NCBI RefSeq assembly: GCF_041477585.1
Contig: NZ_JBGNYA010000001.1
Span: forward strand, 682,001 to 746,000
Reading direction: 5' to 3'
From: Halobellus sp. MBLA0158
GTDB taxonomy: Archaea > Halobacteriota > Halobacteria > Halobacteriales > Haloferacaceae
DNA length: 64,000 nucleotides
Shown here: positions 1-64,000 of the stretch, one piece after another
Numbering within the stretch: the stretch's first letter is position 1
Layout: each line of letters opens with the position of its first letter
Position numbers and translations under genes: made by a program
The notes under the pieces: generated by a model
Databases searched by the model: none
What the model was told of the DNA's origin: nothing
Seen by the model: only the letters and a program-made list of their open reading frames with translations

Positions 1-756
1 ATACTGCGACCACAACCCAACCAACTCCGGTTCCAATACCACGCACCTACCAAAAGACTGGAGCGGAAAATCCGGCTCCACCTCTCCAACCAGATACCCA
101 AAGTCGGATTCCAAGAGGGTACCACAGAACTACCAGTCGGAGAAGGCGGTACTGTTGGCGGCGGATTCCTTACTACCGGATACAGCAGTTATCATCCGCT
201 CCGGTACGAGTTCGACTCACCGCCTAACAACGCTGTAGTTTCAGCTCTGCACCGACACGCTACCCAGAGCACACGGTACCTGATCCAGATCCTGTTCAAG
301 CCCGTAGCCGGCCACTCACTGAAACAGTGGCTGTGGAGAAAACGGGCGTACCACCACCGCAACTACCTGAAAAAAGAGAAAGACAGCTTGTGGAGAACGG
401 TACAGCCCACCCGGAGAGAACGAAGACAGGCACAGGAGATCGATGACAAAGCCGGCGAGCCCCGGTACCGGACCAGTATCCGGTTCCTCGTAATCAACGC
501 CGCCGACTACACACCTAGCCGAGTCAAAGAACTGGCCGGAGCCTACAACACGTTCGAAAACCCGGAAACCGGGCAATACCTTGACGCAGTCACCGTAACC
601 CGGCTCCAGCGAAAACCCTTTCTCCGGTTCGCAGAAGCCGTCGGACAACGCCGTTTCTCCGGTTGGACACGTAGCTTCCAAACCAGTGCGAAAGAACTCG
701 CAGCACTGCTCTCACTCCCAGACAAACAACAAGAAAACATCCAGTACAACCGATGA
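1..756 (+). CDS. Conjugation-associated protein, partner of the downstream ATPase (5' truncated by window)
   Basis: Reading frame 1 is open from the first base to the stop at 754-756, so the start lies left of the window. The visible 251 residues are rich in Arg, Tyr and Gln. They include a positively charged stretch around 110-145 and a segment beginning RYRTSIRFLVI near 157. The stop overlaps the ATG of the ATPase gene (ATGA), which implies translational coupling. In mobile elements, TraG/VirD4-like ATPases are often preceded by a protein of this kind that acts as a membrane or DNA-transfer partner. That role is inferred from position; I do not recognise the family with confidence. Confidence 0.7.
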   Translation: MLRPQPNQLRFQYHAPTKRLERKIRLHLSNQIPKVGFQEGTTELPVGEGGTVGGGFLTTGYSSYHPLRYEFDSPPNNAVVSALHRHATQSTRYLIQILFKPVAGHSLKQWLWRKRAYHHRNYLKKEKDSLWRTVQPTRRERRQAQEIDDKAGEPRYRTSIRFLVINAADYTPSRVKELAGAYNTFENPETGQYLDAVTVTRLQRKPFLRFAEAVGQRRFSGWTRSFQTSAKELAALLSLPDKQQENIQYNR

Positions 757-2681
757 CACCCGAAGAAGCCCAAAACCTGATCGAGAACAGCGACGCATTC
801 ACAACCACGTTCATCGGCACCCGCACCAGCAAACTCGGCGTCGAAGAAGATGTGGGTATCCCCGACGATCAACGCCGCTTACACGTCTTGACTACCGGCC
901 CTACCGGGTATGGCAAGACGCAGGTGATGATCCACGCCGCACTCCAAGACAGCTACAAGAATCGGGGATTCTGCTTCCTCATCCCGAAAGGCGGCGCTGA
1001 AAAACAAATACTCAGCAAACTACCTGAAGACCGGCTAGACGACGTACTCTACATTAACCCAGGAGAATCACCGTTACCCTCGATCAACGTCCTCCAGCCC
1101 CACACAACGGAGGAAATGACCAGGCAGCAGAAAGAGAACCAGAAAGAGATTATCGTCTCCGACCTCATCGACCTCTTCAAAAGACAAAGTGAGAACTGGG
1201 GTGACCAATTCGGCCGTGTACTCGAAACTCTGCTCCGCGCACACCTCAACCAGAACATCTACCACGGCCAAAACAAGTCACTGCTCGACGTCTTCCACTG
1301 CGTAACCCAAGACGAAGAACTCTCAGACCTGATCGATCAAACCGAGGACCCGGTAATCCGGAGACAACTGGTCCAAGTCAAAGAAGACCTGTCCAGCTAT
1401 GAAATGGGGCCGCTACAACGACGACTAAACGACTTCGTGATGCGGCCAACCATCCGAAAAATCATCTCCTCACAACACAGCGACATCAACTTCCGAAAAG
1501 CGGTCAACCAAGGCAAAATAATCTTAGTCGACATCCAAAAGGGTGAGATCGGGGAAACAGTCTCCACCCTCGTCGGCAGCATAATCATCACCCAAGTCTG
1601 GGCAGCAGCACAAAGCCGAATCACCCAAACCCCAGAGAACAGGGAACCGTTCTACCTGTACGTCGACGAACTCCAAAACTTCGGCAGCGAGGGCTCCGCA
1701 CTCGCACAAATGCTCGCAGAAGCACGAGAATACCGGCTCGGACTCTGGCTCGCCACACAATACATCTCCAACCTCGACTCCAAAACAATGCAAGAAGCCG
1801 TTCTCAACAACTGCCGCAGCAAAATCCTATTCCAACCCAGCGACAGCGAAAACAAAAACCGGCTCATCTCCACACTCAACCAAATCAGTAAAAACGAAAT
1901 CAACCAACTCGGCCGATACCGAGCCATCCTCCAAACACCGAGTAGAAAAACGCAGAAACCTGCCGTCAAAATCGATACCTACCCACCCTGGACCGGCGAC
2001 CGCGACAACATCGACGATCTCGAAGACAGGTGTTCCGTCGCCTCCGAAAACCCAGAACAGGAAACCCGGTTGAAACAGTCACTCGGAAAAGGAAACAACG
2101 CCGGCAAAGAAAAACACAGAGAACTCCTCGCCCAAGCCAAAAAACAGCTTGAGCAAAAGCGGGACGGGATTCAGGTCCAGCTACTGCACCAAGGCGCGGG
2201 TGAAGACAAACCGGATGGTAAAGTCATTCTCCCCGACGACACAGTCGCCCACCTCGAAGCCGAACACTCAACGCTGAGCAAACCCGCGAAAGTCCTCACC
2301 AACTACCTCCGCGCCGCACAACAAGGCCGAGAAACCATTTTCGTCGTCGAACAAGGAAACGCGGTCAAACTCCAGAACATCGTCGAAGAACCGGTCAACC
2401 GCCGCGGCAACGACCACGAAGACCAAGACGCAGACGGAAGCTACAGCTACTACACAAACCAGGATGGAGAAGAATTCACACAGATAGACGAACTGCAAAA
2501 CAGCGAATACCGCATCATCGAAATCCACGAAGACCAGTTAGAAATCCACAACAGCCCGGTGGAACCCGAATGCCCCGAACTCGACCACAACGACCGCGAA
2601 GATCTAGAAAACTTCTGCCTCTACCGCGAAGAAGACGGACACTGCACCGCACTCAACCAAAAATGCGTCCTCACTGAATAA
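753..2681 (+). CDS. VirD4/TraG-like conjugative coupling ATPase
   Basis: This 642-residue P-loop ATPase has Walker A GPTGYGKT at residues 49-56 and a Walker B-like strand FYLYVDELQNF near 300-310. A sensor-like stretch (LWLATQYISNL) follows, as in the VirD4/TraG/HerA superfamily. Such ATPases pump DNA through a membrane channel during conjugation. Residues after about 400 form a hydrophilic extension that ends in four cysteines with spacing roughly C-x15-C-x8-C-x6-C, a possible zinc site. No transmembrane segment is evident, so membrane attachment may come from the upstream partner, with which it overlaps by 4 nt. A winged-helix gene follows after 3 nt, making an operon. Confidence 0.85.
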   Translation: MTPEEAQNLIENSDAFTTTFIGTRTSKLGVEEDVGIPDDQRRLHVLTTGPTGYGKTQVMIHAALQDSYKNRGFCFLIPKGGAEKQILSKLPEDRLDDVLYINPGESPLPSINVLQPHTTEEMTRQQKENQKEIIVSDLIDLFKRQSENWGDQFGRVLETLLRAHLNQNIYHGQNKSLLDVFHCVTQDEELSDLIDQTEDPVIRRQLVQVKEDLSSYEMGPLQRRLNDFVMRPTIRKIISSQHSDINFRKAVNQGKIILVDIQKGEIGETVSTLVGSIIITQVWAAAQSRITQTPENREPFYLYVDELQNFGSEGSALAQMLAEAREYRLGLWLATQYISNLDSKTMQEAVLNNCRSKILFQPSDSENKNRLISTLNQISKNEINQLGRYRAILQTPSRKTQKPAVKIDTYPPWTGDRDNIDDLEDRCSVASENPEQETRLKQSLGKGNNAGKEKHRELLAQAKKQLEQKRDGIQVQLLHQGAGEDKPDGKVILPDDTVAHLEAEHSTLSKPAKVLTNYLRAAQQGRETIFVVEQGNAVKLQNIVEEPVNRRGNDHEDQDADGSYSYYTNQDGEEFTQIDELQNSEYRIIEIHEDQLEIHNSPVEPECPELDHNDREDLENFCLYREEDGHCTALNQKCVLTE

Positions 2682-2684
2682 ACA

Positions 2685-3101
2685 ATGAGTGAAGACATAG
2701 CGTTACGCGAAGAAGACCGTCTCATCCTTCAGCAAATCCGGGAGGGGAATGACGACGTCCAGAAACTCACGGAAAGCACGCTCTTGGAAAACCACCAGGT
2801 CAACTACGCCTTCGAAAAACTCGAAGAACACGGCCTCATCCACGTCACCAAACCCGACGGCTACATCGAACGCACAATCAACGGACAAAAACGGGTCTTC
2901 CAACATCCCAAACAAGCCGAACTCACCAAAAAAGGCCGAACACTGCTTCAAGAATCAGACCAGGAAAATCTAGAACAATACCAAGACCTCACCCGAAAAG
3001 AACTCGTAGAGAAAACCCAGCAGCTCGAACAACGAGTCAACGATCTTGAAATATCATTCGAAATATTCCGAAAACAAGTCCAGAAGCGGATAACACAGTG
3101 A
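2685..3101 (+). CDS. Winged-helix DNA-binding protein with C-terminal coiled coil
   Basis: The 138-residue product starts 3 nt after the ATPase stop. Residues 8-60 look like a winged helix: helix LILQQIREGNDDVQKLTES, a recognition-like helix with VNYAFEKLEEHGLIHV, then a wing. Residues 100-135 form a heptad-like coiled coil (QQLEQRVNDLEISFEIFRKQ) suited to dimerisation. It probably regulates transcription of the transfer operon or helps target DNA for transfer. The function is inferred from the fold and position. Confidence 0.7.
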   Translation: MSEDIALREEDRLILQQIREGNDDVQKLTESTLLENHQVNYAFEKLEEHGLIHVTKPDGYIERTINGQKRVFQHPKQAELTKKGRTLLQESDQENLEQYQDLTRKELVEKTQQLEQRVNDLEISFEIFRKQVQKRITQ

Positions 3102-3175
3102 GAGACGAATTTGAATTCAGGTCACCAATCCTCACACAAATAATATGTGAGATTAGAGCAATATTCTAAGCGAAA

Positions 3176-3526
3176 TTGCTTCCGAGCACTCATCCCTCTT
3201 GGCTTTTTAACTTAGTGAGTGTTTTGGATACTAGTTATTCAGTTTCAGGGTTAGTAGGATTTGCCACGTATACTTCTGTGATTTTCTATATGTATCGCAG
3301 ATTCGATGACAATATTCAAACAGCGAGAAGTATCCCGAGAAAGAGGGAATACCAGCGAGCGTCAACTTGGTGTCTGAGAGGTTCTTTGACGTCTTTTTTT
3401 GGCTCAACAACCTATGTGTTCGCTTCATTCGGAATTCAACCACTAATTTTTAATTCTATCACACTAGCACTAATAATATGCTCTACAATAATATTATTTT
3501 TCAGTATGTTTATAACGAAGGAGTAA
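3176..3526 (+). CDS. Small membrane protein, unknown function
   Basis: This 116-residue frame starts with TTG; a GTG 36 nt further in is an alternative start. It contains about three hydrophobic segments, near residues 20-42, 62-86 and 88-112, separated by a basic loop (IPRKREYQRAS). Base composition is strongly AT-rich, even compared with the flanking element genes, which suggests recent acquisition. No family is recognised. The next gene begins 14 nt downstream, so the two may be co-transcribed. Confidence 0.5.
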   Translation: MLPSTHPSWLFNLVSVLDTSYSVSGLVGFATYTSVIFYMYRRFDDNIQTARSIPRKREYQRASTWCLRGSLTSFFGSTTYVFASFGIQPLIFNSITLALIICSTIILFFSMFITKE

Positions 3527-3539
3527 GTCTGGAGACAAT

Positions 3540-3947
3540 ATGGTTTGGGCAGAAGAATACCCAGAGACAACCAAGGAAATTGAGGATCAACTAAAAGCTC
3601 TGGGTCCACAGTTGGAAGAGTCCTTACTGGAAAGCTGTGCATACATCGCCGACGAGAGAGAATCCAAACTCGAAGAATTAGCAGGAAAGCAAGGAATTAA
3701 TCCAGATCCAAGCGGAGAATACGTACCTCAAGCAATATCATTCATCCATAGGGTGGAAGATTCAAAAAGAAATAAAGTTGGTGAAATTGAGGAGCTTTTG
3801 AATCATAACTACGATTTTGAAATGACTGAGCTTAAAAGAAATCTCGCACGGTCTATTGTCGGTTTATTGATATTAAAGAATGGGTCTGATGAGAAGCCTG
3901 ACTCTCCTATAGATGTTTTTAGACAGGAAGCCGGATTGAAAACTTAA
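3540..3947 (+). CDS. Small helical protein convergent with the uL15-like gene
   Basis: The 135-residue product is acidic and predicted to be mostly helical, with no transmembrane segment or recognised motif. Its stop codon TAA and the stop codon of the opposite-strand uL15-like gene share the four bases TTAA at 3944-3947, so the two genes meet tail to tail with no spacer. That arrangement could allow antisense control or shared termination. The codon use matches the low-GC element. No function is assigned. Confidence 0.55.
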   Translation: MVWAEEYPETTKEIEDQLKALGPQLEESLLESCAYIADERESKLEELAGKQGINPDPSGEYVPQAISFIHRVEDSKRNKVGEIEELLNHNYDFEMTELKRNLARSIVGLLILKNGSDEKPDSPIDVFRQEAGLKT

Positions 3948-5044
3948 ACCCAGTCAACTAGCCCATCAACAGTTAGCAGATACATTCTTTCCTCTTCAGC
4001 AATCCGTTGTTCTCTTAATTCAGAGCGGTCATCGTACTGAGCAATATGAAAGCGGTCGTGAATCCTGTCCAAGCCCGCAAGGACATCTTCGACTGAGTAA
4101 TTTTCAGACATACCGATTCGCAACAATTCCAACTGTTCATCGGAAGGATCCAAATCACCTAAATACGAGCCTATTAACTGCTCAAACACGGATGGATCAA
4201 AGTGATATTTATCAGCAAATTCCCGAGATCTCATTATATTGATAACGTCAATCCCGTCTAAATCATCCAAGTTTTCAGCGTGTCCTCGCATCACTTCATA
4301 GGCCAGTTCAGGATCTGCTGCTTGACCAGCCTCAACCAAATCATCAAACTCGTGAAATTCTAATGTCTCCCCTGATTCCACTTTCTCCAAATATTTATTC
4401 AGATCATCCACCTTGTCTTCATTTTTATTGCCAGAATTTTTAAAATGCCACTTGCTGATGACGCTTGCAGGCCGGGTAGCCTTCGAAAATCCTTCACTAT
4501 CCAGATTATAATAGACAAAACCTCCTGCGCCGGTTATTGTCCGCTTAGCGGATCTTGAACAATCATCTAGCTCCGCGCTAAACGAATTCATTATTTTTCC
4601 GCTGTCAAGGAGCTTCACTTGGTCAACCTCATCATACCCCTCGACGTATTCTGGCAAGTCCACTTTGTATCTCATATTATCCTCCTCTGCACCAGGAGCA
4701 GACTCTAGTTGAGAGTCAGAACTACCTTTCTCCAGAACGGCGCCGCCATCAGCTATGGGTTTAGAGTCCTCGATAATAGTGATTCCATCCACTTCCTCAA
4801 CATCTTTAAGTCCGATCTCGATCTCATAGATATCCTCATCGATCTCTTTGATCGAGACAGTCTTTGTTTTCCGGGAATTAACAGAGTTAAAGCCCTCTTT
4901 ACCCAGTGGCGGATGATTATGATGTTCGTGCTTATCTCTTCCCGCATTTCCTCGACCTCCACGATGGCCAGCTCCTCTCCGATTTTTATGTGAGCCACCG
5001 CCGTGAGTCCGACTACCGCGTTGTCGCTTCTTTTTATTCGTCAT
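3944..5044 (-). CDS. Mobile-element uL15-like ribosomal protein with a novel C-terminal extension
   Basis: The 366-residue product begins with a nearly canonical archaeal ribosomal protein L15 (uL15) N-terminus, including RGSRTHGGGSHKNRRGAG at 9-26, the Gly/Arg-rich RGGRGNAGRDKHE segment, and HNHPPLGKEGF at 42-52. Residues 62-90 and 126-180 continue the uL15 fold, with VKLLDSGKI at 143-151 and the terminal ITGAGG at 170-175. An acidic insert occupies about 92-124. Residues 185-366 form an extra acidic helical domain that I do not recognise and that normal archaeal uL15 (about 145-165 residues) lacks. Ribosomal proteins are not expected on such elements. It may enter host 50S subunits or act on rRNA; both are inference. 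Confidence 0.85.
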   Translation of the reverse strand: MTNKKKRQRGSRTHGGGSHKNRRGAGHRGGRGNAGRDKHEHHNHPPLGKEGFNSVNSRKTKTVSIKEIDEDIYEIEIGLKDVEEVDGITIIEDSKPIADGGAVLEKGSSDSQLESAPGAEEDNMRYKVDLPEYVEGYDEVDQVKLLDSGKIMNSFSAELDDCSRSAKRTITGAGGFVYYNLDSEGFSKATRPASVISKWHFKNSGNKNEDKVDDLNKYLEKVESGETLEFHEFDDLVEAGQAADPELAYEVMRGHAENLDDLDGIDVINIMRSREFADKYHFDPSVFEQLIGSYLGDLDPSDEQLELLRIGMSENYSVEDVLAGLDRIHDRFHIAQYDDRSELREQRIAEEERMYLLTVDGLVDWV

Positions 5045-5128
5045 AGATCTGTATGAGTATGAGGTCCTTGGGAATCGAACAGACCTGTCGATAATAGTCT
5101 TAAACTTATACCTTCTTTGCAGGTGTTG

Positions 5129-5221
5129 AACCAGCTACTGAGATGCGCCAGAAAGCCGAGAGATGTTAGGGAAACGAGCTTGTACTGCTCGATTAAGAAT
5201 AACATCTCCCAGCTCTTGGTT
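5129..5221. ncRNA. Candidate structured RNA or regulatory hairpin cluster
   Basis: The 387-bp stretch 5045-5431 between the divergent uL15-like and DUF4209-like genes has no convincing gene but holds nested inverted repeats. GAGATGTTA (5160-5168) pairs with TAACATCTC (5200-5208). Inside it CGAGC (5175-5179) pairs with GCTCG (5187-5191) around a 7-nt loop. Outside, AACCA (5129-5133) can pair with TGGTT (5217-5221). A second GAGATG at 5140-5145 could compete for the same partner. It could be the leader of the uL15-like gene on the minus strand or an independent RNA. Strand and function are unknown. Confidence 0.4.
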
Positions 5222-5398
5222 TGTCGTCTATACTACAGGATAATATAGTTCAGGGGAGGTACACTACATTTCGCTTGCAACGTATTCTTATAGCTGTGCT
5301 ACATTCTCCAATTGAAATTAAGGTTTGTTCGATGTATAGCTGGATCAATTCAATATGTACTCCCCGTACGGAGCGAAAGCTCTCCAGCCCACTTGGAG

Positions 5399-5408
5399 AT
5401 ATAATAAT
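5399..5408 (+). promoter_or_regulatory. TATA box of the DUF4209-like gene
   Basis: The AT-only run atataataat lies about 28 nt before the ATG at 5432, the normal distance for an archaeal TATA box when the transcript begins at or just before the start codon. Confidence 0.55.
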
Positions 5409-5431
5409 CTAAACCAACTAAAGGCGAGTAT

Positions 5432-7009
5432 ATGATCTCTGATAAGCTAGAGCAGGCACGTATCAGTCCTGAAGAGGACTATCATTTGAAGGGAGATATT
5501 CGCCGGGCGCTAAGGGCGATTGAGTCAGATAGAAATCATTCAGGCCTTATCGAGGAAGAGTTGGGTTCTCTGGATCCAGATCATCCGGTTTACCGGTTGA
5601 TCGACTCAATCAGGGTATGGGAAGGGTCCGATCACGAAGAGTTCGAGTCGGGAGTTAGAGCTGCTTTGGAGGCGTTGGATGATCTCTATGAATTAGCGTT
5701 GGAAGAGGAGTGGTACAGTGTCGCCAGCTATGCCTTGTTGAAGTCGATAGAGTATCGTGAAGGGCTCGGAGGCTTCGACGCTACTGAACAATTCGATGAA
5801 GTTCTGAATTTTTTCTATGACCATTTTTATGGAGGGTCTGAGGTTGATCTGGGCCAGTTAGGAGATCACGTTGAGAAAATGCTGGAGCACTTGGACGAAA
5901 TGGAGGAAGACAACATCAGCAAGTTATCTCGCCTCGTCGAAGATCGAGCCCAGCAGCTGCGAGAGAATAGGCAGTATATGGCCGAACGCGACTATCTCGA
6001 CTACTATATCACCATAAAGAACCACTTGGGGGAGAATGTTTCGGAAGAAGAGTCTCGTTTGGTCGAGTCGTATGAAGACGAGTTAGAGCAGAAGAGCTCT
6101 GCAAACAGTATGTTGAAAGCGGATATCTTGGAGAGAGGTGTTTCGAGATGCCAGTCTTTTCTCCCGGATGAGAAGGAGAATGAGTGGCGGCTTCGAATCC
6201 GCGAGCTCAACAAACAGGCCAGAGAGGAGATGCCAGCTACGGAACACGAAGTTGATTTGAGCGAAGATATTACCCGTATTGTCGACCACTTCAAACAGGT
6301 TCAAAGCAAGACTTCATCTTGGGAAGCCTTAGTCAACCTTCTCTACCAACCTATCGGACAAGGCAACTTCGAGGAAGCCTTGGAAAACATCGATGAAGCA
6401 CCTGCCGCCAATATGCTTCCGAAAAACGTTATCTCATCTGAGGGCGATTCTATCGGTTTTGAACCTGGTATGAATCAGGACGGAGAACGTGCACCGACCG
6501 GTTACATAGCCGGATTACGGGCTTCTAACCATACTTTGGCCGTTGCCCTACGTCGGTTGATCGATCAAAAATTGTTGTCCGAGTCAGACTTCTATATGGT
6601 CCTAACACTTCTCCCCGGAATCGCAATTCAGGACGAAGCATTTCTCACAGACACAATCATCAACCTGTTCGAAGAACGCTACGCCGAAGCTGTACACTTA
6701 GCAGTTCCCAGGCTGGAAAGCGTAACAGCCAACGTCTACGAAGAAATGGGAAAAGCAGTAACCAAAAACCAGGGCCAACTCTACCGACAAAAGGGGCTGG
6801 GCGGCCTCTTCAAACTAATCGAGGAAGATATCAGCACCAACTTCGGAAAATACCTGCAATACCGGTATACCGATACAGCAGGTCAAAACATTAGAAACCA
6901 GGTCGCTCACGGCCAAATCAAATACTCAGCAGCCAACTTCAAACAAGCCTCAACCCTTCTCTTCGACATCTATCGCACAGCTGCAAGAATCGAGGAGAAC
7001 TATAATTGA
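5432..7009 (+). CDS. DUF4209-like protein with C-terminal RNxxxHG motif (possible HEPN-type RNase)
   Basis: The 525-residue product has an acidic helical N-terminal region (1-300) and a more conserved-looking C-terminal third. The C-terminal region contains GYIAGLRASNHTLAVALRRL and, at 488-494, RNQVAHG. The RNxxxHG motif is the hallmark of DUF4209, and an R-x4-H spacing is also that of HEPN RNases found in abortive-infection and toxin systems. A role in defence or RNA cleavage is therefore plausible but inferred. It sits alone, divergent from the uL15-like gene and just before a toxin-antitoxin pair. GC is intermediate between the element and the chromosome. Confidence 0.65.
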   Translation: MISDKLEQARISPEEDYHLKGDIRRALRAIESDRNHSGLIEEELGSLDPDHPVYRLIDSIRVWEGSDHEEFESGVRAALEALDDLYELALEEEWYSVASYALLKSIEYREGLGGFDATEQFDEVLNFFYDHFYGGSEVDLGQLGDHVEKMLEHLDEMEEDNISKLSRLVEDRAQQLRENRQYMAERDYLDYYITIKNHLGENVSEEESRLVESYEDELEQKSSANSMLKADILERGVSRCQSFLPDEKENEWRLRIRELNKQAREEMPATEHEVDLSEDITRIVDHFKQVQSKTSSWEALVNLLYQPIGQGNFEEALENIDEAPAANMLPKNVISSEGDSIGFEPGMNQDGERAPTGYIAGLRASNHTLAVALRRLIDQKLLSESDFYMVLTLLPGIAIQDEAFLTDTIINLFEERYAEAVHLAVPRLESVTANVYEEMGKAVTKNQGQLYRQKGLGGLFKLIEEDISTNFGKYLQYRYTDTAGQNIRNQVAHGQIKYSAANFKQASTLLFDIYRTAARIEENYN

Positions 7010-7054
7010 ACGTATCTGGCTCCGCTTCTTCAGCCATCCACCAACACCAAATAT

Positions 7055-7077
7055 TTAATATTTTCTACATATATTAA
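7055..7077. promoter_or_regulatory. Inverted repeat in the toxin-antitoxin promoter
   Basis: TTAATAT (7055-7061) and ATATTAA (7071-7077) form a perfect 7-bp dyad with a 9-nt spacer in the AT-rich promoter. It ends about 25 nt before the antitoxin start. Ribbon-helix-helix antitoxins normally bind such dyads to repress their own operon, so this is a candidate operator. Confidence 0.45.
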
Positions 7078-7102
7078 TCATATCTAGAGGTGATTGGTTT
7101 TT

Positions 7103-7330
7103 GTGGCAAGACTAAGCGTAGACGTACCAGACGGCTTGAAACAGGATATTGAAGAGACCGCTGAGAGGAAGAACTTCAAGAACGCTTCCGAATACATCCG
7201 GCAGGCCCTCCGCGAAAAACTGCGAGAAGACAACGAACTCGACCCAGAACTGCTTCTGCGAGCACTCAAAGTCAAACAGGGCGATGTGGAAACCGTGGAC
7301 ATAGACGAAGTTATCGAGAAGTACGAGTGA
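7103..7330 (+). CDS. Ribbon-helix-helix antitoxin
   Basis: The 75-residue product begins with the strand ARLSVDVP, followed by two helices (GLKQDIEETAERK and NASEYIRQALREKL), the ribbon-helix-helix fold of CopG/ParD antitoxins. The acidic C-terminal tail (residues 45-75) would wrap the toxin. The GTG start at 7103 is preferred because the purine-rich GAGGTGA at 7087-7093 is then about 9 nt upstream, whereas the TTG at 7094 would abut it. The toxin gene follows after 7 nt. Confidence 0.8.
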   Translation: MARLSVDVPDGLKQDIEETAERKNFKNASEYIRQALREKLREDNELDPELLLRALKVKQGDVETVDIDEVIEKYE

Positions 7331-7337
7331 TTTCCAA

Positions 7338-7652
7338 GTGAAACTAACCAGCGAAGCTGAGGATGATCTCGATAACCAAGTCAAATTCGACCGGAAGAAA
7401 ATCGCACAGGAAATCAGGGACAGACTAAGCACAGATAGAGACCGAGACAATATCAGCTATATCCACAAACCCGATTTTGGCGTTGAATTCCACCGCTTGA
7501 AACTAACCAATAACGGTCTCAATCATCGAATCTATTTCGACTATCAAGACTCCGAGCCCATCGTCTTCGCAGTAAGGCACAGAGACTACGCTTACAGCCC
7601 AGAAGACCTGAAAGAGGTAGAAAACCGGCTCAACGACATAGAAACAGACTGA
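7338..7652 (+). CDS. RelE/ParE-superfamily toxin
   Basis: The 104-residue product follows the antitoxin by 7 nt and starts with GTG. Its order of an N-terminal helix pair, a basic KKIAQEIRDRL segment, then strands VEFHRLKL, HRIYFDYQ and IVFAVRHRDYAY is that of RelE/ParE toxins. The strand-rich C-terminal half with VRHRDYAY resembles the active-site face of mRNA interferases. Together with the antitoxin it would stabilise the integrated element. It cannot be assigned to RelE (mRNA cleavage) or ParE (gyrase) from sequence alone. Confidence 0.75.
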   Translation: MKLTSEAEDDLDNQVKFDRKKIAQEIRDRLSTDRDRDNISYIHKPDFGVEFHRLKLTNNGLNHRIYFDYQDSEPIVFAVRHRDYAYSPEDLKEVENRLNDIETD

Positions 7653-7668
7653 AGATCTGACCCAAAGG

Positions 7669-7687
7669 AGTATAACGGCGTTATACT
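7669..7687. promoter_or_regulatory. Perfect 9-bp palindrome downstream of the toxin gene
   Basis: AGTATAACG (7669-7677) and CGTTATACT (7679-7687) are perfect inverted copies around one G. The site lies between the convergent toxin gene and the small HTH gene, so it could be a protein-binding site or a bidirectional stop signal. No T-tract follows, which argues mildly against a simple terminator. Confidence 0.4.
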
Positions 7688-7766
7688 GATATTATGGAGT
7701 CGAGTTGTCCGAGATCTTTGTTCCCGACTGCTGGTAAAAGAGTGGAATGTCGCCGCGAATGCCAAA

Positions 7767-8000
7767 TTATTGTTCTGTGATGTGGTCGAGGAGTTGGTTT
7801 TGGGTTAGTGTGGAGATGAGAAGCAATCTTTCCTGCGCGCTCATTTTTGAGAAGGCGTTTTTGTATCGGTTGATGGTGTCGCGGCTGACGTCGAGTTCTT
7901 CTGCGGTCTGTGTCTGGTTGGAGCGGGTGATTGCGTCTACGTATTGAGCTGCTGTTTCTCGGGTAAGCCCGTATTTTTCCAGTACCTCGTTTGTGTTCAT
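7767..8000 (-). CDS. Small helix-turn-helix protein
   Basis: The 77-residue product contains a clear helix-turn-helix at about 32-55 (TAEELDVSRDTINRYKNAF), like those of recombinase or sigma-like DNA-binding proteins. The remaining residues are helical, with a C-terminal LLLISTLTQNQLLDHI stretch that could mediate dimerisation. It lies downstream of the RadC-like gene on the same strand, 86 nt away. A role in regulating the element is inferred. Confidence 0.65.
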   Translation of the reverse strand: MNTNEVLEKYGLTRETAAQYVDAITRSNQTQTAEELDVSRDTINRYKNAFSKMSAQERLLLISTLTQNQLLDHITEQ

Positions 8001-8086
8001 CTTGCTTCTATAGAAATTGTTGAGGGATTGATTTTTATTAGAGAACCTGACAGGCCGCAGATCTAGAGAAAGGGGGGAAGAGGTGT

Positions 8087-8521
8087 TTAGAATGGTCCAT
8101 CGTTTGCCTGCCTCATACTGTAGTGGCTTTCTCTGGAGATGATGACGTGGTCGAGTAGTTCGACGTTGATTTTCTCCAGTACTTCCCTGGCTTCCCTGGT
8201 GACTTCGATGTCTTTTGCTGTGGCTTCAGCCGTTCCTGAGGGGTGGTTGTGTACGAGGATGACTGCGCCGGCGTTAGTGAGTGCAGCGGTTCTGACCACG
8301 TCTTGTATGTCTATTTGGACGTTGTCGCGGCTGCCTAACCCGATTATTTTGTCTCCGATGAACCGGTTGCTGTTGGTGAGGAAAACAGCGTATAGGTGCT
8401 CCTTTTGCTCATTTTTCAGGGATTCGTACCTGTTGGTGACGTCGTGAAGTGACTTTACGGCGTCGGGTTCTTGGTCTTGTATCTCGGCTTTGACTGTGAG
8501 GTTGCCGAGTTCCTGCCTCAC
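8087..8521 (-). CDS. RadC/JAB-domain protein
   Basis: The 144-residue product matches the RadC-type JAB (MPN) domain. It has DVVRTAALTNAGAVILVHNH followed by PSGTAEATAKDIEVTREA, that is, the metal-binding HNHPSG and the downstream Asp. Only the JAB domain is present; the helix-hairpin-helix of full RadC is missing, as usual for mobile-element copies. Such proteins are common on plasmids and integrative elements, but their biochemical role is unsettled. The GTG start overlaps the stop of the upstream gene (GTGA), so the two are translationally coupled. Confidence 0.85.
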   Translation of the reverse strand: MRQELGNLTVKAEIQDQEPDAVKSLHDVTNRYESLKNEQKEHLYAVFLTNSNRFIGDKIIGLGSRDNVQIDIQDVVRTAALTNAGAVILVHNHPSGTAEATAKDIEVTREAREVLEKINVELLDHVIISRESHYSMRQANDGPF

Positions 8522-8814
8522 GTGTTGCCACCTCCGAGGGCTTCTTTGATTGTTGAAGGGTTTCGGTTGATCAGCTTGTCCAGTTTCTGTTTCAGGTCTT
8601 TAGGTGAGTCGAAGGCTGTGATAGTGTAGCTCTCTACCACTGTGCCCTCCCTGTTTCTAACGTTGTATTCGTCGTGCTCCGGATGGCTCCAGTCCACCTT
8701 CTCCAACGTGTAACCACGGTATTCTACGGTGTGACCGCAAACCTTCGTAAGAGCGTTTTTGTACAGGTTTTGGAACTTTTCCAGTCCGTCATTTGTGTTG
8801 TCTGTGCTCGGCAA
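8518..8814 (-). CDS. Small hypothetical protein coupled to the RadC-like gene
   Basis: The protein of about 98 residues is hydrophilic and shows a strand-rich middle (VEYRGYTLEKVDW, NVRNREGTVVESYTI) and a C-terminal helix. No family is recognised. A TTG at 8814 is chosen because the purine-rich AAGGTGGT (revcomp of about 8821-8828) is then 7 nt upstream; the TTG at 8820 would nearly touch it. It overlaps the RadC-like gene by 4 nt and probably forms a two-gene operon with it. Confidence 0.55.
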   Translation of the reverse strand: MPSTDNTNDGLEKFQNLYKNALTKVCGHTVEYRGYTLEKVDWSHPEHDEYNVRNREGTVVESYTITAFDSPKDLKQKLDKLINRNPSTIKEALGGGNT

Positions 8815-8875
8815 AAACAAACCACCTTATATTACAATTAGTCAACAACTTTTAAATAACTATCTTACATTTTGA

Positions 8876-9008
8876 CTGGTTTGGGTTTGAAAACCAGCTT
8901 CAGAAACAGGTCACAACCCTACCCCTGCAGGTCAAATAGTTAGCCTTGAATCAGGTTAGAGAGAAACTCGCCGGCTTTGACTGAATGGTTTGAAACGGGT
9001 TTGAAAAC
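8876..9008. repeat. Iteron-like repeats and hairpin between the RadC operon and integrase
   Basis: The 12-mer GGGTTTGAAAAC occurs at 8883-8894 and again at 8997-9008, each preceded by a TTTGACTG box. CAGGTCA occurs at 8907-8913 and 8928-8934. CTGGTTT (8876-8882) and AAACCAG (8891-8897) form a perfect hairpin around the first 12-mer. No gene is convincing here. Clustered direct repeats next to an integrase fit a replication origin, a transfer origin, or arm sites for recombination. Confidence 0.45.
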
Positions 9009-9090
9009 GCGAACGACTAACCGTTGTCTCTTGATTTTACAGCAGAGAAAGGAAGAATGGAAGAGAGGAGAGGGAGAGGTTGTTTTTTTT

Positions 9091-10215
9091 TTACTCGATG
9101 TTGTTGACTGCGTCGCTTTGCCGAGAGGTGCTGCTATGTTCGTACTTCTCTGTTGTTCGTTTTGATTTGTGCCTACATTGTTGTGCTGCTACTGCGAGTC
9201 CTTCTTCTTCGGCGATGTAGGTTGCAGTGCTGTGTCTGATGCTGTAGGGTGTTAGGTCGCGTTTTTCGAGGTTGAGGTTGGCTTCTTTGGCGATTTTGCG
9301 GAAGACGTCCCTAAACGAGTCTTTGTCGTAGCGGTTGCCGTACATTGTGAGCCAGAGTGCGTCTCTGCCGTCGTACTTTTCTCGTGTTTCTCGTTCGTCG
9401 AGCCAGCGTTTGAGGATGGAGCTGGTTTCTTCTTTGAGTGCGACTATCCAGTTTTCTCGGTTTTTTGAGGATTCTTCGCGTGGTATTCTTAGTACGCTGT
9501 TTTCGGTGTCGACCCAGTGGATATTGCTTCGTTTGATTTCGATGGGGCGTAGTCCTGCGTCGAGTGCGACGTGGATCATCGAGGTGTATTTGAAGCTGTT
9601 TGCACGGTTCCAGTCCTTCATTGTGACCTCGTCTTTCGGTTTTTGGAGGCGTTGGGAGAGGTAGGTTTTCCACCGTTCGCGTTCTTCAGGGGTTACACTG
9701 TTGTAGTGGGGTACACTTCCGTAGCTCATTGCGGCTTCGCGCAGCTTCTTCCTGTCTTCGCGTGTGAGGTAGTCGCGAGGGGTGTAGGTTGTACTTGGGT
9801 CGCTGTATTCGATCTGGGGTTCCCATTCAGTGTCTTTGTTGCGTGCGTTTCGTTTCCATTTGAACAGGGTTTTCGCGGCTTTCTGGTAATGGCATTTCGT
9901 ACTTTCTTTCATATCTTGCCGCGCGAGGTGCTGCATCCATTGATCAGCGTGATCCGTGGTCAGATCCTGTACGTATCGACCTTTTCTGTCCCAGATGAAC
10001 CGGTAGAAAATGTCCAATCTGTTCATCCGGTTTTTGGCGGTGCTATGGCTGTAACCCTGAGCCTTCTCCGGATTTTTACCAAGAGCAAGCATCCATTCTA
10101 CGAGTTCACGGCGATGCTCACGGTAGGTAACCTCCTGTTTCGGATTTAGATATTCGCGGGCGTCGTCAGTGACGAGCACGATTCCATCAACCTTGTTCTC
10201 AGAACTGTACGTCAT
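9091..10215 (-). CDS. Tyrosine recombinase (integrase)
   Basis: The 374-residue product has the tyrosine-recombinase catalytic set: Arg223 in ALDAGLRPIEI, the YSIR box ending at Arg327, His349 in CRHKS, and the nucleophile Tyr358 in TEKYEH. Residues 20-115 form the SAM-like core-binding domain. The ATG at 10215 is chosen because AGGAG (revcomp of 10226-10230) lies about 10 nt upstream; the GTG at 10224 is too close. It lies 198 bp from the tRNA-Thr gene that marks the element border and would catalyse integration and excision there. The AT-rich codon use matches the element. Confidence 0.92.
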   Translation of the reverse strand: MTYSSENKVDGIVLVTDDAREYLNPKQEVTYREHRRELVEWMLALGKNPEKAQGYSHSTAKNRMNRLDIFYRFIWDRKGRYVQDLTTDHADQWMQHLARQDMKESTKCHYQKAAKTLFKWKRNARNKDTEWEPQIEYSDPSTTYTPRDYLTREDRKKLREAAMSYGSVPHYNSVTPEERERWKTYLSQRLQKPKDEVTMKDWNRANSFKYTSMIHVALDAGLRPIEIKRSNIHWVDTENSVLRIPREESSKNRENWIVALKEETSSILKRWLDERETREKYDGRDALWLTMYGNRYDKDSFRDVFRKIAKEANLNLEKRDLTPYSIRHSTATYIAEEEGLAVAAQQCRHKSKRTTEKYEHSSTSRQSDAVNNIE

Positions 10216-10261
10216 AGTCGGCACTCTCCTACAATAGAAACTAGACTAGATCGCAGCCAAG

Positions 10262-10269
10262 ATTTAAAT
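10262..10269 (-). promoter_or_regulatory. TATA box of the integrase gene
   Basis: ATTTAAAT lies about 47 nt before the chosen ATG on the minus strand, leaving a short leader that contains the AGGAG ribosome site. CTAGACTAG (10241-10249), a small dyad, sits in that leader and may be an operator. Confidence 0.5.
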
Positions 10270-10412
10270 TGTTTGTCAAATATGACCGATACTTCTCTGC
10301 AATCGCGTGACAGCGACGGGGTACCACATTTTCGACCAGGTACTCGTTCTTGCGTCGGACTCATACTTGAACGACAGAGAACCCTTGAAACACCCGAAAA
10401 CAACAGGAAGGA

Positions 10413-10484
10413 AGCCTGAGGCGGGATTTGAACCCGCGCTCTCGTCCTTACCAAGGACGCGCTTTACCGCTAAGCTACCCAGGC
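10413..10484 (-). tRNA. tRNA-Thr(GGU)
   Basis: On the minus strand the 7-bp acceptor stem GCCTGGG/CTCAGGC, with one G-U pair, closes a full cloverleaf. The anticodon stem CGTCC/GGACG carries the loop TTGGTAA, so the anticodon is GGT. The T arm is GCGGG-TTCAAAT-CCCGC, and the discriminator base is U73, typical of archaeal tRNA-Thr. CCA is not encoded. The 3' end faces the integrated element, so this gene is the inferred attachment site and has been kept intact by the insertion. Confidence 0.93.
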
Positions 10485-10578
10485 GCGTTCTCTCGTAGCG
10501 CGGATTCGTCTTTAGGGGTTTCGATTCGTGGCGGTGATTTTGATCCCGGCGAAGCGCGGCACGGCGCCGCCCCGAGCC

Positions 10579-11265
10579 TCACGAGTCGGTCGCCGAGGAG
10601 GGGACGCGGTCGTTCGAGCCGCCGCCGACCGCCGACAGCGACGCGATGCGCTCGGCGGTCGACTCCGAGAAGGCGTCGTCGGCCGGGCGGAGCCCGTCGC
10701 CGGCGTCGCAGTCCCCGGCCAGTTCGGCGGCGTACTCCAAGAGCGCGGGCGAGGGCGTCTCGCCGACGGCGGTCATCCCGGCGACGACCGCGAGGGCGAA
10801 CACGTCGGCTTCGAGGTTCCGATCGAGCGCGTCGCGGTCGGCGCCGTCGCCGCGCCGGAGGGTCTGATCGCGGCCGAACGCGCGGACCACCTTGACCGCG
10901 CGGTCGGCGGCGTCGGTCCGCGCGAGGAGGTAGAACCCCCGCGAGACGAGCACGTCGGCCGCGAGGATGTCCAGATCGGCGTCGATGTCCCCCTCGATCC
11001 CCCCCGTCCAGGGCTCGTCGTGCGAGAGCGACCTGGTGAGCCGCAGTCCCTCGTAGATCAACTGGACGCCGGCGGCCCGCTCTGCGAGCCCGTCGGCGTC
11101 GGTGTCCGTTCCGCTCTCGGGTGCGCGAGCGCTCACCAGCGCCAAGACGGCCGGCGTCATCGGCGCGTCTGCGAGGCGGTCGAACAGCACCTCCCGGAGC
11201 TGGTCCGGTTCGATGTCCTCGACCGCCTCGCGGGCGGCGTCGCGAACCCGCACGGCGTCGTCCAT
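10579..11265 (-). CDS. Conserved haloarchaeal helical protein (polyprenyl-synthase-like?)
   Basis: The 228-residue acidic product is helical throughout. Residues 93-118 (DADLDILAADVLVSRGFYLLA) resemble the helix of isoprenoid synthases that follows the second Asp-rich region, but the paired DDxxD catalytic motifs are not evident, so enzymatic activity is doubtful. It is divergent from riboflavin synthase across 194 bp that hold no clear feature. I believe it belongs to a haloarchaea-specific DUF family, without certainty about the number. Confidence 0.7.
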   Translation of the reverse strand: MDDAVRVRDAAREAVEDIEPDQLREVLFDRLADAPMTPAVLALVSARAPESGTDTDADGLAERAAGVQLIYEGLRLTRSLSHDEPWTGGIEGDIDADLDILAADVLVSRGFYLLARTDAADRAVKVVRAFGRDQTLRRGDGADRDALDRNLEADVFALAVVAGMTAVGETPSPALLEYAAELAGDCDAGDGLRPADDAFSESTAERIASLSAVGGGSNDRVPSSATDS

Positions 11266-11459
11266 CGAAGTGTCCTAGCGACGGGAGCGGCAAAGACCTT
11301 TGGAAACCCGGCGGTTCGCCGTCGGGCGACCTGCCGGGTCGCGGCCGACCGGTGCGCCGCCCCGCCAGCCGCTCCCGATTCCCGTCCCGAAGCCCGCTCC
11401 GATCCTCGGCTCCGACCCGCTTTCGAGACGCTTTTCGGACCTGAGACGAACGAGGGAGT

Positions 11460-12140
11460 ATGTTCACCGGCATCGTCGAGACGACGGGCACCGTCGTCGA
11501 GGCGACTGACGACGAGGGCGGTCGCCGCCTGCGCATCGAACCCGACCGAGTCGGCGACGGCGACGGCGATGGCGACGGGACCGCGGACGCCGAAGCCGAC
11601 GCGTCCGGCCCCGACTTCGCCGACCTCCACCACGGCCAGTCGATTTCCGTCAGCGGCGTCTGCCTCACGGTCGAGGACTTCCGCATCGAGCCGACGCCGC
11701 AGTTCGAGGTGTTCCTCGCGGCTGAGACCGTCGAGAAGACCTACCTCGGCGACGCCGACGCGGGCGATCGGGTGAACCTCGAACGCGCGCTCCCGGCCGA
11801 GGGGCGCTTCGACGGCCACCTCGTCCAGGGCCACGTCGACACCGTCACCGAGATCACGGGGATCGAGCGGATCGGCGACGACTGGGTCTTCGAGTTCGAC
11901 CTCCCCGAGTCGGTGGCGCGCTACGTCGTCGCGAAGGGCTCCGTCGCGCTCGACGGCATCAGCCTCACCGTCGCCGAACGGGGCCCCGAGCGCTTCGGCG
12001 TCGCGATTATCCCGACGACCTACGACCTGACGACGCTCTCTACGAAGTCCGTCGGCGACCCCGTCCACGTCGAGGTCGACGTGGTCGCGAAGTACGTCGA
12101 GCAGATGGTCTCGGGCTACGCCGACGCGGTCGGCGAATAG
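11460..12140 (+). CDS. ribE: Riboflavin synthase (alpha-type)
   Basis: The 226-residue product begins MFTGIVETTGTV, the signature N-terminus of lumazine-binding riboflavin synthase. The enzyme forms riboflavin from two 6,7-dimethyl-8-ribityllumazines. Two repeated lumazine-binding barrels are visible: the first around 1-115 with SVSGVCLTV, the second about 116-220 with GHVDTVTEI and LDGISLTV. An acidic insert at 38-55 rich in Gly and Asp lengthens the first barrel, a haloarchaeal trait. It stands alone in its orientation, convergent with the PrsW-type gene 6 nt away. Confidence 0.93.
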   Translation: MFTGIVETTGTVVEATDDEGGRRLRIEPDRVGDGDGDGDGTADAEADASGPDFADLHHGQSISVSGVCLTVEDFRIEPTPQFEVFLAAETVEKTYLGDADAGDRVNLERALPAEGRFDGHLVQGHVDTVTEITGIERIGDDWVFEFDLPESVARYVVAKGSVALDGISLTVAERGPERFGVAIIPTTYDLTTLSTKSVGDPVHVEVDVVAKYVEQMVSGYADAVGE

Positions 12141-12146
12141 GATCCG

Positions 12147-13154
12147 TTATTCGAACTCGGTCAGCTCCGACTCGAAGTCGGACTCGTTGGCCGCCGGCGC
12201 GTGCGCCTCGTGGTACTTGTCGCGGTACCGCTGGATCTTCCGCAGGAGGAAGAGTCCGAAGATCCCGTCGTAGATGATCACGAACACCAGGTACGGCGCC
12301 AGCCCGGACAGCCCGGTCAGGACGCTGATGATCCCCGTCCCGATCCCGACGGTCGTGTTGTACGTGGCGTGGACGAGCGCCGCCAGGAGGAGCCCCTTCA
12401 CGACGATCGGCCCCCGGTTTCCGGGGTTGTACTTCGCGAGCCCGAGGTAGTAGCCCGCGATCGCGGAGTAGATGACGTGACCCGGCCCCGCCAGCGCGCG
12501 CACCGCGGTGATGCCGCCGCCGATCCCGATCAGGCCGAGGCCGAAGTCGAGCTCCCGGCCCGGCGGGATCTGCCGGGTGATGTACAGCGCGTTCTCGATG
12601 ACGGCGAAGCCGAGCCCCGCCATCGCGCCGTAGACGGCGCCGTCGAGGACGGCGTCGAAGCGGTCGTCGGTGTACGCGTAGAGCCGCACGGCGAGGAGCT
12701 TCACGCTCTCTTCGACGGGGCCGACGACGAGGTAGAAGAACAGCGCCGTCCCGAGGAAGCCGAGCACCTGGAAGTAGGGCCTGAGGAGGCTGTTGAGCAC
12801 CGCCGCGAAGTTCGCCGTCAGGACGCCGAGCAGGAAGGTCGCGACGAGCAGCGACAGCGGCTCGCTCGACGTGACGTCCGTCGAGTAGACGTAGGCCGCA
12901 AGCCCGATCGCGGGGACCGCCGACAGCGCGGTGAGAAAGCCGATCTCGGGGTCGGTCAGGGCGGCGAGGCCACCGATCCCGAGCAGGAGCAAGAAGGCGA
13001 CGAGGACGACCGCGACCCGCGCGGAGCCGGCCGCGACCCGCCAGATGACCGCGGCCGCCCAGTCGACCCGGGTCCGCACCTCCCAGGTCGCCACGTCGTA
13101 GAGGTCGAGCGAGCCGTCCGACGCCTCTTCGATCGGGTCCCGTCGGTCTTGCAT
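12147..13154 (-). CDS. PrsW-family intramembrane protease
   Basis: The 335-residue product has about eight hydrophobic segments and the PrsW motifs: VEESVKLLAV (EExxK), FAVIENALYI (FxxxEN) and GHVIYSAIAGYYLG (HxxxS). These glutamate and histidine residues form the active site of the CAAX/PrsW superfamily, which cleaves membrane proteins such as anti-sigma factors in bacteria. The substrate in archaea is unknown. The ATG at 13154 is chosen; the longer reading frame would run into the leader of the divergent gene at 13282. The N-terminal 50 residues are cytosolic and acidic. Confidence 0.88.
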   Translation of the reverse strand: MQDRRDPIEEASDGSLDLYDVATWEVRTRVDWAAAVIWRVAAGSARVAVVLVAFLLLLGIGGLAALTDPEIGFLTALSAVPAIGLAAYVYSTDVTSSEPLSLLVATFLLGVLTANFAAVLNSLLRPYFQVLGFLGTALFFYLVVGPVEESVKLLAVRLYAYTDDRFDAVLDGAVYGAMAGLGFAVIENALYITRQIPPGRELDFGLGLIGIGGGITAVRALAGPGHVIYSAIAGYYLGLAKYNPGNRGPIVVKGLLLAALVHATYNTTVGIGTGIISVLTGLSGLAPYLVFVIIYDGIFGLFLLRKIQRYRDKYHEAHAPAANESDFESELTEFE

Positions 13155-13281
13155 CGTGGTCGGATTCAGGGGCGCGTCACGTAACCTCTTCGGCGGATGC
13201 GCGGACGCCGGCGCGTCGCGGGCGAGCCCGCGACCGCGACGAGTGGGATTAAACCGTCGCCCGCCCGTAGCCGGAGCCACG

Positions 13282-13653
13282 ATGCACTTCGACCAACGGA
13301 CGCAGGCGGCGCTCCGCGAGGTCGGCCTCTCACGCGAGGAGATCCGAGAGGCCTCCGACCTCGTCAGCGAGGCCGTCGACCGCGACGCCGACCGACTCCG
13401 CGAGTTCTTCGAGACCGACGTCGTCTACTCGGATATGGACAAGGCCCACAGCGCCGACGAGATCCACGAACACGACGTCTCCTTCCTCGACCTGTTCACC
13501 CACGGGAGCGACCTCCGCGGCTACCTCCGCTTCGACTCCTGGGGCGTGCCGGTCGAGGGCGGTCGGATCCTCTCGGAGGATGTCGTCGAACTCACCCTCG
13601 GACCCACGGTCGACGGCCGCGTGCGGTTCGCCCGCGACGAGGACGCGCTGTGA
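13282..13653 (+). CDS. Conserved haloarchaeal protein of unknown function
   Basis: The 123-residue acidic product contains the memorable stretch SDMDKAHSADEIHEHDVSFLDLFTH, followed by strands LRGYLRFDSWGVPVEGG and VVELTLGP. I recall very similar short proteins across Halobacteria (a DUF family), but no function is known. The ATG at 13282 begins 128 nt from the divergent PrsW-type gene. Its stop overlaps the start of the FAU-1-like gene (GTGA at 13650-13653), which suggests a link to RNA metabolism. Confidence 0.8.
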   Translation: MHFDQRTQAALREVGLSREEIREASDLVSEAVDRDADRLREFFETDVVYSDMDKAHSADEIHEHDVSFLDLFTHGSDLRGYLRFDSWGVPVEGGRILSEDVVELTLGPTVDGRVRFARDEDAL

Positions 13654-15149
13654 CCGGGGGCGACGCGGAAGGCGACGTCGGGGCGGACGAACACGCCGAG
13701 AGCGACCCGCCGCGCGTCCGCGTTCGCGGCATCTACACCACCGCCGTCACGCGGCTGCTCCTCGACGCCGGCCACGAGGTCGTCCAGGCGTCCGAGCCGA
13801 TCCGCGAGCGCTTCGACGCCGACTTCGGCGACGAGGCCCACGACGTCGCGGTCGCGACGACGGACGACCGCCAGGGCGTCGGAATCCAGGGCGACTCCGA
13901 CGCGGTCGAGACCGTCGCCGCCGAACTCGAATCGGTCGGCCGCGACGCCTTCGCCTGGTCGGATCCGACGCCGCCCGGCGCGGTATTCGATGCCGAGGTG
14001 GCCGACACGCTCGGCTCCGGGGCGGTCTGTGACCTCGGCGGGAGCGAGGGATTCCTCCCGTACGGCGAGACGGACGACTACGTCGACGCGGGCGATTCGA
14101 TCCGCGTGCAGGTGCGCGAGAGCGCGCCGCCGTGGGCCGACCGCCGGGCGACGCTCGGCACCGACGTCCACGCCGAGGCGGGGCTCGCGACGCTCGTCCG
14201 CGGCGGCGACGGGATCACGGTCGACACGCGCGACGACGCGGCCGGGCGCGAACTGGCGGGGATGACGGAGTTCCTCGACACCTCGGTCCCCGACGGCTGG
14301 GGCCTGCGGTGGTCCCACGCCGCCACCCGCGCCGAGATGGACGCGCTCGACGCGTCGCTCTCGCGGGCCGCCGACCGCGCGGAGCGCCTGGACGCCGTGC
14401 TCGGTGGCGCCAACGAGGGGGACTCCGAGACGCCGGCGGACGCCCTCGTCGCGCCCGCCGCCGGCCGCTGGCTCTGGTTCGGCCGCGAGTCCCGCTTCGC
14501 GCTCGACGACGCCCGCCGCGCGATCGAGACGACGATGCCCGGCCACCACCGCACCAAGGCCGGCAGCGAGGCCGCGAGCGCCGGCGTCGACCTCGCGGAG
14601 GCGCTCTGCGGGCGCGGGATCGGCGGCGGTTCGGACGACGGGACCGATTTCCCCTTCGCGACCGTCGCCCGGCAGTTCGGCCCCGTCGCGGGCGACCGCG
14701 TCGAGATCGTCCACGGCAAGCCCGACGGCCGGGCGTTCTCGCTCGGCCGCGGCGAGGTCACCGACTGGGACGGAGACGGCACCGTCGCGGTCGAGCGCAC
14801 CCTCGAAAGCAGCGGCACCTACGACGCGCTCGGGACCTCGCGCGAGCCCGGCGACACGGCGCTGACGAAGTTCCGCGAGGGCCGCTGGTGGTACCCGACG
14901 GTCTACCGCGGCGAGGACGGGGAATCGAAGGGGACCTACGTGAACGTCTGCACGCCCGTCGAGTGCTTCCCCGACGCCGTCCGGTACGTCGACCTCCACG
15001 TCGACGTGGTCAAGCGCCCCGACGGGACGGTCGAGCGCGTCGACGACGACGAACTCGACGCCGCGGTCGCATCGGGGACCATCTCCGAGCCGCTCGCGGA
15101 GAAGGCCCGAGCGGTCGCGACGAGCCTCGAACGCGCGCTCTCGGACTGA
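13650..15149 (+). CDS. FAU-1/AU-1-type RNA-binding protein (RNase E/G-like plus DUF402)
   Basis: The 499-residue product starts at GTG 13650, overlapping the upstream stop. Residues 20-110 resemble the N-terminus of archaeal AU-1/FAU-1, and [21 protein letters not shown] near 130-150 is an S1-like strand set as in RNase E/G. The C-terminal 160 residues carry the DUF402 fold ([40 protein letters not shown]). FAU-1 of Pyrococcus binds AU-rich RNA and takes part in rRNA maturation; the same role is likely here. Four nucleotides of overlap tie it to the small upstream protein. Confidence 0.87.
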
Positions 15150-15229
15150 CGGGGAAACCGCGGCTCACAGCGTCGCTCCCGGGGGGCAAGGGATCCCGCG
15201 TAGAACGCCGCACGAGGCGAGAACAGCAA

Positions 15230-15280
15230 CTTTATCAGTCGCTCGCGGCGAATTGCACCCAAGATTACTCTCTAGGAGGT
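15230..15280 (+). promoter_or_regulatory. Promoter and ribosome site of the aIF2-gamma gene
   Basis: The TATA-like CTTTATC at 15229-15235 is followed by a leader that ends in TAGGAGGT (15273-15280), an unusually strong Shine-Dalgarno sequence for this window. It is only 2 nt from the ATG at 15283 and 5 nt from the GTG at 15286, so the GTG may be the true start. Confidence 0.6.
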
Positions 15281-15282
15281 CA

Positions 15283-16515
15283 ATGGTGACACAACAAACA
15301 CAACAACCGGAGGTGAACATCGGACTCGTCGGGCACGTCGACCACGGGAAGACGACGCTCGTGCAGGCGCTGTCCGGCTCGTGGACTGACCAGCACTCCG
15401 AGGAGATGAAGCGCGGTATCTCCATCCGCCTCGGCTACGCGGACGCCACGTTCCGGACGGTTCCCGGCGTCGACGCGCCGGAGTGCTACACGGTCGAAGA
15501 GACCGGCCCCGACGGCGAGGAGACGGAGGTACTCAGAACGGTCTCGTTCGTCGACGCGCCGGGCCACGAGACGCTGATGGCGACGATGCTCTCGGGCGCG
15601 GCGATCATGGACGGCGCCGTCCTCGTCGTGAGCGCGACCGAGGACGTCCCGCAGGCCCAGACCGAAGAGCACCTGATGGCGCTGGACATCATCGGCATCG
15701 ACAACATCGTCATCGCGCAGAACAAGATCGACCTCGTCGACCGCGAGCGCGCCGTCGAGTCCTACGAGCAGATCCAGGAGTTCGTCTCCGGGACCGTCGC
15801 CGAGGACGCGCCGATCGTCCCCGTCAGCGCACAGCAGGAAGTGAACATCGACCTCCTGATCGACGCGATCGAGCGGGAGATCCCGACGCCCGAGCGCGAC
15901 GAGACCGAGGACCCGCGGCTCTTCGCGGCCCGCTCGTTCGACATCAACCGCCCCGGCACGACGTGGGAGGACCTCTCCGGCGGCGTCGTCGGCGGCTCCG
16001 TCGTGCAGGGCAAGCTCTCGGTCGACGAGGAGCTCGAACTCCGCCCCGGCCGCGAGGTCGAGGAGGGCGGCTCCTCGGAGTGGCAGCCGATCGAGACCGA
16101 GATCCGCTCGCTGCAGGCCGGCGGCCAGTCGGTCGAGGAGGTCCGCCCCGGTGGCCTCTGCGGCATCGGCACGGGCCTCGACCCGAGCCTCACGAAGGGC
16201 GACGCCCTCGCCGGACAGGTCGCGGGCGAGCCCGGGACGCTCCCGCCCACGCGCGAGCAGTTCACGATGGACGTCGAACTGCTCGACCGCATCGTCGGCG
16301 AGGACGAGGGGAGCGTCGAGGAGATCTCGACGGGCGAGCCGCTGATGCTCACCGTCGGGACCGCCACGACCGTCGGCTCGGTCACCAGCGCCCGCTCGGA
16401 CGAGGCCGAGGTGGCGCTGAAGCGCCCCGTCTGCGCCGAGTCGGGCGCGAAGATCGCGATCAACCGCCGTGTCGGCGCGCGCTGGCGGCTCATCGGCGTC
16501 GGGACGCTCCAGTGA
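15283..16515 (+). CDS. eif2g: Translation initiation factor aIF2 subunit gamma
   Basis: The 410-residue GTPase has G1 GHVDHGKTT in [21 protein letters not shown]3 DAPGHE and G4 NKID. It also has aIF2-gamma-specific features such as IRLGYADA in switch 1 and GRDVEEG-type loops in domain II. The subunit binds Met-tRNAi and GTP in the aIF2 ternary complex. The usual zinc knuckle between switch 1 and G3 is reduced: the expected CxxC pairs are absent and only one Cys (ECYTVEE) remains. It heads the run PIN protein, Rpo7, Spt4, an order conserved in archaea. Confidence 0.95.
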
Positions 16516-16575
16516 GCGGCCAGACGGCGGGTCGCGTCGGCGACGGACGATAGCGCACGATAGCAGACACAGGAG

Positions 16576-16959
16576 ATGACGACGGTGATACTCGACACGA
16601 ACGCGCTGATGATGCCGGTCGAACTCGACGTCCGCGTCTTCGACGAGCTCGACCGCCTCGTCGGCGCCGACGCCGACCTGGCCGTTCCCCGCTCGGTCGT
16701 CGCCGAGCTGGAGAAGCTCGCCGAATCCGGGAACGGGACCGAGGCGACGGCCGCGAGCGTCGGTCGGGACCTCGTCTCGCGGTGCCGGGTCGTCGAGACC
16801 GGCGAGTCCTACGCCGACGACGCCGTCGTCGAACTCGCCGAGGCGGAAGGCGACTACGCGCTCACCAACGACAGGCCGCTCCGCGACCGGTTGCTCGAAC
16901 GCGGCGTTCGCGTAATCGGTTTAAGGGGGCGAAACACATTGGAGATAACAGAACCATAA
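16576..16959 (+). CDS. PIN-domain protein (Fcf1/VapC9-like)
   Basis: The 127-residue product is a complete PIN domain. VILDTNALM supplies the first Asp, VVAELEKLA the Glu, and YADDAVVELAEAEGDYALTNDRPL the distal Asp cluster. Archaeal genes of this type sit between aIF2-gamma and rpo7, as here, and resemble the ribosome-processing PIN nucleases Fcf1/Utp24 rather than plasmid toxins. No antitoxin is present. The start lies 60 nt after aIF2-gamma, and the stop is 3 nt before rpo7. Confidence 0.88.
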   Translation: MTTVILDTNALMMPVELDVRVFDELDRLVGADADLAVPRSVVAELEKLAESGNGTEATAASVGRDLVSRCRVVETGESYADDAVVELAEAEGDYALTNDRPLRDRLLERGVRVIGLRGRNTLEITEP

Positions 16960-16962
16960 CGT

Positions 16963-17541
16963 ATGTACAAACGGGTACGACTCAAAGACACAGTCGAGGT
17001 GCCGCCAGAGCACCTCGCGGACGTGACGCCGCAGCGGGTCAAACGGCTCCTGCAGGACAAGCTCGAAGGACGGATGGACGAAGACGTCGGCAGCGTCGTC
17101 AGCGTGGTCGACGTCCACGACATCGGCGAGGGGACGGTGCTCCCCGGCCGCGCCGGCGTCTACTACGAGGCGGAGTTCGACGCGATCACCTTCGACCCCT
17201 CGATGCAGGAGGTCGTCGACGGCGAGGTCGTCGAGGTCGTCGAGTTCGGCGCGTTCGTCGGCATCGGGCCGGTCGACGGGCTGCTCCACGTCTCGCAGAT
17301 CTCCGACGAGTACCTCGCCTACGACGGCGAGAACCAACAGCTCGCCTCCACCGAGTCGAACCGCACGCTCGGCGTCGGCGACTCGGTCCGGGTCCGCGTC
17401 GTGACGAAGAGCATCGACGAGCGCAACCCCCGCGACTCGAAGATCGGCCTCACCGCCAAGCAGCCCGGCCTCGGCAAGCACGGCTGGCTGGAGGCGGACC
17501 GCCAGGCCAACACGGCGACGACCGGCGCGGAGGGCGAATAG
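16963..17541 (+). CDS. rpo7: DNA-directed RNA polymerase subunit Rpo7 (E')
   Basis: The 192-residue product starts MYKRVRLKDTVEVPP, typical of archaeal RpoE1. It has an N-terminal RNP-like tip domain (1-80) and a C-terminal S1 barrel (82-180; VVEVVEFGAFVGIGPVDGLLHVSQI). With Rpo4 it forms the polymerase stalk that binds nascent RNA and helps open promoters. The Spt4 gene begins immediately after its stop. Confidence 0.96.
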   Translation: MYKRVRLKDTVEVPPEHLADVTPQRVKRLLQDKLEGRMDEDVGSVVSVVDVHDIGEGTVLPGRAGVYYEAEFDAITFDPSMQEVVDGEVVEVVEFGAFVGIGPVDGLLHVSQISDEYLAYDGENQQLASTESNRTLGVGDSVRVRVVTKSIDERNPRDSKIGLTAKQPGLGKHGWLEADRQANTATTGAEGE

Positions 17542-17739
17542 ATGGCGGAGTCCCGTCTCGCCTGCCGGGAGTGCCACTACATCAACCACGCCGACGCGCA
17601 GGCGTGTGAGAACTGCGGGTCGAGCAGCCTCACCGAGGACTGGGCGGGCTACGTCGTCATCACGCACCCCGAGCGCTCGGAGATCGCCGAGGAGATGAAC
17701 GTCAACGAGCCCGGCGGCTACGCGCTGAAGGTCCGCTGA
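17542..17739 (+). CDS. spt4: Transcription elongation factor Spt4 (RpoE'')
   Basis: The 65-residue product has the zinc ribbon CRECHYI...CENCGS (Cys pairs at 8/11 and 22/25), followed by WAGYVVITHPERSEIAEEM, the Spt5-binding face. Spt4 pairs with Spt5 to keep RNA polymerase processive. It directly abuts the rpo7 stop, and the dephospho-CoA kinase gene follows after 7 nt, so they share an operon. Confidence 0.95.
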   Translation: MAESRLACRECHYINHADAQACENCGSSSLTEDWAGYVVITHPERSEIAEEMNVNEPGGYALKVR

Positions 17740-17746
17740 GACACGG

Positions 17747-18280
17747 ATGCTCTCGCTGCCCGCGAGCCTGCGGAGCTCGTTCAAGGAGCCGTTCGGCCCC
17801 GTCTACGAGGACGCCGAGCAGCTGCTCTCCGAATCCGGACGCCCCATCGTCGCCGTCGGCGACGTCGTCACCTACCACCTTCGGCAAGCGAGCCACGTCC
17901 CCGCGGTCGCGCTGGTCGACGGCCGGACCGAACGCGAGGAAGTCGACGCGGAAATCCGGGACGCCCTCGCCGACCCCGAGCACCGGCGCGAGGTCGCCAA
18001 CAAACCGGGCACGCTCTCGGAGGCGCTCCTCACCGCGCTGGCCGACGCGGTCGCCGACCCCGAACCCGTCACCATCGTCGTCGAGGGCGAGGAGGACCTC
18101 GCGACGCTCCCGGCGGTGCTCGTCGCCCCCGAGGGCGCGACGGTCGTCTACGGCCAGCCCGGCGAGGGGATGGTCGCCGTCGCGGTCACGTCCGAGGCGA
18201 AAGTCGAGATGCGGTCGCTGCTCTCCGAGATGGAAGGCGACGTCGACGGCGCGCTCGCGGCGCTCGGCCTCGCCGAGTGA
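17747..18280 (+). CDS. GTP-dependent dephospho-CoA kinase
   Basis: The 177-residue product matches the archaeal DUF359 family, shown to be GTP-dependent dephospho-CoA kinases that complete CoA synthesis. Typical features are PIVAVGDVVTYHL, VDGRTER and NKPGTLSEAL, followed by VVEGEEDLATLPAVL and VVYGQPGEGMV. It lies in the rpo7-spt4 operon, as in many archaea, and ends 127 nt before the S24e gene. Confidence 0.92.
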   Translation: MLSLPASLRSSFKEPFGPVYEDAEQLLSESGRPIVAVGDVVTYHLRQASHVPAVALVDGRTEREEVDAEIRDALADPEHRREVANKPGTLSEALLTALADAVADPEPVTIVVEGEEDLATLPAVLVAPEGATVVYGQPGEGMVAVAVTSEAKVEMRSLLSEMEGDVDGALAALGLAE

Positions 18281-18407
18281 GTCCCGTCCCCGTCGGAGTC
18301 GAAGCCGATACGACCGTCCGTTTCCGACGTTTCAGCCGATTTCGCGCCCGAGTCGGGCCTTCGAAATCCTTTTACTCCTTTCGGCTGGATGGTAGAACAA
18401 CTGAACC

Positions 18408-18722
18408 ATGGAAATCGACATTATCTCCGAGGACGAGAACCCGATGTTGCATCGGTCCGACGTCCGGTTCGAGATCGTTCACGAAGAGGCGACGCCGTCG
18501 CGGCTCTCGGTCCGCGACAGCCTCGCGGCGAAGCTGAACAAGGACTCCGACGAGGTCGTCATCCACGAGCTCGACACGAAGTTCGGGATGCGGAAGACCG
18601 TCGGCTACGCGAAGGTCTACGAGTCGCCGGACTTCGCCCGCGACATCGAGCAGGACTATATGCTCGACCGGAACAAGATCGAGGCGGACGAGGGCGCCGA
18701 CGCCGAGGCCGAAGAGGCCTGA
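18408..18722 (+). CDS. rps24e: 30S ribosomal protein S24e
   Basis: The 104-residue product starts MEIDIISEDENPMLHRSDV, then has the diagnostic TPSRLSVRDSLAAKLN and FGMRKTVGYAKVYES segments of eS24. An acidic tail follows, as in haloarchaea. A TATA-like CCTTTTAC at 18367-18374 stands about 37 nt upstream. In many archaea a 44-60-residue S27ae gene follows; here only 26 nt separate it from Kae1-Bud32, with no space for S27ae. Confidence 0.95.
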   Translation: MEIDIISEDENPMLHRSDVRFEIVHEEATPSRLSVRDSLAAKLNKDSDEVVIHELDTKFGMRKTVGYAKVYESPDFARDIEQDYMLDRNKIEADEGADAEAEEA

Positions 18723-18748
18723 GTCGGCCGTAGCGAACGCTTTTTTCG

Positions 18749-20344
18749 ATGCGCGTCGTCGGGATCGAAGGCACCGCCTGGGCCGCCAGCGCCGCGCTTT
18801 ACGACACCGACACCGAGGCGGTCGTCATCGAGTCCGACGCCTATCAACCCGAGAGCGGCGGGATTCACCCCCGAGAGGCCGCCGAACATATGGGCTCGGC
18901 GATCCCCGAGGTCGTCTCGGCGATCCTCGATCACGCCGACGAGACGAGCGACGGCCCGGGTCTCGATATCGACGCCGTCGCGTTCTCGCGCGGTCCGGGA
19001 CTGGGGCCGTGCCTCCGCGTCGTCGGCACCGCGGCGCGGTCGCTGGCTGGCACGCTATCGGTCCCGCTCGTCGGCGTCAACCATATGGTGGCGCACCTGG
19101 AGATCGGGCGGCACCAGTCCGGCTTCGACTCGCCCGTGTGTCTGAACGCCTCGGGCGCGAACGCCCATCTCCTGGGATACCACGACGGCCGCTACCGGAT
19201 CCTCGGCGAGACGATGGACACCGGCGTCGGCAACGCGATCGATAAATTCACCAGACACCTAGGCTGGTCCCACCCCGGCGGGCCCAAAGTGGAACGGCGC
19301 GCCGCCGACGGCGAGTACTACGACCTCCCGTACGTGGTGAAGGGGATGGACTTCTCCTTCTCGGGGATTATGTCCGCCGCGAAGGACGCGGTCGACGAGG
19401 GCGTCCCCGTCGAGGACGTCTGCGCCGGCCTCCAGGAGACGATCTTCGCGATGCTCACCGAAGTCGCAGAGCGGGCGCTGTCGCTCACCGGGACCGACGA
19501 GCTCGTCCTCGGCGGCGGCGTGGGCCAGAACCGCCGGCTCCGGGAGATGCTCGAATCGATGTGCGAGCAGCGCGGGGCGGACTTCTACGCGCCCGACCCG
19601 CGGTTCCTCCGCGACAACGCGGGGATGATCGCCGTGCTCGGCGCGAAGATGCACGCGGCGGGCGACACGCTCTCGATCCCCGAGTCGTCGGTCGACCCGG
19701 ACTTCCGGCCGGACGAGGTGCCGGTGACCTGGCGCGGCGACGCGGAGTCGGTCGTCCGCGACCCCGCGGTGGCCGGAACCATCCGCGGCGCGGAGGCGGT
19801 CGTCACGATCGAGGCGGACCGCGTGGTGAAAGAGCGCGTGCCGAAGGCGTACCGACACCCGGCGCTGGACGACCGGCTCCGGGCCGAGCGGACGCGCGCG
19901 GAGGCGCGGCTCACGAGCGCCGCGCGGCGGTCCGGCGTCCCGACACCCGTCGTCTACGACGTCGATCCGGCCGAGGGAACGCTCGTCTTCCAGCGCGTCG
20001 GCGACGGCGACCTGGCGGCGGCGCTCACCGCCGACCGCTGCCGCGACGTCGGGCGCCACCTCGCGACGATCCACGACGCGGGGTTCGTCCACGGCGACCC
20101 CACGACCCGGAACGTCCGCGTCGGCGACGCGCGGACGTACCTGATCGACTTCGGCCTCGGCTACCACACCGGCCACGTCGAGGACCACGCGATGGACCTC
20201 CACGTCTTCGAGCAGAGCGTCGCGGGCACCGCGGCCGACCCGGCGCCGCTGCTGGAGGCGTTCGAGGCCGGCTACGCCGCGGTCGGCGACGACGCCGTCC
20301 GGCAGCGACTCCGCGACGTCGAGGGCCGGGGCCGGTACCAGTAG
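18749..20344 (+). CDS. Kae1-Bud32 fusion (KEOPS complex)
   Basis: The 531-residue product joins two KEOPS subunits. Residues 1 to about 325 are Kae1 (TsaD family), with metal-binding HMVAHLEIG near 112-116 and GGVGQNRRLREML. This enzyme transfers threonylcarbamoyl to A37 of ANN-decoding tRNAs. Residues from about 335 to 531 are the Bud32 kinase, with a VVKERVPKAYRHP lysine, catalytic HGDPTTRN and metal-binding LIDFGLGY. The fused form is known from several euryarchaea. It follows S24e by 26 nt and is probably co-transcribed. Confidence 0.95.
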   Translation: MRVVGIEGTAWAASAALYDTDTEAVVIESDAYQPESGGIHPREAAEHMGSAIPEVVSAILDHADETSDGPGLDIDAVAFSRGPGLGPCLRVVGTAARSLAGTLSVPLVGVNHMVAHLEIGRHQSGFDSPVCLNASGANAHLLGYHDGRYRILGETMDTGVGNAIDKFTRHLGWSHPGGPKVERRAADGEYYDLPYVVKGMDFSFSGIMSAAKDAVDEGVPVEDVCAGLQETIFAMLTEVAERALSLTGTDELVLGGGVGQNRRLREMLESMCEQRGADFYAPDPRFLRDNAGMIAVLGAKMHAAGDTLSIPESSVDPDFRPDEVPVTWRGDAESVVRDPAVAGTIRGAEAVVTIEADRVVKERVPKAYRHPALDDRLRAERTRAEARLTSAARRSGVPTPVVYDVDPAEGTLVFQRVGDGDLAAALTADRCRDVGRHLATIHDAGFVHGDPTTRNVRVGDARTYLIDFGLGYHTGHVEDHAMDLHVFEQSVAGTAADPAPLLEAFEAGYAAVGDDAVRQRLRDVEGRGRYQ

Positions 20345-20374
20345 CTACCGCGGGCGTTTCGCGTTCGTGTTGTG

Positions 20375-20497
20375 GCGAACAGTCGGCACGGTCGCTCTCG
20401 TCGTTTCCCGCGTCGCTGTGCCGAACGACCGCTGACGACGCGGGAGCGTCGGTCAGATCACACGGCCGCTGGCCGCCCGTTCGTATATAAACACTCG
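20375..20497 (+). repeat. Intergenic repeat copy A (partner of 37071-37194)
   Basis: The segment begins GCGAACAGTCGGCAC and ends TCGTATATAAACACTCG. The copy at 37071-37194 begins with the same 15-mer (one change) and ends with the same 17-mer (two changes). Lengths are 123 and 124 bp, with scattered internal matches such as GTGCCGRAC and TCACRSGGCNNCTGGCC. Both copies lie about 31 nt after a TAG stop and 69-80 nt before the next gene. Confidence 0.5.
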
Positions 20498-20537
20498 CGC
20501 CGAGCGATCGGCAGACCGCCTTCGGATGCCAAAACGA

Positions 20538-20544
20538 TTTATTA
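20538..20544 (+). promoter_or_regulatory. TATA box of the DUF5808-type gene
   Basis: TTTATTA centred about 25 nt before the ATG at 20566 fits a leaderless haloarchaeal promoter. Confidence 0.55.
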
Positions 20545-20565
20545 CCGCCCGGCGTACCCGACGGT

Positions 20566-20844
20566 ATGGCAGACAAACCGAAACAGGGCGAGATTCTCGG
20601 GATCCCGTACAACTTCGAGCGGCCGTCGATCGGCCGACTCCTCTCGTCGTACTGGCAGCCGGGCGAGGGGATGCTCGTGAAGAAGCCGTTCGGCATCGGC
20701 TACACCCTCAACCTCGCGAACTGGCGGTCGTGGATCGCGCTCGTCGTCGTCGGGGCGCTCCTCTGGCAGGAACAGCAGTCCGGCGGGAGCGCCGAGACCG
20801 AAGACGACGAGGACGAGGGGCCGGTCGAGGTCATCGTCGACTGA
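20566..20844 (+). CDS. Small conserved haloarchaeal membrane protein (DUF5808-type)
   Basis: The 92-residue product has a conserved-looking N-terminal half (FERPSIGRLLSSYWQPGEGML, KKPFGIGYTLNLANW), one transmembrane helix at about 56-70 (SWIALVVVGALLW), and an acidic tail. I recall near-identical proteins throughout Halobacteria under DUF5808; no function is known. The cytosolic N-terminus and single anchor suggest a membrane adaptor. It has its own promoter. Confidence 0.82.
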   Translation: MADKPKQGEILGIPYNFERPSIGRLLSSYWQPGEGMLVKKPFGIGYTLNLANWRSWIALVVVGALLWQEQQSGGSAETEDDEDEGPVEVIVD

Positions 20845-20933
20845 TTTTCGGGGCCTTCGACCCGCTCTGCGTTAGCTCCGAATCGGAGCGAGAACCGACG
20901 GGACTTTCTCCCGACGCCGGCCAGTACAGGCGA

Positions 20934-21566
20934 ATGCTCCGCTACGTCACGACCAACTCCGGCAAGGTGCGGGAGGCGCGCGAGTACCTGGACGCGGTCG
21001 AACAACTGAACTACGACTACACCGAGATCCAGGCCGCGGAACTGGGCCCGATCGCCGTCCGGGGCGCCCGCGAGGCGTACCGCCACGCCGGCGAGCCGGT
21101 CCTCGTCGACGACGCCGGCCTGTTCGTCGAGGGCTTCGACGGCTTCCCCGGGCCGTACTCCGCCTTCGTCGAGCACACGCTGGGGATCGAGACCGTCCAG
21201 CGGCTCGTCGCACGCGAGATCGACGCCCCGCGCCGGGCGTCGTTCCGCTGCGTGCTGGCGTACTGCGACGGCGACGCCTTCGACGCGAGCCCCGACCCCG
21301 TCGACCGCGAGGACCGCGCGGCGGCCGCGGCCGTCGGGGCCGACGATGACGCGGACGACGCCGACGACCCCCTCCCGGTGAAGCTGTTCACCGGATCCGT
21401 CCGGGGACGGATCGTCGAACCGCGCGGCGACGGCGGCTTCGGCTACGACCCCATCTTCGAGCACGACGGGACGACCTTCGCCGAGATGAGCGCCGAGGCG
21501 AAGAACGCCGTCTCCCACCGCGGCCGCGCCTTCGCGAAGTTCGCGTCCTGGTACCAGGAGCGGTAG
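20934..21566 (+). CDS. rdgB: XTP/dITP diphosphatase (RdgB/HAM1 family)
   Basis: The 210-residue product starts LRYVTTNSGKVREAREYL (the TxNxxK motif) and contains VDDAGLFVEGFDGFPGPYSAF and GGFGYDPIFEHDG, both diagnostic for the family. It hydrolyses non-canonical XTP, ITP and dITP to monophosphates and cleans the nucleotide pool. A haloarchaeal acidic insert (about 118-142, rich in Asp and Ala) interrupts the strand after CVLAYCDG. The start at 20934 matches the family N-terminus. Confidence 0.93.
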   Translation: MLRYVTTNSGKVREAREYLDAVEQLNYDYTEIQAAELGPIAVRGAREAYRHAGEPVLVDDAGLFVEGFDGFPGPYSAFVEHTLGIETVQRLVAREIDAPRRASFRCVLAYCDGDAFDASPDPVDREDRAAAAAVGADDDADDADDPLPVKLFTGSVRGRIVEPRGDGGFGYDPIFEHDGTTFAEMSAEAKNAVSHRGRAFAKFASWYQER

Positions 21567-21609
21567 CCGTCCGGCCGCGACGGCCGGCGGTCGTATTCTG
21601 ACCTGAAAT

Positions 21610-21621
21610 ATCAAATTTGAT
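21610..21621. promoter_or_regulatory. Perfect 12-bp palindrome upstream of the transducer gene
   Basis: ATCAAATTTGAT is a perfect palindrome 107 nt before the transducer start, in an AT-rich patch unlike the surroundings. A TATA-like CTTATAGA at 21699-21706 lies nearer the gene. It may be a regulator site or part of the rdgB 3' end. Confidence 0.35.
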
Positions 21622-21727
21622 CTTTGAACGCGAACATTAATACCGTCAACCGATTCTCAGCGCTTCGCGTTATCGAAAACTGAAAACGGATCGTGGCCTT
21701 ATAGATACCCGTCGGCATCGACTTCGT

Positions 21728-23413
21728 ATGCTCCTCGAATCGTACGAACGGCTCCTGTGGGGGACGATGGACATTCTCGGCGTCTCCCGGTCGGTCGCTC
21801 GGAAGGTGCTCACCGCCGTCGGGATCCAGTTCGGCATCTCGATCGCCCAGGCCGGCCTGCCGCTCGTCACGAGCGGCGGGACCCAGACGCTCTTGTCCCT
21901 GGGCCTCCTGCTCGCGGCGCTCGTAGCGTTTCTGAACACCGTGTTGGTCGTCCGCCGGGACGTCGTCGAGCCGATCGACGCGCTCTCGACGTCGGCCGCC
22001 GCGGTCGCCGCGGGCGACCTCTCGACGCCGCCGCCCGAGACCGACGGCGACGACGAGGTGGCACAGCTCGTCGACGACTTCGCCGACATGTACGAGCACC
22101 TCCAGTTGGTCTCCGCCCAGGCGACAGCGATGGCCGATCGGGACTTCGACGATCCGGTCCTCGACGAGCGGCTCCCGGGGGCGTTCGGCGACTCGCTCGG
22201 CCGGATGGCGACCGATCTGACGACCCACACGCGGGCGCTCCAGCGGCTCGTCGACGCCTTCGCCGAGGCCACAGAGCGCGCTCGGAAGGGCGACCTCACG
22301 GCGCTGATGCCCGCCGAGGAGCTGGCCGAAGAGGACGACCGCTACGGCGAGGTCGCCCGCTCGTACAACGAGTTCGTCCGGACGCTCTCGGAGACGATCG
22401 CGGACGTCCAGGCGTTCGCCGACCAGGTCGCCGCGATGAGCGACGAGGCCCAGCGGCACGTCGAGCGCGCGACCGAGTCGAGCGAGGCGGTCGCGGCCGC
22501 GGTCGACGAGATCGAGGCCGGCGCCGACGAGCAGGCCGACCACCTCGGGACCGTCGCCTCAGAGCTCTCGACCCTCTCGGCGACGGTCGAGGAGATCGCC
22601 GCCTCCGCCGACGAGGTCGCGGGCTCGGCCGAGCGCGCCGCCGAGCGGGGCCGCGCGGGCCGGGACGTCGCGACGAGCGCGATGGACGAACTCGACACGG
22701 TCGAGACCCAGATCGAGGAGACGGCCGCGGCCGTCGAGGAGCTCGCCGCCCAGATCGAGGAGATCGACGAGATCGCGGCGTTCATCGACGAGATCGGCTC
22801 CCAGACCAATCTGCTGGCGATCAACGCTTCGATCGAGGCGGCCCACGCCGGCGACGCGGGCGACGGCTTCGGGGTCGTCGCCCAGGAGGTCAAGGACCTG
22901 GCCGAGGAGACCCGCGACTCGGCCGAGGAGGTCTCGACGCTCATCGAGGAGGTCACCGCCCGCTCCGAGCAGACGCTCGCGACCGTGCGCGAGACCGACC
23001 AGCAGGTCAAATCAAGCGTCGATACGGTCTCGGAGGCGATCGCGGAGTTCGAGTCAATCGTCGACGACATCGAGGGGATCGACGCCTCCATCCGCGAGGT
23101 GAGCGACGCCACAGACCAGCAGGCCCAGTCCGCCCAGGACGTCTCCGCGCGCGTCGACGAGGTCGCGAACATCGCCGAGGAGACCACGGCGCAGACGGCC
23201 GCCGCGGTCGACGACGCCGCCGAGCAGTCCGAGTCCCTCCACGAACTCGACGACCAGGCCGCGACGCTTTCCGACCGGGCGAACGGCCTCGACGGCCTCG
23301 TCGGGGCCTTCGAGGTCCTCGAAGAGCACCGCACGGACGCGGCCGACTCCCTCGGCGGCTTCGAGTTCGGCGACGGCGACGGGATCGCCGCGCCGGCGTC
23401 CGCCGACGACTGA
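21728..23413 (+). CDS. Methyl-accepting transducer protein (Htr-type), no extracellular sensor
   Basis: The 561-residue product has two adjacent hydrophobic segments (about 28-50 and 52-75) with almost no loop between them. A HAMP domain ([21 protein letters not shown]), a second HAMP-like linker, and a long signalling coiled coil follow. Its tip, [21 protein letters not shown], is the CheA/CheW-binding hairpin of chemotaxis receptors. Without a periplasmic domain it probably senses membrane potential, a cytosolic signal or a partner protein. It is alone; no che genes are nearby. Confidence 0.9.
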
Positions 23414-23488
23414 TCTCGAAGGGACTGTTCCGCGCTCTTTCGAGTCCCAGTCTATACCCTTATCCGTCCGCCGGGCGAACGCGGTGAT

Positions 23489-25357
23489 ATGAAGATAGTG
23501 CCGGACACGAGCGCGGTCGTCGACGGTCGCGTGTCCGAGCGGGTCGAGTCGGGCGAGGGCGGGACTGTGTTGGTCCCCGAGGCCGTCGTCGGCGAACTCG
23601 AGTCGCAGGCCAACGACGGCCTCGACACCGGCTGGGCCGGGCTCGAAGAGCTCCAGCGCCTCGCCGGGCTCGCGGACGACGGCGACGTCACCGTCCGCTA
23701 CGTCGGCCGGCGGACCAAGCCCAGCGAGGCCACCGGCGCCCACGAGGGCGACGTCGACGCGCTCATCCGCGAGGTCGCAGAGGACGAGGACGCGACGCTC
23801 CTGACGAGCGACGTCGTCCAGTCGGAGGTCGCGAAGGCGAAGGGCCTCGACGTCGAGTACGTCGAGCCGCGCGTCCGCGGCTCCGGCGGCCTCGTCATCG
23901 AGGAGTTCTTCGACGAGCAGACGATGTCGGTCCACCTCAAGACGGGCACCAGACCGAAGGCCAAGCGCGGCGCCATCGGCGAGATGTCCTACCAGACCAT
24001 CCGCGACGAGGTCACAGACGAAGCCCAGATGAAGGAGTGGGCCGACGACATCGAAGAGACCGCCCGTACCAGCTCGGAGGGCTTCCTTGAACTCTCCGAG
24101 CCGGGGATGAGCATCGTCCAGTTCCGCGACTACCGCATCGCGGTCGCGCGGCCGCCCTTTGCCGACGGCATCGAGATCACCGCCGTCCGGCCGATCGTCA
24201 AGACCGACCTCGACGACTACGAGTTCGCCGACGAGCTCCGGGACCGACTCAAGGAACGCCAGCGCGGCGTCCTCATCTCGGGGTCGCCCGGCGCCGGGAA
24301 GTCCACGTTCGCCCAGGCAGTCGCGGAGTTCCTCACCGACGCCGACTACGCGGTGAAGACGATGGAAAAGCCCCGCGACCTCCAGGTCGGCCCCGACGTC
24401 ACCCAGTACACCGCGCTCGGCGGCGATATGGAGAAGACCGCCGACTCCCTTCTCCTGGTCCGCCCGGACTACACCATCTACGACGAGGTCCGGAAGACGA
24501 AGGACTTCGGCGTCTTCGCGGATATGCGGCTGGCCGGCGTCGGGATGGTCGGCGTCGTCCACGCCACTCGCGCGATCGACGCCCTCCAGCGACTGGTCGG
24601 CCGCGTCGAACTCGGGATGATCCCGCAGGTCGTCGACACGGTCGTCTACATCGAGGACGGCCGCGTCGACACCGTCTACGACGTCACGACCGAAGTGAAA
24701 GTCCCCGAGGGCCTCACCGCCGAGGATCTCGCGCGGCCGGTCATCCAGGTCGCGGACTTCGAGACCGGGAAACCGGAGTACGAGATCTACACCTTCAACC
24801 GCCAGGTCATCACCGTCCCGCTCGGCGACGACGAGGGGGCGAGCGAGACGGGCGTCGACCGCCTGGCCCGCCAGGAGATCGAACGCGAGATCCGCTCGAT
24901 CGCCCGGGGGCACGTCGACGTCGAACTCAAGAGCCAGAACGAGGCCGTCGTCTACGTCGAGGAGGACGACATCTCCTACGTGATCGGCAAGGGCGGCGGG
25001 CGGATCTCCGACATCGAGGACCGCCTGGGGATCGACATCGACGTCCGGACCCACGACGAGAAGCCCTCTCGCGGGGGTGCCGGCGGTGCCGGAGGGGCTG
25101 GCGCCGGCGCGGGTGCCGGCGGCTCGGGCGGCGACGACGGTATCGTCGTCACGCCCGAGGTCACCTCCCGGCACGTCGTCGTCCGGATGGACGAACACGT
25201 CGGCGAGACGGTCGAGATCCGCGCCGACGGCGAGTACCTCTTCACCGCGACGGTGGGCCGCGGCGGCGACATCCAGGTCTCACGCGGCAGCGCCATCGCC
25301 GACGAACTGGAGCAGGCGATCGACCGGAAGGAGCGGATCACCGTCCACCCGGCCTGA
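23489..25357 (+). CDS. PINA-type ATPase (PIN + RecA-like ATPase + KH)
   Basis: The 622-residue product combines an N-terminal PIN domain (1-130; MKIVPDTSAVVDGRV and LLTSDVV), a PilT/VirB11-like ATPase with Walker A GSPGAGKST near 264-272, and a KH domain (YVIGKGGGRISDIEDRLG) near 496-516. A Gly/Ala-rich linker follows at 529-547, then a beta-rich C-terminal domain. This architecture is that of PINA, a hexameric archaeal ATPase linked to Holliday-junction processing in Sulfolobus. The Gly-rich linker is longer than I expect. It has its own upstream space of 75 nt. Confidence 0.92.
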   Translation: MKIVPDTSAVVDGRVSERVESGEGGTVLVPEAVVGELESQANDGLDTGWAGLEELQRLAGLADDGDVTVRYVGRRTKPSEATGAHEGDVDALIREVAEDEDATLLTSDVVQSEVAKAKGLDVEYVEPRVRGSGGLVIEEFFDEQTMSVHLKTGTRPKAKRGAIGEMSYQTIRDEVTDEAQMKEWADDIEETARTSSEGFLELSEPGMSIVQFRDYRIAVARPPFADGIEITAVRPIVKTDLDDYEFADELRDRLKERQRGVLISGSPGAGKSTFAQAVAEFLTDADYAVKTMEKPRDLQVGPDVTQYTALGGDMEKTADSLLLVRPDYTIYDEVRKTKDFGVFADMRLAGVGMVGVVHATRAIDALQRLVGRVELGMIPQVVDTVVYIEDGRVDTVYDVTTEVKVPEGLTAEDLARPVIQVADFETGKPEYEIYTFNRQVITVPLGDDEGASETGVDRLARQEIEREIRSIARGHVDVELKSQNEAVVYVEEDDISYVIGKGGGRISDIEDRLGIDIDVRTHDEKPSRGGAGGAGGAGAGAGAGGSGGDDGIVVTPEVTSRHVVVRMDEHVGETVEIRADGEYLFTATVGRGGDIQVSRGSAIADELEQAIDRKERITVHPA

Positions 25358-25441
25358 ATCGGTCGTTCGCTCCCGGCCGTCCGCCACGGATCGCCCGCCG
25401 AACCGGACGTTTCTTCCCCCGAGGCCGACCTACGCACCCGT

Positions 25442-25744
25442 ATGGACTCGGACACGCCGCCGGCGGAGGTGCTCGACGAGCTCTTCGCGACGATCCAAGA
25501 CCGGAAGGAGACGCTCCCCGAGGGCTCCTACACGGCCTCGCTTTTCACCCACGAGAAGGGGCAAAACGCCGTCTTGGAGAAGCTTGGCGAGGAGACGACA
25601 GAGACTATCCTGGCGGCGAAGGACGGCGACGACGAGGAGCTGCTGGCCGAAAGCGCCGACTTAGTCTATCACCTGCTCGTCCTGCTCGCGATGGAGGACC
25701 GCGACCTCGACGATCTCCGCCTCGAACTCCGCGATCGGTTCTGA
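25442..25744 (+). CDS. hisE: Phosphoribosyl-ATP pyrophosphatase
   Basis: The 100-residue all-alpha product has the HisE signature: SYTASLFTHEKGQNAVLEKLGEE, with the metal-binding EE of EETTETILAAKDGDDEELL and ESADLVYHLLVLLA. It performs the second step of histidine synthesis. No other his gene is adjacent, which is usual in haloarchaea, where his genes are scattered. It is convergent with the F420-dependent reductase gene 2 nt away. Confidence 0.94.
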   Translation: MDSDTPPAEVLDELFATIQDRKETLPEGSYTASLFTHEKGQNAVLEKLGEETTETILAAKDGDDEELLAESADLVYHLLVLLAMEDRDLDDLRLELRDRF

Positions 25745-25746
25745 TT

Positions 25747-26415
25747 CTACCGGAACGAGACCCCGAGGTCGCCGAGGCCGTCGTTCTCGCGGGCGACGTT
25801 GACGAGGAGCGGCGTCAGCGACTCCACCTCCGGGGCGTTCGCGAGCCCGCCGGCGTCGAGCGCGCGGAGGCCGTCGATGTCCTCCGCGAGGCCCGCTACG
25901 CGCGATTTCGCGTCCGCGTCGTCGCCGATCACCAGCGTGTCAACGCCCAGTTCTGCGTCGAGGTCGGCGAGGCGGCCGGCCGCGAGGCTGTGGAAGGCGC
26001 CGACGACGGGGACGCCGTCGGGCGCGGCGTCGGCGACGAGGGCGGTCACGCTGCCGGCGCTCGGCGGGTGGTAGTGGAAGCCGTCGTCGTCGCGCTTCAT
26101 CCCCGCGGCGGGCGTCACGAGGACGTCGCCGTCGTCGAGGCTCCCTTCGATCGACTCGACCGTGTCGGCGACGTGGTACGGCGGCACACAGAGGACGACG
26201 ACCTCGGCGCGGTCGGCCGCCATCGTGTTCTCGAAGCCCGTGATCTTCCGCTCGCGGCCGTGGTCGGCGACCGCGCGTTCGTACCTGTCGGCCGCGTCGT
26301 GCGCGTCGTCGGGGTCGCGGGAGCCGATCACGACGTCGTGGTCGGAGTGGTAGGCCCACCGGAGCGCCAGCCCCTCGCCGACGTCGCCGGTCCCGCCGAG
26401 CAGTGCGATTCGCAT
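25747..26415 (-). CDS. NADPH-dependent F420 reductase-like protein (NpdG/Fno)
   Basis: The 222-residue product begins with the dinucleotide-binding MRIALLGGTGDVGEGLALR, whose GGTGDVG loop is typical of F420:NADP oxidoreductase. IGSRDPDDA, which recognises the NADP phosphate, VVVLCVPPYHV and GAFHSLAAGRLADL follow. The enzyme would transfer hydride between F420 and NADP. Length matches the family. The exact direction of the reaction is not determinable. Confidence 0.9.
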   Translation of the reverse strand: MRIALLGGTGDVGEGLALRWAYHSDHDVVIGSRDPDDAHDAADRYERAVADHGRERKITGFENTMAADRAEVVVLCVPPYHVADTVESIEGSLDDGDVLVTPAAGMKRDDDGFHYHPPSAGSVTALVADAAPDGVPVVGAFHSLAAGRLADLDAELGVDTLVIGDDADAKSRVAGLAEDIDGLRALDAGGLANAPEVESLTPLLVNVARENDGLGDLGVSFR

Positions 26416-26484
26416 ACCGAGGGGTCGGCGGCGACCCGCTAAAGGATTGGGTGTGCGGGGACGCCTACCGGTGTCGGAAGCGCC

Positions 26485-26775
26485 TCAACTCCGCGCTCGC
26501 GACCGCGACACCGTGGGCGCGTACACGAGCAGGAACCCAAGCAACGGAGCGACGATCAGCGTCCCGACGAGCACGACCGTTCGGATCGACGCCTCGGGAG
26601 GTAGAAGCCACCACACGCCCAGTCCGAGCGCGTCGACGGCGAGGACGACGGAGACGAACCGGAGGAAGTGGTGGGCGACGCCGCGTTCGAATCCGCCGTC
26701 GCTCCCCGCGGCGCTCGCTCCGTCCGCCTCGGGTCCGTCGGGTCGGTCTCCGCCGCTCGCGTCTTCCCCGCTCAC
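26485..26775 (-). CDS. Small membrane protein, coupled to the upstream gene
   Basis: The 96-residue product starts at GTG 26775, which overlaps the upstream stop as GTGA. The first 30 residues are acidic and disordered, followed by two hydrophobic segments (about 42-60 and 66-85). No family is recognised. The tight coupling suggests that the two small membrane proteins form one unit. Confidence 0.62.
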   Translation of the reverse strand: MSGEDASGGDRPDGPEADGASAAGSDGGFERGVAHHFLRFVSVVLAVDALGLGVWWLLPPEASIRTVVLVGTLIVAPLLGFLLVYAPTVSRSRARS

Positions 26776-27155
26776 GCGGCGCCCTCCCCGCGTTCGCCCC
26801 AGCGCTTCGGATTCAGGCGCTCGCCCCACATCGCCGCGAGCCACGCGGCGCCGAAGGCGACGGCGGCGCCCGCGAACCCGCCGAAGCCGAGCGTGCCGAG
26901 CGCGACCCGCAGCGCGAGCGCGACGACGAAGAAGGTGAGATACCGGGCGGTCTGGTCGCCGACGACCGCGTCGCGAGGGATCGACCCGAGCGCAAAGCGC
27001 GCGGCGAGCACGCTGACGACGGCGAAGGCCACGAGGGCGACGCCGGCCGCCACCGCCCCGGTCGGGTCGGGGACGACGAGCAGGGTCCCGAAGACCGCGA
27101 CGACGGCGGCGAAGACGACCGCCCAGGCGAGCCGTTCGAGTCGGAGCGCGTCCAT
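26772..27155 (-). CDS. Small membrane protein with four hydrophobic segments
   Basis: The 127-residue product has hydrophobic segments near 10-30, 35-55, 70-92 and 95-112, and a basic end (NPKRWGERGE). A GTG at 27173 would add six residues. It resembles unannotated haloarchaeal membrane proteins; no function is assigned. It is followed by the GTGA overlap with the next small membrane protein. Confidence 0.65.
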   Translation of the reverse strand: MDALRLERLAWAVVFAAVVAVFGTLLVVPDPTGAVAAGVALVAFAVVSVLAARFALGSIPRDAVVGDQTARYLTFFVVALALRVALGTLGFGGFAGAAVAFGAAWLAAMWGERLNPKRWGERGEGAA

Positions 27156-27230
27156 CGTCGGACTGTCGGCCACCGGGAAGATAAGCCTACTCGTCGCGTG
27201 CGGTGGCCCCTCTCGGGGTCGATCCCAGTC

Positions 27231-28100
27231 TCACTCTCCGAACAACAGATCCGGGAGGTCGTTCACGGAGTCGACGACGGCCGCGGCGCCGGCGGCCTCG
27301 AAGGCCTCCCGGCCGGATTCGCCGGTCAGCCCGCCGGTGAGGACGCCGATCCCGTGGTACGTCCGGTCGGGGTCCGCCTCGGCGGCGTTGACGGCGGTCT
27401 TCACGTCGTCGAGGGTGTCGCCGGCGAACGCGACCGCGTCGGCGTCGAACCGCGCCGCGAGCGTCGTCAGCGCGTTCGGGTGCGGCTTTCCTTCCTCCCA
27501 GTCGTCCATCGTGAAGCGGTGGTCCGCGGGGACCGAGAGCCCGGCGCGCTCCAGGGCGATGTCGGCCTCGGCGGCCGGCCGACCCGTGAGGACGCCCACC
27601 TGGACTCGCTCGCCGAGCCGGTCGAGCGTCCCGCGCTCGACGAGCACCGGCTCGTCGTGGATGTAGCCCGCGGCCTCGACCGGCGGCTCGCCGCCTTCGA
27701 GCTCGCGGTAGAGGTCCGCGCCGAGGTAGAGCGCCTGGAAGACGTCCCGGAGGTCCTCGCGGTTCCACTCGGCACGGACGGCCTCCCACGCTTCGTCGTC
27801 GAGGTGGGATTCGGCGACCGACTCGGCGGCGTCGAGACCGCCACCCGCGGCCTCAATCCGGTCGGTGAACGCGTCGAGGTCGAGGGGGCGCCGCTCGTCG
27901 ACGAGGACATACAGCGCCGCCGCGTAGGTCACGTCCCAGTCGTTGTTGAAGCCGCCGGCGTCCTTGAAGAACTGGACGTCCTCGCGGTCGATCGTCTTTC
28001 CATACCTGCGCTCGACGGACTCGACGATCGCGCGCCGGTAGGAGTCGGCGACGTCGACGAGGACGCCGTCGATGTCGAGGACGACCGCGTCTGCGTGCAT
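27231..28100 (-). CDS. HAD-superfamily hydrolase (TIGR01548-type)
   Basis: The 289-residue product shows HAD motif [19 protein letters not shown], motif II VLTGRP, motif III Lys in EEGKPHPN, and motif [15 protein letters not shown] helical cap occupies residues 20-150, including [18 protein letters not shown], the hallmark of the archaeal/cyanobacterial TIGR01548 family. The substrate is unknown, although a phosphatase of small phosphorylated metabolites is expected. It is divergent from leuS across 91 nt. Confidence 0.9.
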
Positions 28101-28191
28101 ACCCGAAGGCGTCCGGCGGCAGCCTTAGCGTTGTCCGTTCGGCGCGGCGGAGTTAGGAGATATTTTACGCCGGCGTCGTCAGGGAACAGGT

Positions 28192-31062
28192 ATGGACGAG
28201 TACGACCCACAGGAACTCGAAGCGCGCTGGCGCGAGCGGTGGGCCGAGGAGGGTCGGTACGAGGCCGACCCCGCCGAGGCCGACGAGGACCCAACGTTCA
28301 TCACGGTCCCGTATCCCTACCCCAGCGGCGGGATGCACATCGGCCACGCCCGCACCTACACCGTCCCCGACGTCTACGCCCGATACCGCCGCCAGCGCGG
28401 CGACAACGTCCTCTTTCCGATCGCCTGGCACGTCACCGGCACGCCGATCATCGGCGCGGTCGAGCGCCTGAAGAAGGGCGAAGAAGAGCAACTGTCGGTG
28501 CTTCGGGACACCTACAACGTCGCCGAGGACACCCTTCAGGACCTCGAAACCCCGATGGGCTACGCCCGCCACTTCATCGAGGACCACTACAAGAAGGGGA
28601 TGAAGGACCTCGGCCTCTCGATCGACTGGCGGCGGGAGTTCACCACCAACGACGACCGCTACTCGAAGTTCATCACCTGGCAGTACGAGACGCTGCGGGA
28701 CCGCGGCCGCCTGGAGAAGGGCCTCCACCCCGTGAAGTACTGCACCAACGAGGAACAGCCCGTCACGACCCACGACCTGCTGGAAGGCGAGGAGGCCGAG
28801 TTCCAGGAGTACACGCTCATTCGCTTCGGCCACGGCGACACGGTCGTCCCGATGGCGACGCTCCGGCCCGAGACCGTCCGGGGGGTCACGAACGCCTACA
28901 TCGACCCCGACGCCGACTACGTGATCGCCGACGTCAACGACGAGGAGTGGTTCGTCTCCGCGCCGGCGGTGGAAAAGCTCCAACTGCAGGGCCACGAGGT
29001 CGTCCCCAAACGAACCGTCTCCGGTGAACACCTCGTCGGCGAGCGCGTGGCGAACCCGATCACCGGCGACGAGGTGCTCGTCCTCCCCGCCGACTTCGTC
29101 GACGCCGAGAACGCCACGGGCGTCGTGATGTCGGTGCCGGCCCACTCGCCCGACGACTACGTCGCGCTCCGGGAGGCGAAGGAAGACGACGAGCGGATGC
29201 GCGAGTACGGGATCGACCCCGCCGACGTCGACGCGATCGAGCCCGTGCCGATCCTCTCGATCGAGGGCTACGGCGAGATCCCGGCCAAGACCGCGGTCGA
29301 GGAGGCGGGCATCGAATCGAGCGCCGACCCCGACCTGGAGGCGGCGACGAAGGAGCTCTACAACAGCGAGTTCCACCGCGGCGTCCTGAACGACGAGTAC
29401 GGCGAGTTCGCCGGCGAGGTAGTCGAGGACGTCCGCGGGCGGTTCAAGGACGCCTACCGCGACGAGGGCGCCTTCGGGACGATGCAGGAGTTCTCCGAGG
29501 AGGTCGTCTGCCGGTGCGGCGGCGACGTCGTCGTCGCCGAGCAGGACACGTGGTTCCTCCGCTACAACGACGAGGACTGGAAGCAGTTGGCCCACGACGC
29601 CGTCGCGGAGATGGAGGCGATCCCGGAGAACACCCGCGGCGAGTACGACCACACGATCGACTGGCTCAACGAGTGGCCATGCATCCGGAACTACGGGCTC
29701 GGAACCCGCCTGCCGTGGGACGAGGACTTCGTCATCGAGCCGCTGTCGGACTCGACGATCTACATGGCGTACTACACGATCGCCCACCGACTGGCTGAGA
29801 TCCCCGTCGAGGACCTCGACCGGGAGTTCTTCGACGCGCTCTTTTACGGTCCCGACGCGGTCGACGACCCCGACGAGCGGGCGCTGGAACTCCGCTCGGA
29901 GTGGCTCTACTGGTATCCCGTCACCTACCGCTTCTCCGCGAACGACCTCATCTCCAATCACCTCACCTTCTATCTCTTCCACCACGCCGAGCTGTTCGAC
30001 CCCGACCAGTGGCCCGAGGGAATCGTCATTATGGGGATGGGCCTGCTGGAGGGCGAGAAGATGTCCTCCTCGAAGGGCCACGTCGTCCTCCCCGGCAACG
30101 CCATCGAGGAGTACGGCGCCGACACGGTCCGCTTCTTCCTCCTCAACTCGGCGGAGCCCTGGCAGGACTACGACTGGCGCGCCGAGCAGGTCGCTTCCGT
30201 CCGGAATCAGCTGGAGCGGTTCTGGAACCGCGTCCGGGACGTCGTCGACGAGCCCGGCCCCGAGGAGCGACCCGACCTCGACACCGCCGACCGCTGGCTC
30301 CTCTCGCGGCTCCAGCGCACGGTCGCGAAGGTCACTGACGCGATGGAGGGATCGGAGACCCGGACGGCGAGCCAGGCCGCCTTCTACGACTTCGAGGAGG
30401 ACCTGCGGTGGTACCGCCGACGGACGGACCGCTCCCGACCCGCGGCCCGGTGGACGCTCCGCGAGGTCGCCGAGACGCGCCTGCGCCTCCTGGCGCCGTT
30501 CGTCCCGTTCCTGGCGAACGAACTCCACGAGCGGCTGACCGGCACGCCCGCCGAGGACGCCCCGTGGCCGGAGGTCGACGCCGCGCTCCTCGACCGCGAG
30601 GTCGAGGTCGCCGAGACGCAGATCGAGCGGCTCGTCGAGGACGTCCAGGGCATCCAGCAGTCGCTGGAGAACGCCGACGAGGACGTCCCCGAGGCCGACC
30701 CCGACCGCATCCGGATCACCGTCGCCGCCGGCTGGAAGCACGACGTCTTCGGGACCGTCGCCGAGGTCGGCGCCGACCAGGGCGCGGTGATGGGCGAGGT
30801 GATGCAGGACCCCGACCTCCGCGAGCGCGGCGACGCCGTCAACGACCTCGTCGGCGAACTGATCGAGTTCGCCCGCGGTCGCGAGGACGCCGACCTCGAC
30901 GCCCTCGCGGCCCTCGACGAGGCCGCGGCCTACGAGCGCGCCGCCGACTTCCTCGGCCGCGAGTTCGACGCCGAGGTCGTGGTCGAGCGGGAAGGCGTAG
31001 ACGTCGAGGCGCACAAACAGGCCGTGCCGTTCCGGCCGGCGATCGAACTCGAAGCCGAGTAG
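28192..31062 (+). CDS. leuS: Leucine-tRNA ligase
   Basis: The 956-residue class I synthetase has the HIGH-type PYPYPSGGMHIGHARTYTV at about 43-60 and KMSSSKG at about 623-629. It also has the WHVTGTPI motif and a large CP1 editing domain (about 200-400). The order and length fit archaeal LeuRS, including the C-terminal tRNA-binding extension (about 850-956). Zinc-type cysteines occur in CRCGGDVVVAEQDTW near 441-455. It charges tRNA-Leu and edits misactivated norvaline or isoleucine. Confidence 0.97.
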   Translation: MDEYDPQELEARWRERWAEEGRYEADPAEADEDPTFITVPYPYPSGGMHIGHARTYTVPDVYARYRRQRGDNVLFPIAWHVTGTPIIGAVERLKKGEEEQLSVLRDTYNVAEDTLQDLETPMGYARHFIEDHYKKGMKDLGLSIDWRREFTTNDDRYSKFITWQYETLRDRGRLEKGLHPVKYCTNEEQPVTTHDLLEGEEAEFQEYTLIRFGHGDTVVPMATLRPETVRGVTNAYIDPDADYVIADVNDEEWFVSAPAVEKLQLQGHEVVPKRTVSGEHLVGERVANPITGDEVLVLPADFVDAENATGVVMSVPAHSPDDYVALREAKEDDERMREYGIDPADVDAIEPVPILSIEGYGEIPAKTAVEEAGIESSADPDLEAATKELYNSEFHRGVLNDEYGEFAGEVVEDVRGRFKDAYRDEGAFGTMQEFSEEVVCRCGGDVVVAEQDTWFLRYNDEDWKQLAHDAVAEMEAIPENTRGEYDHTIDWLNEWPCIRNYGLGTRLPWDEDFVIEPLSDSTIYMAYYTIAHRLAEIPVEDLDREFFDALFYGPDAVDDPDERALELRSEWLYWYPVTYRFSANDLISNHLTFYLFHHAELFDPDQWPEGIVIMGMGLLEGEKMSSSKGHVVLPGNAIEEYGADTVRFFLLNSAEPWQDYDWRAEQVASVRNQLERFWNRVRDVVDEPGPEERPDLDTADRWLLSRLQRTVAKVTDAMEGSETRTASQAAFYDFEEDLRWYRRRTDRSRPAARWTLREVAETRLRLLAPFVPFLANELHERLTGTPAEDAPWPEVDAALLDREVEVAETQIERLVEDVQGIQQSLENADEDVPEADPDRIRITVAAGWKHDVFGTVAEVGADQGAVMGEVMQDPDLRERGDAVNDLVGELIEFARGREDADLDALAALDEAAAYERAADFLGREFDAEVVVEREGVDVEAHKQAVPFRPAIELEAE

Positions 31063-31197
31063 CTCGCGGACGGACTCTTCCCGGAAATATCAACGAACCG
31101 AACGCAACGGGGAACACGCTGCGAGTAAATATTTTCACCACGATCGATTATCGTAAAATAGGGTTATGCGTGTCGAGATCATACGATTCGCCACGAA

Positions 31198-31395
31198 ATG
31201 CTAGACTCGTCGCGGCCGCGGACCGAACAGAATTCGATCAGCCCGTACCGGCGGGAGACGAACCCCGGACCGACGCTCGGCGAGAGCACGACGTGTGAAC
31301 TGTGCGAACACGAGACACGGTGTTTCGACCGGTACGGCTTCACCGCGTGTCGGACCTGTCACCGGGACCTTCTGCCCGGCGAAGCCGTGTTCTGA
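31198..31395 (+). CDS. Small zinc-ribbon protein
   Basis: The 65-residue product carries CELC at 33-36 and CRTC at 51-54, a typical two-CxxC small zinc protein of the type abundant in haloarchaea. A 12-codon upstream frame (ATG 31166, stop 31202-31204) overlaps its start as ATGCTAG, so translation may be coupled through reinitiation. A TATA-like TAAATATTTT at 31127-31136 lies upstream. Function is unknown. Confidence 0.6.
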   Translation: MLDSSRPRTEQNSISPYRRETNPGPTLGESTTCELCEHETRCFDRYGFTACRTCHRDLLPGEAVF

Positions 31396-31404
31396 CCGCT
31401 GAGG

Positions 31405-31818
31405 TCAAAACGAGATGTGTGAGGTCGATCCCGGTTCGTCGCCGCCGGTGCCGCCGGCGTGCAGGAACGTGTAGTTGTCGTCGCTGAGGAACACCGCGCC
31501 GTCCTCGACGGCGACTTCGACGTCCGAGAGCTCGGTCCCGGCGGCGGGGCCGTTGTCGCAGCCGCCGTCGCAGGCGTCGAACAGCGACCCGTGGCGCGGG
31601 CAGATGATCTTCCCGTCGCGCATCGCCGCGCCGTCGCCGCGGTCGAACGCCTGCTCCTGGTGCGTGCAGGTGTTGGGCCAGGCGGCGATCCCCGGCTCCT
31701 CCTCGCACCGCACCAGGATGAGTTCGGTCTCGTTCGTGAAGGCGTCCTCCGCCGTGAAGAGATACGACCCGGACTCGGGCACGTCGCCGACGTCTGCGAT
31801 CTTCGCGCCGTCTGTCAT
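31405..31818 (-). CDS. Rieske [2Fe-2S] protein
   Basis: The 137-residue product has both cluster boxes, C-T-H in NTCTHQEQ (about 50-53) and CPRHGSLFD (about 74-82), which give the two Cys and two His ligands. A Cys pair in DACDGGCDNG follows. No transmembrane segment is present, so it resembles soluble Rieske ferredoxins of oxygenases rather than bc1 proteins. No oxygenase is adjacent, so the partner is unknown. It may act as an electron carrier. Confidence 0.88.
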   Translation of the reverse strand: MTDGAKIADVGDVPESGSYLFTAEDAFTNETELILVRCEEEPGIAAWPNTCTHQEQAFDRGDGAAMRDGKIICPRHGSLFDACDGGCDNGPAAGTELSDVEVAVEDGAVFLSDDNYTFLHAGGTGGDEPGSTSHISF

Positions 31819-31880
31819 CTCCGACCCGTAGGGCGGGTCGCCGCAAAAGCGTGGCGTCCGCTCGGTGCCGCCTCGCTCCG

Positions 31881-33128
31881 CTACGCCCCGGTGACGATCT
31901 CGGCGACGCGGGACCGGTCGAAGAGGCGCTCGCTCGGCGGGATCTCGGGGTACGCCTCGCCGTCCGTGTACCCGGGCCACTCGCCGAAGACGTCGGGGTA
32001 GAGCTGCTTCGCCGTCATCTCGATCTGGAAGAGGTTCATCAGCGGCCCCTGGTAGCGCATCCCCTGGGCGTAGACGCGGTCGTTTTGCACGGCGGTCAGG
32101 TCGCTTCCGACGGGGTGCGAGCGGAGGCGATCGCGGACCGACGCCATCTCGTAACGGGGCGTCACTCCCCACAGGTGGAGGATGACGTCGGGGTCGGCCT
32201 CCGCCATCGTCTCGTAGCCGACCGAGCCCCAGAGCCCGTCCCAGGTCTCGCTCCCGAAGGCGTCGTTCGCGGCGAGCGGGCGCGTGTCGGCGAGCCAGTA
32301 CCCCGGGCGATTCAGGTGGTAGGTCCAGAACTGCCCGTCGCCGAGGGTGACCCGCACGGCCGTCGGCCGCTCGGACTTCGGCGGGAGGTCCGCGCGGATC
32401 CGCGCGAGCAGGTCCTCGTGGACCGCGGCCAGTCGCTCGTAGCGCTCCCGCTCGCCGAACGCGTCGGCGACGCGCCCGAACAGCTCCCAGAGCGTGTAGT
32501 ACTGGTACCCCTCGGCGTAGGGCTCCGGCGGCGTACCGTGGGTCCCGCTGTAGAAGTTCCCGAGGAACGGCCCGAGGTTGTCGGTGAGCTCCCCAACGTC
32601 GCTCCGGTTCCACCCGTCCTGGGTCACGGCCCACGCCGGGTCCAGCAGGTGGAGGTCGCTGTCGAGGCCGTAGAAGAACTCCTTCGAGAAGTCGTCGTAG
32701 GGGTTCGGGAGTCCGTCCCACTCGAAGGCGACGCCGTCGAGGCGCTCGTAGTAGCGGTTCATCGTCGGACCCGCCATCTCCGGGACGAACATCGAGTTGA
32801 CGGCGTCGCCGCGCCCCAGCGCGACCAGCATATCCGCGTACTGATTGTACATCGTGAAGACGTTCTCCGGGACCGACTCGAAGCGCACTGTCCCGACCGG
32901 CGACAGCGACGCGGTGTAGGACCCGTCGCTTCCCTCGCCCGTCGCCGTCGCTTCGGCGGTCGACGATTCGGCGCCGCCCGCTCCCGAATCGGTTCCGTCG
33001 TCCGTCGAGGGGTCTGTCCCCCCGTCGCTTCCGGCACACCCCGCGATCAGTCCGCTCGCGAGGAGGGCACTCCCGCCGGCGAGATACCGGCGGCGCGTGA
33101 CGCGTCGCGATCCGTCTGGCGTTCCCAT
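31881..33128 (-). CDS. Fe-siderophore/B12-type ABC substrate-binding lipoprotein
   Basis: The 415-residue product begins with a twin-arginine signal (RRRYLAGGSALLASGLIAGC), whose lipobox Cys would be lipidated. A Ser/Thr/Gly/Asp-rich linker follows, then a type III solute-binding fold with VPENVFTMYNQYADMLVALG and AEADPDVILHLWG. It would capture iron-siderophore or a similar chelate outside the cell. No permease or ATPase is next to it. A perfect iron-type box lies 4 nt before the ATG. Confidence 0.9.
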   Translation of the reverse strand: MGTPDGSRRVTRRRYLAGGSALLASGLIAGCAGSDGGTDPSTDDGTDSGAGGAESSTAEATATGEGSDGSYTASLSPVGTVRFESVPENVFTMYNQYADMLVALGRGDAVNSMFVPEMAGPTMNRYYERLDGVAFEWDGLPNPYDDFSKEFFYGLDSDLHLLDPAWAVTQDGWNRSDVGELTDNLGPFLGNFYSGTHGTPPEPYAEGYQYYTLWELFGRVADAFGERERYERLAAVHEDLLARIRADLPPKSERPTAVRVTLGDGQFWTYHLNRPGYWLADTRPLAANDAFGSETWDGLWGSVGYETMAEADPDVILHLWGVTPRYEMASVRDRLRSHPVGSDLTAVQNDRVYAQGMRYQGPLMNLFQIEMTAKQLYPDVFGEWPGYTDGEAYPEIPPSERLFDRSRVAEIVTGA

Positions 33129-33131
33129 AAT

Positions 33132-33145
33132 TTAGGCAAACCTAA
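33132..33145. promoter_or_regulatory. Iron-responsive (DtxR/Idr-type) operator
   Basis: TTAGG-CAAA-CCTAA is a perfect dyad 4 nt before the start codon of the siderophore-binding gene. It matches the TTAGG...CCTAA core bound by DtxR-family iron regulators in haloarchaea. A TATA-like ACTATAC (revcomp of 33152-33158) lies upstream, so a bound repressor would block a leaderless transcript. Confidence 0.7.
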
Positions 33146-33331
33146 TCCACCGTATAGTCGTTGCGGATTTTAGGCGCGCCGAAAGAGTCGGACGGTCGAT
33201 CAGATCGATCGAGCGAGCGGTCGGCCGAAACGCGATTACACCGTTGTCACCCGCTATCGTTCCGTTATCGTCCCGATTCGCCGTCCCGACTCGCGAAGGT
33301 TTATGACCGTTCGCCTTCTCGATTCGTACCG

Positions 33332-33625
33332 ATGGCAGAGGCAGAACAGGAGAGTCTCGACGACCTCCCGCCGAGCGCGAAGCTCGTCTTCAAAGTACTC
33401 GAGTACAACGGCCCGCTGACCCAGAAGGGGATCGTGCAGGAGTCGATGCTCTCCGCACGGACGGTCCGGTACGCCCTCGAACGGCTCGAGGACATCGACG
33501 TGGTCGACGAAGACGTCTACTTCGCGGACGCGCGCCAGAACCTGTATCAACTCACCGACGACGCGCCGGAGACCCACCCCGCCGAGGGCGACGCCGACGA
33601 GGCCGAAGCCTGCTGTGCGGAGTGA
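33332..33625 (+). CDS. MarR/TrmB-type winged-helix protein
   Basis: The 97-residue product is one winged helix: LVFKVLEYNGPLTQKGIVQES, recognition helix ARTVRYALERLEDIDVV, and a wing with YFADARQNLYQL. It ends with an acidic tail and a Cys pair (ACCAE), which could bind metal. TATA-like GTTTATGA at 33299-33306 lies 28 nt before the ATG. Small proteins of this type are common haloarchaeal regulators; the target is unknown. Confidence 0.78.
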   Translation: MAEAEQESLDDLPPSAKLVFKVLEYNGPLTQKGIVQESMLSARTVRYALERLEDIDVVDEDVYFADARQNLYQLTDDAPETHPAEGDADEAEACCAE

Positions 33626-33773
33626 CCCGACGCCGGCGCTGACAGTCGCGGATAGTCGCGTCTGTACGTCTCCCTCCGACCGGTCCCGTTCGGTCTCGTC
33701 GCGGGGACGACGGGAGCCGACGTAGCCGACCGGTTCCACGAGAAGTTATCCCCCTCGACCTCCCAGTACGCGT

Positions 33774-34586
33774 ATGTCCCTTTCCCTCGACGCCACGCAG
33801 CTGGACCGCTACTCCAGACACATCATTATGGACGAGGTCGGTCCGGACGGCCAAAAGCGGCTGCTCGGCGCGCGGGTGCTCGTCGTCGGCGCGGGCGGGC
33901 TGGGCTCGCCGGTCCTCCAGTACCTCGCGGCCGCGGGGGTCGGCACCCTCGGCGTCGTCGACGACGACGTCGTCGAGCGGAGCAACCTCCAGCGCCAGAT
34001 CGTCCACGCCGACGCGGACGTCGGTCGCCCGAAGGTCGAGAGCGCGGCCGACTTCGTCGCCGATCTCAACCCCGACGTCGCGGTCGAGACCTACGAGACG
34101 CGGCTCGACAAGACGAACGTCGCCGAGATCGTCCCCGAGTACGACGTCGTCGTCGACGCCTCCGACAACTTCCCGACGCGCTACCTCCTGAACGACTTCT
34201 GTCGGATCCACGATATCCCGATCGCTCACGGCGCGATCTACAAGTTCGAGGGCCAGATGACGACGCTCACGCCCGAGGGGCCGTGTTACCGCTGTCTGTT
34301 CCCCGAGGCGCCGGAGCCTGGGACCGTCCCCGACTGCGCGACGACGGGCGTTCTCGGCGTCCTGCCGGGCACCGTCGGCTGCATCCAGGCCACCGAAGCC
34401 GTGAAACTGGTCCTGGACGCGGGCGAGGGGCTGGAGGGCCGACTGCTCTTCTACGACGCGATGGACCTCTCCTTCGAGACGGTGCCCTACCAGCGGACCC
34501 CCGACTGCCCCGTCTGCGGCGACGACCCGATCGGGACCATCGAAGATGTCGAGTACACCGAGGCGTGCGCCGTCGGCGGCGACTGA
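33774..34586 (+). CDS. ubaA: E1-like SAMP-activating enzyme UbaA (ThiF/MoeB family)
   Basis: The 270-residue product has the nucleotide loop VVGAGGLGSPVLQYLAAAG, the Arg-Gln pair in SNLQRQIVH, and VVDASDNFPTRYLLND. Two zinc pairs are visible (CYRC and CPVC), and the active-site loop is PDCATTGVLGVLP. In Haloferax the homologue adenylates ubiquitin-like SAMPs for protein tagging and also supplies sulfur for Moco and tRNA thiolation. This is the only E1-type gene seen in the window. Start and length agree with the family. Confidence 0.92.
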   Translation: MSLSLDATQLDRYSRHIIMDEVGPDGQKRLLGARVLVVGAGGLGSPVLQYLAAAGVGTLGVVDDDVVERSNLQRQIVHADADVGRPKVESAADFVADLNPDVAVETYETRLDKTNVAEIVPEYDVVVDASDNFPTRYLLNDFCRIHDIPIAHGAIYKFEGQMTTLTPEGPCYRCLFPEAPEPGTVPDCATTGVLGVLPGTVGCIQATEAVKLVLDAGEGLEGRLLFYDAMDLSFETVPYQRTPDCPVCGDDPIGTIEDVEYTEACAVGGD

Positions 34587-34598
34587 GCGACTCCCTTC

Positions 34599-35279
34599 TC
34601 ACCGGCGCCCGCCCGGGACCGACGCGACGACCTGCCGCAGTACGGTCGCCTCGGCCTTCCGGAGGTGTTCGGCCGCGGTCCCGACCGCGCAGTCGAGTTC
34701 CGCCGCCACGGCGTCGAGCGTCGCCTCGCGCGGGCTCGCGTAGTACCCGATGTCGACCGCGACTTCGAGCGCCGCCAACTGCCGCGGCGTGAGCGCGGCC
34801 GTCGGATCCGCCACCCGGCCGTCGTAGGGGCGGACGCGGCGGACGGTCACGTCGACGTCGCCCGGAAGGCCGTCGATCGCCGTGGTCAGCTCGCCGCTCG
34901 CCCCCACAAGCGAGACGTCGATCGCGCGGTCCTCTCGGTAGACGATCGGCGGCACGACGACGACGCCGGTGCCGAGGAACGCCGCCGTGAGCCGCGCGTC
35001 GGCCGTCCGCTGGTCCTCGGTGACGGCCAGGTGGAAGCCGCGCCGGCCCTCCGCCGCCGCGGTCTCGTACTCGGCGATCGAGGGCTGGTCCGCCAGGGCG
35101 TCGGTGTAGGCGGCCTCGTCATCGCCGTCGACGAAGAACACGAGCGTGTTCCGCTCGCCGACCGAGGGGTTCCAGTGTCGCAGCCGCGTCTCCCGGAAGC
35201 CGGGCGTGTCGGCGACGAACGCGTGCATCGGGTGGACGTACGCCGCGGGCAGATCGAGTCGGAGTCGGACCGAGCGCAT
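34599..35279 (-). CDS. HTH_10 (Bat-like) transcriptional regulator
   Basis: The 226-residue product has a beta-rich N-terminal half (1-150) and a C-terminal HTH_10 domain with LTPRQLAALEVAVDIGYY, SPREATLDAVAAELDCAVGTAAEHLRKAE, as in bacterio-opsin activator relatives. The ATG at 35279 matches the family N-terminus (RSVRLRLDLPA). It is divergent from the orphan nuoCD gene across 86 bp that hold a small dyad, so it is a natural candidate to regulate that gene. Confidence 0.85.
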   Translation of the reverse strand: MRSVRLRLDLPAAYVHPMHAFVADTPGFRETRLRHWNPSVGERNTLVFFVDGDDEAAYTDALADQPSIAEYETAAAEGRRGFHLAVTEDQRTADARLTAAFLGTGVVVVPPIVYREDRAIDVSLVGASGELTTAIDGLPGDVDVTVRRVRPYDGRVADPTAALTPRQLAALEVAVDIGYYASPREATLDAVAAELDCAVGTAAEHLRKAEATVLRQVVASVPGGRR

Positions 35280-35314
35280 CGGGACCGGTGTCTCGCGCGA
35301 CAAATAAAAATACT

Positions 35315-35328
35315 CCTCACCTTTGAGG
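35315..35328. promoter_or_regulatory. Dyad between the HTH_10 regulator and nuoCD
   Basis: CCTCA-CCTT-TGAGG is a perfect 5-bp dyad in the shared divergent promoter, partly extended by ACT (35312-35314) and AGT (35330-35332). It could be an operator for the neighbouring regulator. TATA-like AAATAAAAAT at 35302-35311 lies next to it. Confidence 0.4.
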
Positions 35329-35365
35329 CAGTAATTCCAGGCACTCCCGTTCCGAACACGTGCGT

Positions 35366-37039
35366 ATGCGACCCCCCTCCGCGTCCCCCGCCGAATCGGT
35401 TTCGCCCGACGCGCGGTCCCGTCCTTCCGCCGAGGCCGCGATCCGCGGCCTGGACGAGCGGTTCTCGGTCCGCCGCGACGACCACCTCCACGCGCCCGGC
35501 GTCGTGATCCGCCCCGACGCCGTCCAGGACGCCCTCCGCTACCTCCGCGACGAGGCGGGCTTCGATCACTGCTCGTGTGCCACCGCCCAGCAGTACGAGG
35601 ACCGCTACGAGACCATCTACCACCTCAAGCGGTACGACGACCCCACCGCCGAACTGAGCGTCGTCGTGCCCGCGCCGCTGGACGACCCCGCGAGCGAGTC
35701 GGCGGCACCGGTCTTTCCGACCGCTGGCTGGCACGAGCGGGAGGCCTACGACCTGATCGGGATCGAGTACGACGACCACCCGGACCTGCGGCGCCTGCTC
35801 CTGCCCGAGACGTGGCAGGGGCACCCGCTGTCGAGGGACTACGACCGGGACCGGCCGCAGATCGTCCCCTACACGGAGAACGTCAATCCGATCCAGGACG
35901 ACGACCGCGAGGGCGACACCCTGTTGTTGAACATCGGGCCGCACCACCCCGCGACCCACGGCGTCCTCCACCTGGAGGTGACCCTCGACGGCGAGCAGGT
36001 CGTCGACGTCGAGCCCGATATCGGCTACATCCACCGCTGCGAGGAGCAGATGTGCCAGTCGAAGACCTACCGCCACCAGATTATGCCGTACCCCGACCGG
36101 TGGGACTGGGGCGGCGCCGGCCTGCTCAACGAGTGGGCCTACGCTCGGACGGCCGAGCGACTCGCCGACATCGATGTCCCGGAGTACGCGCAGGTGATCC
36201 GGACAATGGCCGCGGAGCTCTCGCGGATGCTCTCGCACTTCCTGGCCGTCGGCGCGTACGCGCTCGACGTCATCGGCGACTTCACGGCGACGTTTATGTA
36301 CGCGATCAAGGACCGCGAGCGGATCCAGAACATCCTCGAAGACCTCACCGGCCAGCGGCTGATGTTCAACTACTTCCGGCTCGGCGGCGTCGCCTGGGAC
36401 CTCCCCGAACCGCGCGAGGAGTTCTTCGAGCGGGTCTACGACTTCGTCGACGACCTGCCGACGCGGCTCGCGGAGTACCACGACCTCCTCACCGGCAACG
36501 AGGTCATCCAGATGCGGACGGTCGACACGGGCGTCCTCTCCGCGGAGACGGCGAAGGCCTACGGCTGCACGGGCCCCGTCGCTCGCGGCTCCGGGGTCGA
36601 CTACGACCTCCGCCGCGACGACCCCTACGGCTACTACGACCAACTGGCGTGGGACGTCGTCACCCAGCCCGACGGCGACAACTTCGCGCGGCTGCTCGTC
36701 CGCCTCCGCGAGATCGAGCAGTCCGCGCGGATCGTCGAGCAGTGCGCCGAGCTGCTCGAAGACTGGCCCGAGGCGGACCGAGAGATCCAGGCGAACGTCC
36801 CCCGCACGCTCAAACCGGACGACGACACCGAGGTCTACCGGGCCGTCGAGGCCGCGAAAGGGGAACTCGGGATCTACATCCGCGCGGACGGCACCGACTC
36901 GCCCGCGCGGTTCAAGATCCGCGGCCCCTCCTTCTCGCACCTCCAGGCGCTCCCCGAGATGACCCGCGGCGGCTACATCCCCGACCTGATCGCGACGCTC
37001 GGGAGCCTCGACACGATTATGGGCGAGGTGGACCGGTAG
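35366..37039 (+). CDS. Fused NADH dehydrogenase-like subunit NuoCD (orphan copy)
   Basis: The 557-residue product joins NuoC (about 1-175; GWHEREAYDLIGIEYDDHPDLRRLLLP) and NuoD (about 180-557; NIGPHHPATHGVLHLEV, DIGYIHRCEE, KIRGPSFSHLQALPEM). Haloarchaea normally carry a nuo/fpo operon with nuoA-N; this gene has no other nuo gene beside it. It is either a second CD subunit for an alternate complex or a relocated copy. NuoD ends normally (GSLDTIMGEVDR), so it looks functional. Quinone-site His residues in HHPATHG are kept. Confidence 0.93.
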   Translation: MRPPSASPAESVSPDARSRPSAEAAIRGLDERFSVRRDDHLHAPGVVIRPDAVQDALRYLRDEAGFDHCSCATAQQYEDRYETIYHLKRYDDPTAELSVVVPAPLDDPASESAAPVFPTAGWHEREAYDLIGIEYDDHPDLRRLLLPETWQGHPLSRDYDRDRPQIVPYTENVNPIQDDDREGDTLLLNIGPHHPATHGVLHLEVTLDGEQVVDVEPDIGYIHRCEEQMCQSKTYRHQIMPYPDRWDWGGAGLLNEWAYARTAERLADIDVPEYAQVIRTMAAELSRMLSHFLAVGAYALDVIGDFTATFMYAIKDRERIQNILEDLTGQRLMFNYFRLGGVAWDLPEPREEFFERVYDFVDDLPTRLAEYHDLLTGNEVIQMRTVDTGVLSAETAKAYGCTGPVARGSGVDYDLRRDDPYGYYDQLAWDVVTQPDGDNFARLLVRLREIEQSARIVEQCAELLEDWPEADREIQANVPRTLKPDDDTEVYRAVEAAKGELGIYIRADGTDSPARFKIRGPSFSHLQALPEMTRGGYIPDLIATLGSLDTIMGEVDR

Positions 37040-37070
37040 CTCGGCGAGCACAGTCGCTCCGAGGCGATTT

Positions 37071-37194
37071 GCGAACAGCCGGCACCTCCCATTTCGAACC
37101 GCTCCCGCGCCGACGTGCCGGACACCCGCCGACCGGCGCAGGACCGCTATTACGTCACGGCGGGCCTGGCCTCGCGATCGTATGTAAACGCTCG
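37071..37194 (+). repeat. Intergenic repeat copy B (partner of 20375-20497)
   Basis: This 124-bp segment starts GCGAACAGCCGGCAC and ends TCGTATGTAAACGCTCG, matching copy A at both ends with 1 and 2 changes. It begins 32 nt after the nuoCD stop and ends 80 nt before mutS, nearly the same layout as copy A. Its role is unknown. Confidence 0.5.
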
Positions 37195-37244
37195 TGGCCG
37201 CGGACCCGCGGGACCCGGACCGCGGCACCTCCCACACCGTAGCG

Positions 37245-37250
37245 TTTTAT
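37245..37250 (+). promoter_or_regulatory. TATA box of mutS
   Basis: TTTTAT, within GCGTTTTATCC, lies about 26 nt before the mutS ATG, consistent with a leaderless transcript. Confidence 0.6.
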
Positions 37251-37273
37251 CCGCCCGCCGCCCAGGTGCGGGT

Positions 37274-40036
37274 ATGGCCTCGCAGGGAATCGTCGAGGAG
37301 TTCCTCTCTCTGAAGTCCGAGACCGACGCCGACATCCTGACGATGCAGTGCGGCGACTTCTACGAGTTCTTCGCCGACGACGCCGAGCGCGTCGCCGACG
37401 AACTCGATCTGAAGGTCTCTCAGAAGTCCTCACACGGCTCGTCGTACCCGATGGCCGGCGTCCCGGTCGACGACCTCACGCCGTACCTGAAGGCGCTCGT
37501 CGAGCGCGGCTACCGGGTGGCTGTCGCCGACCAGTTCGAGGGCGACGGCGGCGACCACTACCGCGAGATCACCCGGATCGTCACGCCGGGCACCCTGCTC
37601 GAAACCGACGACGCCGAGGCGCGGTACACCGCCGCGGTCGTCGGCGACGTGGGCGGCGCCGGAACCGCGACCGACGACGCACGGATCGGCCTCGCCTTCG
37701 CGGACGCGACGACCGGGCAGTTCCTCGTGACCGTCGCCGAGGGCGTCGACGCGGCGCTGTCGGAACTCCACCGCTTCGGGCCCGTCGAGATTCTCCCCGG
37801 GCCGGACGTCCGCGGCGACGACGCCGTCACCCGGCGCCTCCGCGAGGAGACCGATGCCACGGTCTCGCTGTTCGAGGTCGACGCCTTCGCGCCCGGCCGC
37901 GCGGAGCACGCGCTCCGCGAGCAGTTCGGCCGGGAGACGCTCGACAGCGTCGGCATCCGGGAGGAAGAAGCGATCCGCGCCGCGGGCGCGGTCCTCCGCT
38001 ACGTCGAGGAGACCGGCGCGGGCGTGTTGCCATCGATGACGCGGGTCCGGCGCTTCGAGACGACGGACCACCTCGAACTCGACTCGACGACCCAGCGCAA
38101 CCTCGAACTCACAGAGACGATGCAGGGCGGCAGCGACGGGACGCTCTTCGAGACGATCGACCACACGGTCACGAGCCCCGGGCGCCGGCTCCTGCGGGAG
38201 TGGGTGACGCGCCCCCGCCGCGACCGCGACGAACTCGACCGTCGGCTCGACTGCGTCGAAGCCCTGGCGTCGGCGGCGCTGGCGCGCGAGCGCGTCCGCG
38301 AGGCGCTCGACGGCGGCTACGACCTCGAACGGCTCGCGGCCAGAACGATCTCGGGGAGCGCCGACGCCCGCGACCTCCTCGCTGTCCGGGACACGCTCGC
38401 GATCCTCCCCGCCGTCGCCGACGCCATCGCGGGCTCGCCGCTCGCGGACTCGCCCCTGGCGGAGGTCGTCGACCGGCCCGACCGGGAGATCGCCGGGGAG
38501 ATCCGCGAGGAACTCGACGCGGCGCTCGCCGACGACCCGCCGAAGACCGTCAGTCAGGGCGGCCTGTTCGAGCGCGGCTACGACGACGAACTCGACGACC
38601 TGCTCGACCGCCACGACGAGGCCCAGGAGTGGATCGACACGCTGGCCGAGCGCGAGAAGCGACAGCACGGCCTCAGCCACGTCACCGTCGACCGCAACAA
38701 GACCGACGGCCACTACATCCAGATCGGGAAATCGGTCGCCGATCAGGTCCCGGACCACTACACGGAGATCAAGACGCTCAAGAACTCGAAGCGGTTCGTC
38801 ACCGACGAACTCGAAGAGCGCGAGCGGGAGATCCTCCGACTGGAGGAGGCACGCGGCGACCTCGAATACGAGCTGTTCTGCGACCTCCGCGACCGGATCG
38901 GAGAGCGCGCGGAGCTCCTCCAGGACGTCGGCCGCGCGCTCGCCGAGGTCGACGCGCTGGCGTCGCTCGCGGCCCACGCCGTCGGCAACGACTGGGTCCG
39001 GCCGGAGCTGGTCGAGTCAGGGCCGCTGGAGATCGAGGCCGGCCGGCACCCGGTCGTCGAGCAGACCACGGAGTTCGTCCCGAACGACCTCTCGATGGAC
39101 CGAGAGCGGGGGTTCCTGCTCGTCACCGGGCCGAATATGAGCGGGAAGTCGACGTATATGCGCCAGGTCGCGCTCATCACGCTTCTCGCTCAGATCGGCA
39201 GCTTCGTCCCCGCGCGCTCGGCGACGATCGGGCTCGTCGACGGAATTTACACTCGTGTGGGGGCGCTCGACGAGCTCGCGCAGGGCCGCTCGACGTTTAT
39301 GGTCGAGATGCAGGAGCTCTCGAACATCCTGCACTCGGCGTGCGAGGACTCGCTCGTCATCCTCGACGAGGTGGGGCGGGGGACCGCCACCTACGACGGC
39401 ATCTCGATCGCGTGGGCCGCGACCGAGTACCTCCACAACGAGATCCGCGCGAAGACGCTGTTTGCGACCCACTACCACGAGCTCACGTCGCTGGCGGACC
39501 ACCTCGGGCGCGTGGAGAACGTCCACGTCGCCGTCGACGACTCGGGCGAGGACGTCACCTTCCTGCGGACGATCGAGGAGGGACCCACCGACAGGTCGTA
39601 CGGCGTCCACGTCGCGGAGCTGGCGGGCGTCCCCGAACCCGTCGTCTCCCGCGCGGACGAGGTGCTCGAACGGCTCCGCGCCGAGGAGGCGATCGAAGCG
39701 AAGGGCAGCGGCGGGGGCGGAAGCGACAGCGGCCCGACGCAGGCCGTCTTCGACCTCTCGTCGGGGCAGTTCGTCGACGGGAGCGGCTCGGATCGCGGCG
39801 CCGACGCGTCGGGAGCGGCGGAGGCGGCGGAAGCGACCGACGGCGGCCAGCGCTCGGAGTCGGGAGCGTCGGAAGCGGCGACGGGCGCCGGCGGAGGGTC
39901 AACTCCCGACCCTGATCCCGACCCGGCGCTCGCCGACGTCGCGGCGGACCTCGAAGCCCTCGATCTGGCGGAGGTCTCGCCGATCGAACTTATGAGTCGC
40001 GTCCAGGAGTGGCAGGAGCGCCTCGACGACGCGTGA
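37274..40036 (+). CDS. mutS: DNA mismatch repair protein MutS
   Basis: The 920-residue product has the mismatch-binding domain (MQCGDFYEFFADDAERVADEL, the F-x-E motif), core and clamp domains, and a C-terminal ABC ATPase with TGPNMSGKSTYMRQVALI and VILDEVGRGTATYDGISIAWA. A Gly/Ser/Ala-rich acidic linker at about 810-885 precedes a short helix (SPIELMSRVQEWQERL) that resembles the bacterial MutS C-terminal tetramerisation peptide. With MutL nearby it forms the mismatch repair module found in haloarchaea but rare in other archaea. Confidence 0.96.
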   Translation: MASQGIVEEFLSLKSETDADILTMQCGDFYEFFADDAERVADELDLKVSQKSSHGSSYPMAGVPVDDLTPYLKALVERGYRVAVADQFEGDGGDHYREITRIVTPGTLLETDDAEARYTAAVVGDVGGAGTATDDARIGLAFADATTGQFLVTVAEGVDAALSELHRFGPVEILPGPDVRGDDAVTRRLREETDATVSLFEVDAFAPGRAEHALREQFGRETLDSVGIREEEAIRAAGAVLRYVEETGAGVLPSMTRVRRFETTDHLELDSTTQRNLELTETMQGGSDGTLFETIDHTVTSPGRRLLREWVTRPRRDRDELDRRLDCVEALASAALARERVREALDGGYDLERLAARTISGSADARDLLAVRDTLAILPAVADAIAGSPLADSPLAEVVDRPDREIAGEIREELDAALADDPPKTVSQGGLFERGYDDELDDLLDRHDEAQEWIDTLAEREKRQHGLSHVTVDRNKTDGHYIQIGKSVADQVPDHYTEIKTLKNSKRFVTDELEEREREILRLEEARGDLEYELFCDLRDRIGERAELLQDVGRALAEVDALASLAAHAVGNDWVRPELVESGPLEIEAGRHPVVEQTTEFVPNDLSMDRERGFLLVTGPNMSGKSTYMRQVALITLLAQIGSFVPARSATIGLVDGIYTRVGALDELAQGRSTFMVEMQELSNILHSACEDSLVILDEVGRGTATYDGISIAWAATEYLHNEIRAKTLFATHYHELTSLADHLGRVENVHVAVDDSGEDVTFLRTIEEGPTDRSYGVHVAELAGVPEPVVSRADEVLERLRAEEAIEAKGSGGGGSDSGPTQAVFDLSSGQFVDGSGSDRGADASGAAEAAEATDGGQRSESGASEAATGAGGGSTPDPDPDPALADVAADLEALDLAEVSPIELMSRVQEWQERLDDA

Positions 40037-40085
40037 TCGGGATCTCAACGGCCGACGCGGCGACGACCGGTAACGATTAGGCCGT

Positions 40086-40106
40086 CTACTCCCAGGGTTG
40101 GGGTAG
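40086..40106. terminator. Hairpin downstream of mutS
   Basis: CTAC(T)CCCA (40086-40094) can pair with TGGGGTAG (40099-40106) around a GGGT loop with one bulged T. It lies 50 nt after the mutS stop and has no T-tract, so it may be a transcript end structure or a site for the Nudix promoter. The assignment is weak. Confidence 0.25.
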
Positions 40107-40168
40107 CATATGTGTGGGGACGAGCGACCGCGCCGCGGAACGGTCGGCGTGTACCGGGGTGAGCGCCC

Positions 40169-40636
40169 GTGACCGAAGCGGCGGAGCGCGACGCGGAGGC
40201 CGAAGCCGACGAGCAGGACGACCACCTCGAGGCGACGATCAGCCAGCGCGGCGTCCTCTTTTCGGCTCGGGACCGCATCCTGATTGTCCGCCGGAGCACC
40301 GACGGCGGCTGGGAGCTGCCCGGCGGCCGGCTCGGCCCCTACGAGGACGCGCCCGTCGGCGTCCACCGCGAGATCGTCGAGGAGACCGGTCTGGACGTCC
40401 ACGTCGGCCGGCCGGTCCACACGGCGTCGTGGCGCAACGACGTCGATCGGGGGCGGTTCGCGGTCTACTACCGGTGCATCGTCCCCGCGGCGCTCGACGT
40501 CGCGAGCAGCGATCCCGTCTCGCTCAGCGACGAGCATATGGACCACACCTGGCTGCCGCCGGAGGCGGCCGCAGACCGGCTGAGCAACGTCCAGAGCGAG
40601 GCCGTCGCGGCCGCGCTGGAGGTCCACGATGGGTGA
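40169..40636 (+). CDS. Nudix hydrolase
   Basis: The 155-residue product carries a complete Nudix box, G-x5-E-x7-REIVEETGL, at about 52-74 (WELPGGRLGPYEDA, then HREIVEETGLDV). The first 25 residues are an acidic haloarchaeal extension. It starts with GTG and overlaps mutL by 8 nt, placing it in one operon with mismatch repair. A role in removing oxidised nucleotides, as for MutT, is plausible but not proven. Confidence 0.88.
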   Translation: MTEAAERDAEAEADEQDDHLEATISQRGVLFSARDRILIVRRSTDGGWELPGGRLGPYEDAPVGVHREIVEETGLDVHVGRPVHTASWRNDVDRGRFAVYYRCIVPAALDVASSDPVSLSDEHMDHTWLPPEAAADRLSNVQSEAVAAALEVHDG

Positions 40637-43046
40637 GGGATCCGACGCGAACGCCGAACGTAGCGGGACCGACGCGGACGAACGTGCGGCCAGCGGCGAC
40701 GAGCCCCCGAGCCCGACGATCCACGAACTCGACGACCGGACGGTCAGGCAGATCGCCGCGGGCGAGGTCGTCGAGCGCCCCGCCTCCGTCGTGAAGGAGC
40801 TCCTCGAAAACAGCCTCGACGCCGACGCCTCCCGGATCTCGGTCGCGGTCGACACCGGCGGCACCGAGGGCGTCCGCGTCCGCGACGACGGCGTCGGGAT
40901 GGACCGCGAGGCGGTCCAGCGCGCGGTCGAAGAACACACCACGAGCAAGATCGCGGACATCGACGACCTCGAAGCGGGCGTCGGCACCCTCGGCTTCCGC
41001 GGCGAGGCGCTCCACACGATCGGCGCGGTCTCGCGGCTCACCATCCGGACGAAGCCCCGCGGCGGCGACACGGGCACGGAGCTCCGCGTCGAGGGCGGCG
41101 AGGTGACCGCCGTCGAGCCTGCGGGCTGTCCCGAGGGCACGGTCGTCGCGGTCGAGGACCTCTTCTACAACACGCCCGCCCGCCGGAAGTTCCTGAAGAC
41201 GACCGCGACGGAGTTCGACCACGTCAACACCGTCGTCACCCACTACGCGCTGGCGAACCCCGACGTCGCCATCTCCCTGGAGCACGACGACCGCGAGGTG
41301 TTCGCGACGGAGGGCCGCGGCAGTCTCCGCTCGGCGGTCCTCTCCGTGTACGGCCGCGAGGTCGCCGAGTCGATGATCGCCGTCGACCACGAACCCGACG
41401 CGGGCCCGATCGGCCGGATCGAGGGGCTGGTGAGCCACCCGGAGACGACTCGCAGCACCCGCGAGTACCTCTCGACGTTCGTCAACGACCGGTACGTCAC
41501 CGCCGGCGCCCTCCGGGAGGCCGTCCTCGACGCCTACGGCGGCCAGCTCGCGACCGACCGCTACCCCTTCGCGGTTCTGTTCGTCGAGGTCCCCGCCGAC
41601 GCGGTCGACGTCAACGTCCACCCCCGGAAGATGGAGGTCCGCTTCGACGACGAGCCGGGCGTCCGCGAGGCCGTCACCGAGGCGGTCCGCTCGGCGCTCT
41701 TGGAGGAGGGACTGATCCGATCGACCGCGCCCCGGGGGCGCTCGGCCCCCGACGAGGCGGAGATCGCGCCCGAGTCGCCCGAGGACGAGGTCCGCGGCGG
41801 CGCCGGCCACAGCCCGCAGCCGCGCGAGGGGGAATCAGAGAGCACCTCCCGTCGATCGGAAGGGACCGGCGCCCGAACCGGCGGCGCGGACGCCCGCGAC
41901 GGGGCGAACGACCCGACAGCGCTCGGACGCGCCGCCGACGGGGCGGACGCCGGAGCGACCGCCTCCGGCCTCGACGACTTCGACGGTGGCGACCTTGATG
42001 GGGGAGATCTCGACGGTGGCGACCTCGACGAGGACGACTCCGGCACGGTCGCCGCCGATTCCGACGCCGACGATCCAACCGACAGCGACCGGGCGCGCGC
42101 GGTCGACCCGTCGGACGAGGACGCCTGGAGCGTCACCGGTGGCGGGAGCGGCCGCGCGGACGGGAGCCTCGACGGCGCTTCCGCGTCGAACACCTCGAAG
42201 TCCGACGCGAACCGCCGCGGCTCGTCGGACGTCGCTCCCGGCTTGGATTCTGACTCCGGCGCGGAATCGGACTTCGACACCGACTCCACTGCCGCCGACC
42301 ACGACGCCACCGAGTCGGGGTCGCGACCCGGCCGGTCGTCCCGGCCCGATCGGCCGACCGGCATCGTCGGGCCGACGACCCAGCGCGACCTCTCCGGCGA
42401 GAGAGCGACGCTGGAACCGGAGTTCGACTCGCTGCCGTCGATGCGGATTCTCGGCCAGCTCCACGACACCTACGTCGTCGCCGAGACCGACTCCGGAATG
42501 GTGCTCGTCGACCAGCACGCGGCCGACGAGCGCGTGAACTACGAGCGGTTGCAGACCGAACTCGACGGCGACGTCGCGACCCAGGCGCTCGCCGAGCCGG
42601 TCGCGCTCGAACTCACCGCCCGGGAGGCCGCGCTCTTCGCGGAGTACCGCGAGGCGCTCGCCGAACTGGGCTTCCGCGCGGAGCGCACCGGCGACCGGAC
42701 GGTCGAGGTCGCGTCCGTGCCCGCGGTGTTCGCCGAAGCGCTCGATCCCGAGCGCCTGCGCGACGCCCTGACCGCGTTCGTCGCCGAGGGCGACTCGGGC
42801 GGCGCTCGGACGGTCGACGCCGTGGTCGACGACCTCCTCGCGGACCTCGCGTGCTACCCCTCGGTGACCGGGAACACCTCGCTCACGGAGGGGTCTGTCG
42901 TCGGCCTCCTGGAGGCGCTCGACGACTGCGAGAACCCCTACGCCTGCCCGCACGGCCGCCCGGTCGTCGTCTCGATCGACGCCGAGGAGATCGGCGATCG
43001 CTTCGAGCGGGACTATCCCGGCCACGGCGGGCGCCGCCGCGAGTGA
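40629..43046 (+). CDS. mutL: DNA mismatch repair protein MutL (with endonuclease motif)
   Basis: The 805-residue product has a GHKL ATPase half (about 35-365) with [19 protein letters not shown] and FVNDRYV. The C-terminal half holds [12 protein letters not shown], matching the DQHAx2Ex4E endonuclease motif, plus ACYPSV and CPHGRP, so it should nick DNA like other MutLs from organisms without MutH. Between them lies a very long acidic linker (about 365-600) with [19 protein letters not shown]-type repeats. It overlaps the Nudix gene by 8 nt. Confidence 0.95.
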
Positions 43047-43090
43047 GGCTCGGGGATCGGTCGGTCCGCGACCGACAATCGCTCTTATGT

Positions 43091-43113
43091 ACCCCCTGAC
43101 CGAACGAGGGGGT
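43091..43113. promoter_or_regulatory. Inverted repeat at the start of the sugar kinase gene
   Basis: ACCCCCT (43091-43097) and AGGGGGT (43107-43113) are perfect 7-bp arms separated by 9 nt, and the right arm touches the ATG. TATA-like CTTATGT is at 43084-43090. A regulator or an RNA hairpin here would control the kinase. Confidence 0.45.
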
Positions 43114-44073
43114 ATGTCTGCCATCGTGACGTTCGGCGAGACGATGCTCAGGCTCTCGCCCCCGCGGGGCGAACGTCTCGAACGAACGCGCGCCCTCGAC
43201 GCCCAGCAGGGCGGCGCCGAGAGCAACGTCGCGGTCGCGACCGCCCGACTCGGCGCGGAGACGACCTGGCTCTCGAAGCTCCCCGACTCGCCGCTCGGCC
43301 GACGGATCACCGCGGAACTGCGCAGCCACGGCGTCGATCCGGCGGTCGCCTGGGACGACAGCGCGGACGCCCGACTCGGCACGTACTACCTCGAACACGG
43401 GGGCGACCCCCGCGGCACCGACGTCATCTACGACCGGGCGGACGCGTCGGTCACGACCGCGACGCCCGACGAACTCCCGACGGAGGTCCTCCGGGACGCC
43501 GACGTCTTCTACACGAGCGGGATCACCCCGGCGCTGTCGCCGACGCTCTCGGACACGACCGCCGCGCTCCTCCGGGGCGCCCGGGAGGCCGGCGCCAGGA
43601 CGGCCTTCGACCTGAACTACCGCTCGAAGCTGTGGTCGCCCGACGAGGCCGGCGAGGGGTACGAGGCGCTCTTCCCGCACGTCGACGTGCTGTTCGCCGC
43701 CGAGCGCGACGTCGAGACCTGCCTCGGTCGCGAGGGCGACCCGATCGAGGTCGCCAACGGCCTGCTCCGCGACTACGACTTCGAGACCGTGGTGCTCACC
43801 CGCGGCGAGAACGGCTCGGTCGCCGTCGCCGACGGCGAGGCCTACGAACAGCCCGTCTACGACGCCGACACCTTCGACGCGATCGGCACCGGCGACGCGT
43901 TCGTCGGCGGCTACCTCGCGAGGCGGACCGACGGCGGCTCGATCCCCGACGCGCTCGCGTACGCCGCCGCGACGGCGTCGCTGAAGCGCACGATCGACGG
44001 CGACCTGGCCGTCGTCACGCCGGCAGAGGTAGAGGCCGTGATCGACCGCGACGCCGGCGGGATTTCGAGGTGA
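43114..44073 (+). CDS. PfkB-family sugar kinase (2-keto-3-deoxygluconate kinase type)
   Basis: The 319-residue product has the PfkB signatures [17 protein letters not shown] and [18 protein letters not shown], with the catalytic Asp in [25 protein letters not shown] and [10 protein letters not shown] are typical of haloarchaeal KDG kinase in the semi-phosphorylative Entner-Doudoroff pathway. Substrate assignment is from family resemblance; other ketose substrates are possible. Confidence 0.88.
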
Positions 44074-44082
44074 TGGTCGGGG

Positions 44083-44790
44083 ATGCATCCCACGACCGAC
44101 GGCCGCTACCGCGTGCTCGGCCGCCCGCACGACCCCGCCGAGCTCCTCCTGCTCTCCGTTGAGGCGATCGACGCCGACCGCGTCCCCACAGAGCCCGTCG
44201 CCGACGCGGGCGGTAGCGCCGAGCCGACTGACTCGGCCGACTCTGCCGACTCGGCCGACGCGCTGGCGCCCGTCTACCTCGACACCGAGCGGTTCGACTA
44301 CGAGGGCGACTTGGCGGCGACCGTCGAGGCCCTCCGCGCGGGCGTCCTCGTCGACGCGACGATCGAGTGGGTCGACGGCGACCCGCGATTCGACGCCGTA
44401 TCCGTCGTCGCCGAGACTGCCTTCGAGTTCTACGACGACGTCACCGGCCTCTTCGAGGCGGCCAAGCGGACCTGGATGGTCGCCGAGGGCGACAACGCGC
44501 CGATGCACGGCCGGGTGACGAAGAACACCGACGGCGACCCCAACGGCGCGCTGTACGTCTTCGCCAAGCAATCTGGCGCCCGCGACCTCTTCGAGGAGTT
44601 CCGCACGGGCGTGACGCCGCTGGACCCGCTCGTTCGACGGGCCGACCGCGCCGAGTCGGTCCCGCCGGAGCGCGATCAGGCCCGCGCGGTCTTCGTCCTG
44701 CGTCCCGTCGCCGAGCCCTTCATCGTCGTCTACGTCGTCTTCCGCCGCGACGGGGTACTGGCGGAGACGCTCCGGTCGACGTACGGCTGA
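44083..44790 (+). CDS. Conserved haloarchaeal protein (DUF6663-type)
   Basis: The 235-residue product begins 9 nt after the kinase stop. TDSADSADSADAL near residues 47-59 comes from a short repeated GACTCGGCC unit. The strand/helix body (RFDAVSVVAETAFEFYDDV, AKRTWMVAEGDNAPMHGRVTKN, GALYVFAKQSGARDLFEEF) looks like a family I recall as DUF6663, with unknown function. The neighbour suggests a link to sugar metabolism only weakly. Confidence 0.78.
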   Translation: MHPTTDGRYRVLGRPHDPAELLLLSVEAIDADRVPTEPVADAGGSAEPTDSADSADSADALAPVYLDTERFDYEGDLAATVEALRAGVLVDATIEWVDGDPRFDAVSVVAETAFEFYDDVTGLFEAAKRTWMVAEGDNAPMHGRVTKNTDGDPNGALYVFAKQSGARDLFEEFRTGVTPLDPLVRRADRAESVPPERDQARAVFVLRPVAEPFIVVYVVFRRDGVLAETLRSTYG

Positions 44791-44952
44791 GGCGACGGTC
44801 CGCGCGTCCCGCGTGGGCGACGACAGCGACGCCCTCCCAGTTCCAACTCTGAGAATTTGGCCGGTGTCTACATACGATCCGAGGCATAACGGCTCTCTGA
44901 GTACCCGACGGGGGCGGAAGCGACGCCGCCCTCCGTCTCGGACGTGATATCG

Positions 44953-45891
44953 ATGGACTACCCAGGCCACAGGCGAAACCGGGACCGCCCCCGGTCGAAC
45001 ACGCGATCCGCAGACGAGTCCGTGGACGCAGACGACAGCGACGCGGCCGTGGTCCGGTCGCAGTCGGGGCCCTCGCTCGGTCCGGCGGACGTCGCGTTTC
45101 TCGCCGCGATCCCGGCCATCCTCGTCGGCGTCTTCTCCCTCCCGAAGCCCCTCCGGGTGTCGCTCGGCCTCTCGTACCTCCAGCCGACGGCGCTCACCGC
45201 CTACACCTCACACTTCGTCCACCTCGAACGCACCCACCTCCTCGCGAATCTGCTCGTGTTCCTCGCGGTCGTCCCCTTCGCCCTCCTCGTGAGCGTCAAG
45301 AGCGGCCGACGCCGCCGATTCTACCTCGTCGCGTTCACGTTCCTCACCGTCTTTCCCCTCGTCTTCTCGGGGCTGAACGTCCTCTTTCCCCGCCCCCGGC
45401 TCGGGTTCGGCTTCTCGGGCGTCAATCTCGCCTTCGTGGGCTATCTGCCGCACGTCCTGGCCGATCGACTCGGACGCGACGGCCCCGAGTCGACGCCGGT
45501 CGCGGACTCGGTCCTGCCGCTCGCCTTTTTCCTCGGCACCGTGATCGTCGCCGTCCGGATGGGGCTGTCGATGCTCGATTCCGTGCCGCTGGCCGCCCAC
45601 ACGCCGCTTCTCGCCGCCGGGATCGGGAGCATCCTCTCGATCGTCGTCTTCGCGCACCCGATCGCCGCCCGCCTGCGCCGGGGAGACGCGTCGCTCTCGG
45701 AGCTTTTCCCGCCGTCGGTGGCGTTCGGCGCGCTGCTCTTCGTGTTGATGCTCGTGATCGCCTTCCCGCACGTCTCGCCCGCCGACGGGACGATCCTCAA
45801 CCTCTTCGTTCACTTCCTCGGGTACAGCTTCGGATTCCTCGTCCCGTACGTCGCGTTCCGGCTCCTCGCCGTCGAGATCGACCCCGAGTGA
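44953..45891 (+). CDS. Rhomboid-like intramembrane protease
   Basis: The 312-residue product has about 7 hydrophobic segments. It carries HLERTHLLANLLVF (the H-x-N element of loop-TM2), GFSGVNLAFVGY with the GxSG catalytic serine, and a late VHFLGYSFGFLVPY with the TM6 His and GxxxG-type packing. The Ser-His dyad of rhomboids is therefore present. The first 45 residues are acidic and disordered. A GTG at 44944 is an alternative start. The substrate is unknown. Confidence 0.82.
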   Translation: MDYPGHRRNRDRPRSNTRSADESVDADDSDAAVVRSQSGPSLGPADVAFLAAIPAILVGVFSLPKPLRVSLGLSYLQPTALTAYTSHFVHLERTHLLANLLVFLAVVPFALLVSVKSGRRRRFYLVAFTFLTVFPLVFSGLNVLFPRPRLGFGFSGVNLAFVGYLPHVLADRLGRDGPESTPVADSVLPLAFFLGTVIVAVRMGLSMLDSVPLAAHTPLLAAGIGSILSIVVFAHPIAARLRRGDASLSELFPPSVAFGALLFVLMLVIAFPHVSPADGTILNLFVHFLGYSFGFLVPYVAFRLLAVEIDPE

Positions 45892-45925
45892 GTCCCGTCG
45901 CGGCCGCGCGCCGCGTTATCAAGAT

Positions 45926-45951
45926 TTAACATATTGTCGGGCAGATGTTAA
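45926..45951. promoter_or_regulatory. Operator-like dyad at the NikR-type gene promoter
   Basis: TTAACAT (45926-45932) and ATGTTAA (45945-45951) are perfect 7-bp arms with a 12-nt spacer. The left arm overlaps the TATA position (about 26 nt before the ATG at 45955) and the right arm the start of the transcript. A tetrameric ribbon-helix-helix NikR protein binds two spaced half-sites, so autoregulation is likely. Confidence 0.6.
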
Positions 45952-45954
45952 TAT

Positions 45955-46383
45955 ATGACCGTCGTCAGCGTCTCGATGCCCGAAGCCCTGGTCGAGCGAA
46001 TCGACGCCTTCGCCGAGGAACACGGCTACACCGGCCGCAGCGAGGTCGTCCGGGAGGCGTCCCGGAATCTGCTGGGCGAGTTCGAGGACAAGCGGCTCGA
46101 AGACCGGGAGCTGATGGCCGTCGTCACGGTCGTCTTCGATTACGAGACCACGAACGTCGAAGAGCGGATGATGAACCTCCGCCACGAGTACGAGGGCCTC
46201 GTCGCCTCGAACTTCCACAGCCACGTCGGCGAGCACCGGTGTATGGAACTGTTCGTCCTCGAAGGCGGCCTCGAAGACATCTCGACGTTCGTCGGGAAGA
46301 TCCGCGCCACGAAGGACACCCTCAGCGTAGACTACTCGGTGATGCCGGTCGACGAATTCAGTGGGTACGAGATCGAGGAGTAG
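45955..46383 (+). CDS. nikR: NikR-like nickel-responsive regulator
   Basis: The 142-residue product has an N-terminal ribbon-helix-helix ([35 protein letters not shown]) and a C-terminal ACT-like domain. That domain has the metal ligands His in LRHEYEGL, His-x-His in NFHSHVGEH and Cys in [10 protein letters not shown], matching the NikR site. It would repress nickel uptake when nickel is ample; no nickel transporter is in the window. An operator-like dyad lies just before its start. Confidence 0.9.
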
Positions 46384-46386
46384 CGA

Positions 46387-46872
46387 TCAATCGAGCCGCG
46401 TCGTACACCACGGACAGAAGTCGAGGTCGGGGTCCAGTTCCTTCCCGCAGTTCGGACAGGTGCCGCCGTCGGTCGGCTCCTCGCCGACGGTCCCGCCGAC
46501 GCCGGGCACCCCCGACGGCGTCGCCGCGGATCGGGCGTCCCCGGATTCGGCGTCCGCCGCGTCGTCGGGCGTCGGCTCGCCGGTCCGCGACCGTGCCTCG
46601 CGCTGGCTCGCCCGCGCGAGGACGTACGCGTCCGCGACGCTCGCGACGCCGACGACGAACATCGGGAACAGCGCCGAGGGGTCGCCCCCGCCGGTCAGGA
46701 GCGCCTGCGCGGCGTCCGCCGGGACGAACACGAGGGAGGTCACGACGGCGGCGAGGAACCACCCGAGCCCGCGTCGCCACCGCCGGAGATAGAAGTGGCC
46801 GAGCCCCGTGGCGAGCGTCCCGAGCAGCGCGGCCAGCCACGGCCGCTTGCCCCGTCGGCTACGGCTTCCCAT
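46387..46872 (-). CDS. Zinc-ribbon membrane protein
   Basis: The 161-residue product has a basic start (GSRSRRGKR), about three hydrophobic segments (12-30, 35-52, 68-88), an acidic linker, and a C-terminal zinc ribbon CPNCGKE...CPWCTTRLD. This layout recurs in haloarchaeal membrane proteins of unknown function. It is convergent with nikR, 3 nt apart. Confidence 0.78.
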   Translation of the reverse strand: MGSRSRRGKRPWLAALLGTLATGLGHFYLRRWRRGLGWFLAAVVTSLVFVPADAAQALLTGGGDPSALFPMFVVGVASVADAYVLARASQREARSRTGEPTPDDAADAESGDARSAATPSGVPGVGGTVGEEPTDGGTCPNCGKELDPDLDFCPWCTTRLD

Positions 46873-47024
46873 ACGTACGCGTTCGCACGCGTCCGATTAG
46901 GTCTTGTGGGTTTTCGCCCGACGTCGTCGCGGTCGCGCTCTCGCTCGGCTGACCTGCCGTCTTGTTTGGCACACCGTATCAAACGTTAACTGTTCGCAGT
47001 CCTTTCGAACGGCCGGATCCCGCG

Positions 47025-47183
47025 ATGTGCCACTACGGAGACCACCCGCGCGAACCGACCCACGAGCGGCTCGAAGCACTGCTCGACGACCACGCGACCG
47101 AGACCGACGAGGCTGACCCCGGCTTCGCCGAGATGGACGAAGCGGAGGACGTCCGCATCCTCACCGACGGCGGCGACGAGTGA
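47025..47183 (+). CDS. Small acidic protein
   Basis: The 52-residue product begins MCHYGDHPREPTHERLEALLDDHA and ends in an acidic tail. The Cys-His start hints at metal binding. The frame has the codon bias of its neighbours and starts with a clean ATG, but no family is firmly recognised. Confidence 0.55.
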   Translation: MCHYGDHPREPTHERLEALLDDHATETDEADPGFAEMDEAEDVRILTDGGDE

Positions 47184-47321
47184 TCGCCGGGGTCGGTCGC
47201 TCTTTTGCGAGCGGCGCGTCGCCCGCGGTATCCCCATCGCTATGTAGGTCGATATAGCCGTCCGGACGCGGACGGAGTGGTCATAGCAACCGTTTACGCC
47301 GGACTGGTCGATCCGTCCGGT

Positions 47322-48086
47322 ATGGACCACACCGCGACGCCGACCGACGACCGGCCCCTCGCACCCCGTCCCGACGCGGGGGCGACGGTCTCCGACGGCG
47401 ACCTCCACCCGGCCGTCGCCGAGCGCCACGAGCGCCTCGACGCCTCGGCGTGGGACGACATATACGTCGTCGGCGACGTCCACGGCTGTATCGACGAGCT
47501 CCGACGGCTGACGGCCGCGCTCGATCCCGGCCCCGACGACCTGGTCGTCTTCGTCGGCGACCTCGTCCGGAAGGGCCCCGACAGCAAGGCCGTCCTGGAG
47601 TTCGTCCGCGAGCGCGAGAACTTCCGGTCGGTCCGCGGGAACAACGAGGACAAGCTCATCCACGGGCGGAAGACCCTCGACGGCCTCGACGATGCGGACC
47701 GACGGTATCTGGAGTCGCTGCCGGTCGCGATCTCGTGGGACGACGCGTTCGTCGTCCACGGCGGGATCGACCCGACCCGGCCGCTCGCGAGCCAGGACAT
47801 CGAGTCGCTCCTGAACTGCCGCTCGATCCCGGCCGAGAACGGCTACGACGGCCCGTTCTGGTTCGAGCAGTACCGGGGGCCACCGCGGACGTTCTTCGGC
47901 CACACGGTGCTCGACGAGCCGGTCCGCACGGAGTGGGCGATCGGCCTCGACACCGGCTGCGTCTACGGCGGCTCGCTCACCGCCTACGACTGGTCCGCCG
48001 ACGCCTTCGTGCGCGTTCCCGCCGCCCGGACCTACGAGGCCCGCGCCGACGAGAAAATCCTCGAACCGGAGCAGCTGGACGCCTAG
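47322..48086 (+). CDS. Calcineurin-like metallophosphoesterase
   Basis: The 254-residue product has the metallophosphoesterase motifs VVGDVHGCIDEL, FVGDLVRKGPDS, GNNED and VVHGGIDP, with a later FFGHTVLDEP. The pattern resembles bis(5'-nucleosyl)-tetraphosphatase and PrpE-like protein phosphatases. The first 45 residues are an acidic extension. It ends 6 nt before polyphosphate kinase, so the pair may act together in phosphate metabolism. Confidence 0.88.
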   Translation: MDHTATPTDDRPLAPRPDAGATVSDGDLHPAVAERHERLDASAWDDIYVVGDVHGCIDELRRLTAALDPGPDDLVVFVGDLVRKGPDSKAVLEFVRERENFRSVRGNNEDKLIHGRKTLDGLDDADRRYLESLPVAISWDDAFVVHGGIDPTRPLASQDIESLLNCRSIPAENGYDGPFWFEQYRGPPRTFFGHTVLDEPVRTEWAIGLDTGCVYGGSLTAYDWSADAFVRVPAARTYEARADEKILEPEQLDA

Positions 48087-48092
48087 GCCCCG

Positions 48093-50633
48093 ATGACCGA
48101 CCACAGCGAGCCCGGCCCGGAGCCGGCGGCCGACGGCGGATCGGCGGAAGCCGACGCGTCGGCGTCGAGTGCCGGCGACGCGGTAGCGGAGTCCGACACA
48201 GCGACGGAGGCGGAGACGGACTCGGAGTCGGAACCAGAGCCGGACGCCGAGACGCCGGAGGCGGCAGGCGGGACGGATCCCGTCGGCTCCGGCGTCGGAA
48301 CGGTCTGCGATCCCGCGGACGGGGGGCCGGCCAGCGTCGTCCACGGCCCGCGCTCCGCCGACCCGGTCGAGCCGATCGAGGCGGTCGACCCCGACGAGGC
48401 GGACTTCTCGGAGCCAAGGTGGTACCTGAACCGCGAGCTCTCGGCGCTCTCCTTCCAGAAGCGGGTGCTCCACGAGGCGATGGACCCGCGGAATCCGCTC
48501 TTGGAGCGGACGCGCTTTCTCGGCCTGTTCACCAAGAACGTCGACGAGTTCTGTATGAAGCGGGTCGGCGGGCTGAAACAGCAGATGGCGGGCGAGGTCT
48601 CGGACCTCACCCCGGACGGGCGGACGCCCGAAGAGCAGTGGCGGCTCGCGCTCGAGACGCTCCGGGAGCTGTTCGAGCGGCAGGACGCGTGCTACCGCGA
48701 GGTCGTCAGGGAGTCGCTGCCGGAGATCGGGATCGAGATCGTCCGTCACGACGACCTCCCGACCGCGGTCCGGGACGCCCTGCGAGCGCACTTCAAGGCG
48801 GAGATCCTCCCGACGCTGACGCCGCTGACGTTCGATCCGGCCCACCCGTTTCCGTTCATCTCGAACCTCTCGCTGTCGCTCGCGGTCCGGACCCGGCGGC
48901 AGGGCGAAGAGCCGAAGTTCTCCCGGGTGAAGATCCCCGAGAACCAACCCCGGCTCCTCGAGGTCGACCGCATCCTCGCCGATTCGGATTTGGATTCGGA
49001 TTCGGAGGCCGCCACGCTCGACGCCGATGCGGGCGGAGCCGCGGACGACGACGGGACCGATCGGTTCGTCTTTCTGGAGGAGGTCATCGCGGCCAACCTC
49101 GACCTCCTGTTCCCGAACGTCGAGGTGCTCGACTGGTCGACCTTCCGGGTCACGCGGAACGCGGAGGTCCGGCGGAACGAGGAGGTCGCCGAGGGGCTGA
49201 TCGAGATGATCGAGGGCGTCCTCCGGGACCGCCGCTTCGCGACGGTCGTCCGGCTGGAGGTCTCCGCGGATATGCCCGACGAGGTGCGGTCGCTCCTGAT
49301 GGCGCAGCTCGACCTCGACGAGCGCGAGGTCTTCGAGCGCGAGCCGCCGCTGAACCTCCGGCACGTCTCGCGGCTGACCGATCTCGACAGGCCGGAGCAT
49401 TCGGTCTCGCCGTGGACGCCACAACCCCATCCCAGATTTGTCGGCGTCGACGACGACGAGACCGACCGCGACGTCTTCGACGTCATCCGCGACGACGACG
49501 TGCTCGTCCACCACCCATATCACTCCTTCGAGAAGACCGTCCAGGCGTTCCTCAGCGAGGCCGCCCGCGACGACGACGTGCTGGCGATCAAGGCCGCGAT
49601 CTACCGGACCTCGCGCGACTCGAAGGTGATCGAGAGCCTCATCGAGGCGGCCCGGAACGGCAAGCAGGTCGCCGTGATGGTCGAGCTGAAGGCGCGCTTC
49701 GACGAGGAGAACAACCTCCGGTGGGTCGAGCGCCTCGAAGAGGAGGGCATCCACGTCGCCTACGGGACGATCGGCCTGAAGACCCACAGCAAGACCGCGC
49801 TCGTCGTCCGCCGCGAGGACGACGGCGTCCAGCTGTACTCCCACATCGGCACCGGGAACTACCACGCCGAGACGGCCAAGGGCTACGTCGACCTCGGCCT
49901 GATGACCCACGACGCCGACGTCGGCCACGACCTCACCCGGCTGTTCAACTTCTTCACCGGCCACTCGTTCCACGAGGAGTACCGCAAGCTGCTCGTCGCG
50001 CCCGGGACGCTCCGGCAGGGGCTCGTCGAGCGGATCCGGGCCGAGGCCGAGCACGCCAGGAACGGCGACGGCGGCCGGATCGTCGCCAAGATGAACGCGC
50101 TCGAAGACCCGGACATCGTCGCCGAGCTCTACCGCGCGGCGCGGGCCGGCGTCGACATCGACCTGATCGTCCGCGACATCTGTCGGCTCCGGCCCGGCGT
50201 CGCGGGCGTCACAGACACCGTGACCGTCCGGAGCGTCGTCGGGCGGTTCCTCGAACACTCGCGCATCTTCTACTTCGGTGGAGGGACGTCCGCGGACGCC
50301 GACGCGACTGACGGCGGCGACCCCCAGTACTTCATCGGCTCGGCCGACTGGATGACGCGCAACCTCGACCGGCGCGTCGAGGCCGTCACGCCGATCGAGG
50401 ACCCGGAGATCGAGGCGGAACTGGAGTCGCTCCTCGAACGCTACCTCGCGGACGACCGGAAGGCGTGGCTGATGCGGCCCGACGGGAGCTACGTCCAGCG
50501 GCGCCCCGATCCCGACGCGGACCCGCGGAACGTCCAGGCGGAACTGATGCGGCGCGCCGACGCGAGCGCGGACGCGTCGCGGGACCGGTCGCCGTCGTTC
50601 CGCCCGAATGCGGGCCCGGAGACCACGGACTGA
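48093..50633 (+). CDS. ppk1: Polyphosphate kinase 1
   Basis: The 846-residue product matches PPK1 from about residue 107 (RWYLNRELSALSFQKRVL). Catalytic features include VELKARFDEENNLRWVERLE, the THSKTALVVRRED His and the HIGTGNYHAETAKGYVDLGL His. The first 106 residues are a disordered acidic Asp/Glu/Ala/Ser extension, and a further acidic insert lies near 293-325. The enzyme reversibly makes polyphosphate from ATP. It is followed by the arsenic operon and then the pst genes. Confidence 0.95.
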   Translation: MTDHSEPGPEPAADGGSAEADASASSAGDAVAESDTATEAETDSESEPEPDAETPEAAGGTDPVGSGVGTVCDPADGGPASVVHGPRSADPVEPIEAVDPDEADFSEPRWYLNRELSALSFQKRVLHEAMDPRNPLLERTRFLGLFTKNVDEFCMKRVGGLKQQMAGEVSDLTPDGRTPEEQWRLALETLRELFERQDACYREVVRESLPEIGIEIVRHDDLPTAVRDALRAHFKAEILPTLTPLTFDPAHPFPFISNLSLSLAVRTRRQGEEPKFSRVKIPENQPRLLEVDRILADSDLDSDSEAATLDADAGGAADDDGTDRFVFLEEVIAANLDLLFPNVEVLDWSTFRVTRNAEVRRNEEVAEGLIEMIEGVLRDRRFATVVRLEVSADMPDEVRSLLMAQLDLDEREVFEREPPLNLRHVSRLTDLDRPEHSVSPWTPQPHPRFVGVDDDETDRDVFDVIRDDDVLVHHPYHSFEKTVQAFLSEAARDDDVLAIKAAIYRTSRDSKVIESLIEAARNGKQVAVMVELKARFDEENNLRWVERLEEEGIHVAYGTIGLKTHSKTALVVRREDDGVQLYSHIGTGNYHAETAKGYVDLGLMTHDADVGHDLTRLFNFFTGHSFHEEYRKLLVAPGTLRQGLVERIRAEAEHARNGDGGRIVAKMNALEDPDIVAELYRAARAGVDIDLIVRDICRLRPGVAGVTDTVTVRSVVGRFLEHSRIFYFGGGTSADADATDGGDPQYFIGSADWMTRNLDRRVEAVTPIEDPEIEAELESLLERYLADDRKAWLMRPDGSYVQRRPDPDADPRNVQAELMRRADASADASRDRSPSFRPNAGPETTD

Positions 50634-50655
50634 CGCGGACGGCCTTCCGGATTCT

Positions 50656-50693
50656 ATCTGAACACGAATTCAGACCGGAACAACTATCTGAAC
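50656..50693. promoter_or_regulatory. Direct repeats and dyad in the ars promoter
   Basis: ATCTGAAC occurs at 50656-50663 and 50686-50693, exactly 30 bp apart. The first copy also forms the dyad CTGAA (50658-50662) and TTCAG (50669-50673). The second copy sits at the TATA position about 27 nt before the arsR ATG, so ArsR binding there would block transcription. Confidence 0.5.
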
Positions 50694-50712
50694 CGTAACT
50701 CAAGTAGAGTCG

Positions 50713-51105
50713 ATGGCGACCACATCCGATCGGATCCGGCGGCTCCTCACAGATCAGTTGGCGGAGTGCTGCGAGGCCGACGTGGAGCGGCGGCTCGACG
50801 AACTGGGGACGCTCGCGGACGACGCCTTCGGTGACGACGCGGTCCGCCCGGCGTTCGCCGCCCTCGGGAACGAGACGCGGTACCGACTCACGCGGGCGCT
50901 CGCCCTCGCGGACGAGGAACTCTGCGTCTGCGAGCTCGAACCGCTCGTCGACGTGAGCGAGAGCGCGGTCAGCCACGCCCTCTCGGACCTCGTCGAGGCG
51001 GGGCTCCTCACGCGCCGCAAGGAGGGGAACTGGCGGTACTACGCGGCGACGCCGCTCGCGACGGCGCTGTTCGAGACCGCCGAAGCGGAGGTGACGACGG
51101 AATGA
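50713..51105 (+). CDS. arsR: ArsR-family arsenic regulator
   Basis: The 130-residue winged-helix product carries ELCVCELEPL at about 75-84, the CxC metal-sensing motif of ArsR, followed by recognition helix SESAVSHALSDLVEAGLL. A Cys pair in AECCEAD near 19-20 could add a ligand. It would release the operon on arsenite binding. Its stop overlaps the start of the transporter gene by 4 nt. Confidence 0.92.
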   Translation: MATTSDRIRRLLTDQLAECCEADVERRLDELGTLADDAFGDDAVRPAFAALGNETRYRLTRALALADEELCVCELEPLVDVSESAVSHALSDLVEAGLLTRRKEGNWRYYAATPLATALFETAEAEVTTE

Positions 51106-52151
51106 GCGACAGCCTCGGGGTCCTCGACCGGTATCTCACCCTCTGGATCGGCCTCGCGATGGCCGTCGGCGTCCTGCTCGGCCGCTTCGTCCCGAGCGTC
51201 GCCGACGCGCTCAACGCGGTCACCTGGCACGGTACGAGCCTCCCGATCGCCGTGGGGCTCTTCGTGATGATCTTCCCGATTATGGCCGAGATCGACTACG
51301 ACCGCATCCCGCGGGTCACCCGGACCACGCGCCGGGAGATCGGGCTGACGCTCGCGTTCAACTGGCTCGTCGCGCCGTTCCTGATGTACGGGCTGGCGAC
51401 GGCCTTCCTCGGCGGCCACCCCGAGTTCGTCACCGGGCTCATCATCGTCGGGATCGCGCCCTGCATTGCGATGGTGCTCGTCTGGAACGAACTCGCGGCG
51501 GGCAATCAGGAGCTGTGTGCGGTCTGTGTCGGCGTCAACAGCCTCCTCCAGATCGCGCTTTTCGTCCCCTACGCCTTTCTCTTTCTCACCGTTCTCCGCG
51601 GGACGACGATCTCGGTCTCGATGGGGCTCGTCGCCCAGATGGTCGGGATCTTCCTCGGCCTGCCGCTGGTCCTCGGCTACCTCACTCAGCGGGTCGCGTT
51701 CCGGACGGTCGGCCGGGAGACGTACTACCGGCGGTTCGTCCCGCGGATCAGTCCGCTCGGCCTGCTCGGACTCCTGTTCACGGTGGTGGTGATGTTCGCG
51801 CTGAAGGGCGAGTACATCGTCGCCAACCCCGAGCAGATCCTGCTCATCGCGGTTCCGCTCTTCATCTTCTTCGTCGGCCTCTGGGCGCTCGCCTACGGCG
51901 CGAGCGCGCTGGCGGGCTTCGACTACACCGAGAGCGTGAGCGTCGCGTTCACCGCGGCGTCCAACAACTTCGAGCTCGCGATCGCCGTCGCCGTCGCGGT
52001 CTTCGGCATCGGGAGCAACGTCGCGCTCGCGACCGTCGTCGGCCCGCTGATCGAGGTGCCGGTGATGCTCGCGCTCGTCCGCGTCGCGCTCGCCACGAAG
52101 GACCGCCTGTTCACCGCCGCGCCGACTCCCACCACTAATGTCTCGGACTGA
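51102..52151 (+). CDS. acr3: Arsenite efflux transporter Acr3
   Basis: The 349-residue product has about ten transmembrane helices, with the conserved thiol in GIAPCIAMVLVWNELA and the adjacent ASNNFELAIAVAVAVFG segment, both diagnostic for Acr3. It exports arsenite using the proton motive force. It overlaps arsR by 4 nt upstream and the arsC-like gene by 14 nt downstream, making a tight operon. Confidence 0.95.
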   Translation: MSDSLGVLDRYLTLWIGLAMAVGVLLGRFVPSVADALNAVTWHGTSLPIAVGLFVMIFPIMAEIDYDRIPRVTRTTRREIGLTLAFNWLVAPFLMYGLATAFLGGHPEFVTGLIIVGIAPCIAMVLVWNELAAGNQELCAVCVGVNSLLQIALFVPYAFLFLTVLRGTTISVSMGLVAQMVGIFLGLPLVLGYLTQRVAFRTVGRETYYRRFVPRISPLGLLGLLFTVVVMFALKGEYIVANPEQILLIAVPLFIFFVGLWALAYGASALAGFDYTESVSVAFTAASNNFELAIAVAVAVFGIGSNVALATVVGPLIEVPVMLALVRVALATKDRLFTAAPTPTTNVSD

Positions 52152-52608
52152 GGCTGATTCCGATTCCGAAACCGACTCCGGCGACGACCCGATCCGCATC
52201 GCCCTCGTCTGCGTGCAGAACGCGGGCCGGTCACAGATGGCGTACGCGTTTGCCGAGCGGGAGCGGGCGGCCCGCGGGCTCGACTCCGCGGTCGATCTCG
52301 TCACCGGCGGGACGCGTCCGGCAGACCGTGTCCATCCCGAAGTCGTCGACGCGATGGCCGCCGTCGGCGTCGACATCGGCGACCGGACGCCCCGCGAGGT
52401 GACCGTCGAGGAACTCCGGGCGAGCGACTACGTGATCACGATGGGCTGTTCCGCCGACGACGTCTGTCCCGCCGGCTGGGCGGGCGACAATCGGGACTGG
52501 GACCTGTCCGATCCGGACGGCGAATCCCCGGCGGAAGTAGCACGCATCCGCGACGAGATCGAAGAACGGGTCGCGGCGTTGTTCGACGAACTCGAAGCGG
52601 CGGACTGA
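52138..52608 (+). CDS. arsC: Arsenate reductase, low-molecular-weight phosphatase type
   Basis: The 156-residue product has the phosphatase loop CVQNAGRSQMA at about 24-34, the second Cys in TMGCSADDVCPAG, and DWDLSDPDGESPAEV with the catalytic Asp. This is the thioredoxin-coupled ArsC type. The first 18 residues are an acidic haloarchaeal tail. It overlaps acr3 by 14 nt, and it would turn arsenate into arsenite for export. Confidence 0.93.
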   Translation: MSRTEADSDSETDSGDDPIRIALVCVQNAGRSQMAYAFAERERAARGLDSAVDLVTGGTRPADRVHPEVVDAMAAVGVDIGDRTPREVTVEELRASDYVITMGCSADDVCPAGWAGDNRDWDLSDPDGESPAEVARIRDEIEERVAALFDELEAAD

Positions 52609-52619
52609 CGCCGACGCGC

Positions 52620-53573
52620 TCAGGCGGGCGCGTAGGGCTCGTCCAGGGCCCGCGCGCGGTCGAGTTCGGCCTGTACCTCGCCCCACTCGACGGGCGGCTC
52701 GGCGGCCGCGCCGGTCTCTCTGAACGCCGCGATCCGCGCGCCGTAGCGCTCCCGCCACGACGGCTCGGCGGCGTCGTTGAGCGCGGCCCGCGCGGCCGCG
52801 ACCCGCGAGTCGAGGTCGGCCAGTCGATCTTCGAGGTCGTCCGCCCAGCCCCCATCGACGCCCGCGCGCTCGGCCATCGCGCGGAGATCGTCGAGTTCGG
52901 CGCGCAGGTCCGCCAGCAGCACCGGCGTCACCTCGACGCGGAGGACGGCGTCGACCCACGACTCCGCGTCGAGCGGCGGCGTCGCCGCCGTCCGCGCCGC
53001 CTCCAGCGCGTCGGCGACGACGTCGACGTCCTCTTCGAACGCCTGCCGCCGGCGCTCGTGGGAGTCGAGCCACGCCTCGAAGTCGTCGAGGTCGAACTGG
53101 AGTTCGTCCGCGGTCTGCTGGACGTCGTCGGCCTCGCCGGCGATCCGGCGGAGCTCGCACACCGCCTCGTAGACCGCGTCGGGGGTGTCGTCGGGGTTCG
53201 AGACGGCCTGGAGGTCGGCTCCGAGGTCCCGCACGCGCGAGTCTATGTCGTCGAGCGTCGCCTCGTAGCGGTCGAGCCGCGCGCTGACGACGTCGAGGTC
53301 GTCGACGCCGTCGGCGGCCGCGGCCGCGTCCTCGAAGGCGCTCCGCGCGAGTTCAGTCCGCGTCTCGGCCGTGCTCAGTCGCTTTGCGACGTCCGAGACG
53401 GTCTCGTCGATCCCGTCGCGCGACACCCGGCCGCCGTCGTCGGTGACGTGATCGAGCACTGACCGCACGGTCTCGGGGTCGCGCGTCGCGTCCGCGTCGA
53501 CGATCGCCGCTACCGCGCGTTCTGTCGCCAGCCCGACGACGCCGTCCGCGCCGTCGGCTTGCTCCGGAGTCAT
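52620..53573 (-). CDS. Coiled-coil haloarchaeal protein (halo transducer-type annotation)
   Basis: The 317-residue acidic product is nearly all helix with long heptad patterns (residues 55-290), and shows no transmembrane segment or catalytic motif. Similar proteins in haloarchaea are loosely named halo transducer protein, yet the MCP signalling tip is absent here. It separates the ars operon from pst and lies on the opposite strand. Confidence 0.7.
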   Translation of the reverse strand: MTPEQADGADGVVGLATERAVAAIVDADATRDPETVRSVLDHVTDDGGRVSRDGIDETVSDVAKRLSTAETRTELARSAFEDAAAAADGVDDLDVVSARLDRYEATLDDIDSRVRDLGADLQAVSNPDDTPDAVYEAVCELRRIAGEADDVQQTADELQFDLDDFEAWLDSHERRRQAFEEDVDVVADALEAARTAATPPLDAESWVDAVLRVEVTPVLLADLRAELDDLRAMAERAGVDGGWADDLEDRLADLDSRVAAARAALNDAAEPSWRERYGARIAAFRETGAAAEPPVEWGEVQAELDRARALDEPYAPA

Positions 53574-53677
53574 CGTGTCTTCGGTCTCTCTGCGAGGGGG
53601 CTTCCGTCCTGCTATTGGGTGTATATAGTGCTCGGTAGTCCTCCGTCCCGATCATTGGGGTACGTTCCGATCCGAGC

Positions 53678-53719
53678 GCTCCCGATCGGACGGGAGCACC
53701 GTAGACCCCTATTATAAAC
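53678..53719 (+). promoter_or_regulatory. pstS promoter with upstream dyad
   Basis: GCTCCCG (53678-53684) and CGGGAGC (53691-53697) form a perfect 7-bp dyad with a 6-nt spacer, 14 bp before the TATA-like ATTATAAAC at 53711-53719. The gene starts at 53752 after AGGTG (53747-53751). The dyad is a candidate phosphate-responsive operator. Confidence 0.45.
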
Positions 53720-53751
53720 CGCTTTTGTGGGGTGACGGGACCGAACAGGTG

Positions 53752-54954
53752 ATGACGCGCGACTCAAAGCGCTTCGGAGACCACGTATCACGTCGGGAGT
53801 TCCTCGTTGCGACCGGAGCCGCCGGGGCCGCCGGGCTGGCCGGCTGCTCGTCGCAGTCGGGCTCGGAGACCGAGACGGAGGCCTCGGGCGGCGGCGAGAG
53901 CACCGCGACGCCGACGCAGTCCCAGTCGCAGTCCGACTCTTCGGGGTCGAGCGGCGGCCCGGCGATGCTCACCGCGGAGGGCTCTTCGACGGTCTATCCC
54001 ATCGCCAACAAGGGCAGTTCCTACTGGAACTCCAACGCGCCGCCGAGCGACGGCGAGTACTGGGGCTCGAACCCCGAAGAGGGCAACACCGTCCCCGGCT
54101 GGGAGGCGCTCGGCGAACCGGATATGCGCCTGGCCGACTACTTCGCGAGCCTCTACGGCTTCGAGCCGACCGGTCAGCAGGCCACGCCGCCGTTTCCGAC
54201 GAGCATCGGCCTGAGCCACTCGGGCACCGGCTGTCAGTCCGTCGTCGACGGCCTCGTCGACATCGGCAACTCCTCGGGCCCGATCACGGCCGAACTCGGC
54301 TGGAGCGAGGAGAAGGCCCAAGAGGAGGTCGTCGACCACGTGCTGGGCCGCGACGGCCAGCCGGTCGTCGTCAGCAGCGACGTCTACAACAACGGCGTCC
54401 AGCAACTGACGGGCGAGGAGGTCCGCGGGATCTACCAGAACGAGATCACCAACTGGAGCGAGGTCGGCGGCCCCGATCAGGAGATCTACGTCATCGGCCG
54501 CGCGGAGGGCTCCGGGACGGACACCTCGTTCCGACTGAATATGCTCGGTAGCGCCGACGCGCCGATGCCGGGCGTCGACACCCGCTTCGGCCAGAATCAG
54601 CAGGTCGCCCAGGCCGTCCAGCAGAACGAGGGCGCCATCGCGTACATGGCCCTGGCGTTCACGAGTGACCAGGCGCCGCCGATCGCCATCAACTTCGAGG
54701 GCACGGTCTACGAGCCCGACCGCGACGCCGAGAACACGATCTTCGACTCCGACTACCCGCTCAACCGCGACCTCCACCAGTACACGAAGATCACCGAAGA
54801 GACGCCGAGCGGGACGGACATGCGCGAGGCGGCGTTTATGAATATGTTCCTGACCGAGTTCGGCCAGCAGGTGTTCGTCGAGGCGAACAACTACATCCCG
54901 CTGCCGACCGCCGACATCGAGTCCGAGTTCGAGAAGCTCCCCGACCAGGTGTAA
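53752..54954 (+). CDS. pstS: Phosphate ABC transporter substrate-binding lipoprotein PstS
   Basis: The 400-residue product has a twin-arginine lipoprotein signal (SRREFLVATGAAGAAGLAGC), a Ser/Gln-rich linker, and a phosphate-binding fold. Typical PstS features are LTAEGSSTVYPIA, SHSGTGCQSVVDGLVDIGNSS and GRAEGSGTDTSFR. The ATG at 53752 puts the Arg pair in the usual place. It heads pstS-pstC-pstA-pstB-phoU. Confidence 0.94.
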   Translation: MTRDSKRFGDHVSRREFLVATGAAGAAGLAGCSSQSGSETETEASGGGESTATPTQSQSQSDSSGSSGGPAMLTAEGSSTVYPIANKGSSYWNSNAPPSDGEYWGSNPEEGNTVPGWEALGEPDMRLADYFASLYGFEPTGQQATPPFPTSIGLSHSGTGCQSVVDGLVDIGNSSGPITAELGWSEEKAQEEVVDHVLGRDGQPVVVSSDVYNNGVQQLTGEEVRGIYQNEITNWSEVGGPDQEIYVIGRAEGSGTDTSFRLNMLGSADAPMPGVDTRFGQNQQVAQAVQQNEGAIAYMALAFTSDQAPPIAINFEGTVYEPDRDAENTIFDSDYPLNRDLHQYTKITEETPSGTDMREAAFMNMFLTEFGQQVFVEANNYIPLPTADIESEFEKLPDQV

Positions 54955-55035
54955 CCCCGCCGCGACCGACTCGCGACGCCGCACCACACCACGCTCGTCC
55001 CGTTTCCATTCATCCTATGCATACACGGAGTAACG

Positions 55036-56163
55036 ATGGCGCAGGCGACTGACGAACTGACCGGCGCAGAGCGGCTCGGCCGTCTCACGAGGCGCTTCCG
55101 CGACTTCGTCGACGAGACCGAACCCGAGGCGCTCGCCGTCGTCGGCGTGATGTCCCTTTCGCTCCTTTCGGCCTTCGTCGGCTTCCTCCTCGTGTCGAAC
55201 TACACCGTCGTCCCCTTCGCGGTCTTCCTCGTAGCCGGCGGCTACGGCTGGATCCGGTACCAGGGCCTCACGGCGAAACTGCTCACGCTCTCGACGACGA
55301 TCTCGACGATCATCATCCTCGTGTTGATCATCGCGTTCATCTCCGTCGAGTCGATTCCCGTGCTCTTCTACGAGCGCGCCACGGTGTTCGGCGTCTCCGT
55401 GCCGGGGCTCCGGATGTTCATCCAGCCCAATTGGGACGCCGTCTCGCCGCCGATCCGCTACTCGATGGTCCCGATGATCCACGGGACGGTGATGGTCACG
55501 GTCGTCGCGACTGCCGTCGCCGCGCCGCTCGGGGTCGCCGCGGCGCTGTTCCTCTCGGAGATCGCGCCCGCGACGGTGCGCGAACTCGTCAAGCCCGGCG
55601 TCGAGATCCTCGCCGGGATCCCCTCGATCGTCTACGGCTTCATCGGCTTCACCGTCCTCAGCCCGTGGGCCTCCGATCAGTTCCGCATCCTCGGCCAGGG
55701 GACGTACCTCTTCGTCGGCGTCGTCGTCGGGCTGATGGCGCTGCCGACGGTCGTCTCCGTCGCGGAGGACGCGCTCAACAGCGTCCCCGAGTCGATGAAG
55801 AGCGGGTCGCTCGCGGTCGGGACGACCGACTGGCAGACGATGACCTCGATCACGCTCCCGGCCGCGTTCTCGGGGGTCTCCGCGGCGGTGCTGCTCGGCG
55901 TCGGCCGCGCGATCGGCGAGACGATGGCCGCGACGGTGATGCTCCGCGGCGTGCCGAGGCTCACCGATCCGCTGTACAACGTCTTCTACGGCCAGGAGAC
56001 GCTCACCTCGCTCATCGCGCGGAACTACGGCGAGGCCGACGGCTTCCAGATGGACGCGCTGTTCGTCGCCGGGATCATCCTCTTCGTTACCGTCCTCGTC
56101 ATCTCGATCGGCTCGCAGTACGTCGAGTGGCGGATGCGGCAGAAGTTCGGAGGTGAGGTCTGA
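55036..56163 (+). CDS. pstC: Phosphate ABC transporter permease PstC
   Basis: The 375-residue product has about eight transmembrane helices. The EAA-type loop SMKSGSLAVGTTDWQTMTSITLPAAFSG, which contacts PstB, is present, together with GIPSIVYGFIGF and GRAIGETMAA. It overlaps pstA by one base at 56163. An N-terminal cytosolic stretch of 35 residues precedes two extra helices. Confidence 0.93.
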   Translation: MAQATDELTGAERLGRLTRRFRDFVDETEPEALAVVGVMSLSLLSAFVGFLLVSNYTVVPFAVFLVAGGYGWIRYQGLTAKLLTLSTTISTIIILVLIIAFISVESIPVLFYERATVFGVSVPGLRMFIQPNWDAVSPPIRYSMVPMIHGTVMVTVVATAVAAPLGVAAALFLSEIAPATVRELVKPGVEILAGIPSIVYGFIGFTVLSPWASDQFRILGQGTYLFVGVVVGLMALPTVVSVAEDALNSVPESMKSGSLAVGTTDWQTMTSITLPAAFSGVSAAVLLGVGRAIGETMAATVMLRGVPRLTDPLYNVFYGQETLTSLIARNYGEADGFQMDALFVAGIILFVTVLVISIGSQYVEWRMRQKFGGEV

Positions 56164-57797
56164 TGGCGGGCGCGACGCGGAGCCGGCTGGTCCGCTCTGA
56201 CACCACCGCGACCGACGCCGTCGCGGCCCTCTCTGTCGGCGTCGCCTCCGTGCTCTTCGCGCTCGGCCTCGCGGCGATGTTCGAGCTGATCGCGCTCACG
56301 GGGACGCTGGCCGGCGTCCCCACGCTGACGCTCCTCGGGATCCTCCTCGTCGTCCAGGGCGGCGCCGTCGTCGCCTTCGGCGTCGGCTCGCGGCTCGGCC
56401 TCGTCGAGACGAACCCCCGCCCCGACGCCGGCGCCGTCGCGGCGGTGGCGTTCGCGCTGCTGTGGTTCGTCGTCGGCGGGGTCGTCGCCTCGCAGGCGCT
56501 CGGGCTCGGCCTCGCGGGCTGGCTCCCGGCCGCGGTCCTGACCGGCGCCGTCGCCTTCGCGGTCACCGTCCTCCCGCGCGAGGACGTCGGCTCGACCGCG
56601 CCCGCGGGCGCGGTGGCGGTCCTCGCGGGGCTCGCGTTCCTGGGCGGACTCGTCGTCCCCGACTCGGTGTGGGACCTCGGCTGGGAACAGACGGCCTCGC
56701 TGACGGCCGAGTTTATGGTGCCCGTCCTGACGGTGTTCTGCGCCCTGCTCACCGGCTGGGCCGCGGCGAAGGCCTACGGCGGCTTCGGGGCCCGCGGCCG
56801 CCGCGTCGGGGCGTACCTCCTGATCTACCTCAACGCCGGCGCGATCGTGAGCGTGCTGTTCGCGCTCGTCGCGTTCACGCTGTTCAAGGGCCTCCCCGGG
56901 CTGTTCCGGGGGCTCGCGTTCGGGGCCGGCGTCGGCCCCGACTCGACGATCGCGCTGTTCGGCCTCCGCCTCACGATCTCGTGGCCGGTCTCGTGGCCGT
57001 TCGTGATGAACGGCGTGGGCCTCCTCAACGACGTCAACGGCGTGCTGCCCGCGATCGTCGGGACGTTCTGGCTCGTCGTCGGCGCGGTCCTCTTCGCCGT
57101 CCCGCTCGGCGTCGGCGCGGCGGTCTTCCTCACCGAGTACGCCGAGCGCGGCCGCTTCACGCAGGTCGTCGAGGTCGCGACGAACGGCCTCTGGAGCACG
57201 CCGAGCATCGTCTTCGGCCTCTTCGGCTTCGCGTTCCTGATCCCGCGGTTCGGCAACGGCAAGTCGCTGCTTGCCGGGATGCTGACGCTCGGTTTCATGC
57301 TCTTGCCGCTCGTGGTCATCACGAGCCGCGAGGCGATGCTCGCGGTCCCCGACGAGTACCGCGACGCCAGCGCCGCCCTCGGCGTCACGAAGTGGCAGAC
57401 GATCCGGAGCGTCGTGCTCCCGGCGGCGCTGCCCGGCGTCGTCACGGGCGTCATCCTCGGCGTCGGCCGCATCGCGGGCGAGACCGCGCCGATCCTCCTG
57501 ACGATGGCCGGCGGCGTGTTCGTCCCCGGGAGCCAGACCGCCGACGTGATCGGCGGCTTCACGTTCACGACGGCGCCGCCCTTCGTCTCGAACCCCGAAC
57601 TCCTGCAGGCGACCTCGGCCCTCCCGTACCAACTGTACGCGCTCATCACGGCCGGCGTCGGCGCCTCCGGCAACGTCGGGAACCCCGACCAGTTCCGGTG
57701 GGCGACGGCGCTCGTCTTACTCGCCGTGGTGCTGTCGTTCTACGCGGTCGGCATCGCGACGCGGTACTACTTCCGGAGGAAACTGAGCTATGAGTGA
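56163..57797 (+). CDS. pstA: Phosphate ABC transporter permease PstA with large N-terminal membrane extension
   Basis: The PstA core covers about residues 217-544, with [32 protein letters not shown] and the EAA loop [28 protein letters not shown]. The first 215 residues hold about six additional hydrophobic segments absent from the usual 280-300-residue PstA. A 1-nt overlap with pstC and an 8-nt overlap with pstB show tight coupling. The extension is a haloarchaeal trait of unknown role. Confidence 0.92.
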
Positions 57798-58719
57798 AAC
57801 CACACAGCAGACCCAGACGCAGTCCCAGTCCCAGACCGAGGCGGAAGCGGCACAGCCGCTACAGACGACGAGCGGCGAATCGGAAGAGCGGCTCCGCGAG
57901 GAGTGGACCGACTACCGCTTCGACGGCACGACGAAGCTCGCCGTCGAGGACCTCGACGTCCACTACGGCGATGACCACGCGCTCAAGGGCGTCTCGATGG
58001 AGATTCCCGAACGGAGCGTCACGGCGCTCATCGGCCCCTCGGGCTGTGGGAAGTCGACGTTCCTCCGGTGTCTCAACCGAATGAACGACCGGATCAAGTC
58101 GGCGCGGGTCGACGGCTCGGTGCAACTCGACGGCCAGGAGATCTACCAGGAGGGGACGGATCTGGTCGAACTCCGCAAGCGCGTCGGGATGGTGTTTCAG
58201 TCGCCGAACCCCTTCCCGAAGTCGATCCGCGACAACATCTCCTACGGCCCGCGAAAGCACGGCGACATCGACACGAGCCTCCTCGCGCGGCTGTTCGGCC
58301 GGAGCGACGAGGAGGCCGAAGAACAACTGGTCGAACGCTCGCTCCGCCAGGCGGCGCTGTGGGACGAGGTCAACGACCGCCTCGACGACAACGCCCTGGG
58401 GCTCTCCGGCGGCCAGCAACAGCGGCTCTGTATCGCCCGCGCGCTGGCGACCGACCCTGAAGTCCTCCTGATGGACGAGCCCGCCTCGGCGCTGGACCCG
58501 ATCGCGACCGCGAAGATCGAAGAGCTCATCCACGAGCTCTCTCAGGAGTACACGGTCGTCATCGTCACCCACAATATGCAGCAGGCCGCGCGCATCTCCG
58601 ATCAGACCGCGGTCTTCCTCACCGGCGGCAAGCTCGTCGAGTACGGCGACACAGACCAGATCTTCGAGAACCCCCAGAGCCAGCGCGTCGAAGACTACAT
58701 CAGCGGGAAGTTCGGCTGA
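57790..58719 (+). CDS. pstB: Phosphate ABC transporter ATPase PstB
   Basis: The 309-residue product has Walker [10 protein letters not shown], the ABC signature [15 protein letters not shown], Walker [14 protein letters not shown], and the switch His in [10 protein letters not shown]. The first 45 residues are a Gln/Thr/Glu-rich hydrophilic tail not seen in bacterial PstB. It overlaps pstA by 8 nt. The regulator gene follows after 77 nt. Confidence 0.96.
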
Positions 58720-58796
58720 TCGCCGACCGGCTGCCGTCCCGGCCGACGCGACGGCACCTCGCACAGCGCGGCGACCGACAGCGATTCCGACCAAGG

Positions 58797-59876
58797 ATGG
58801 AGACACGGAAGATACAGCGAGTCAGCAACGGAACGTACACGGTGTCGCTCCCGCGGGAGTGGGCCACAGAGCAGGGGCTCTCGGCGGGCGACGTCGTGCA
58901 GCTACACGCCCACCTCGACGGCCCCCTGACGATCCAGCCGGCGACCGACGACCTCTCCCGGCTCGAACTCCCGATCGCCGAGGAGTCGCGGACGCAGGTC
59001 ACCCGCCTCCTGCGGGCGGCGTACACCGCCGGCGCGCTCGACGTCGACGTCGTCGCCGCCGACGGCCTCGACGACGACCAGCGAACCGCCCTCCGCTCGA
59101 CCGTGCGGGCGCTCTCCGGCGTCACGATTGCCGAGGAGTCCGACACGACCGTCGCCGTTAGAAACGTCCTCGACTCCGAGCAGGTCTCGATCAGGCAGTC
59201 GGTTCGTCACCTCCGGTTCGTCGCCCTCTCCCACCACCGCGAGGCGACGGCGGCGCTGTGTGACCCCGAGATCGACGCGGGGCCCGCGACGGACGACGCG
59301 CGTGCCGACCGCCTGTCGGCGGTCGTCGAGCGGTACTTCGTCCGGAGCCTCTCGCGGCTGGACGAGGTCGACCGGCTCGGGGAGGGCCGCCCGGACCTGT
59401 TCTGCTTCTTCCAGTTGGCGGACGACCTCCGCCGAATCGCGGCCTGTGCCGATCGGATCGCGACCGTCGCCGCCGACTTCGACTCCCCTTCCGACCCCGA
59501 CGCGGACCCCGACCGCACCGACACCCGCGTCGCGGCGTTCGAGACGGTCGCCGAAGACGCACGCGAGGCCGTCGAAACGGCCGTCGATACGGTCTTCGAT
59601 CCCGACACGGACGCCGTCTGGAACGTCCTCGAACGCCGCGACGCCGTCCGCACGACCGTCGACGATCTCGGGCGCCGGCTCTTCGAGGCGCCCGACGGCG
59701 AGTACCGCCTCGCGCGGGCGCTCCCGGCGATCCGCGAAACGGCCGACTGCGCCGCGTCGATCGCGTCGATCGGCCTCCGGCGGACGCTCCAACAGCGCTC
59801 GCTCGGCTCGGCGGGACTTCACGACTCTGACTCCGCGGGAACGGATCCGCCCGTTCCGTCCGAAACGGACGATTGA
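58797..59876 (+). CDS. phoU: AbrB-PhoU fusion phosphate regulator
   Basis: The 359-residue product begins with an AbrB/SpoVT DNA-binding domain (1-50; RKIQRVSNGTYTVSLPREWA), followed by a helical PhoU-like region (about 110-345) with two three-helix repeats. The fusion suggests that it binds DNA directly, perhaps the pst promoter, and senses transporter state. It lies last in the pst operon. An acidic Asp-rich insert sits near 225-240. Confidence 0.9.
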   Translation: METRKIQRVSNGTYTVSLPREWATEQGLSAGDVVQLHAHLDGPLTIQPATDDLSRLELPIAEESRTQVTRLLRAAYTAGALDVDVVAADGLDDDQRTALRSTVRALSGVTIAEESDTTVAVRNVLDSEQVSIRQSVRHLRFVALSHHREATAALCDPEIDAGPATDDARADRLSAVVERYFVRSLSRLDEVDRLGEGRPDLFCFFQLADDLRRIAACADRIATVAADFDSPSDPDADPDRTDTRVAAFETVAEDAREAVETAVDTVFDPDTDAVWNVLERRDAVRTTVDDLGRRLFEAPDGEYRLARALPAIRETADCAASIASIGLRRTLQQRSLGSAGLHDSDSAGTDPPVPSETDD

Positions 59877-59972
59877 GACGTTCTCTCACTCTGGTCATTT
59901 CCGGCGGGAGCGTCTCCGAGCGCCCGTCTGCCGTCACAACAGATTCAAGTACGGGCTTCGCTGAGCCGGTGT

Positions 59973-61220
59973 ATGTTCGCTGTCGGCCCGCTCCAAGCGG
60001 GACCCTCGCTCACCCAGGTCGAGCTTCTGGAGGGGCTCAGAACCGTCTTCCGGACCGTCACGAGCGCGGAAGCGCGAGCGGTCGCGACGGTGGCGCTCCT
60101 GATTCTGGGGGCCGTTTTCGCCCGGTTCGTCGTCCCGCTGGTGATCCGGCGGTCCAGGCGCTTCGCCACCGAACGGATCGCCGAGACCCGCGCCGGGGAG
60201 GCCTTTGAGCGCGTCTTCGAGTACGTCCCGATGTCCCGGCCGGCCCGGCTGCTGATCCGGTTCGTCCAGCTACTGATCGCGGTGGGGCTCGCAATTGCGC
60301 TCTTGGTCGTCTGGGGGCAGATCGACGCCGCGGCGTTCGTCCTCGGCGTCCTCGTCGCCTCGGCGCCGACCGCCGGCCAGATCGTGCTCACCGGGCTCCT
60401 GTTCTTCGGGGCGTACGTCGCGACCGACCTCCTGGAGGAGATCGTCGCCGAGTTCGGCTCCGGAACCGACGAGATCACCGCCCACCAGGAGGAGATCATC
60501 GTCCGGGTGCTCCAGCTGGGGCTCTTCGTCTTCGTCGCGATGGCCGGCCTGTCCGTCTGGCAGATCGACCTCGGGGGCCTGCTCGTCGGCGCGGGCTTCC
60601 TGGGGATCGTCGTCGGGATGGCCGCCCGTCAGACGCTCGGCTCGCTCATCGCTGGCTTCGTCCTGATGTTCTCCCGTCCGTTCACGATCGGCGACTGGGT
60701 CGAGATCGGCGACGAGGAGGGGATCGTCACCGACGTCACGATCATCAACACCCGACTGGAGAACTTCGACGGCGAGTACGTCGTGATGCCGAACGACAGC
60801 GTCGCGAACGCCGCCATCACGAACCGCAGCGAGAAGGGCGTCCTGCGTCTCACCGTCGAGGTGGGCATCGACTACGAGGCGGACGTCGACCACGCCGTCG
60901 ACGTGGCGATGGACGCGATCCGGGGGGTCGACGTCGTCGCGGACGCGCCGCCGCCCCGGGTGTTCCCCAAGTCGTTCGGCGGGTCGTCGGTGGTCCTCGA
61001 AGCCCGCTTTTGGATCGAGCCGCCGAGCCCCCCGCTGAAGGTCAACGCGACCTCCCGGGTCGTCCGCGCGATCAAGGAGGCCTACGACCGCGAGGGGATC
61101 AAGATCCCCTACCCGCAGATGGAAGTCTCCGGGCGGGCGGAGACCGACGGCTTTCGGATCAACCGCGAGCACGACCTCCCCGCGGAGGCGACCGGGCCGT
61201 CCGCCGGGGAACACGACTGA
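59973..61220 (+). CDS. MscS-type mechanosensitive channel
   Basis: The 415-residue product has about four to five hydrophobic segments and the pore-lining TM3 LLVGAGFLGIVVGMAARQTLGSLIAGFVLMFSRPF (split GA motifs). The MscS beta domain DWVEIGDEEGIVTDVTIINTR and FDGEYVVMPNDSVANA follow. It would release solutes on osmotic downshock. A long N-terminal part adds two helices beyond the MscS minimum. It stands alone. Confidence 0.92.
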   Translation: MFAVGPLQAGPSLTQVELLEGLRTVFRTVTSAEARAVATVALLILGAVFARFVVPLVIRRSRRFATERIAETRAGEAFERVFEYVPMSRPARLLIRFVQLLIAVGLAIALLVVWGQIDAAAFVLGVLVASAPTAGQIVLTGLLFFGAYVATDLLEEIVAEFGSGTDEITAHQEEIIVRVLQLGLFVFVAMAGLSVWQIDLGGLLVGAGFLGIVVGMAARQTLGSLIAGFVLMFSRPFTIGDWVEIGDEEGIVTDVTIINTRLENFDGEYVVMPNDSVANAAITNRSEKGVLRLTVEVGIDYEADVDHAVDVAMDAIRGVDVVADAPPPRVFPKSFGGSSVVLEARFWIEPPSPPLKVNATSRVVRAIKEAYDREGIKIPYPQMEVSGRAETDGFRINREHDLPAEATGPSAGEHD

Positions 61221-61281
61221 GGCGCGGGATTCGTCGGGGAGACTTCTCCTCGCTTCGGCTCAGAATCGGGTGTTCTTCGGA

Positions 61282-61356
61282 TGGGCCCTGACGGATTCGA
61301 ACCATCGACCACTCGGTTATGAGCCGAGCGCTCTAACCAGACTGAGCTAAGGGCCC
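61282..61356 (-). tRNA. tRNA with CAU anticodon (elongator Met or Ile2)
   Basis: On the minus strand the acceptor stem GGGCCCT/AGGGCCC, the D arm with TTAGCTCAGTCTGG, the anticodon arm CTCGG-CTCATAA-CCGAG and the T arm ending in TTCGAATC fold as a cloverleaf with A73. The anticodon CAT alone cannot tell elongator Met from lysidine/agmatidine-type Ile2. The initiator is excluded because the three consecutive G-C pairs of its anticodon stem are absent. Confidence 0.92.
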
Positions 61357-61443
61357 TGCGAGACGCTACCGCTGTCTCCCTCTTAGACGTTACCGTTGAC
61401 GCCGTCGCAGTAGACCTATGGTCCCGGTCATCCACCGTCCCGT

Positions 61444-62172
61444 ATGCGACTCGCACGACTGCAGACCTCGGAGGGGATCGTTCGCGGACGGTACAGGGAC
61501 GGCGTCGTCGTCGCGGACGACGGCGAGTACGTCGTGGGCCGCGACGGCTCGCTCGTCGCGCCCTGTTCGCCCTCGGCGCTGTACTGCGTCGGTCGGAACT
61601 ACGCGGAGACGCTCGATCAGATGGACTACGAGCGGCCCGAGGAGCCGGACTTCTTCATCAAGCCGCCGGCGTCGCTGACCGGCCACGACGCGCCGATCCG
61701 GTACCCCGAGTGGACGGACGAACTCACCTACGCGGGCGAGCTCGCCGCCGTCATCGACGAGCGGTGTCGCGACGTCGCCGTCGAAGACGTCCCCGAGGTC
61801 GTCCGCGGCTACACCGTTATGAACGACGTCGACGCGCTGGACCAGCAGGGGCGGACCACCCGGAAGGCCTTCGACGGGTCGGGGCCGCTGGGCCCGTGGA
61901 TCGAGACCGATCTCGACCCCGCGGGGATCGATATGGAGACGCGGATCAACGACGAGGTCCGGCAGGACGCGAACACCGAACTGATGCTGTTCGGCCCCCG
62001 CGAGATCGTCTCGTTCCTCTCGCGGCGGTTCACGTTCCGCCCCGGCGACGTCGTCGCGTTCGGGAGCCCGGCCAACCCCGGGCTGATCGAACCGGGCGAC
62101 GAGGTCGAGATCACCTACGAGGGCGTCGGCACGCTCCGGAACGAGGTCGTCGCCGCCGACGGGGACGGCTGA
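61444..62172 (+). CDS. Fumarylacetoacetate hydrolase-family protein
   Basis: The 242-residue product has the FAH fold motifs YCVGRNYAETLDQM, DFFIKPPASL, TYAGELAAVI with the metal-binding Glu, YTVMNDV and FTFRPGDVVAFGSPANPG. Family members hydrolyse or decarboxylate oxaloacetate, acylpyruvates and related keto acids, so the substrate here is open. It is convergent with an aminotransferase gene 10 nt away, perhaps in the same pathway. Confidence 0.9.
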   Translation: MRLARLQTSEGIVRGRYRDGVVVADDGEYVVGRDGSLVAPCSPSALYCVGRNYAETLDQMDYERPEEPDFFIKPPASLTGHDAPIRYPEWTDELTYAGELAAVIDERCRDVAVEDVPEVVRGYTVMNDVDALDQQGRTTRKAFDGSGPLGPWIETDLDPAGIDMETRINDEVRQDANTELMLFGPREIVSFLSRRFTFRPGDVVAFGSPANPGLIEPGDEVEITYEGVGTLRNEVVAADGDG

Positions 62173-62182
62173 GAAAGCGGAG

Positions 62183-63325
62183 TTACGGCTCGTAGCCCTG
62201 CTTTCGCAGCGCGTCTTCGAGCGCGTGCAGGACCAGTTCGACGTTGCTTGTCCGCGCCGAGTACCCCATACAGCCGATGCGGATGATCTCGCCGTCGAGG
62301 TCGCCGAGCCCGCTCGCGACTTCGAGATTGTGCTCTTCCTTCATATCGCGGAGCAGCGCCGACTCGTCGATCCCCTCGGGGATCCGCACCGCGTTCAGGG
62401 AGGGGAGCCAGTACTCGTCTTCGGGGTTCAGTTCGAGGCCGAGCGTTTCGAGGCCCTCCTTGAGGTGGGTCGCCATCTCGCGGTGGCGCTCCCAGCGCGC
62501 TTCGAGGCCCTCCTCGGCGACCAGCTGGAGCGCCTCGCGGAGCGCGTAGACGTTCGTGATCGGCGCGGTGTGGTGGTAGGAGCGCTCGTCGCCCCAGTAG
62601 CCCTCAAGCAGCGAGAGGTCGAGGTACCACGACCGGACCTCGGAGTCGCGGTCGAGCACCTTCTCCATCGCGCGGTCCGAGAGCGTGAGCGGGCTCGCGC
62701 CCGGCGGACACGAGAGGCACTTCTGGGCCCCGGAGTAGGCGACGTCGATGCCCCACTCGTCCACGCGGAGTTCGACGCCGCCGAGCGACGTGACCGTGTC
62801 GGCGATGACGTACGCGTCGTTGTCGTGGGCGATGTCGGTCAGCGCCGGGACGTTCGGCTGGAGCGCGCCCGTGCTCGTCTCGGCGTGGACGAACCCGAAG
62901 ACGTCGGGGTCGTGCTGGTGGAACGCGTCGGCGACGGCGTCCGGGTCGAGCGGCTCGCCCCACGGCGCCTCGACGTAGGCGACCTCGCCGCCGGCGCGTT
63001 CGGCCATCGAGGCCATCCGCCCGCCGAAGTAGCCGTTCGTCGGGACGAGCACGGTGTCGCCCGGTTCGACGACGTTCGCGAACGCGGCCTCCATCGCCGC
63101 CGATCCCGTGCCGCTCACCGGGATCGTCCACCGGTTTTCGGTCTGGAACGTGTATCGGAGCAGCTCCTGTACCTCGTCCATAATCTCGATGAACGAGTCG
63201 TCGAGGTGGCCGACGAGCGGCGCGCTCATCACCCGAAGCACGCGCGGGTGGACCTCGCTTGGCCCGGGGCCCATAAGCGTCCGATCCTCCGGCGTGAGCG
63301 GATCCGTGTCTGGCGGCGTCAGCAT
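62183..63325 (-). CDS. Alanine-glyoxylate/serine-pyruvate aminotransferase family
   Basis: The 380-residue PLP enzyme starts at ATG 63325, which lies about 28 nt after a TATA box, so a leaderless transcript starts there; ATG 63349 would fall inside the promoter. It has VSGTGSAAMEAAFANVV (phosphate loop), TSTGALQPNV, VIADTVTSLGG with the PLP Asp, and Lys in SGAQKCLSCPPG. Alanine or serine would be the amino donor. The exact acceptor is undetermined. Confidence 0.92.
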   Translation of the reverse strand: MLTPPDTDPLTPEDRTLMGPGPSEVHPRVLRVMSAPLVGHLDDSFIEIMDEVQELLRYTFQTENRWTIPVSGTGSAAMEAAFANVVEPGDTVLVPTNGYFGGRMASMAERAGGEVAYVEAPWGEPLDPDAVADAFHQHDPDVFGFVHAETSTGALQPNVPALTDIAHDNDAYVIADTVTSLGGVELRVDEWGIDVAYSGAQKCLSCPPGASPLTLSDRAMEKVLDRDSEVRSWYLDLSLLEGYWGDERSYHHTAPITNVYALREALQLVAEEGLEARWERHREMATHLKEGLETLGLELNPEDEYWLPSLNAVRIPEGIDESALLRDMKEEHNLEVASGLGDLDGEIIRIGCMGYSARTSNVELVLHALEDALRKQGYEP

Positions 63326-63347
63326 ATATTCCGCCAAGGGAAACGAC

Positions 63348-63358
63348 AAAATAAAACC
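63348..63358 (-). promoter_or_regulatory. TATA box of the aminotransferase gene
   Basis: On the minus strand TTTTATTTTG lies about 28 nt before the ATG at 63325, which supports that start and a leaderless transcript. Confidence 0.6.
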
Positions 63359-63398
63359 ACAGGAAACGGATGCGGGGCGCTCGGCGCTCGGAAAACCA

Positions 63399-63471
63399 CG
63401 CCGTCGCCAGGGCTCGAACCTGGGACCACCTCGTTAACAGCGAGGTGCTCTACCAACTGAGCTACGACGGC
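63399..63471 (-). tRNA. tRNA-Asn(GUU)
   Basis: On the minus strand the acceptor stem GCCGTCG/CGACGGC, D arm TAGCTCAGTTGGTAGAGC, anticodon arm CCTCG-CTGTTAA-CGAGG and T arm CCAGG-TTCGAGC-CCTGG form a full cloverleaf, and the anticodon is GTT. The discriminator base is G73, as expected for tRNA-Asn. CCA is not encoded. Confidence 0.95.
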
Positions 63472-63636
63472 TCTCCGTCCGCACACGAACGTAGACCGAG
63501 GTGCAATGATAGGGCTTTCGTTTTCACCGCACGGAGCGGAGTACGGCGATCCGCGCCGACGCCGTTGGCGACGCCGACGCGGTCCGGCGCCCGTATCGAC
63601 ACCCTTTCGCCGGCGCCCCGCGAAGCCGCGACAACG

Positions 63637-64000
63637 ATGGCCGCAGAGGAGGCACGCCGCCGCGTGATCGAGCGGGTCCGCGAGCGCGTCACGCCCGACG
63701 CCGACGAGCGCGAGGCGATGCGCGAGGCGACCGCGACGCTCGTCTCGCGCATCGAGGCCGAACTCGACGCGCTGCCGGTCGAGGCCGACGTCGTTCAGGT
63801 GGGCTCGACCGCCCGCGGCACGTGGCTCGCGGGCGACCGCGACATTGACGTCTTCGTCCGCTTTCCGCCCTCGCTCGACCGCGCCACGCTAGAGCGCTAC
63901 GGCCTCGAAATCGGCAACGCAGTCCTCCCCGAGGGCCACGAGGAGTACGCCGAACACCCCTACGTCACCGGCGAGTTCGCGGGGTTCGACGTCGATCTGG
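63637..64000 (+). CDS. cca: CCA-adding tRNA nucleotidyltransferase (3' truncated by window)
   Basis: The frame is open from ATG 63637 to the window end, giving 121 visible residues. VVQVGSTARGTWLAGDRDIDVFVRFPP is the class I archaeal CCA-adding nucleotidyltransferase signature with the metal-binding Asp-x-Asp. The N-terminal helix (EEARRRVIERVRERVTPDADE) fits archaeal homologues. It would add CCA to tRNAs such as the three in this window, none of which encodes it. Confidence 0.93.
   Translation, partial: MAAEEARRRVIERVRERVTPDADEREAMREATATLVSRIEAELDALPVEADVVQVGSTARGTWLAGDRDIDVFVRFPPSLDRATLERYGLEIGNAVLPEGHEEYAEHPYVTGEFAGFDVDL

Follow-up and report, generated by a model that had tools for sequence, protein, structure and literature searches.

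A second uL15 gene, fused to an orphan domain and carried by an integrated element, in the haloarchaeon Halobellus sp. MBLA0158

We analyzed a gene on an integrated element of Halobellus sp. MBLA0158 whose product joins the ribosomal protein uL15 to an orphan C-terminal domain. The evidence supports the view that this fusion is a true uL15 paralogue, borne by a mobile element and additional to the host copy. Preservation is perfect in its N-terminal arm, whereas the remainder of the protein is changed and carries an extra domain, which suggests that the element may plug a part of its own into host ribosomes. The host's own uL15 gene was found at C1:2845560, in the spc operon, where it adjoins the genes for L30 and S5. 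The fusion gene lies outside this operon (the site between L30 and SecY), and the operon copy is the host uL15. Since the host retains that copy, the fusion is a second one. Coordinates refer to the window, that is, the whole stretch of 64,000 nucleotides analyzed (contig positions 682,001 to 746,000), or, with the prefix C1, to the contig itself (Table 1).

Table 1. Features of the fusion gene, its surroundings and the element
Feature	Position	Strand	Remarks
uL15 fusion gene	3944..5044	minus	366 aa; genome's second uL15
N-terminal arm, residues 1-52	4889..5044	minus	conserved as in canonical haloarchaeal uL15
uL15 core, first part, residues 53-85	4790..4888	minus	diverged
Acidic insert, about residues 86-118	4691..4789	minus	placement depends on the alignment
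uL15 core, second part, residues 119-180	4505..4690	minus	PF00828 match at 127-176
Orphan acidic C-terminal domain, residues 181-366	3947..4504	minus	predicted helical, low confidence
Convergent orphan gene, 135 aa	3540..3947	plus	4 bp overlap with fusion gene
Intergenic region between the divergent fusion and PDC-S39 genes	5045..5431
Candidate defence gene PDC-S39 (PADLOC)	5432..7009	plus	weak DUF4209 match
TraG/TrwB-like coupling ATPase of the element	753..2681	plus
Tyrosine integrase of the element	9091..10224	minus
Right att repeat, 17 bp	10440..10456	plus	inside tRNA-Thr 10413-10484
Left att repeat	C1:642546-642562		outside the window

Using phmmer against H. marismortui L15 (PDB chain 1s72_L), we obtained a match of 120.9 bits overall, made up of residues 1 to 85 (domain E 3.4e-27) and 119 to 179 (E 5.4e-5). 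The Pfam profile PF00828 (Ribosomal_L27A; cut-off, 21.5 bits) gave a borderline match. On the whole protein, the profile matched at 21.1 bits, just below the cut-off; residues 1 to 179 alone reached 22.7 bits and the fusion in a genome search 23.5 bits, both above it. A uL15 family match is therefore present over both the arm and the globular core, with its PF00828 part borderline. The core is split by an acidic insert, placed at about residues 86 to 118 by phmmer and slightly differently by MAFFT; residues 92 to 124 contain 9 D/E and 2 K/R. The GC content of the gene is 45%, compared to about 69% for the host.

The initial annotation had described a uL15 domain over the first 180 or so residues, with an almost canonical N terminus and an acidic insert in its core, followed by an acidic domain that it did not recognize; it had placed this low-GC gene inside an integrated element and not in the ribosomal operon. 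All of these claims held in our analysis. It had also considered that the gene might be the only uL15 in the genome, or that no uL15 match would cover residues 62 to 180. Instead, we found the host copy in the spc operon and, within that range, the phmmer match at 119 to 179 and the PF00828 match at 127 to 176.

Candidates for extra uL15 copies elsewhere were rejected. Double matches in other genomes (20 genomes checked) were split alignments, and two further matches (L004 and L005) were both canonical spc-operon genes. A match on a Natronorubrum plasmid belonged to a complete spc operon. This 828-kb "plasmid" of Natronorubrum bangense, which carries the operon at NZ_CP031306.1, 255826-264242, is a chromid or a mislabelled piece of chromosome, given the ribosomal genes on board. 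In a uL15 tree, the fusion sat on a very long branch with no firm placement, and its grouping with the host genus was not rejected (p-AU 0.144).

The C-terminal domain lies in an open frame and is acidic, with 45 D/E compared to 19 K/R. It is predicted to be helical by single-sequence AlphaFold2 models, whose confidence is too low to support a fold search (mean pLDDT, 39 and 46). Over residues 276 to 366, the codon usage-based coding score of this frame was not the best of the six, and it is the sole long open frame there in that reading direction. We found no relatives of the domain in Pfam, PDB sequences, plasmids, or viral contigs, and none of the full-length fusion in NCBIfam, PADLOC, PHROGs, or phages. 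Searches of IMG/VR, phage, and plasmid sequences also returned no relative of the fusion, which is a singleton within the collections searched. Two overlapping sets of haloarchaeal genomes (394 and 171) yielded only a weak signal resembling aldehyde ferredoxin oxidoreductase (AOR). The first match had an E value of 3.3e-5 and occurred in 1 of 394 genomes, and comparison by hhalign with the four AORs of the host itself gave 23.2, a score that the best of 100 shuffles also reached, so an AOR origin is unsupported. Profile searches of this domain, as proposed in the initial annotation, yielded no firm relative, and the same fusion, which it had suggested looking for on other haloarchaeal elements, was not found in the genome, plasmid, and viral collections searched.

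We then compared the fusion with an alignment of 43 canonical haloarchaeal uL15 rows, one sequence being present in duplicate (G270 and L004). The arm kept 40 of 40 near-invariant columns. Conversely, only 14 of 24 were kept in the core (residues 53 to 179), 10 being lost. The identity of the fusion to canonical copies was 0.85 in the arm, compared to 0.87 among the canonical copies themselves; the corresponding values in the core were 0.32 and 0.60. The uL15 part, which the initial annotation had wanted compared with the host copy, is therefore canonical in its arm and diverged in its core. Every arm residue of the fusion is also seen in canonical copies, none being private to it. Synonymous change in the arm is nearly saturated (pS, 0.90 to 1.0), pN is 0.085 to 0.15, and GC3 is 0.35 in the fusion gene versus 0.90 in the host uL15 gene. 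Together, these values indicate that the arm has long been held by selection and was not recently captured, and they argue against a recent origin in a GC-rich haloarchaeon, whether through capture or gene conversion. An AT-rich donor with a canonical uL15 of its own could share part of the arm's history, but the diverged core speaks against this. The pattern argues for a core that has been relaxed or re-purposed while the arm stayed under long purifying selection.

According to PMC2386862, the extension of L15 (residues 1 to 57) makes contact with both 23S rRNA and the loop of L4. The conserved arm coincides with this extension, which threads into 23S rRNA, and the divergence falls in the globular part. 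Arm conservation thus offers a functional clue: uL15 constraint appears to be retained in the rRNA-buried arm, with the globular core eroded. These data weaken two other explanations. The gene could be a relic, a captured uL15 gene accidentally fused to other sequence and now decaying, as might be expected from the loss of 10 of 24 near-invariant core residues and from a singleton whose C-terminal domain has no relatives. We consider this quite unlikely, because 366 codons are open and because an arm perfectly kept through nearly saturated synonymous change is unlike a decaying gene. Alternatively, the fusion could be a resistance copy that replaces host uL15 and protects the E-site region from a translation inhibitor; in the mammalian ribosome, His39 of uL15 is adjacent both to the cycloheximide site and to the CCA end of the tRNA in the E site (PMC10094517). 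However, the arm forms that region and has no residue unseen in canonical copies, whereas the novelty lies in the core and C terminus, making this explanation very improbable.

According to our preferred model, to which we give about an even chance, the fusion is cargo of the element that docks in some 50S subunits in the place of host uL15 and presents a new surface module that specializes or guards translation. The arm would still thread into host 23S rRNA during 50S assembly, and some subunits would thereby contain the fusion protein in place of host uL15. Together with the acidic insert and the orphan domain, the eroded core would then form a new interaction or effector module on the subunit surface, which may specialize or guard translation in cells carrying the element. 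Docking is inferred from the constraint on the arm: the 40 of 40 columns, the low pN, the match to the L15 extension, and the host copy elsewhere all count for it, and phage ribosomal proteins that enter host ribosomes provide a precedent. The 10 near-invariant core residues lost count against it, as they might impair the fit into the 50S subunit. Also weighing against the model are the coding score over residues 276 to 366 and, within the collections searched, the singleton status of the fusion and the absence of relatives of its C-terminal domain. Among the roles first proposed (replacement, tethering, and toxin or defence), docking plus tethering fits best. We propose more tentatively that the protein is a ribosome-docked effector, in which the native uL15 arm anchors the element's surface domain on the 50S subunit, and that such element-specific ribosomes sense infection or change translation.

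The element is a continuous low-GC block of about 49.9 kb, spanning roughly C1:642546 to 692456. Each end is marked by an exact copy of a 17-bp repeat located inside tRNA-Thr; the two copies are 49,894 bp apart, and the element seems to bring along the 3′ half by which the tRNA-Thr gene is restored. It encodes a tyrosine integrase, a TrbC-like pilin, a VirB4-like ATPase, a TraG/TrwB coupling ATPase, and two Orc1/Cdc6-type proteins; because of this content, we refer to it as a putative integrative conjugative-type element. An open frame of 3,624 aa with a signal peptide-like start also lies inside it (C1:660823-671697, minus strand). The fusion gene, about 5.4 kb from the right end, sits in a low-GC cargo stretch with the coupling ATPase and wHTH genes on one side and the integrase on the other.

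The PDC-S39 gene adjoins the fusion gene in divergent orientation. Relatives of PDC-S39, at 22 to 72% identity, were present in 30 of the 394 haloarchaeal genomes (its own included), and none of 20 loci examined had a uL15 gene next to them. In one related locus, a similar wHTH gene and a PDC-S39 fragment are accompanied by different cargo, which points to a cargo hotspot. The cargo position beside a candidate defence gene and the differing content of the related locus count for the preferred model. A role of the fusion in defence or element maintenance is a guess from this cargo region and its PDC-S39 neighbor, and what the protein would do to translation, and how it would relate to defence, are likewise guesses from the neighborhood. 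Downstream of PDC-S39, genes for a ribbon-helix-helix protein and a 104-aa protein (7094-7652) form a toxin-antitoxin-like arrangement.

This neighborhood also bears on the possibility that the fusion is an assembly poison. Its intact arm would compete to occupy the uL15 site, and 50S maturation or translation would be stalled by the added domain and the altered core, for example as an abortive defence during infection. The combination of intact arm and eroded core would suit such a toxin, as would the candidate defence neighbor. However, the fusion had no PADLOC match and no antitoxin-like partner was seen, the 135-aa orphan being convergent rather than co-directional; we regard this explanation as unlikely. 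No relatives of the 135-aa protein were found in 374 genomes. It is one of two co-directional orphan genes (3215-3947; the other, of 103 aa, apparently encodes a membrane protein) convergent on the fusion gene.

Upstream of the fusion gene, a TATA-like stretch could be read by eye at about 5098-5110 on the minus strand. The same intergenic region contains a strong hairpin (5142-5219; 86-nt fold, -34.2 kcal/mol, z -6.15, 15-nt arms), which had no Rfam match and no second copy in the genome and was not common to PDC-S39 relatives. Being upstream of the TATA-like stretch, it is probably outside the uL15 leader. We rejected the hairpin as an rRNA-mimic leader since no convincing 23S match was found; its best local match, one of several comparisons, was the 23S-5S spacer (score 37, compared to a shuffle maximum of 34). 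The arm might instead have been reused off the ribosome in an RNA or DNA binder, for example a regulator. It is very basic (14 K/R in 52 residues), and a strong hairpin upstream of the gene would agree with such a role. We find this improbable, however, as retention of all near-invariant arm positions is what the same 23S rRNA site would lead one to expect, and the hairpin lacks a convincing likeness to 23S rRNA.

If docking is correct, the ribosomes of the host are rewired by a conjugative-type element that supplies its own tailored form of a core protein embedded in rRNA. The range of element-encoded ribosomal proteins would then include more than the peripheral ones that are easily exchanged and would reach past viruses to conjugative-type elements of archaea. 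Ribosome specialization by mobile elements would also become testable in haloarchaea, a genetically tractable group. Ribosomal proteins on mobile elements are known in kind; uL15, or this architecture, is unreported in the literature searched, which was of open license and hence gives no proof of absence. Phages encode bS21, bL12, and bL9, and phage-encoded ribosomal proteins enter host ribosomes (PMC6375957, whose text does not contain "L15"), and haloarchaeal tailed viruses encode L21e, the sole ribosomal protein named in the relevant passages of PMC8651126. The fusion resembles these virus-encoded proteins in that a mobile element carries a copy of a ribosomal protein, that purifying selection acts on this copy, and that it possibly replaces the host version; we found defined element bounds, a host copy elsewhere, and an arm pN far below pS. 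Unlike them, it is carried by a conjugative-type element and fused to an orphan domain, and uL15 has a deeply buried extension, in contrast to the easily exchanged proteins that viruses tend to carry. PDC-S39, as classified by PADLOC, shares the cargo region but is a separate, divergent gene. Compared to L15 of Haloarcula marismortui (PDB 1S72, chain L; PF00828), the fusion has an arm of the same kind and a recognizable core, but it is a second copy on an element, with a diverged core, an acidic insert, and a 186-residue orphan C-terminal domain.

Follow-up and report, generated by a model that had tools for sequence, protein, structure and literature searches.

A genuine, stable, minus-strand-leaning hairpin was confirmed in the stretch of DNA analysed in this study (64,000 nucleotides, hereafter the window). 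It lies within the 387 bp that separate a minus-strand gene for a uL15-like protein from a plus-strand DUF4209-like gene. Among the explanations considered, we tentatively place first that the leader of the uL15-like mRNA contains the hairpin as a stem-loop acting in cis. The intergenic region is part of an integrated element, about 49.9 kb long, which runs from about −39.5 kb relative to the window (locus L035) to position 10412. The features discussed below are listed in Table 1.

Table 1. Features in and around the intergenic region that contains the hairpin (window coordinates)
Feature	Position	Strand	Remarks
uL15-like gene, 366 aa	3944..5044	-	uL15 over about residues 1-179, plus a C-terminal extension
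54-codon open frame	5041..5205	-	stop overlaps the uL15-like start (ATGA); ATG inside the stem; codon use not gene-like
Weak BRE/TATA-like site CTTAAA CTTATA	5099..5110	+	consensus match only; possible plus-strand start near 5133, across the hairpin
Weak TATA-like sites	5099..5116	-	consensus match only; possible uL15-like mRNA start near 5076-5082, excluding the hairpin
Proposed alternative 3' partner, including GAGATG 5140-5145	5129..5145	-	energetically not competitive, -24.6 vs -35.0 kcal/mol
Main hairpin	5152..5216	-	stem 5153-5168 with 5200-5215, extended by a 17th pair (5152-5216); beyond an internal loop, 5175-5179 pairs with 5187-5191 as the upper stem
Weak BRE/TATA-like site CTGAAC TATATT	5242..5253	-	consensus match only; a minus-strand RNA could start near 5219, immediately ahead of the stem
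Divergent neighbour, DUF4209-like, 525 aa	5432..7009	+	candidate defence family PDC-S39 (PADLOC, E 5.3e-23)

The sequence-only reading had described a 9-bp perfect arm pair that encloses a 5-bp hairpin and is itself enclosed by a third pairing. The arm pair (5160-5168 with 5200-5208) and the inner hairpin (5175-5179/5187-5191) were both found. The third pairing also exists (5153-5159 with 5209-5215), but it is not a separate one; it continues the 9-bp stem, giving a stem of 16-17 bp with three G-U wobbles, followed by the internal loop and the 5-bp upper stem. The minus strand folded with −35.0 kcal/mol, compared with a shuffle mean of −21.3 (sd 3.25; z −4.22), and none of 200 shuffles equalled this value, whereas the plus strand folded with −27.6 kcal/mol (z −2.58), a value equalled by 3 of 200 shuffles. 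All three stem wobbles are G-U on the minus strand only and A-C mismatches on the plus strand, and no stem pair shows the reverse pattern. Selection, if any, would therefore act on the minus-strand RNA, an argument that comprises just three pairs in a stem found by minus-strand folding, and thus has an inherent minus lean.

A second GAGATG had been put forward as an alternative pairing partner, as in switching RNAs. The motif is present, but pairing with it was about 10 kcal/mol worse than the main fold, whereas a bistable switch would require two folds that exclude each other and are close in energy. Folding the transcript as it grows gave the main stem already with the 3' end at 5155 or 5150, ahead of the synthesis of the alternative partner. 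The RNA-switch reading is weak, being unsupported by the energetics.

Among 80-nt folding windows on both strands of the element, that of the hairpin was the most extreme (rank 1 of 12,446; also rank 1 of 2,580 over positions 1-10400), and 300 shuffles of the intergenic region yielded none as stable. Block-shuffled copies of the 10.4-kb segment, however, contained a window at least as extreme in 4 of 28 cases. Once the large scan is allowed for, the hairpin is less striking and can be called no more than moderately surprising. Because it was picked from such a scan, chance is a serious rival: the hairpin may be an inverted repeat without function that arose by chance or neutrally, the intergenic region being imported DNA of low GC content. 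We regard this as unlikely, but rank it second. It agrees with the fact that the hairpin was conserved nowhere in the order and family genomes, plasmids, phages and loci of DUF4209-like relatives that were searched, and it is opposed by the ranks and intergenic shuffles given above and by the location of all wobbles on one strand.

In those searches, blastn of the 387-bp region revealed no homologue of the hairpin in 392 genomes of the order; 140 of them gave matches at E <= 1, all shorter than 50 bases among the matches listed. Plasmids and phages contained no blastn match to the hairpin. A covariance model (R1), whose reach to diverged relatives is limited because it was built from a single sequence entered twice, was run with stricter filters on the order and family genomes. 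It matched 2 of the 392 order genomes, namely the genome itself and one with a chance-like match (G224), and 1 of 170 family genomes, again the genome itself. The G224 match lies inside a 207-aa frame, which we take to be CofC, and was considered due to chance. None of 25 loci around relatives of the DUF4209-like gene (L039-L063) had a match to the model, and an association of the hairpin with that divergent gene was therefore rejected. No second copy of the hairpin was found in its own genome, and none of its 12-base words recurred elsewhere in the element. Nothing in Rfam reached its gathering cut-off at the hairpin; a permissive search gave two microRNA models with E values of 0.25 and 9.1, far below the cut-offs. 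As it stands, the hairpin is a lone stable structure, without relatives in the searched collections.

Two resemblances observed during the searches were set aside. The upper stem (5173-5193, minus strand) shares 20 of 21 bases with the part of a conserved regulator gene, presumably TrmB-like, that encodes IEQYNLV in many haloarchaea. This recurrent blastn match, seen at 7 of the 10 loci inspected, was considered to be chance rather than homology. An 18-base stem pattern occurred in eight stretches of viral contigs. The stretch ranked highest by the model falls within a phage contig, inside a reading frame of 457 aa that we assume to encode a tape measure protein, and was likewise attributed to chance; the second-best stretch (L082) had an E value of 0.15.

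If the hairpin is a leader element, the stem-loop of the minus-strand RNA would most probably sit close to the 5' end of a long (~170 nt) uL15-like mRNA leader, where it would form during transcription and act in cis; it might, for instance, shield the 5' end or restrict translation. Several lines of evidence point to this reading: the minus strand folds better than the plus strand, the wobbles are confined to it, the folding window is the most extreme in the element and is unmatched by intergenic shuffles, and a TATA-like site would place a minus-strand start near 5219, upstream of a uL15 homologue that starts at 5044 on the same strand. A stable structure was thus found upstream of a ribosomal-protein gene, on the same strand. 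The absence of a homologue, the 4 of 28 shuffled segments, the lack of similarity to 23S rRNA and the weakness of the promoter sites, one of which is nearer to the gene and would exclude the hairpin, argue against it, as does the available text of PMC4983044, which describes regulation through structured 5' leaders as untypical of haloarchaea. We infer that the hairpin is transcribed, that the transcript runs on into the uL15-like gene and that expression may be affected.

Whether the uL15-like transcript contains the hairpin is not settled by the putative promoter sites. They were scored with the TATA pattern TTTAWA and the CGAAA element, and all matches were weak. The CGAAA promoter element is named in the accessible part of PMC4983044. 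On both strands the hairpin has TATA-like sites next to it, and another such site might start the uL15-like gene separately. This arrangement, as well as the compact and self-contained form of the hairpin, would suit a small non-coding RNA in its own right, about 70-100 nt long, encoded on either strand and acting in trans or on neighbouring genes. We consider such an RNA improbable, though more likely than a role at the DNA level, since there was no Rfam match, no second copy in the genome and no terminator-like site in a bacterial-type scan. That the hairpin functions as DNA, either as a palindrome bound by a protein or as a single-stranded signal used in transfer or replication of the element, is highly improbable: its place between divergent genes of a conjugation-like element and the folding of its minus strand as single-stranded DNA (better than shuffles, z −3.47) would fit, but the palindrome arms are imperfect in a manner that preserves RNA pairing on one strand, and its 12-base words are not repeated in the element.

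Returning to the leader stem-loop, the proposal that it is an autoregulatory switch goes beyond the evidence. Autoregulation by the uL15-like protein is a possibility argued from position, with no support from 23S rRNA, Rfam or homologues; binding of the leader by this protein would be a further guess, towards which the data are neutral. The leader had no sequence likeness to the host 23S rRNA above chance (21 of 200 hairpin shuffles scored equally well) in a comparison made at the sequence level only, and such likeness is common, not obligatory, in autoregulatory leaders. It is very improbable that a purpose-built leader hairpin allows a mobile-element uL15 homologue, itself adapted to entering or modifying the ribosomes of the host, to regulate its own supply. 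If this were true, it would be a uL15-responsive leader on an archaeal conjugation-like element, beside a candidate defence gene.

Leaders of archaeal ribosomal-protein genes are described in the available text of PMC7247131 for eL15 (Euryarchaeota), S15 (Halobacteria and Methanomicrobia) and L4 (Archaeoglobi). The hairpin is like them in being a structured RNA proposed upstream of an archaeal ribosomal-protein gene. However, those leaders rest on covariation over many genomes, as far as that text goes, whereas the hairpin is a singleton; furthermore, eL15 differs from uL15 as a protein, and the hairpin is without rRNA likeness. No published uL15 leader was present among the literature matches listed. 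According to the available part of PMC5539422, L7Ae autoregulation uses a k-turn in its own 5' UTR, an analogous mechanism in which an archaeal ribosomal-type RNA-binding protein controls its own mRNA. Unlike in that leader, no k-turn was seen by eye in the hairpin, and no protein is known to bind it. Viruses can also encode ribosomal proteins (PMC6375957, available text), a likeness in that a ribosomal-protein gene is carried by a mobile element, but the element here looks conjugation-like; neither "L15" nor "uL15" appears in the main text of that article as available.

Two other features of the leader were noted. The codon-use score of the 54-codon frame (−10.1) was under the in-frame 5th percentile (−8.9) and within the out-of-frame range, and the frame was rejected as a gene by this test, which is weak because the score of the uL15-like gene itself was near zero. 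In the fold of the full leader, a second, weaker stem (5046-5087, minus strand) ends immediately before the uL15-like start codon.

The gene taken for a uL15 relative in the sequence-only reading does encode a uL15 homologue, the best solved relative being 1s72_L (E 8.3e-34), and 48 of its first 52 residues are identical to those of another haloarchaeal uL15. The product is a divergent uL15 that carries an additional region at its C terminus. The extension beyond residue ~179 had weak similarity to aldehyde ferredoxin oxidoreductase in a single comparison (31/104 identities, E 2e-7), and Pfam did not report this domain on the uL15-like protein itself. The C-terminal 187 aa matched 11 of the 392 order genomes including its own, and among the ten non-self loci the three that were read are aldehyde ferredoxin oxidoreductases by Pfam. 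The same part matched 2 of the 170 family genomes including its own, the other match being weak. In both sets, nothing beyond partial weak matches to the extension was found outside its own genome, and neither contained a full orthologue. The uL15-like protein had no match in phages or viral contigs and one in plasmids, an ordinary uL15 in a ribosomal cluster. Genome contigs gave two matches, of which L073 was rejected as an ordinary uL15 cluster and L074 was examined with the RNA model only. The structure predicted for the C-terminal region was too poor for use (mean pLDDT 46.9). In the host's own ribosomal-protein cluster, the uL15 gene immediately follows its neighbour and hence has no comparable leader. 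With its near-unchanged N terminus and added C-terminal region, the uL15-like protein is a more unusual object than the hairpin.

The DNA around the hairpin has a GC content of 39-56%, whereas that of the chromosome on the right-hand side is about 70%. The element carries a VirB4-like ATPase, a TraG/VirD4-like coupling protein and a tyrosine recombinase, and by this gene content it looks conjugation-like rather than viral; viral contigs contained no relative of the TraG-like protein. The right end of the element adjoins an intact tRNA-Thr gene (10413-10484); the left end holds a partial tRNA-like copy, and the two share the 17-base core TCTCGTCCTTACCAAGG. Close relatives of the DUF4209-like protein were found in 2 of the 392 order genomes, with 72% and 63% identity and in other surroundings. 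Farther downstream on the plus strand (7094-7652), a ribbon-helix-helix/ParD-like small protein is followed by a 104-aa protein, and this gene pair appears to be arranged like a toxin-antitoxin pair.
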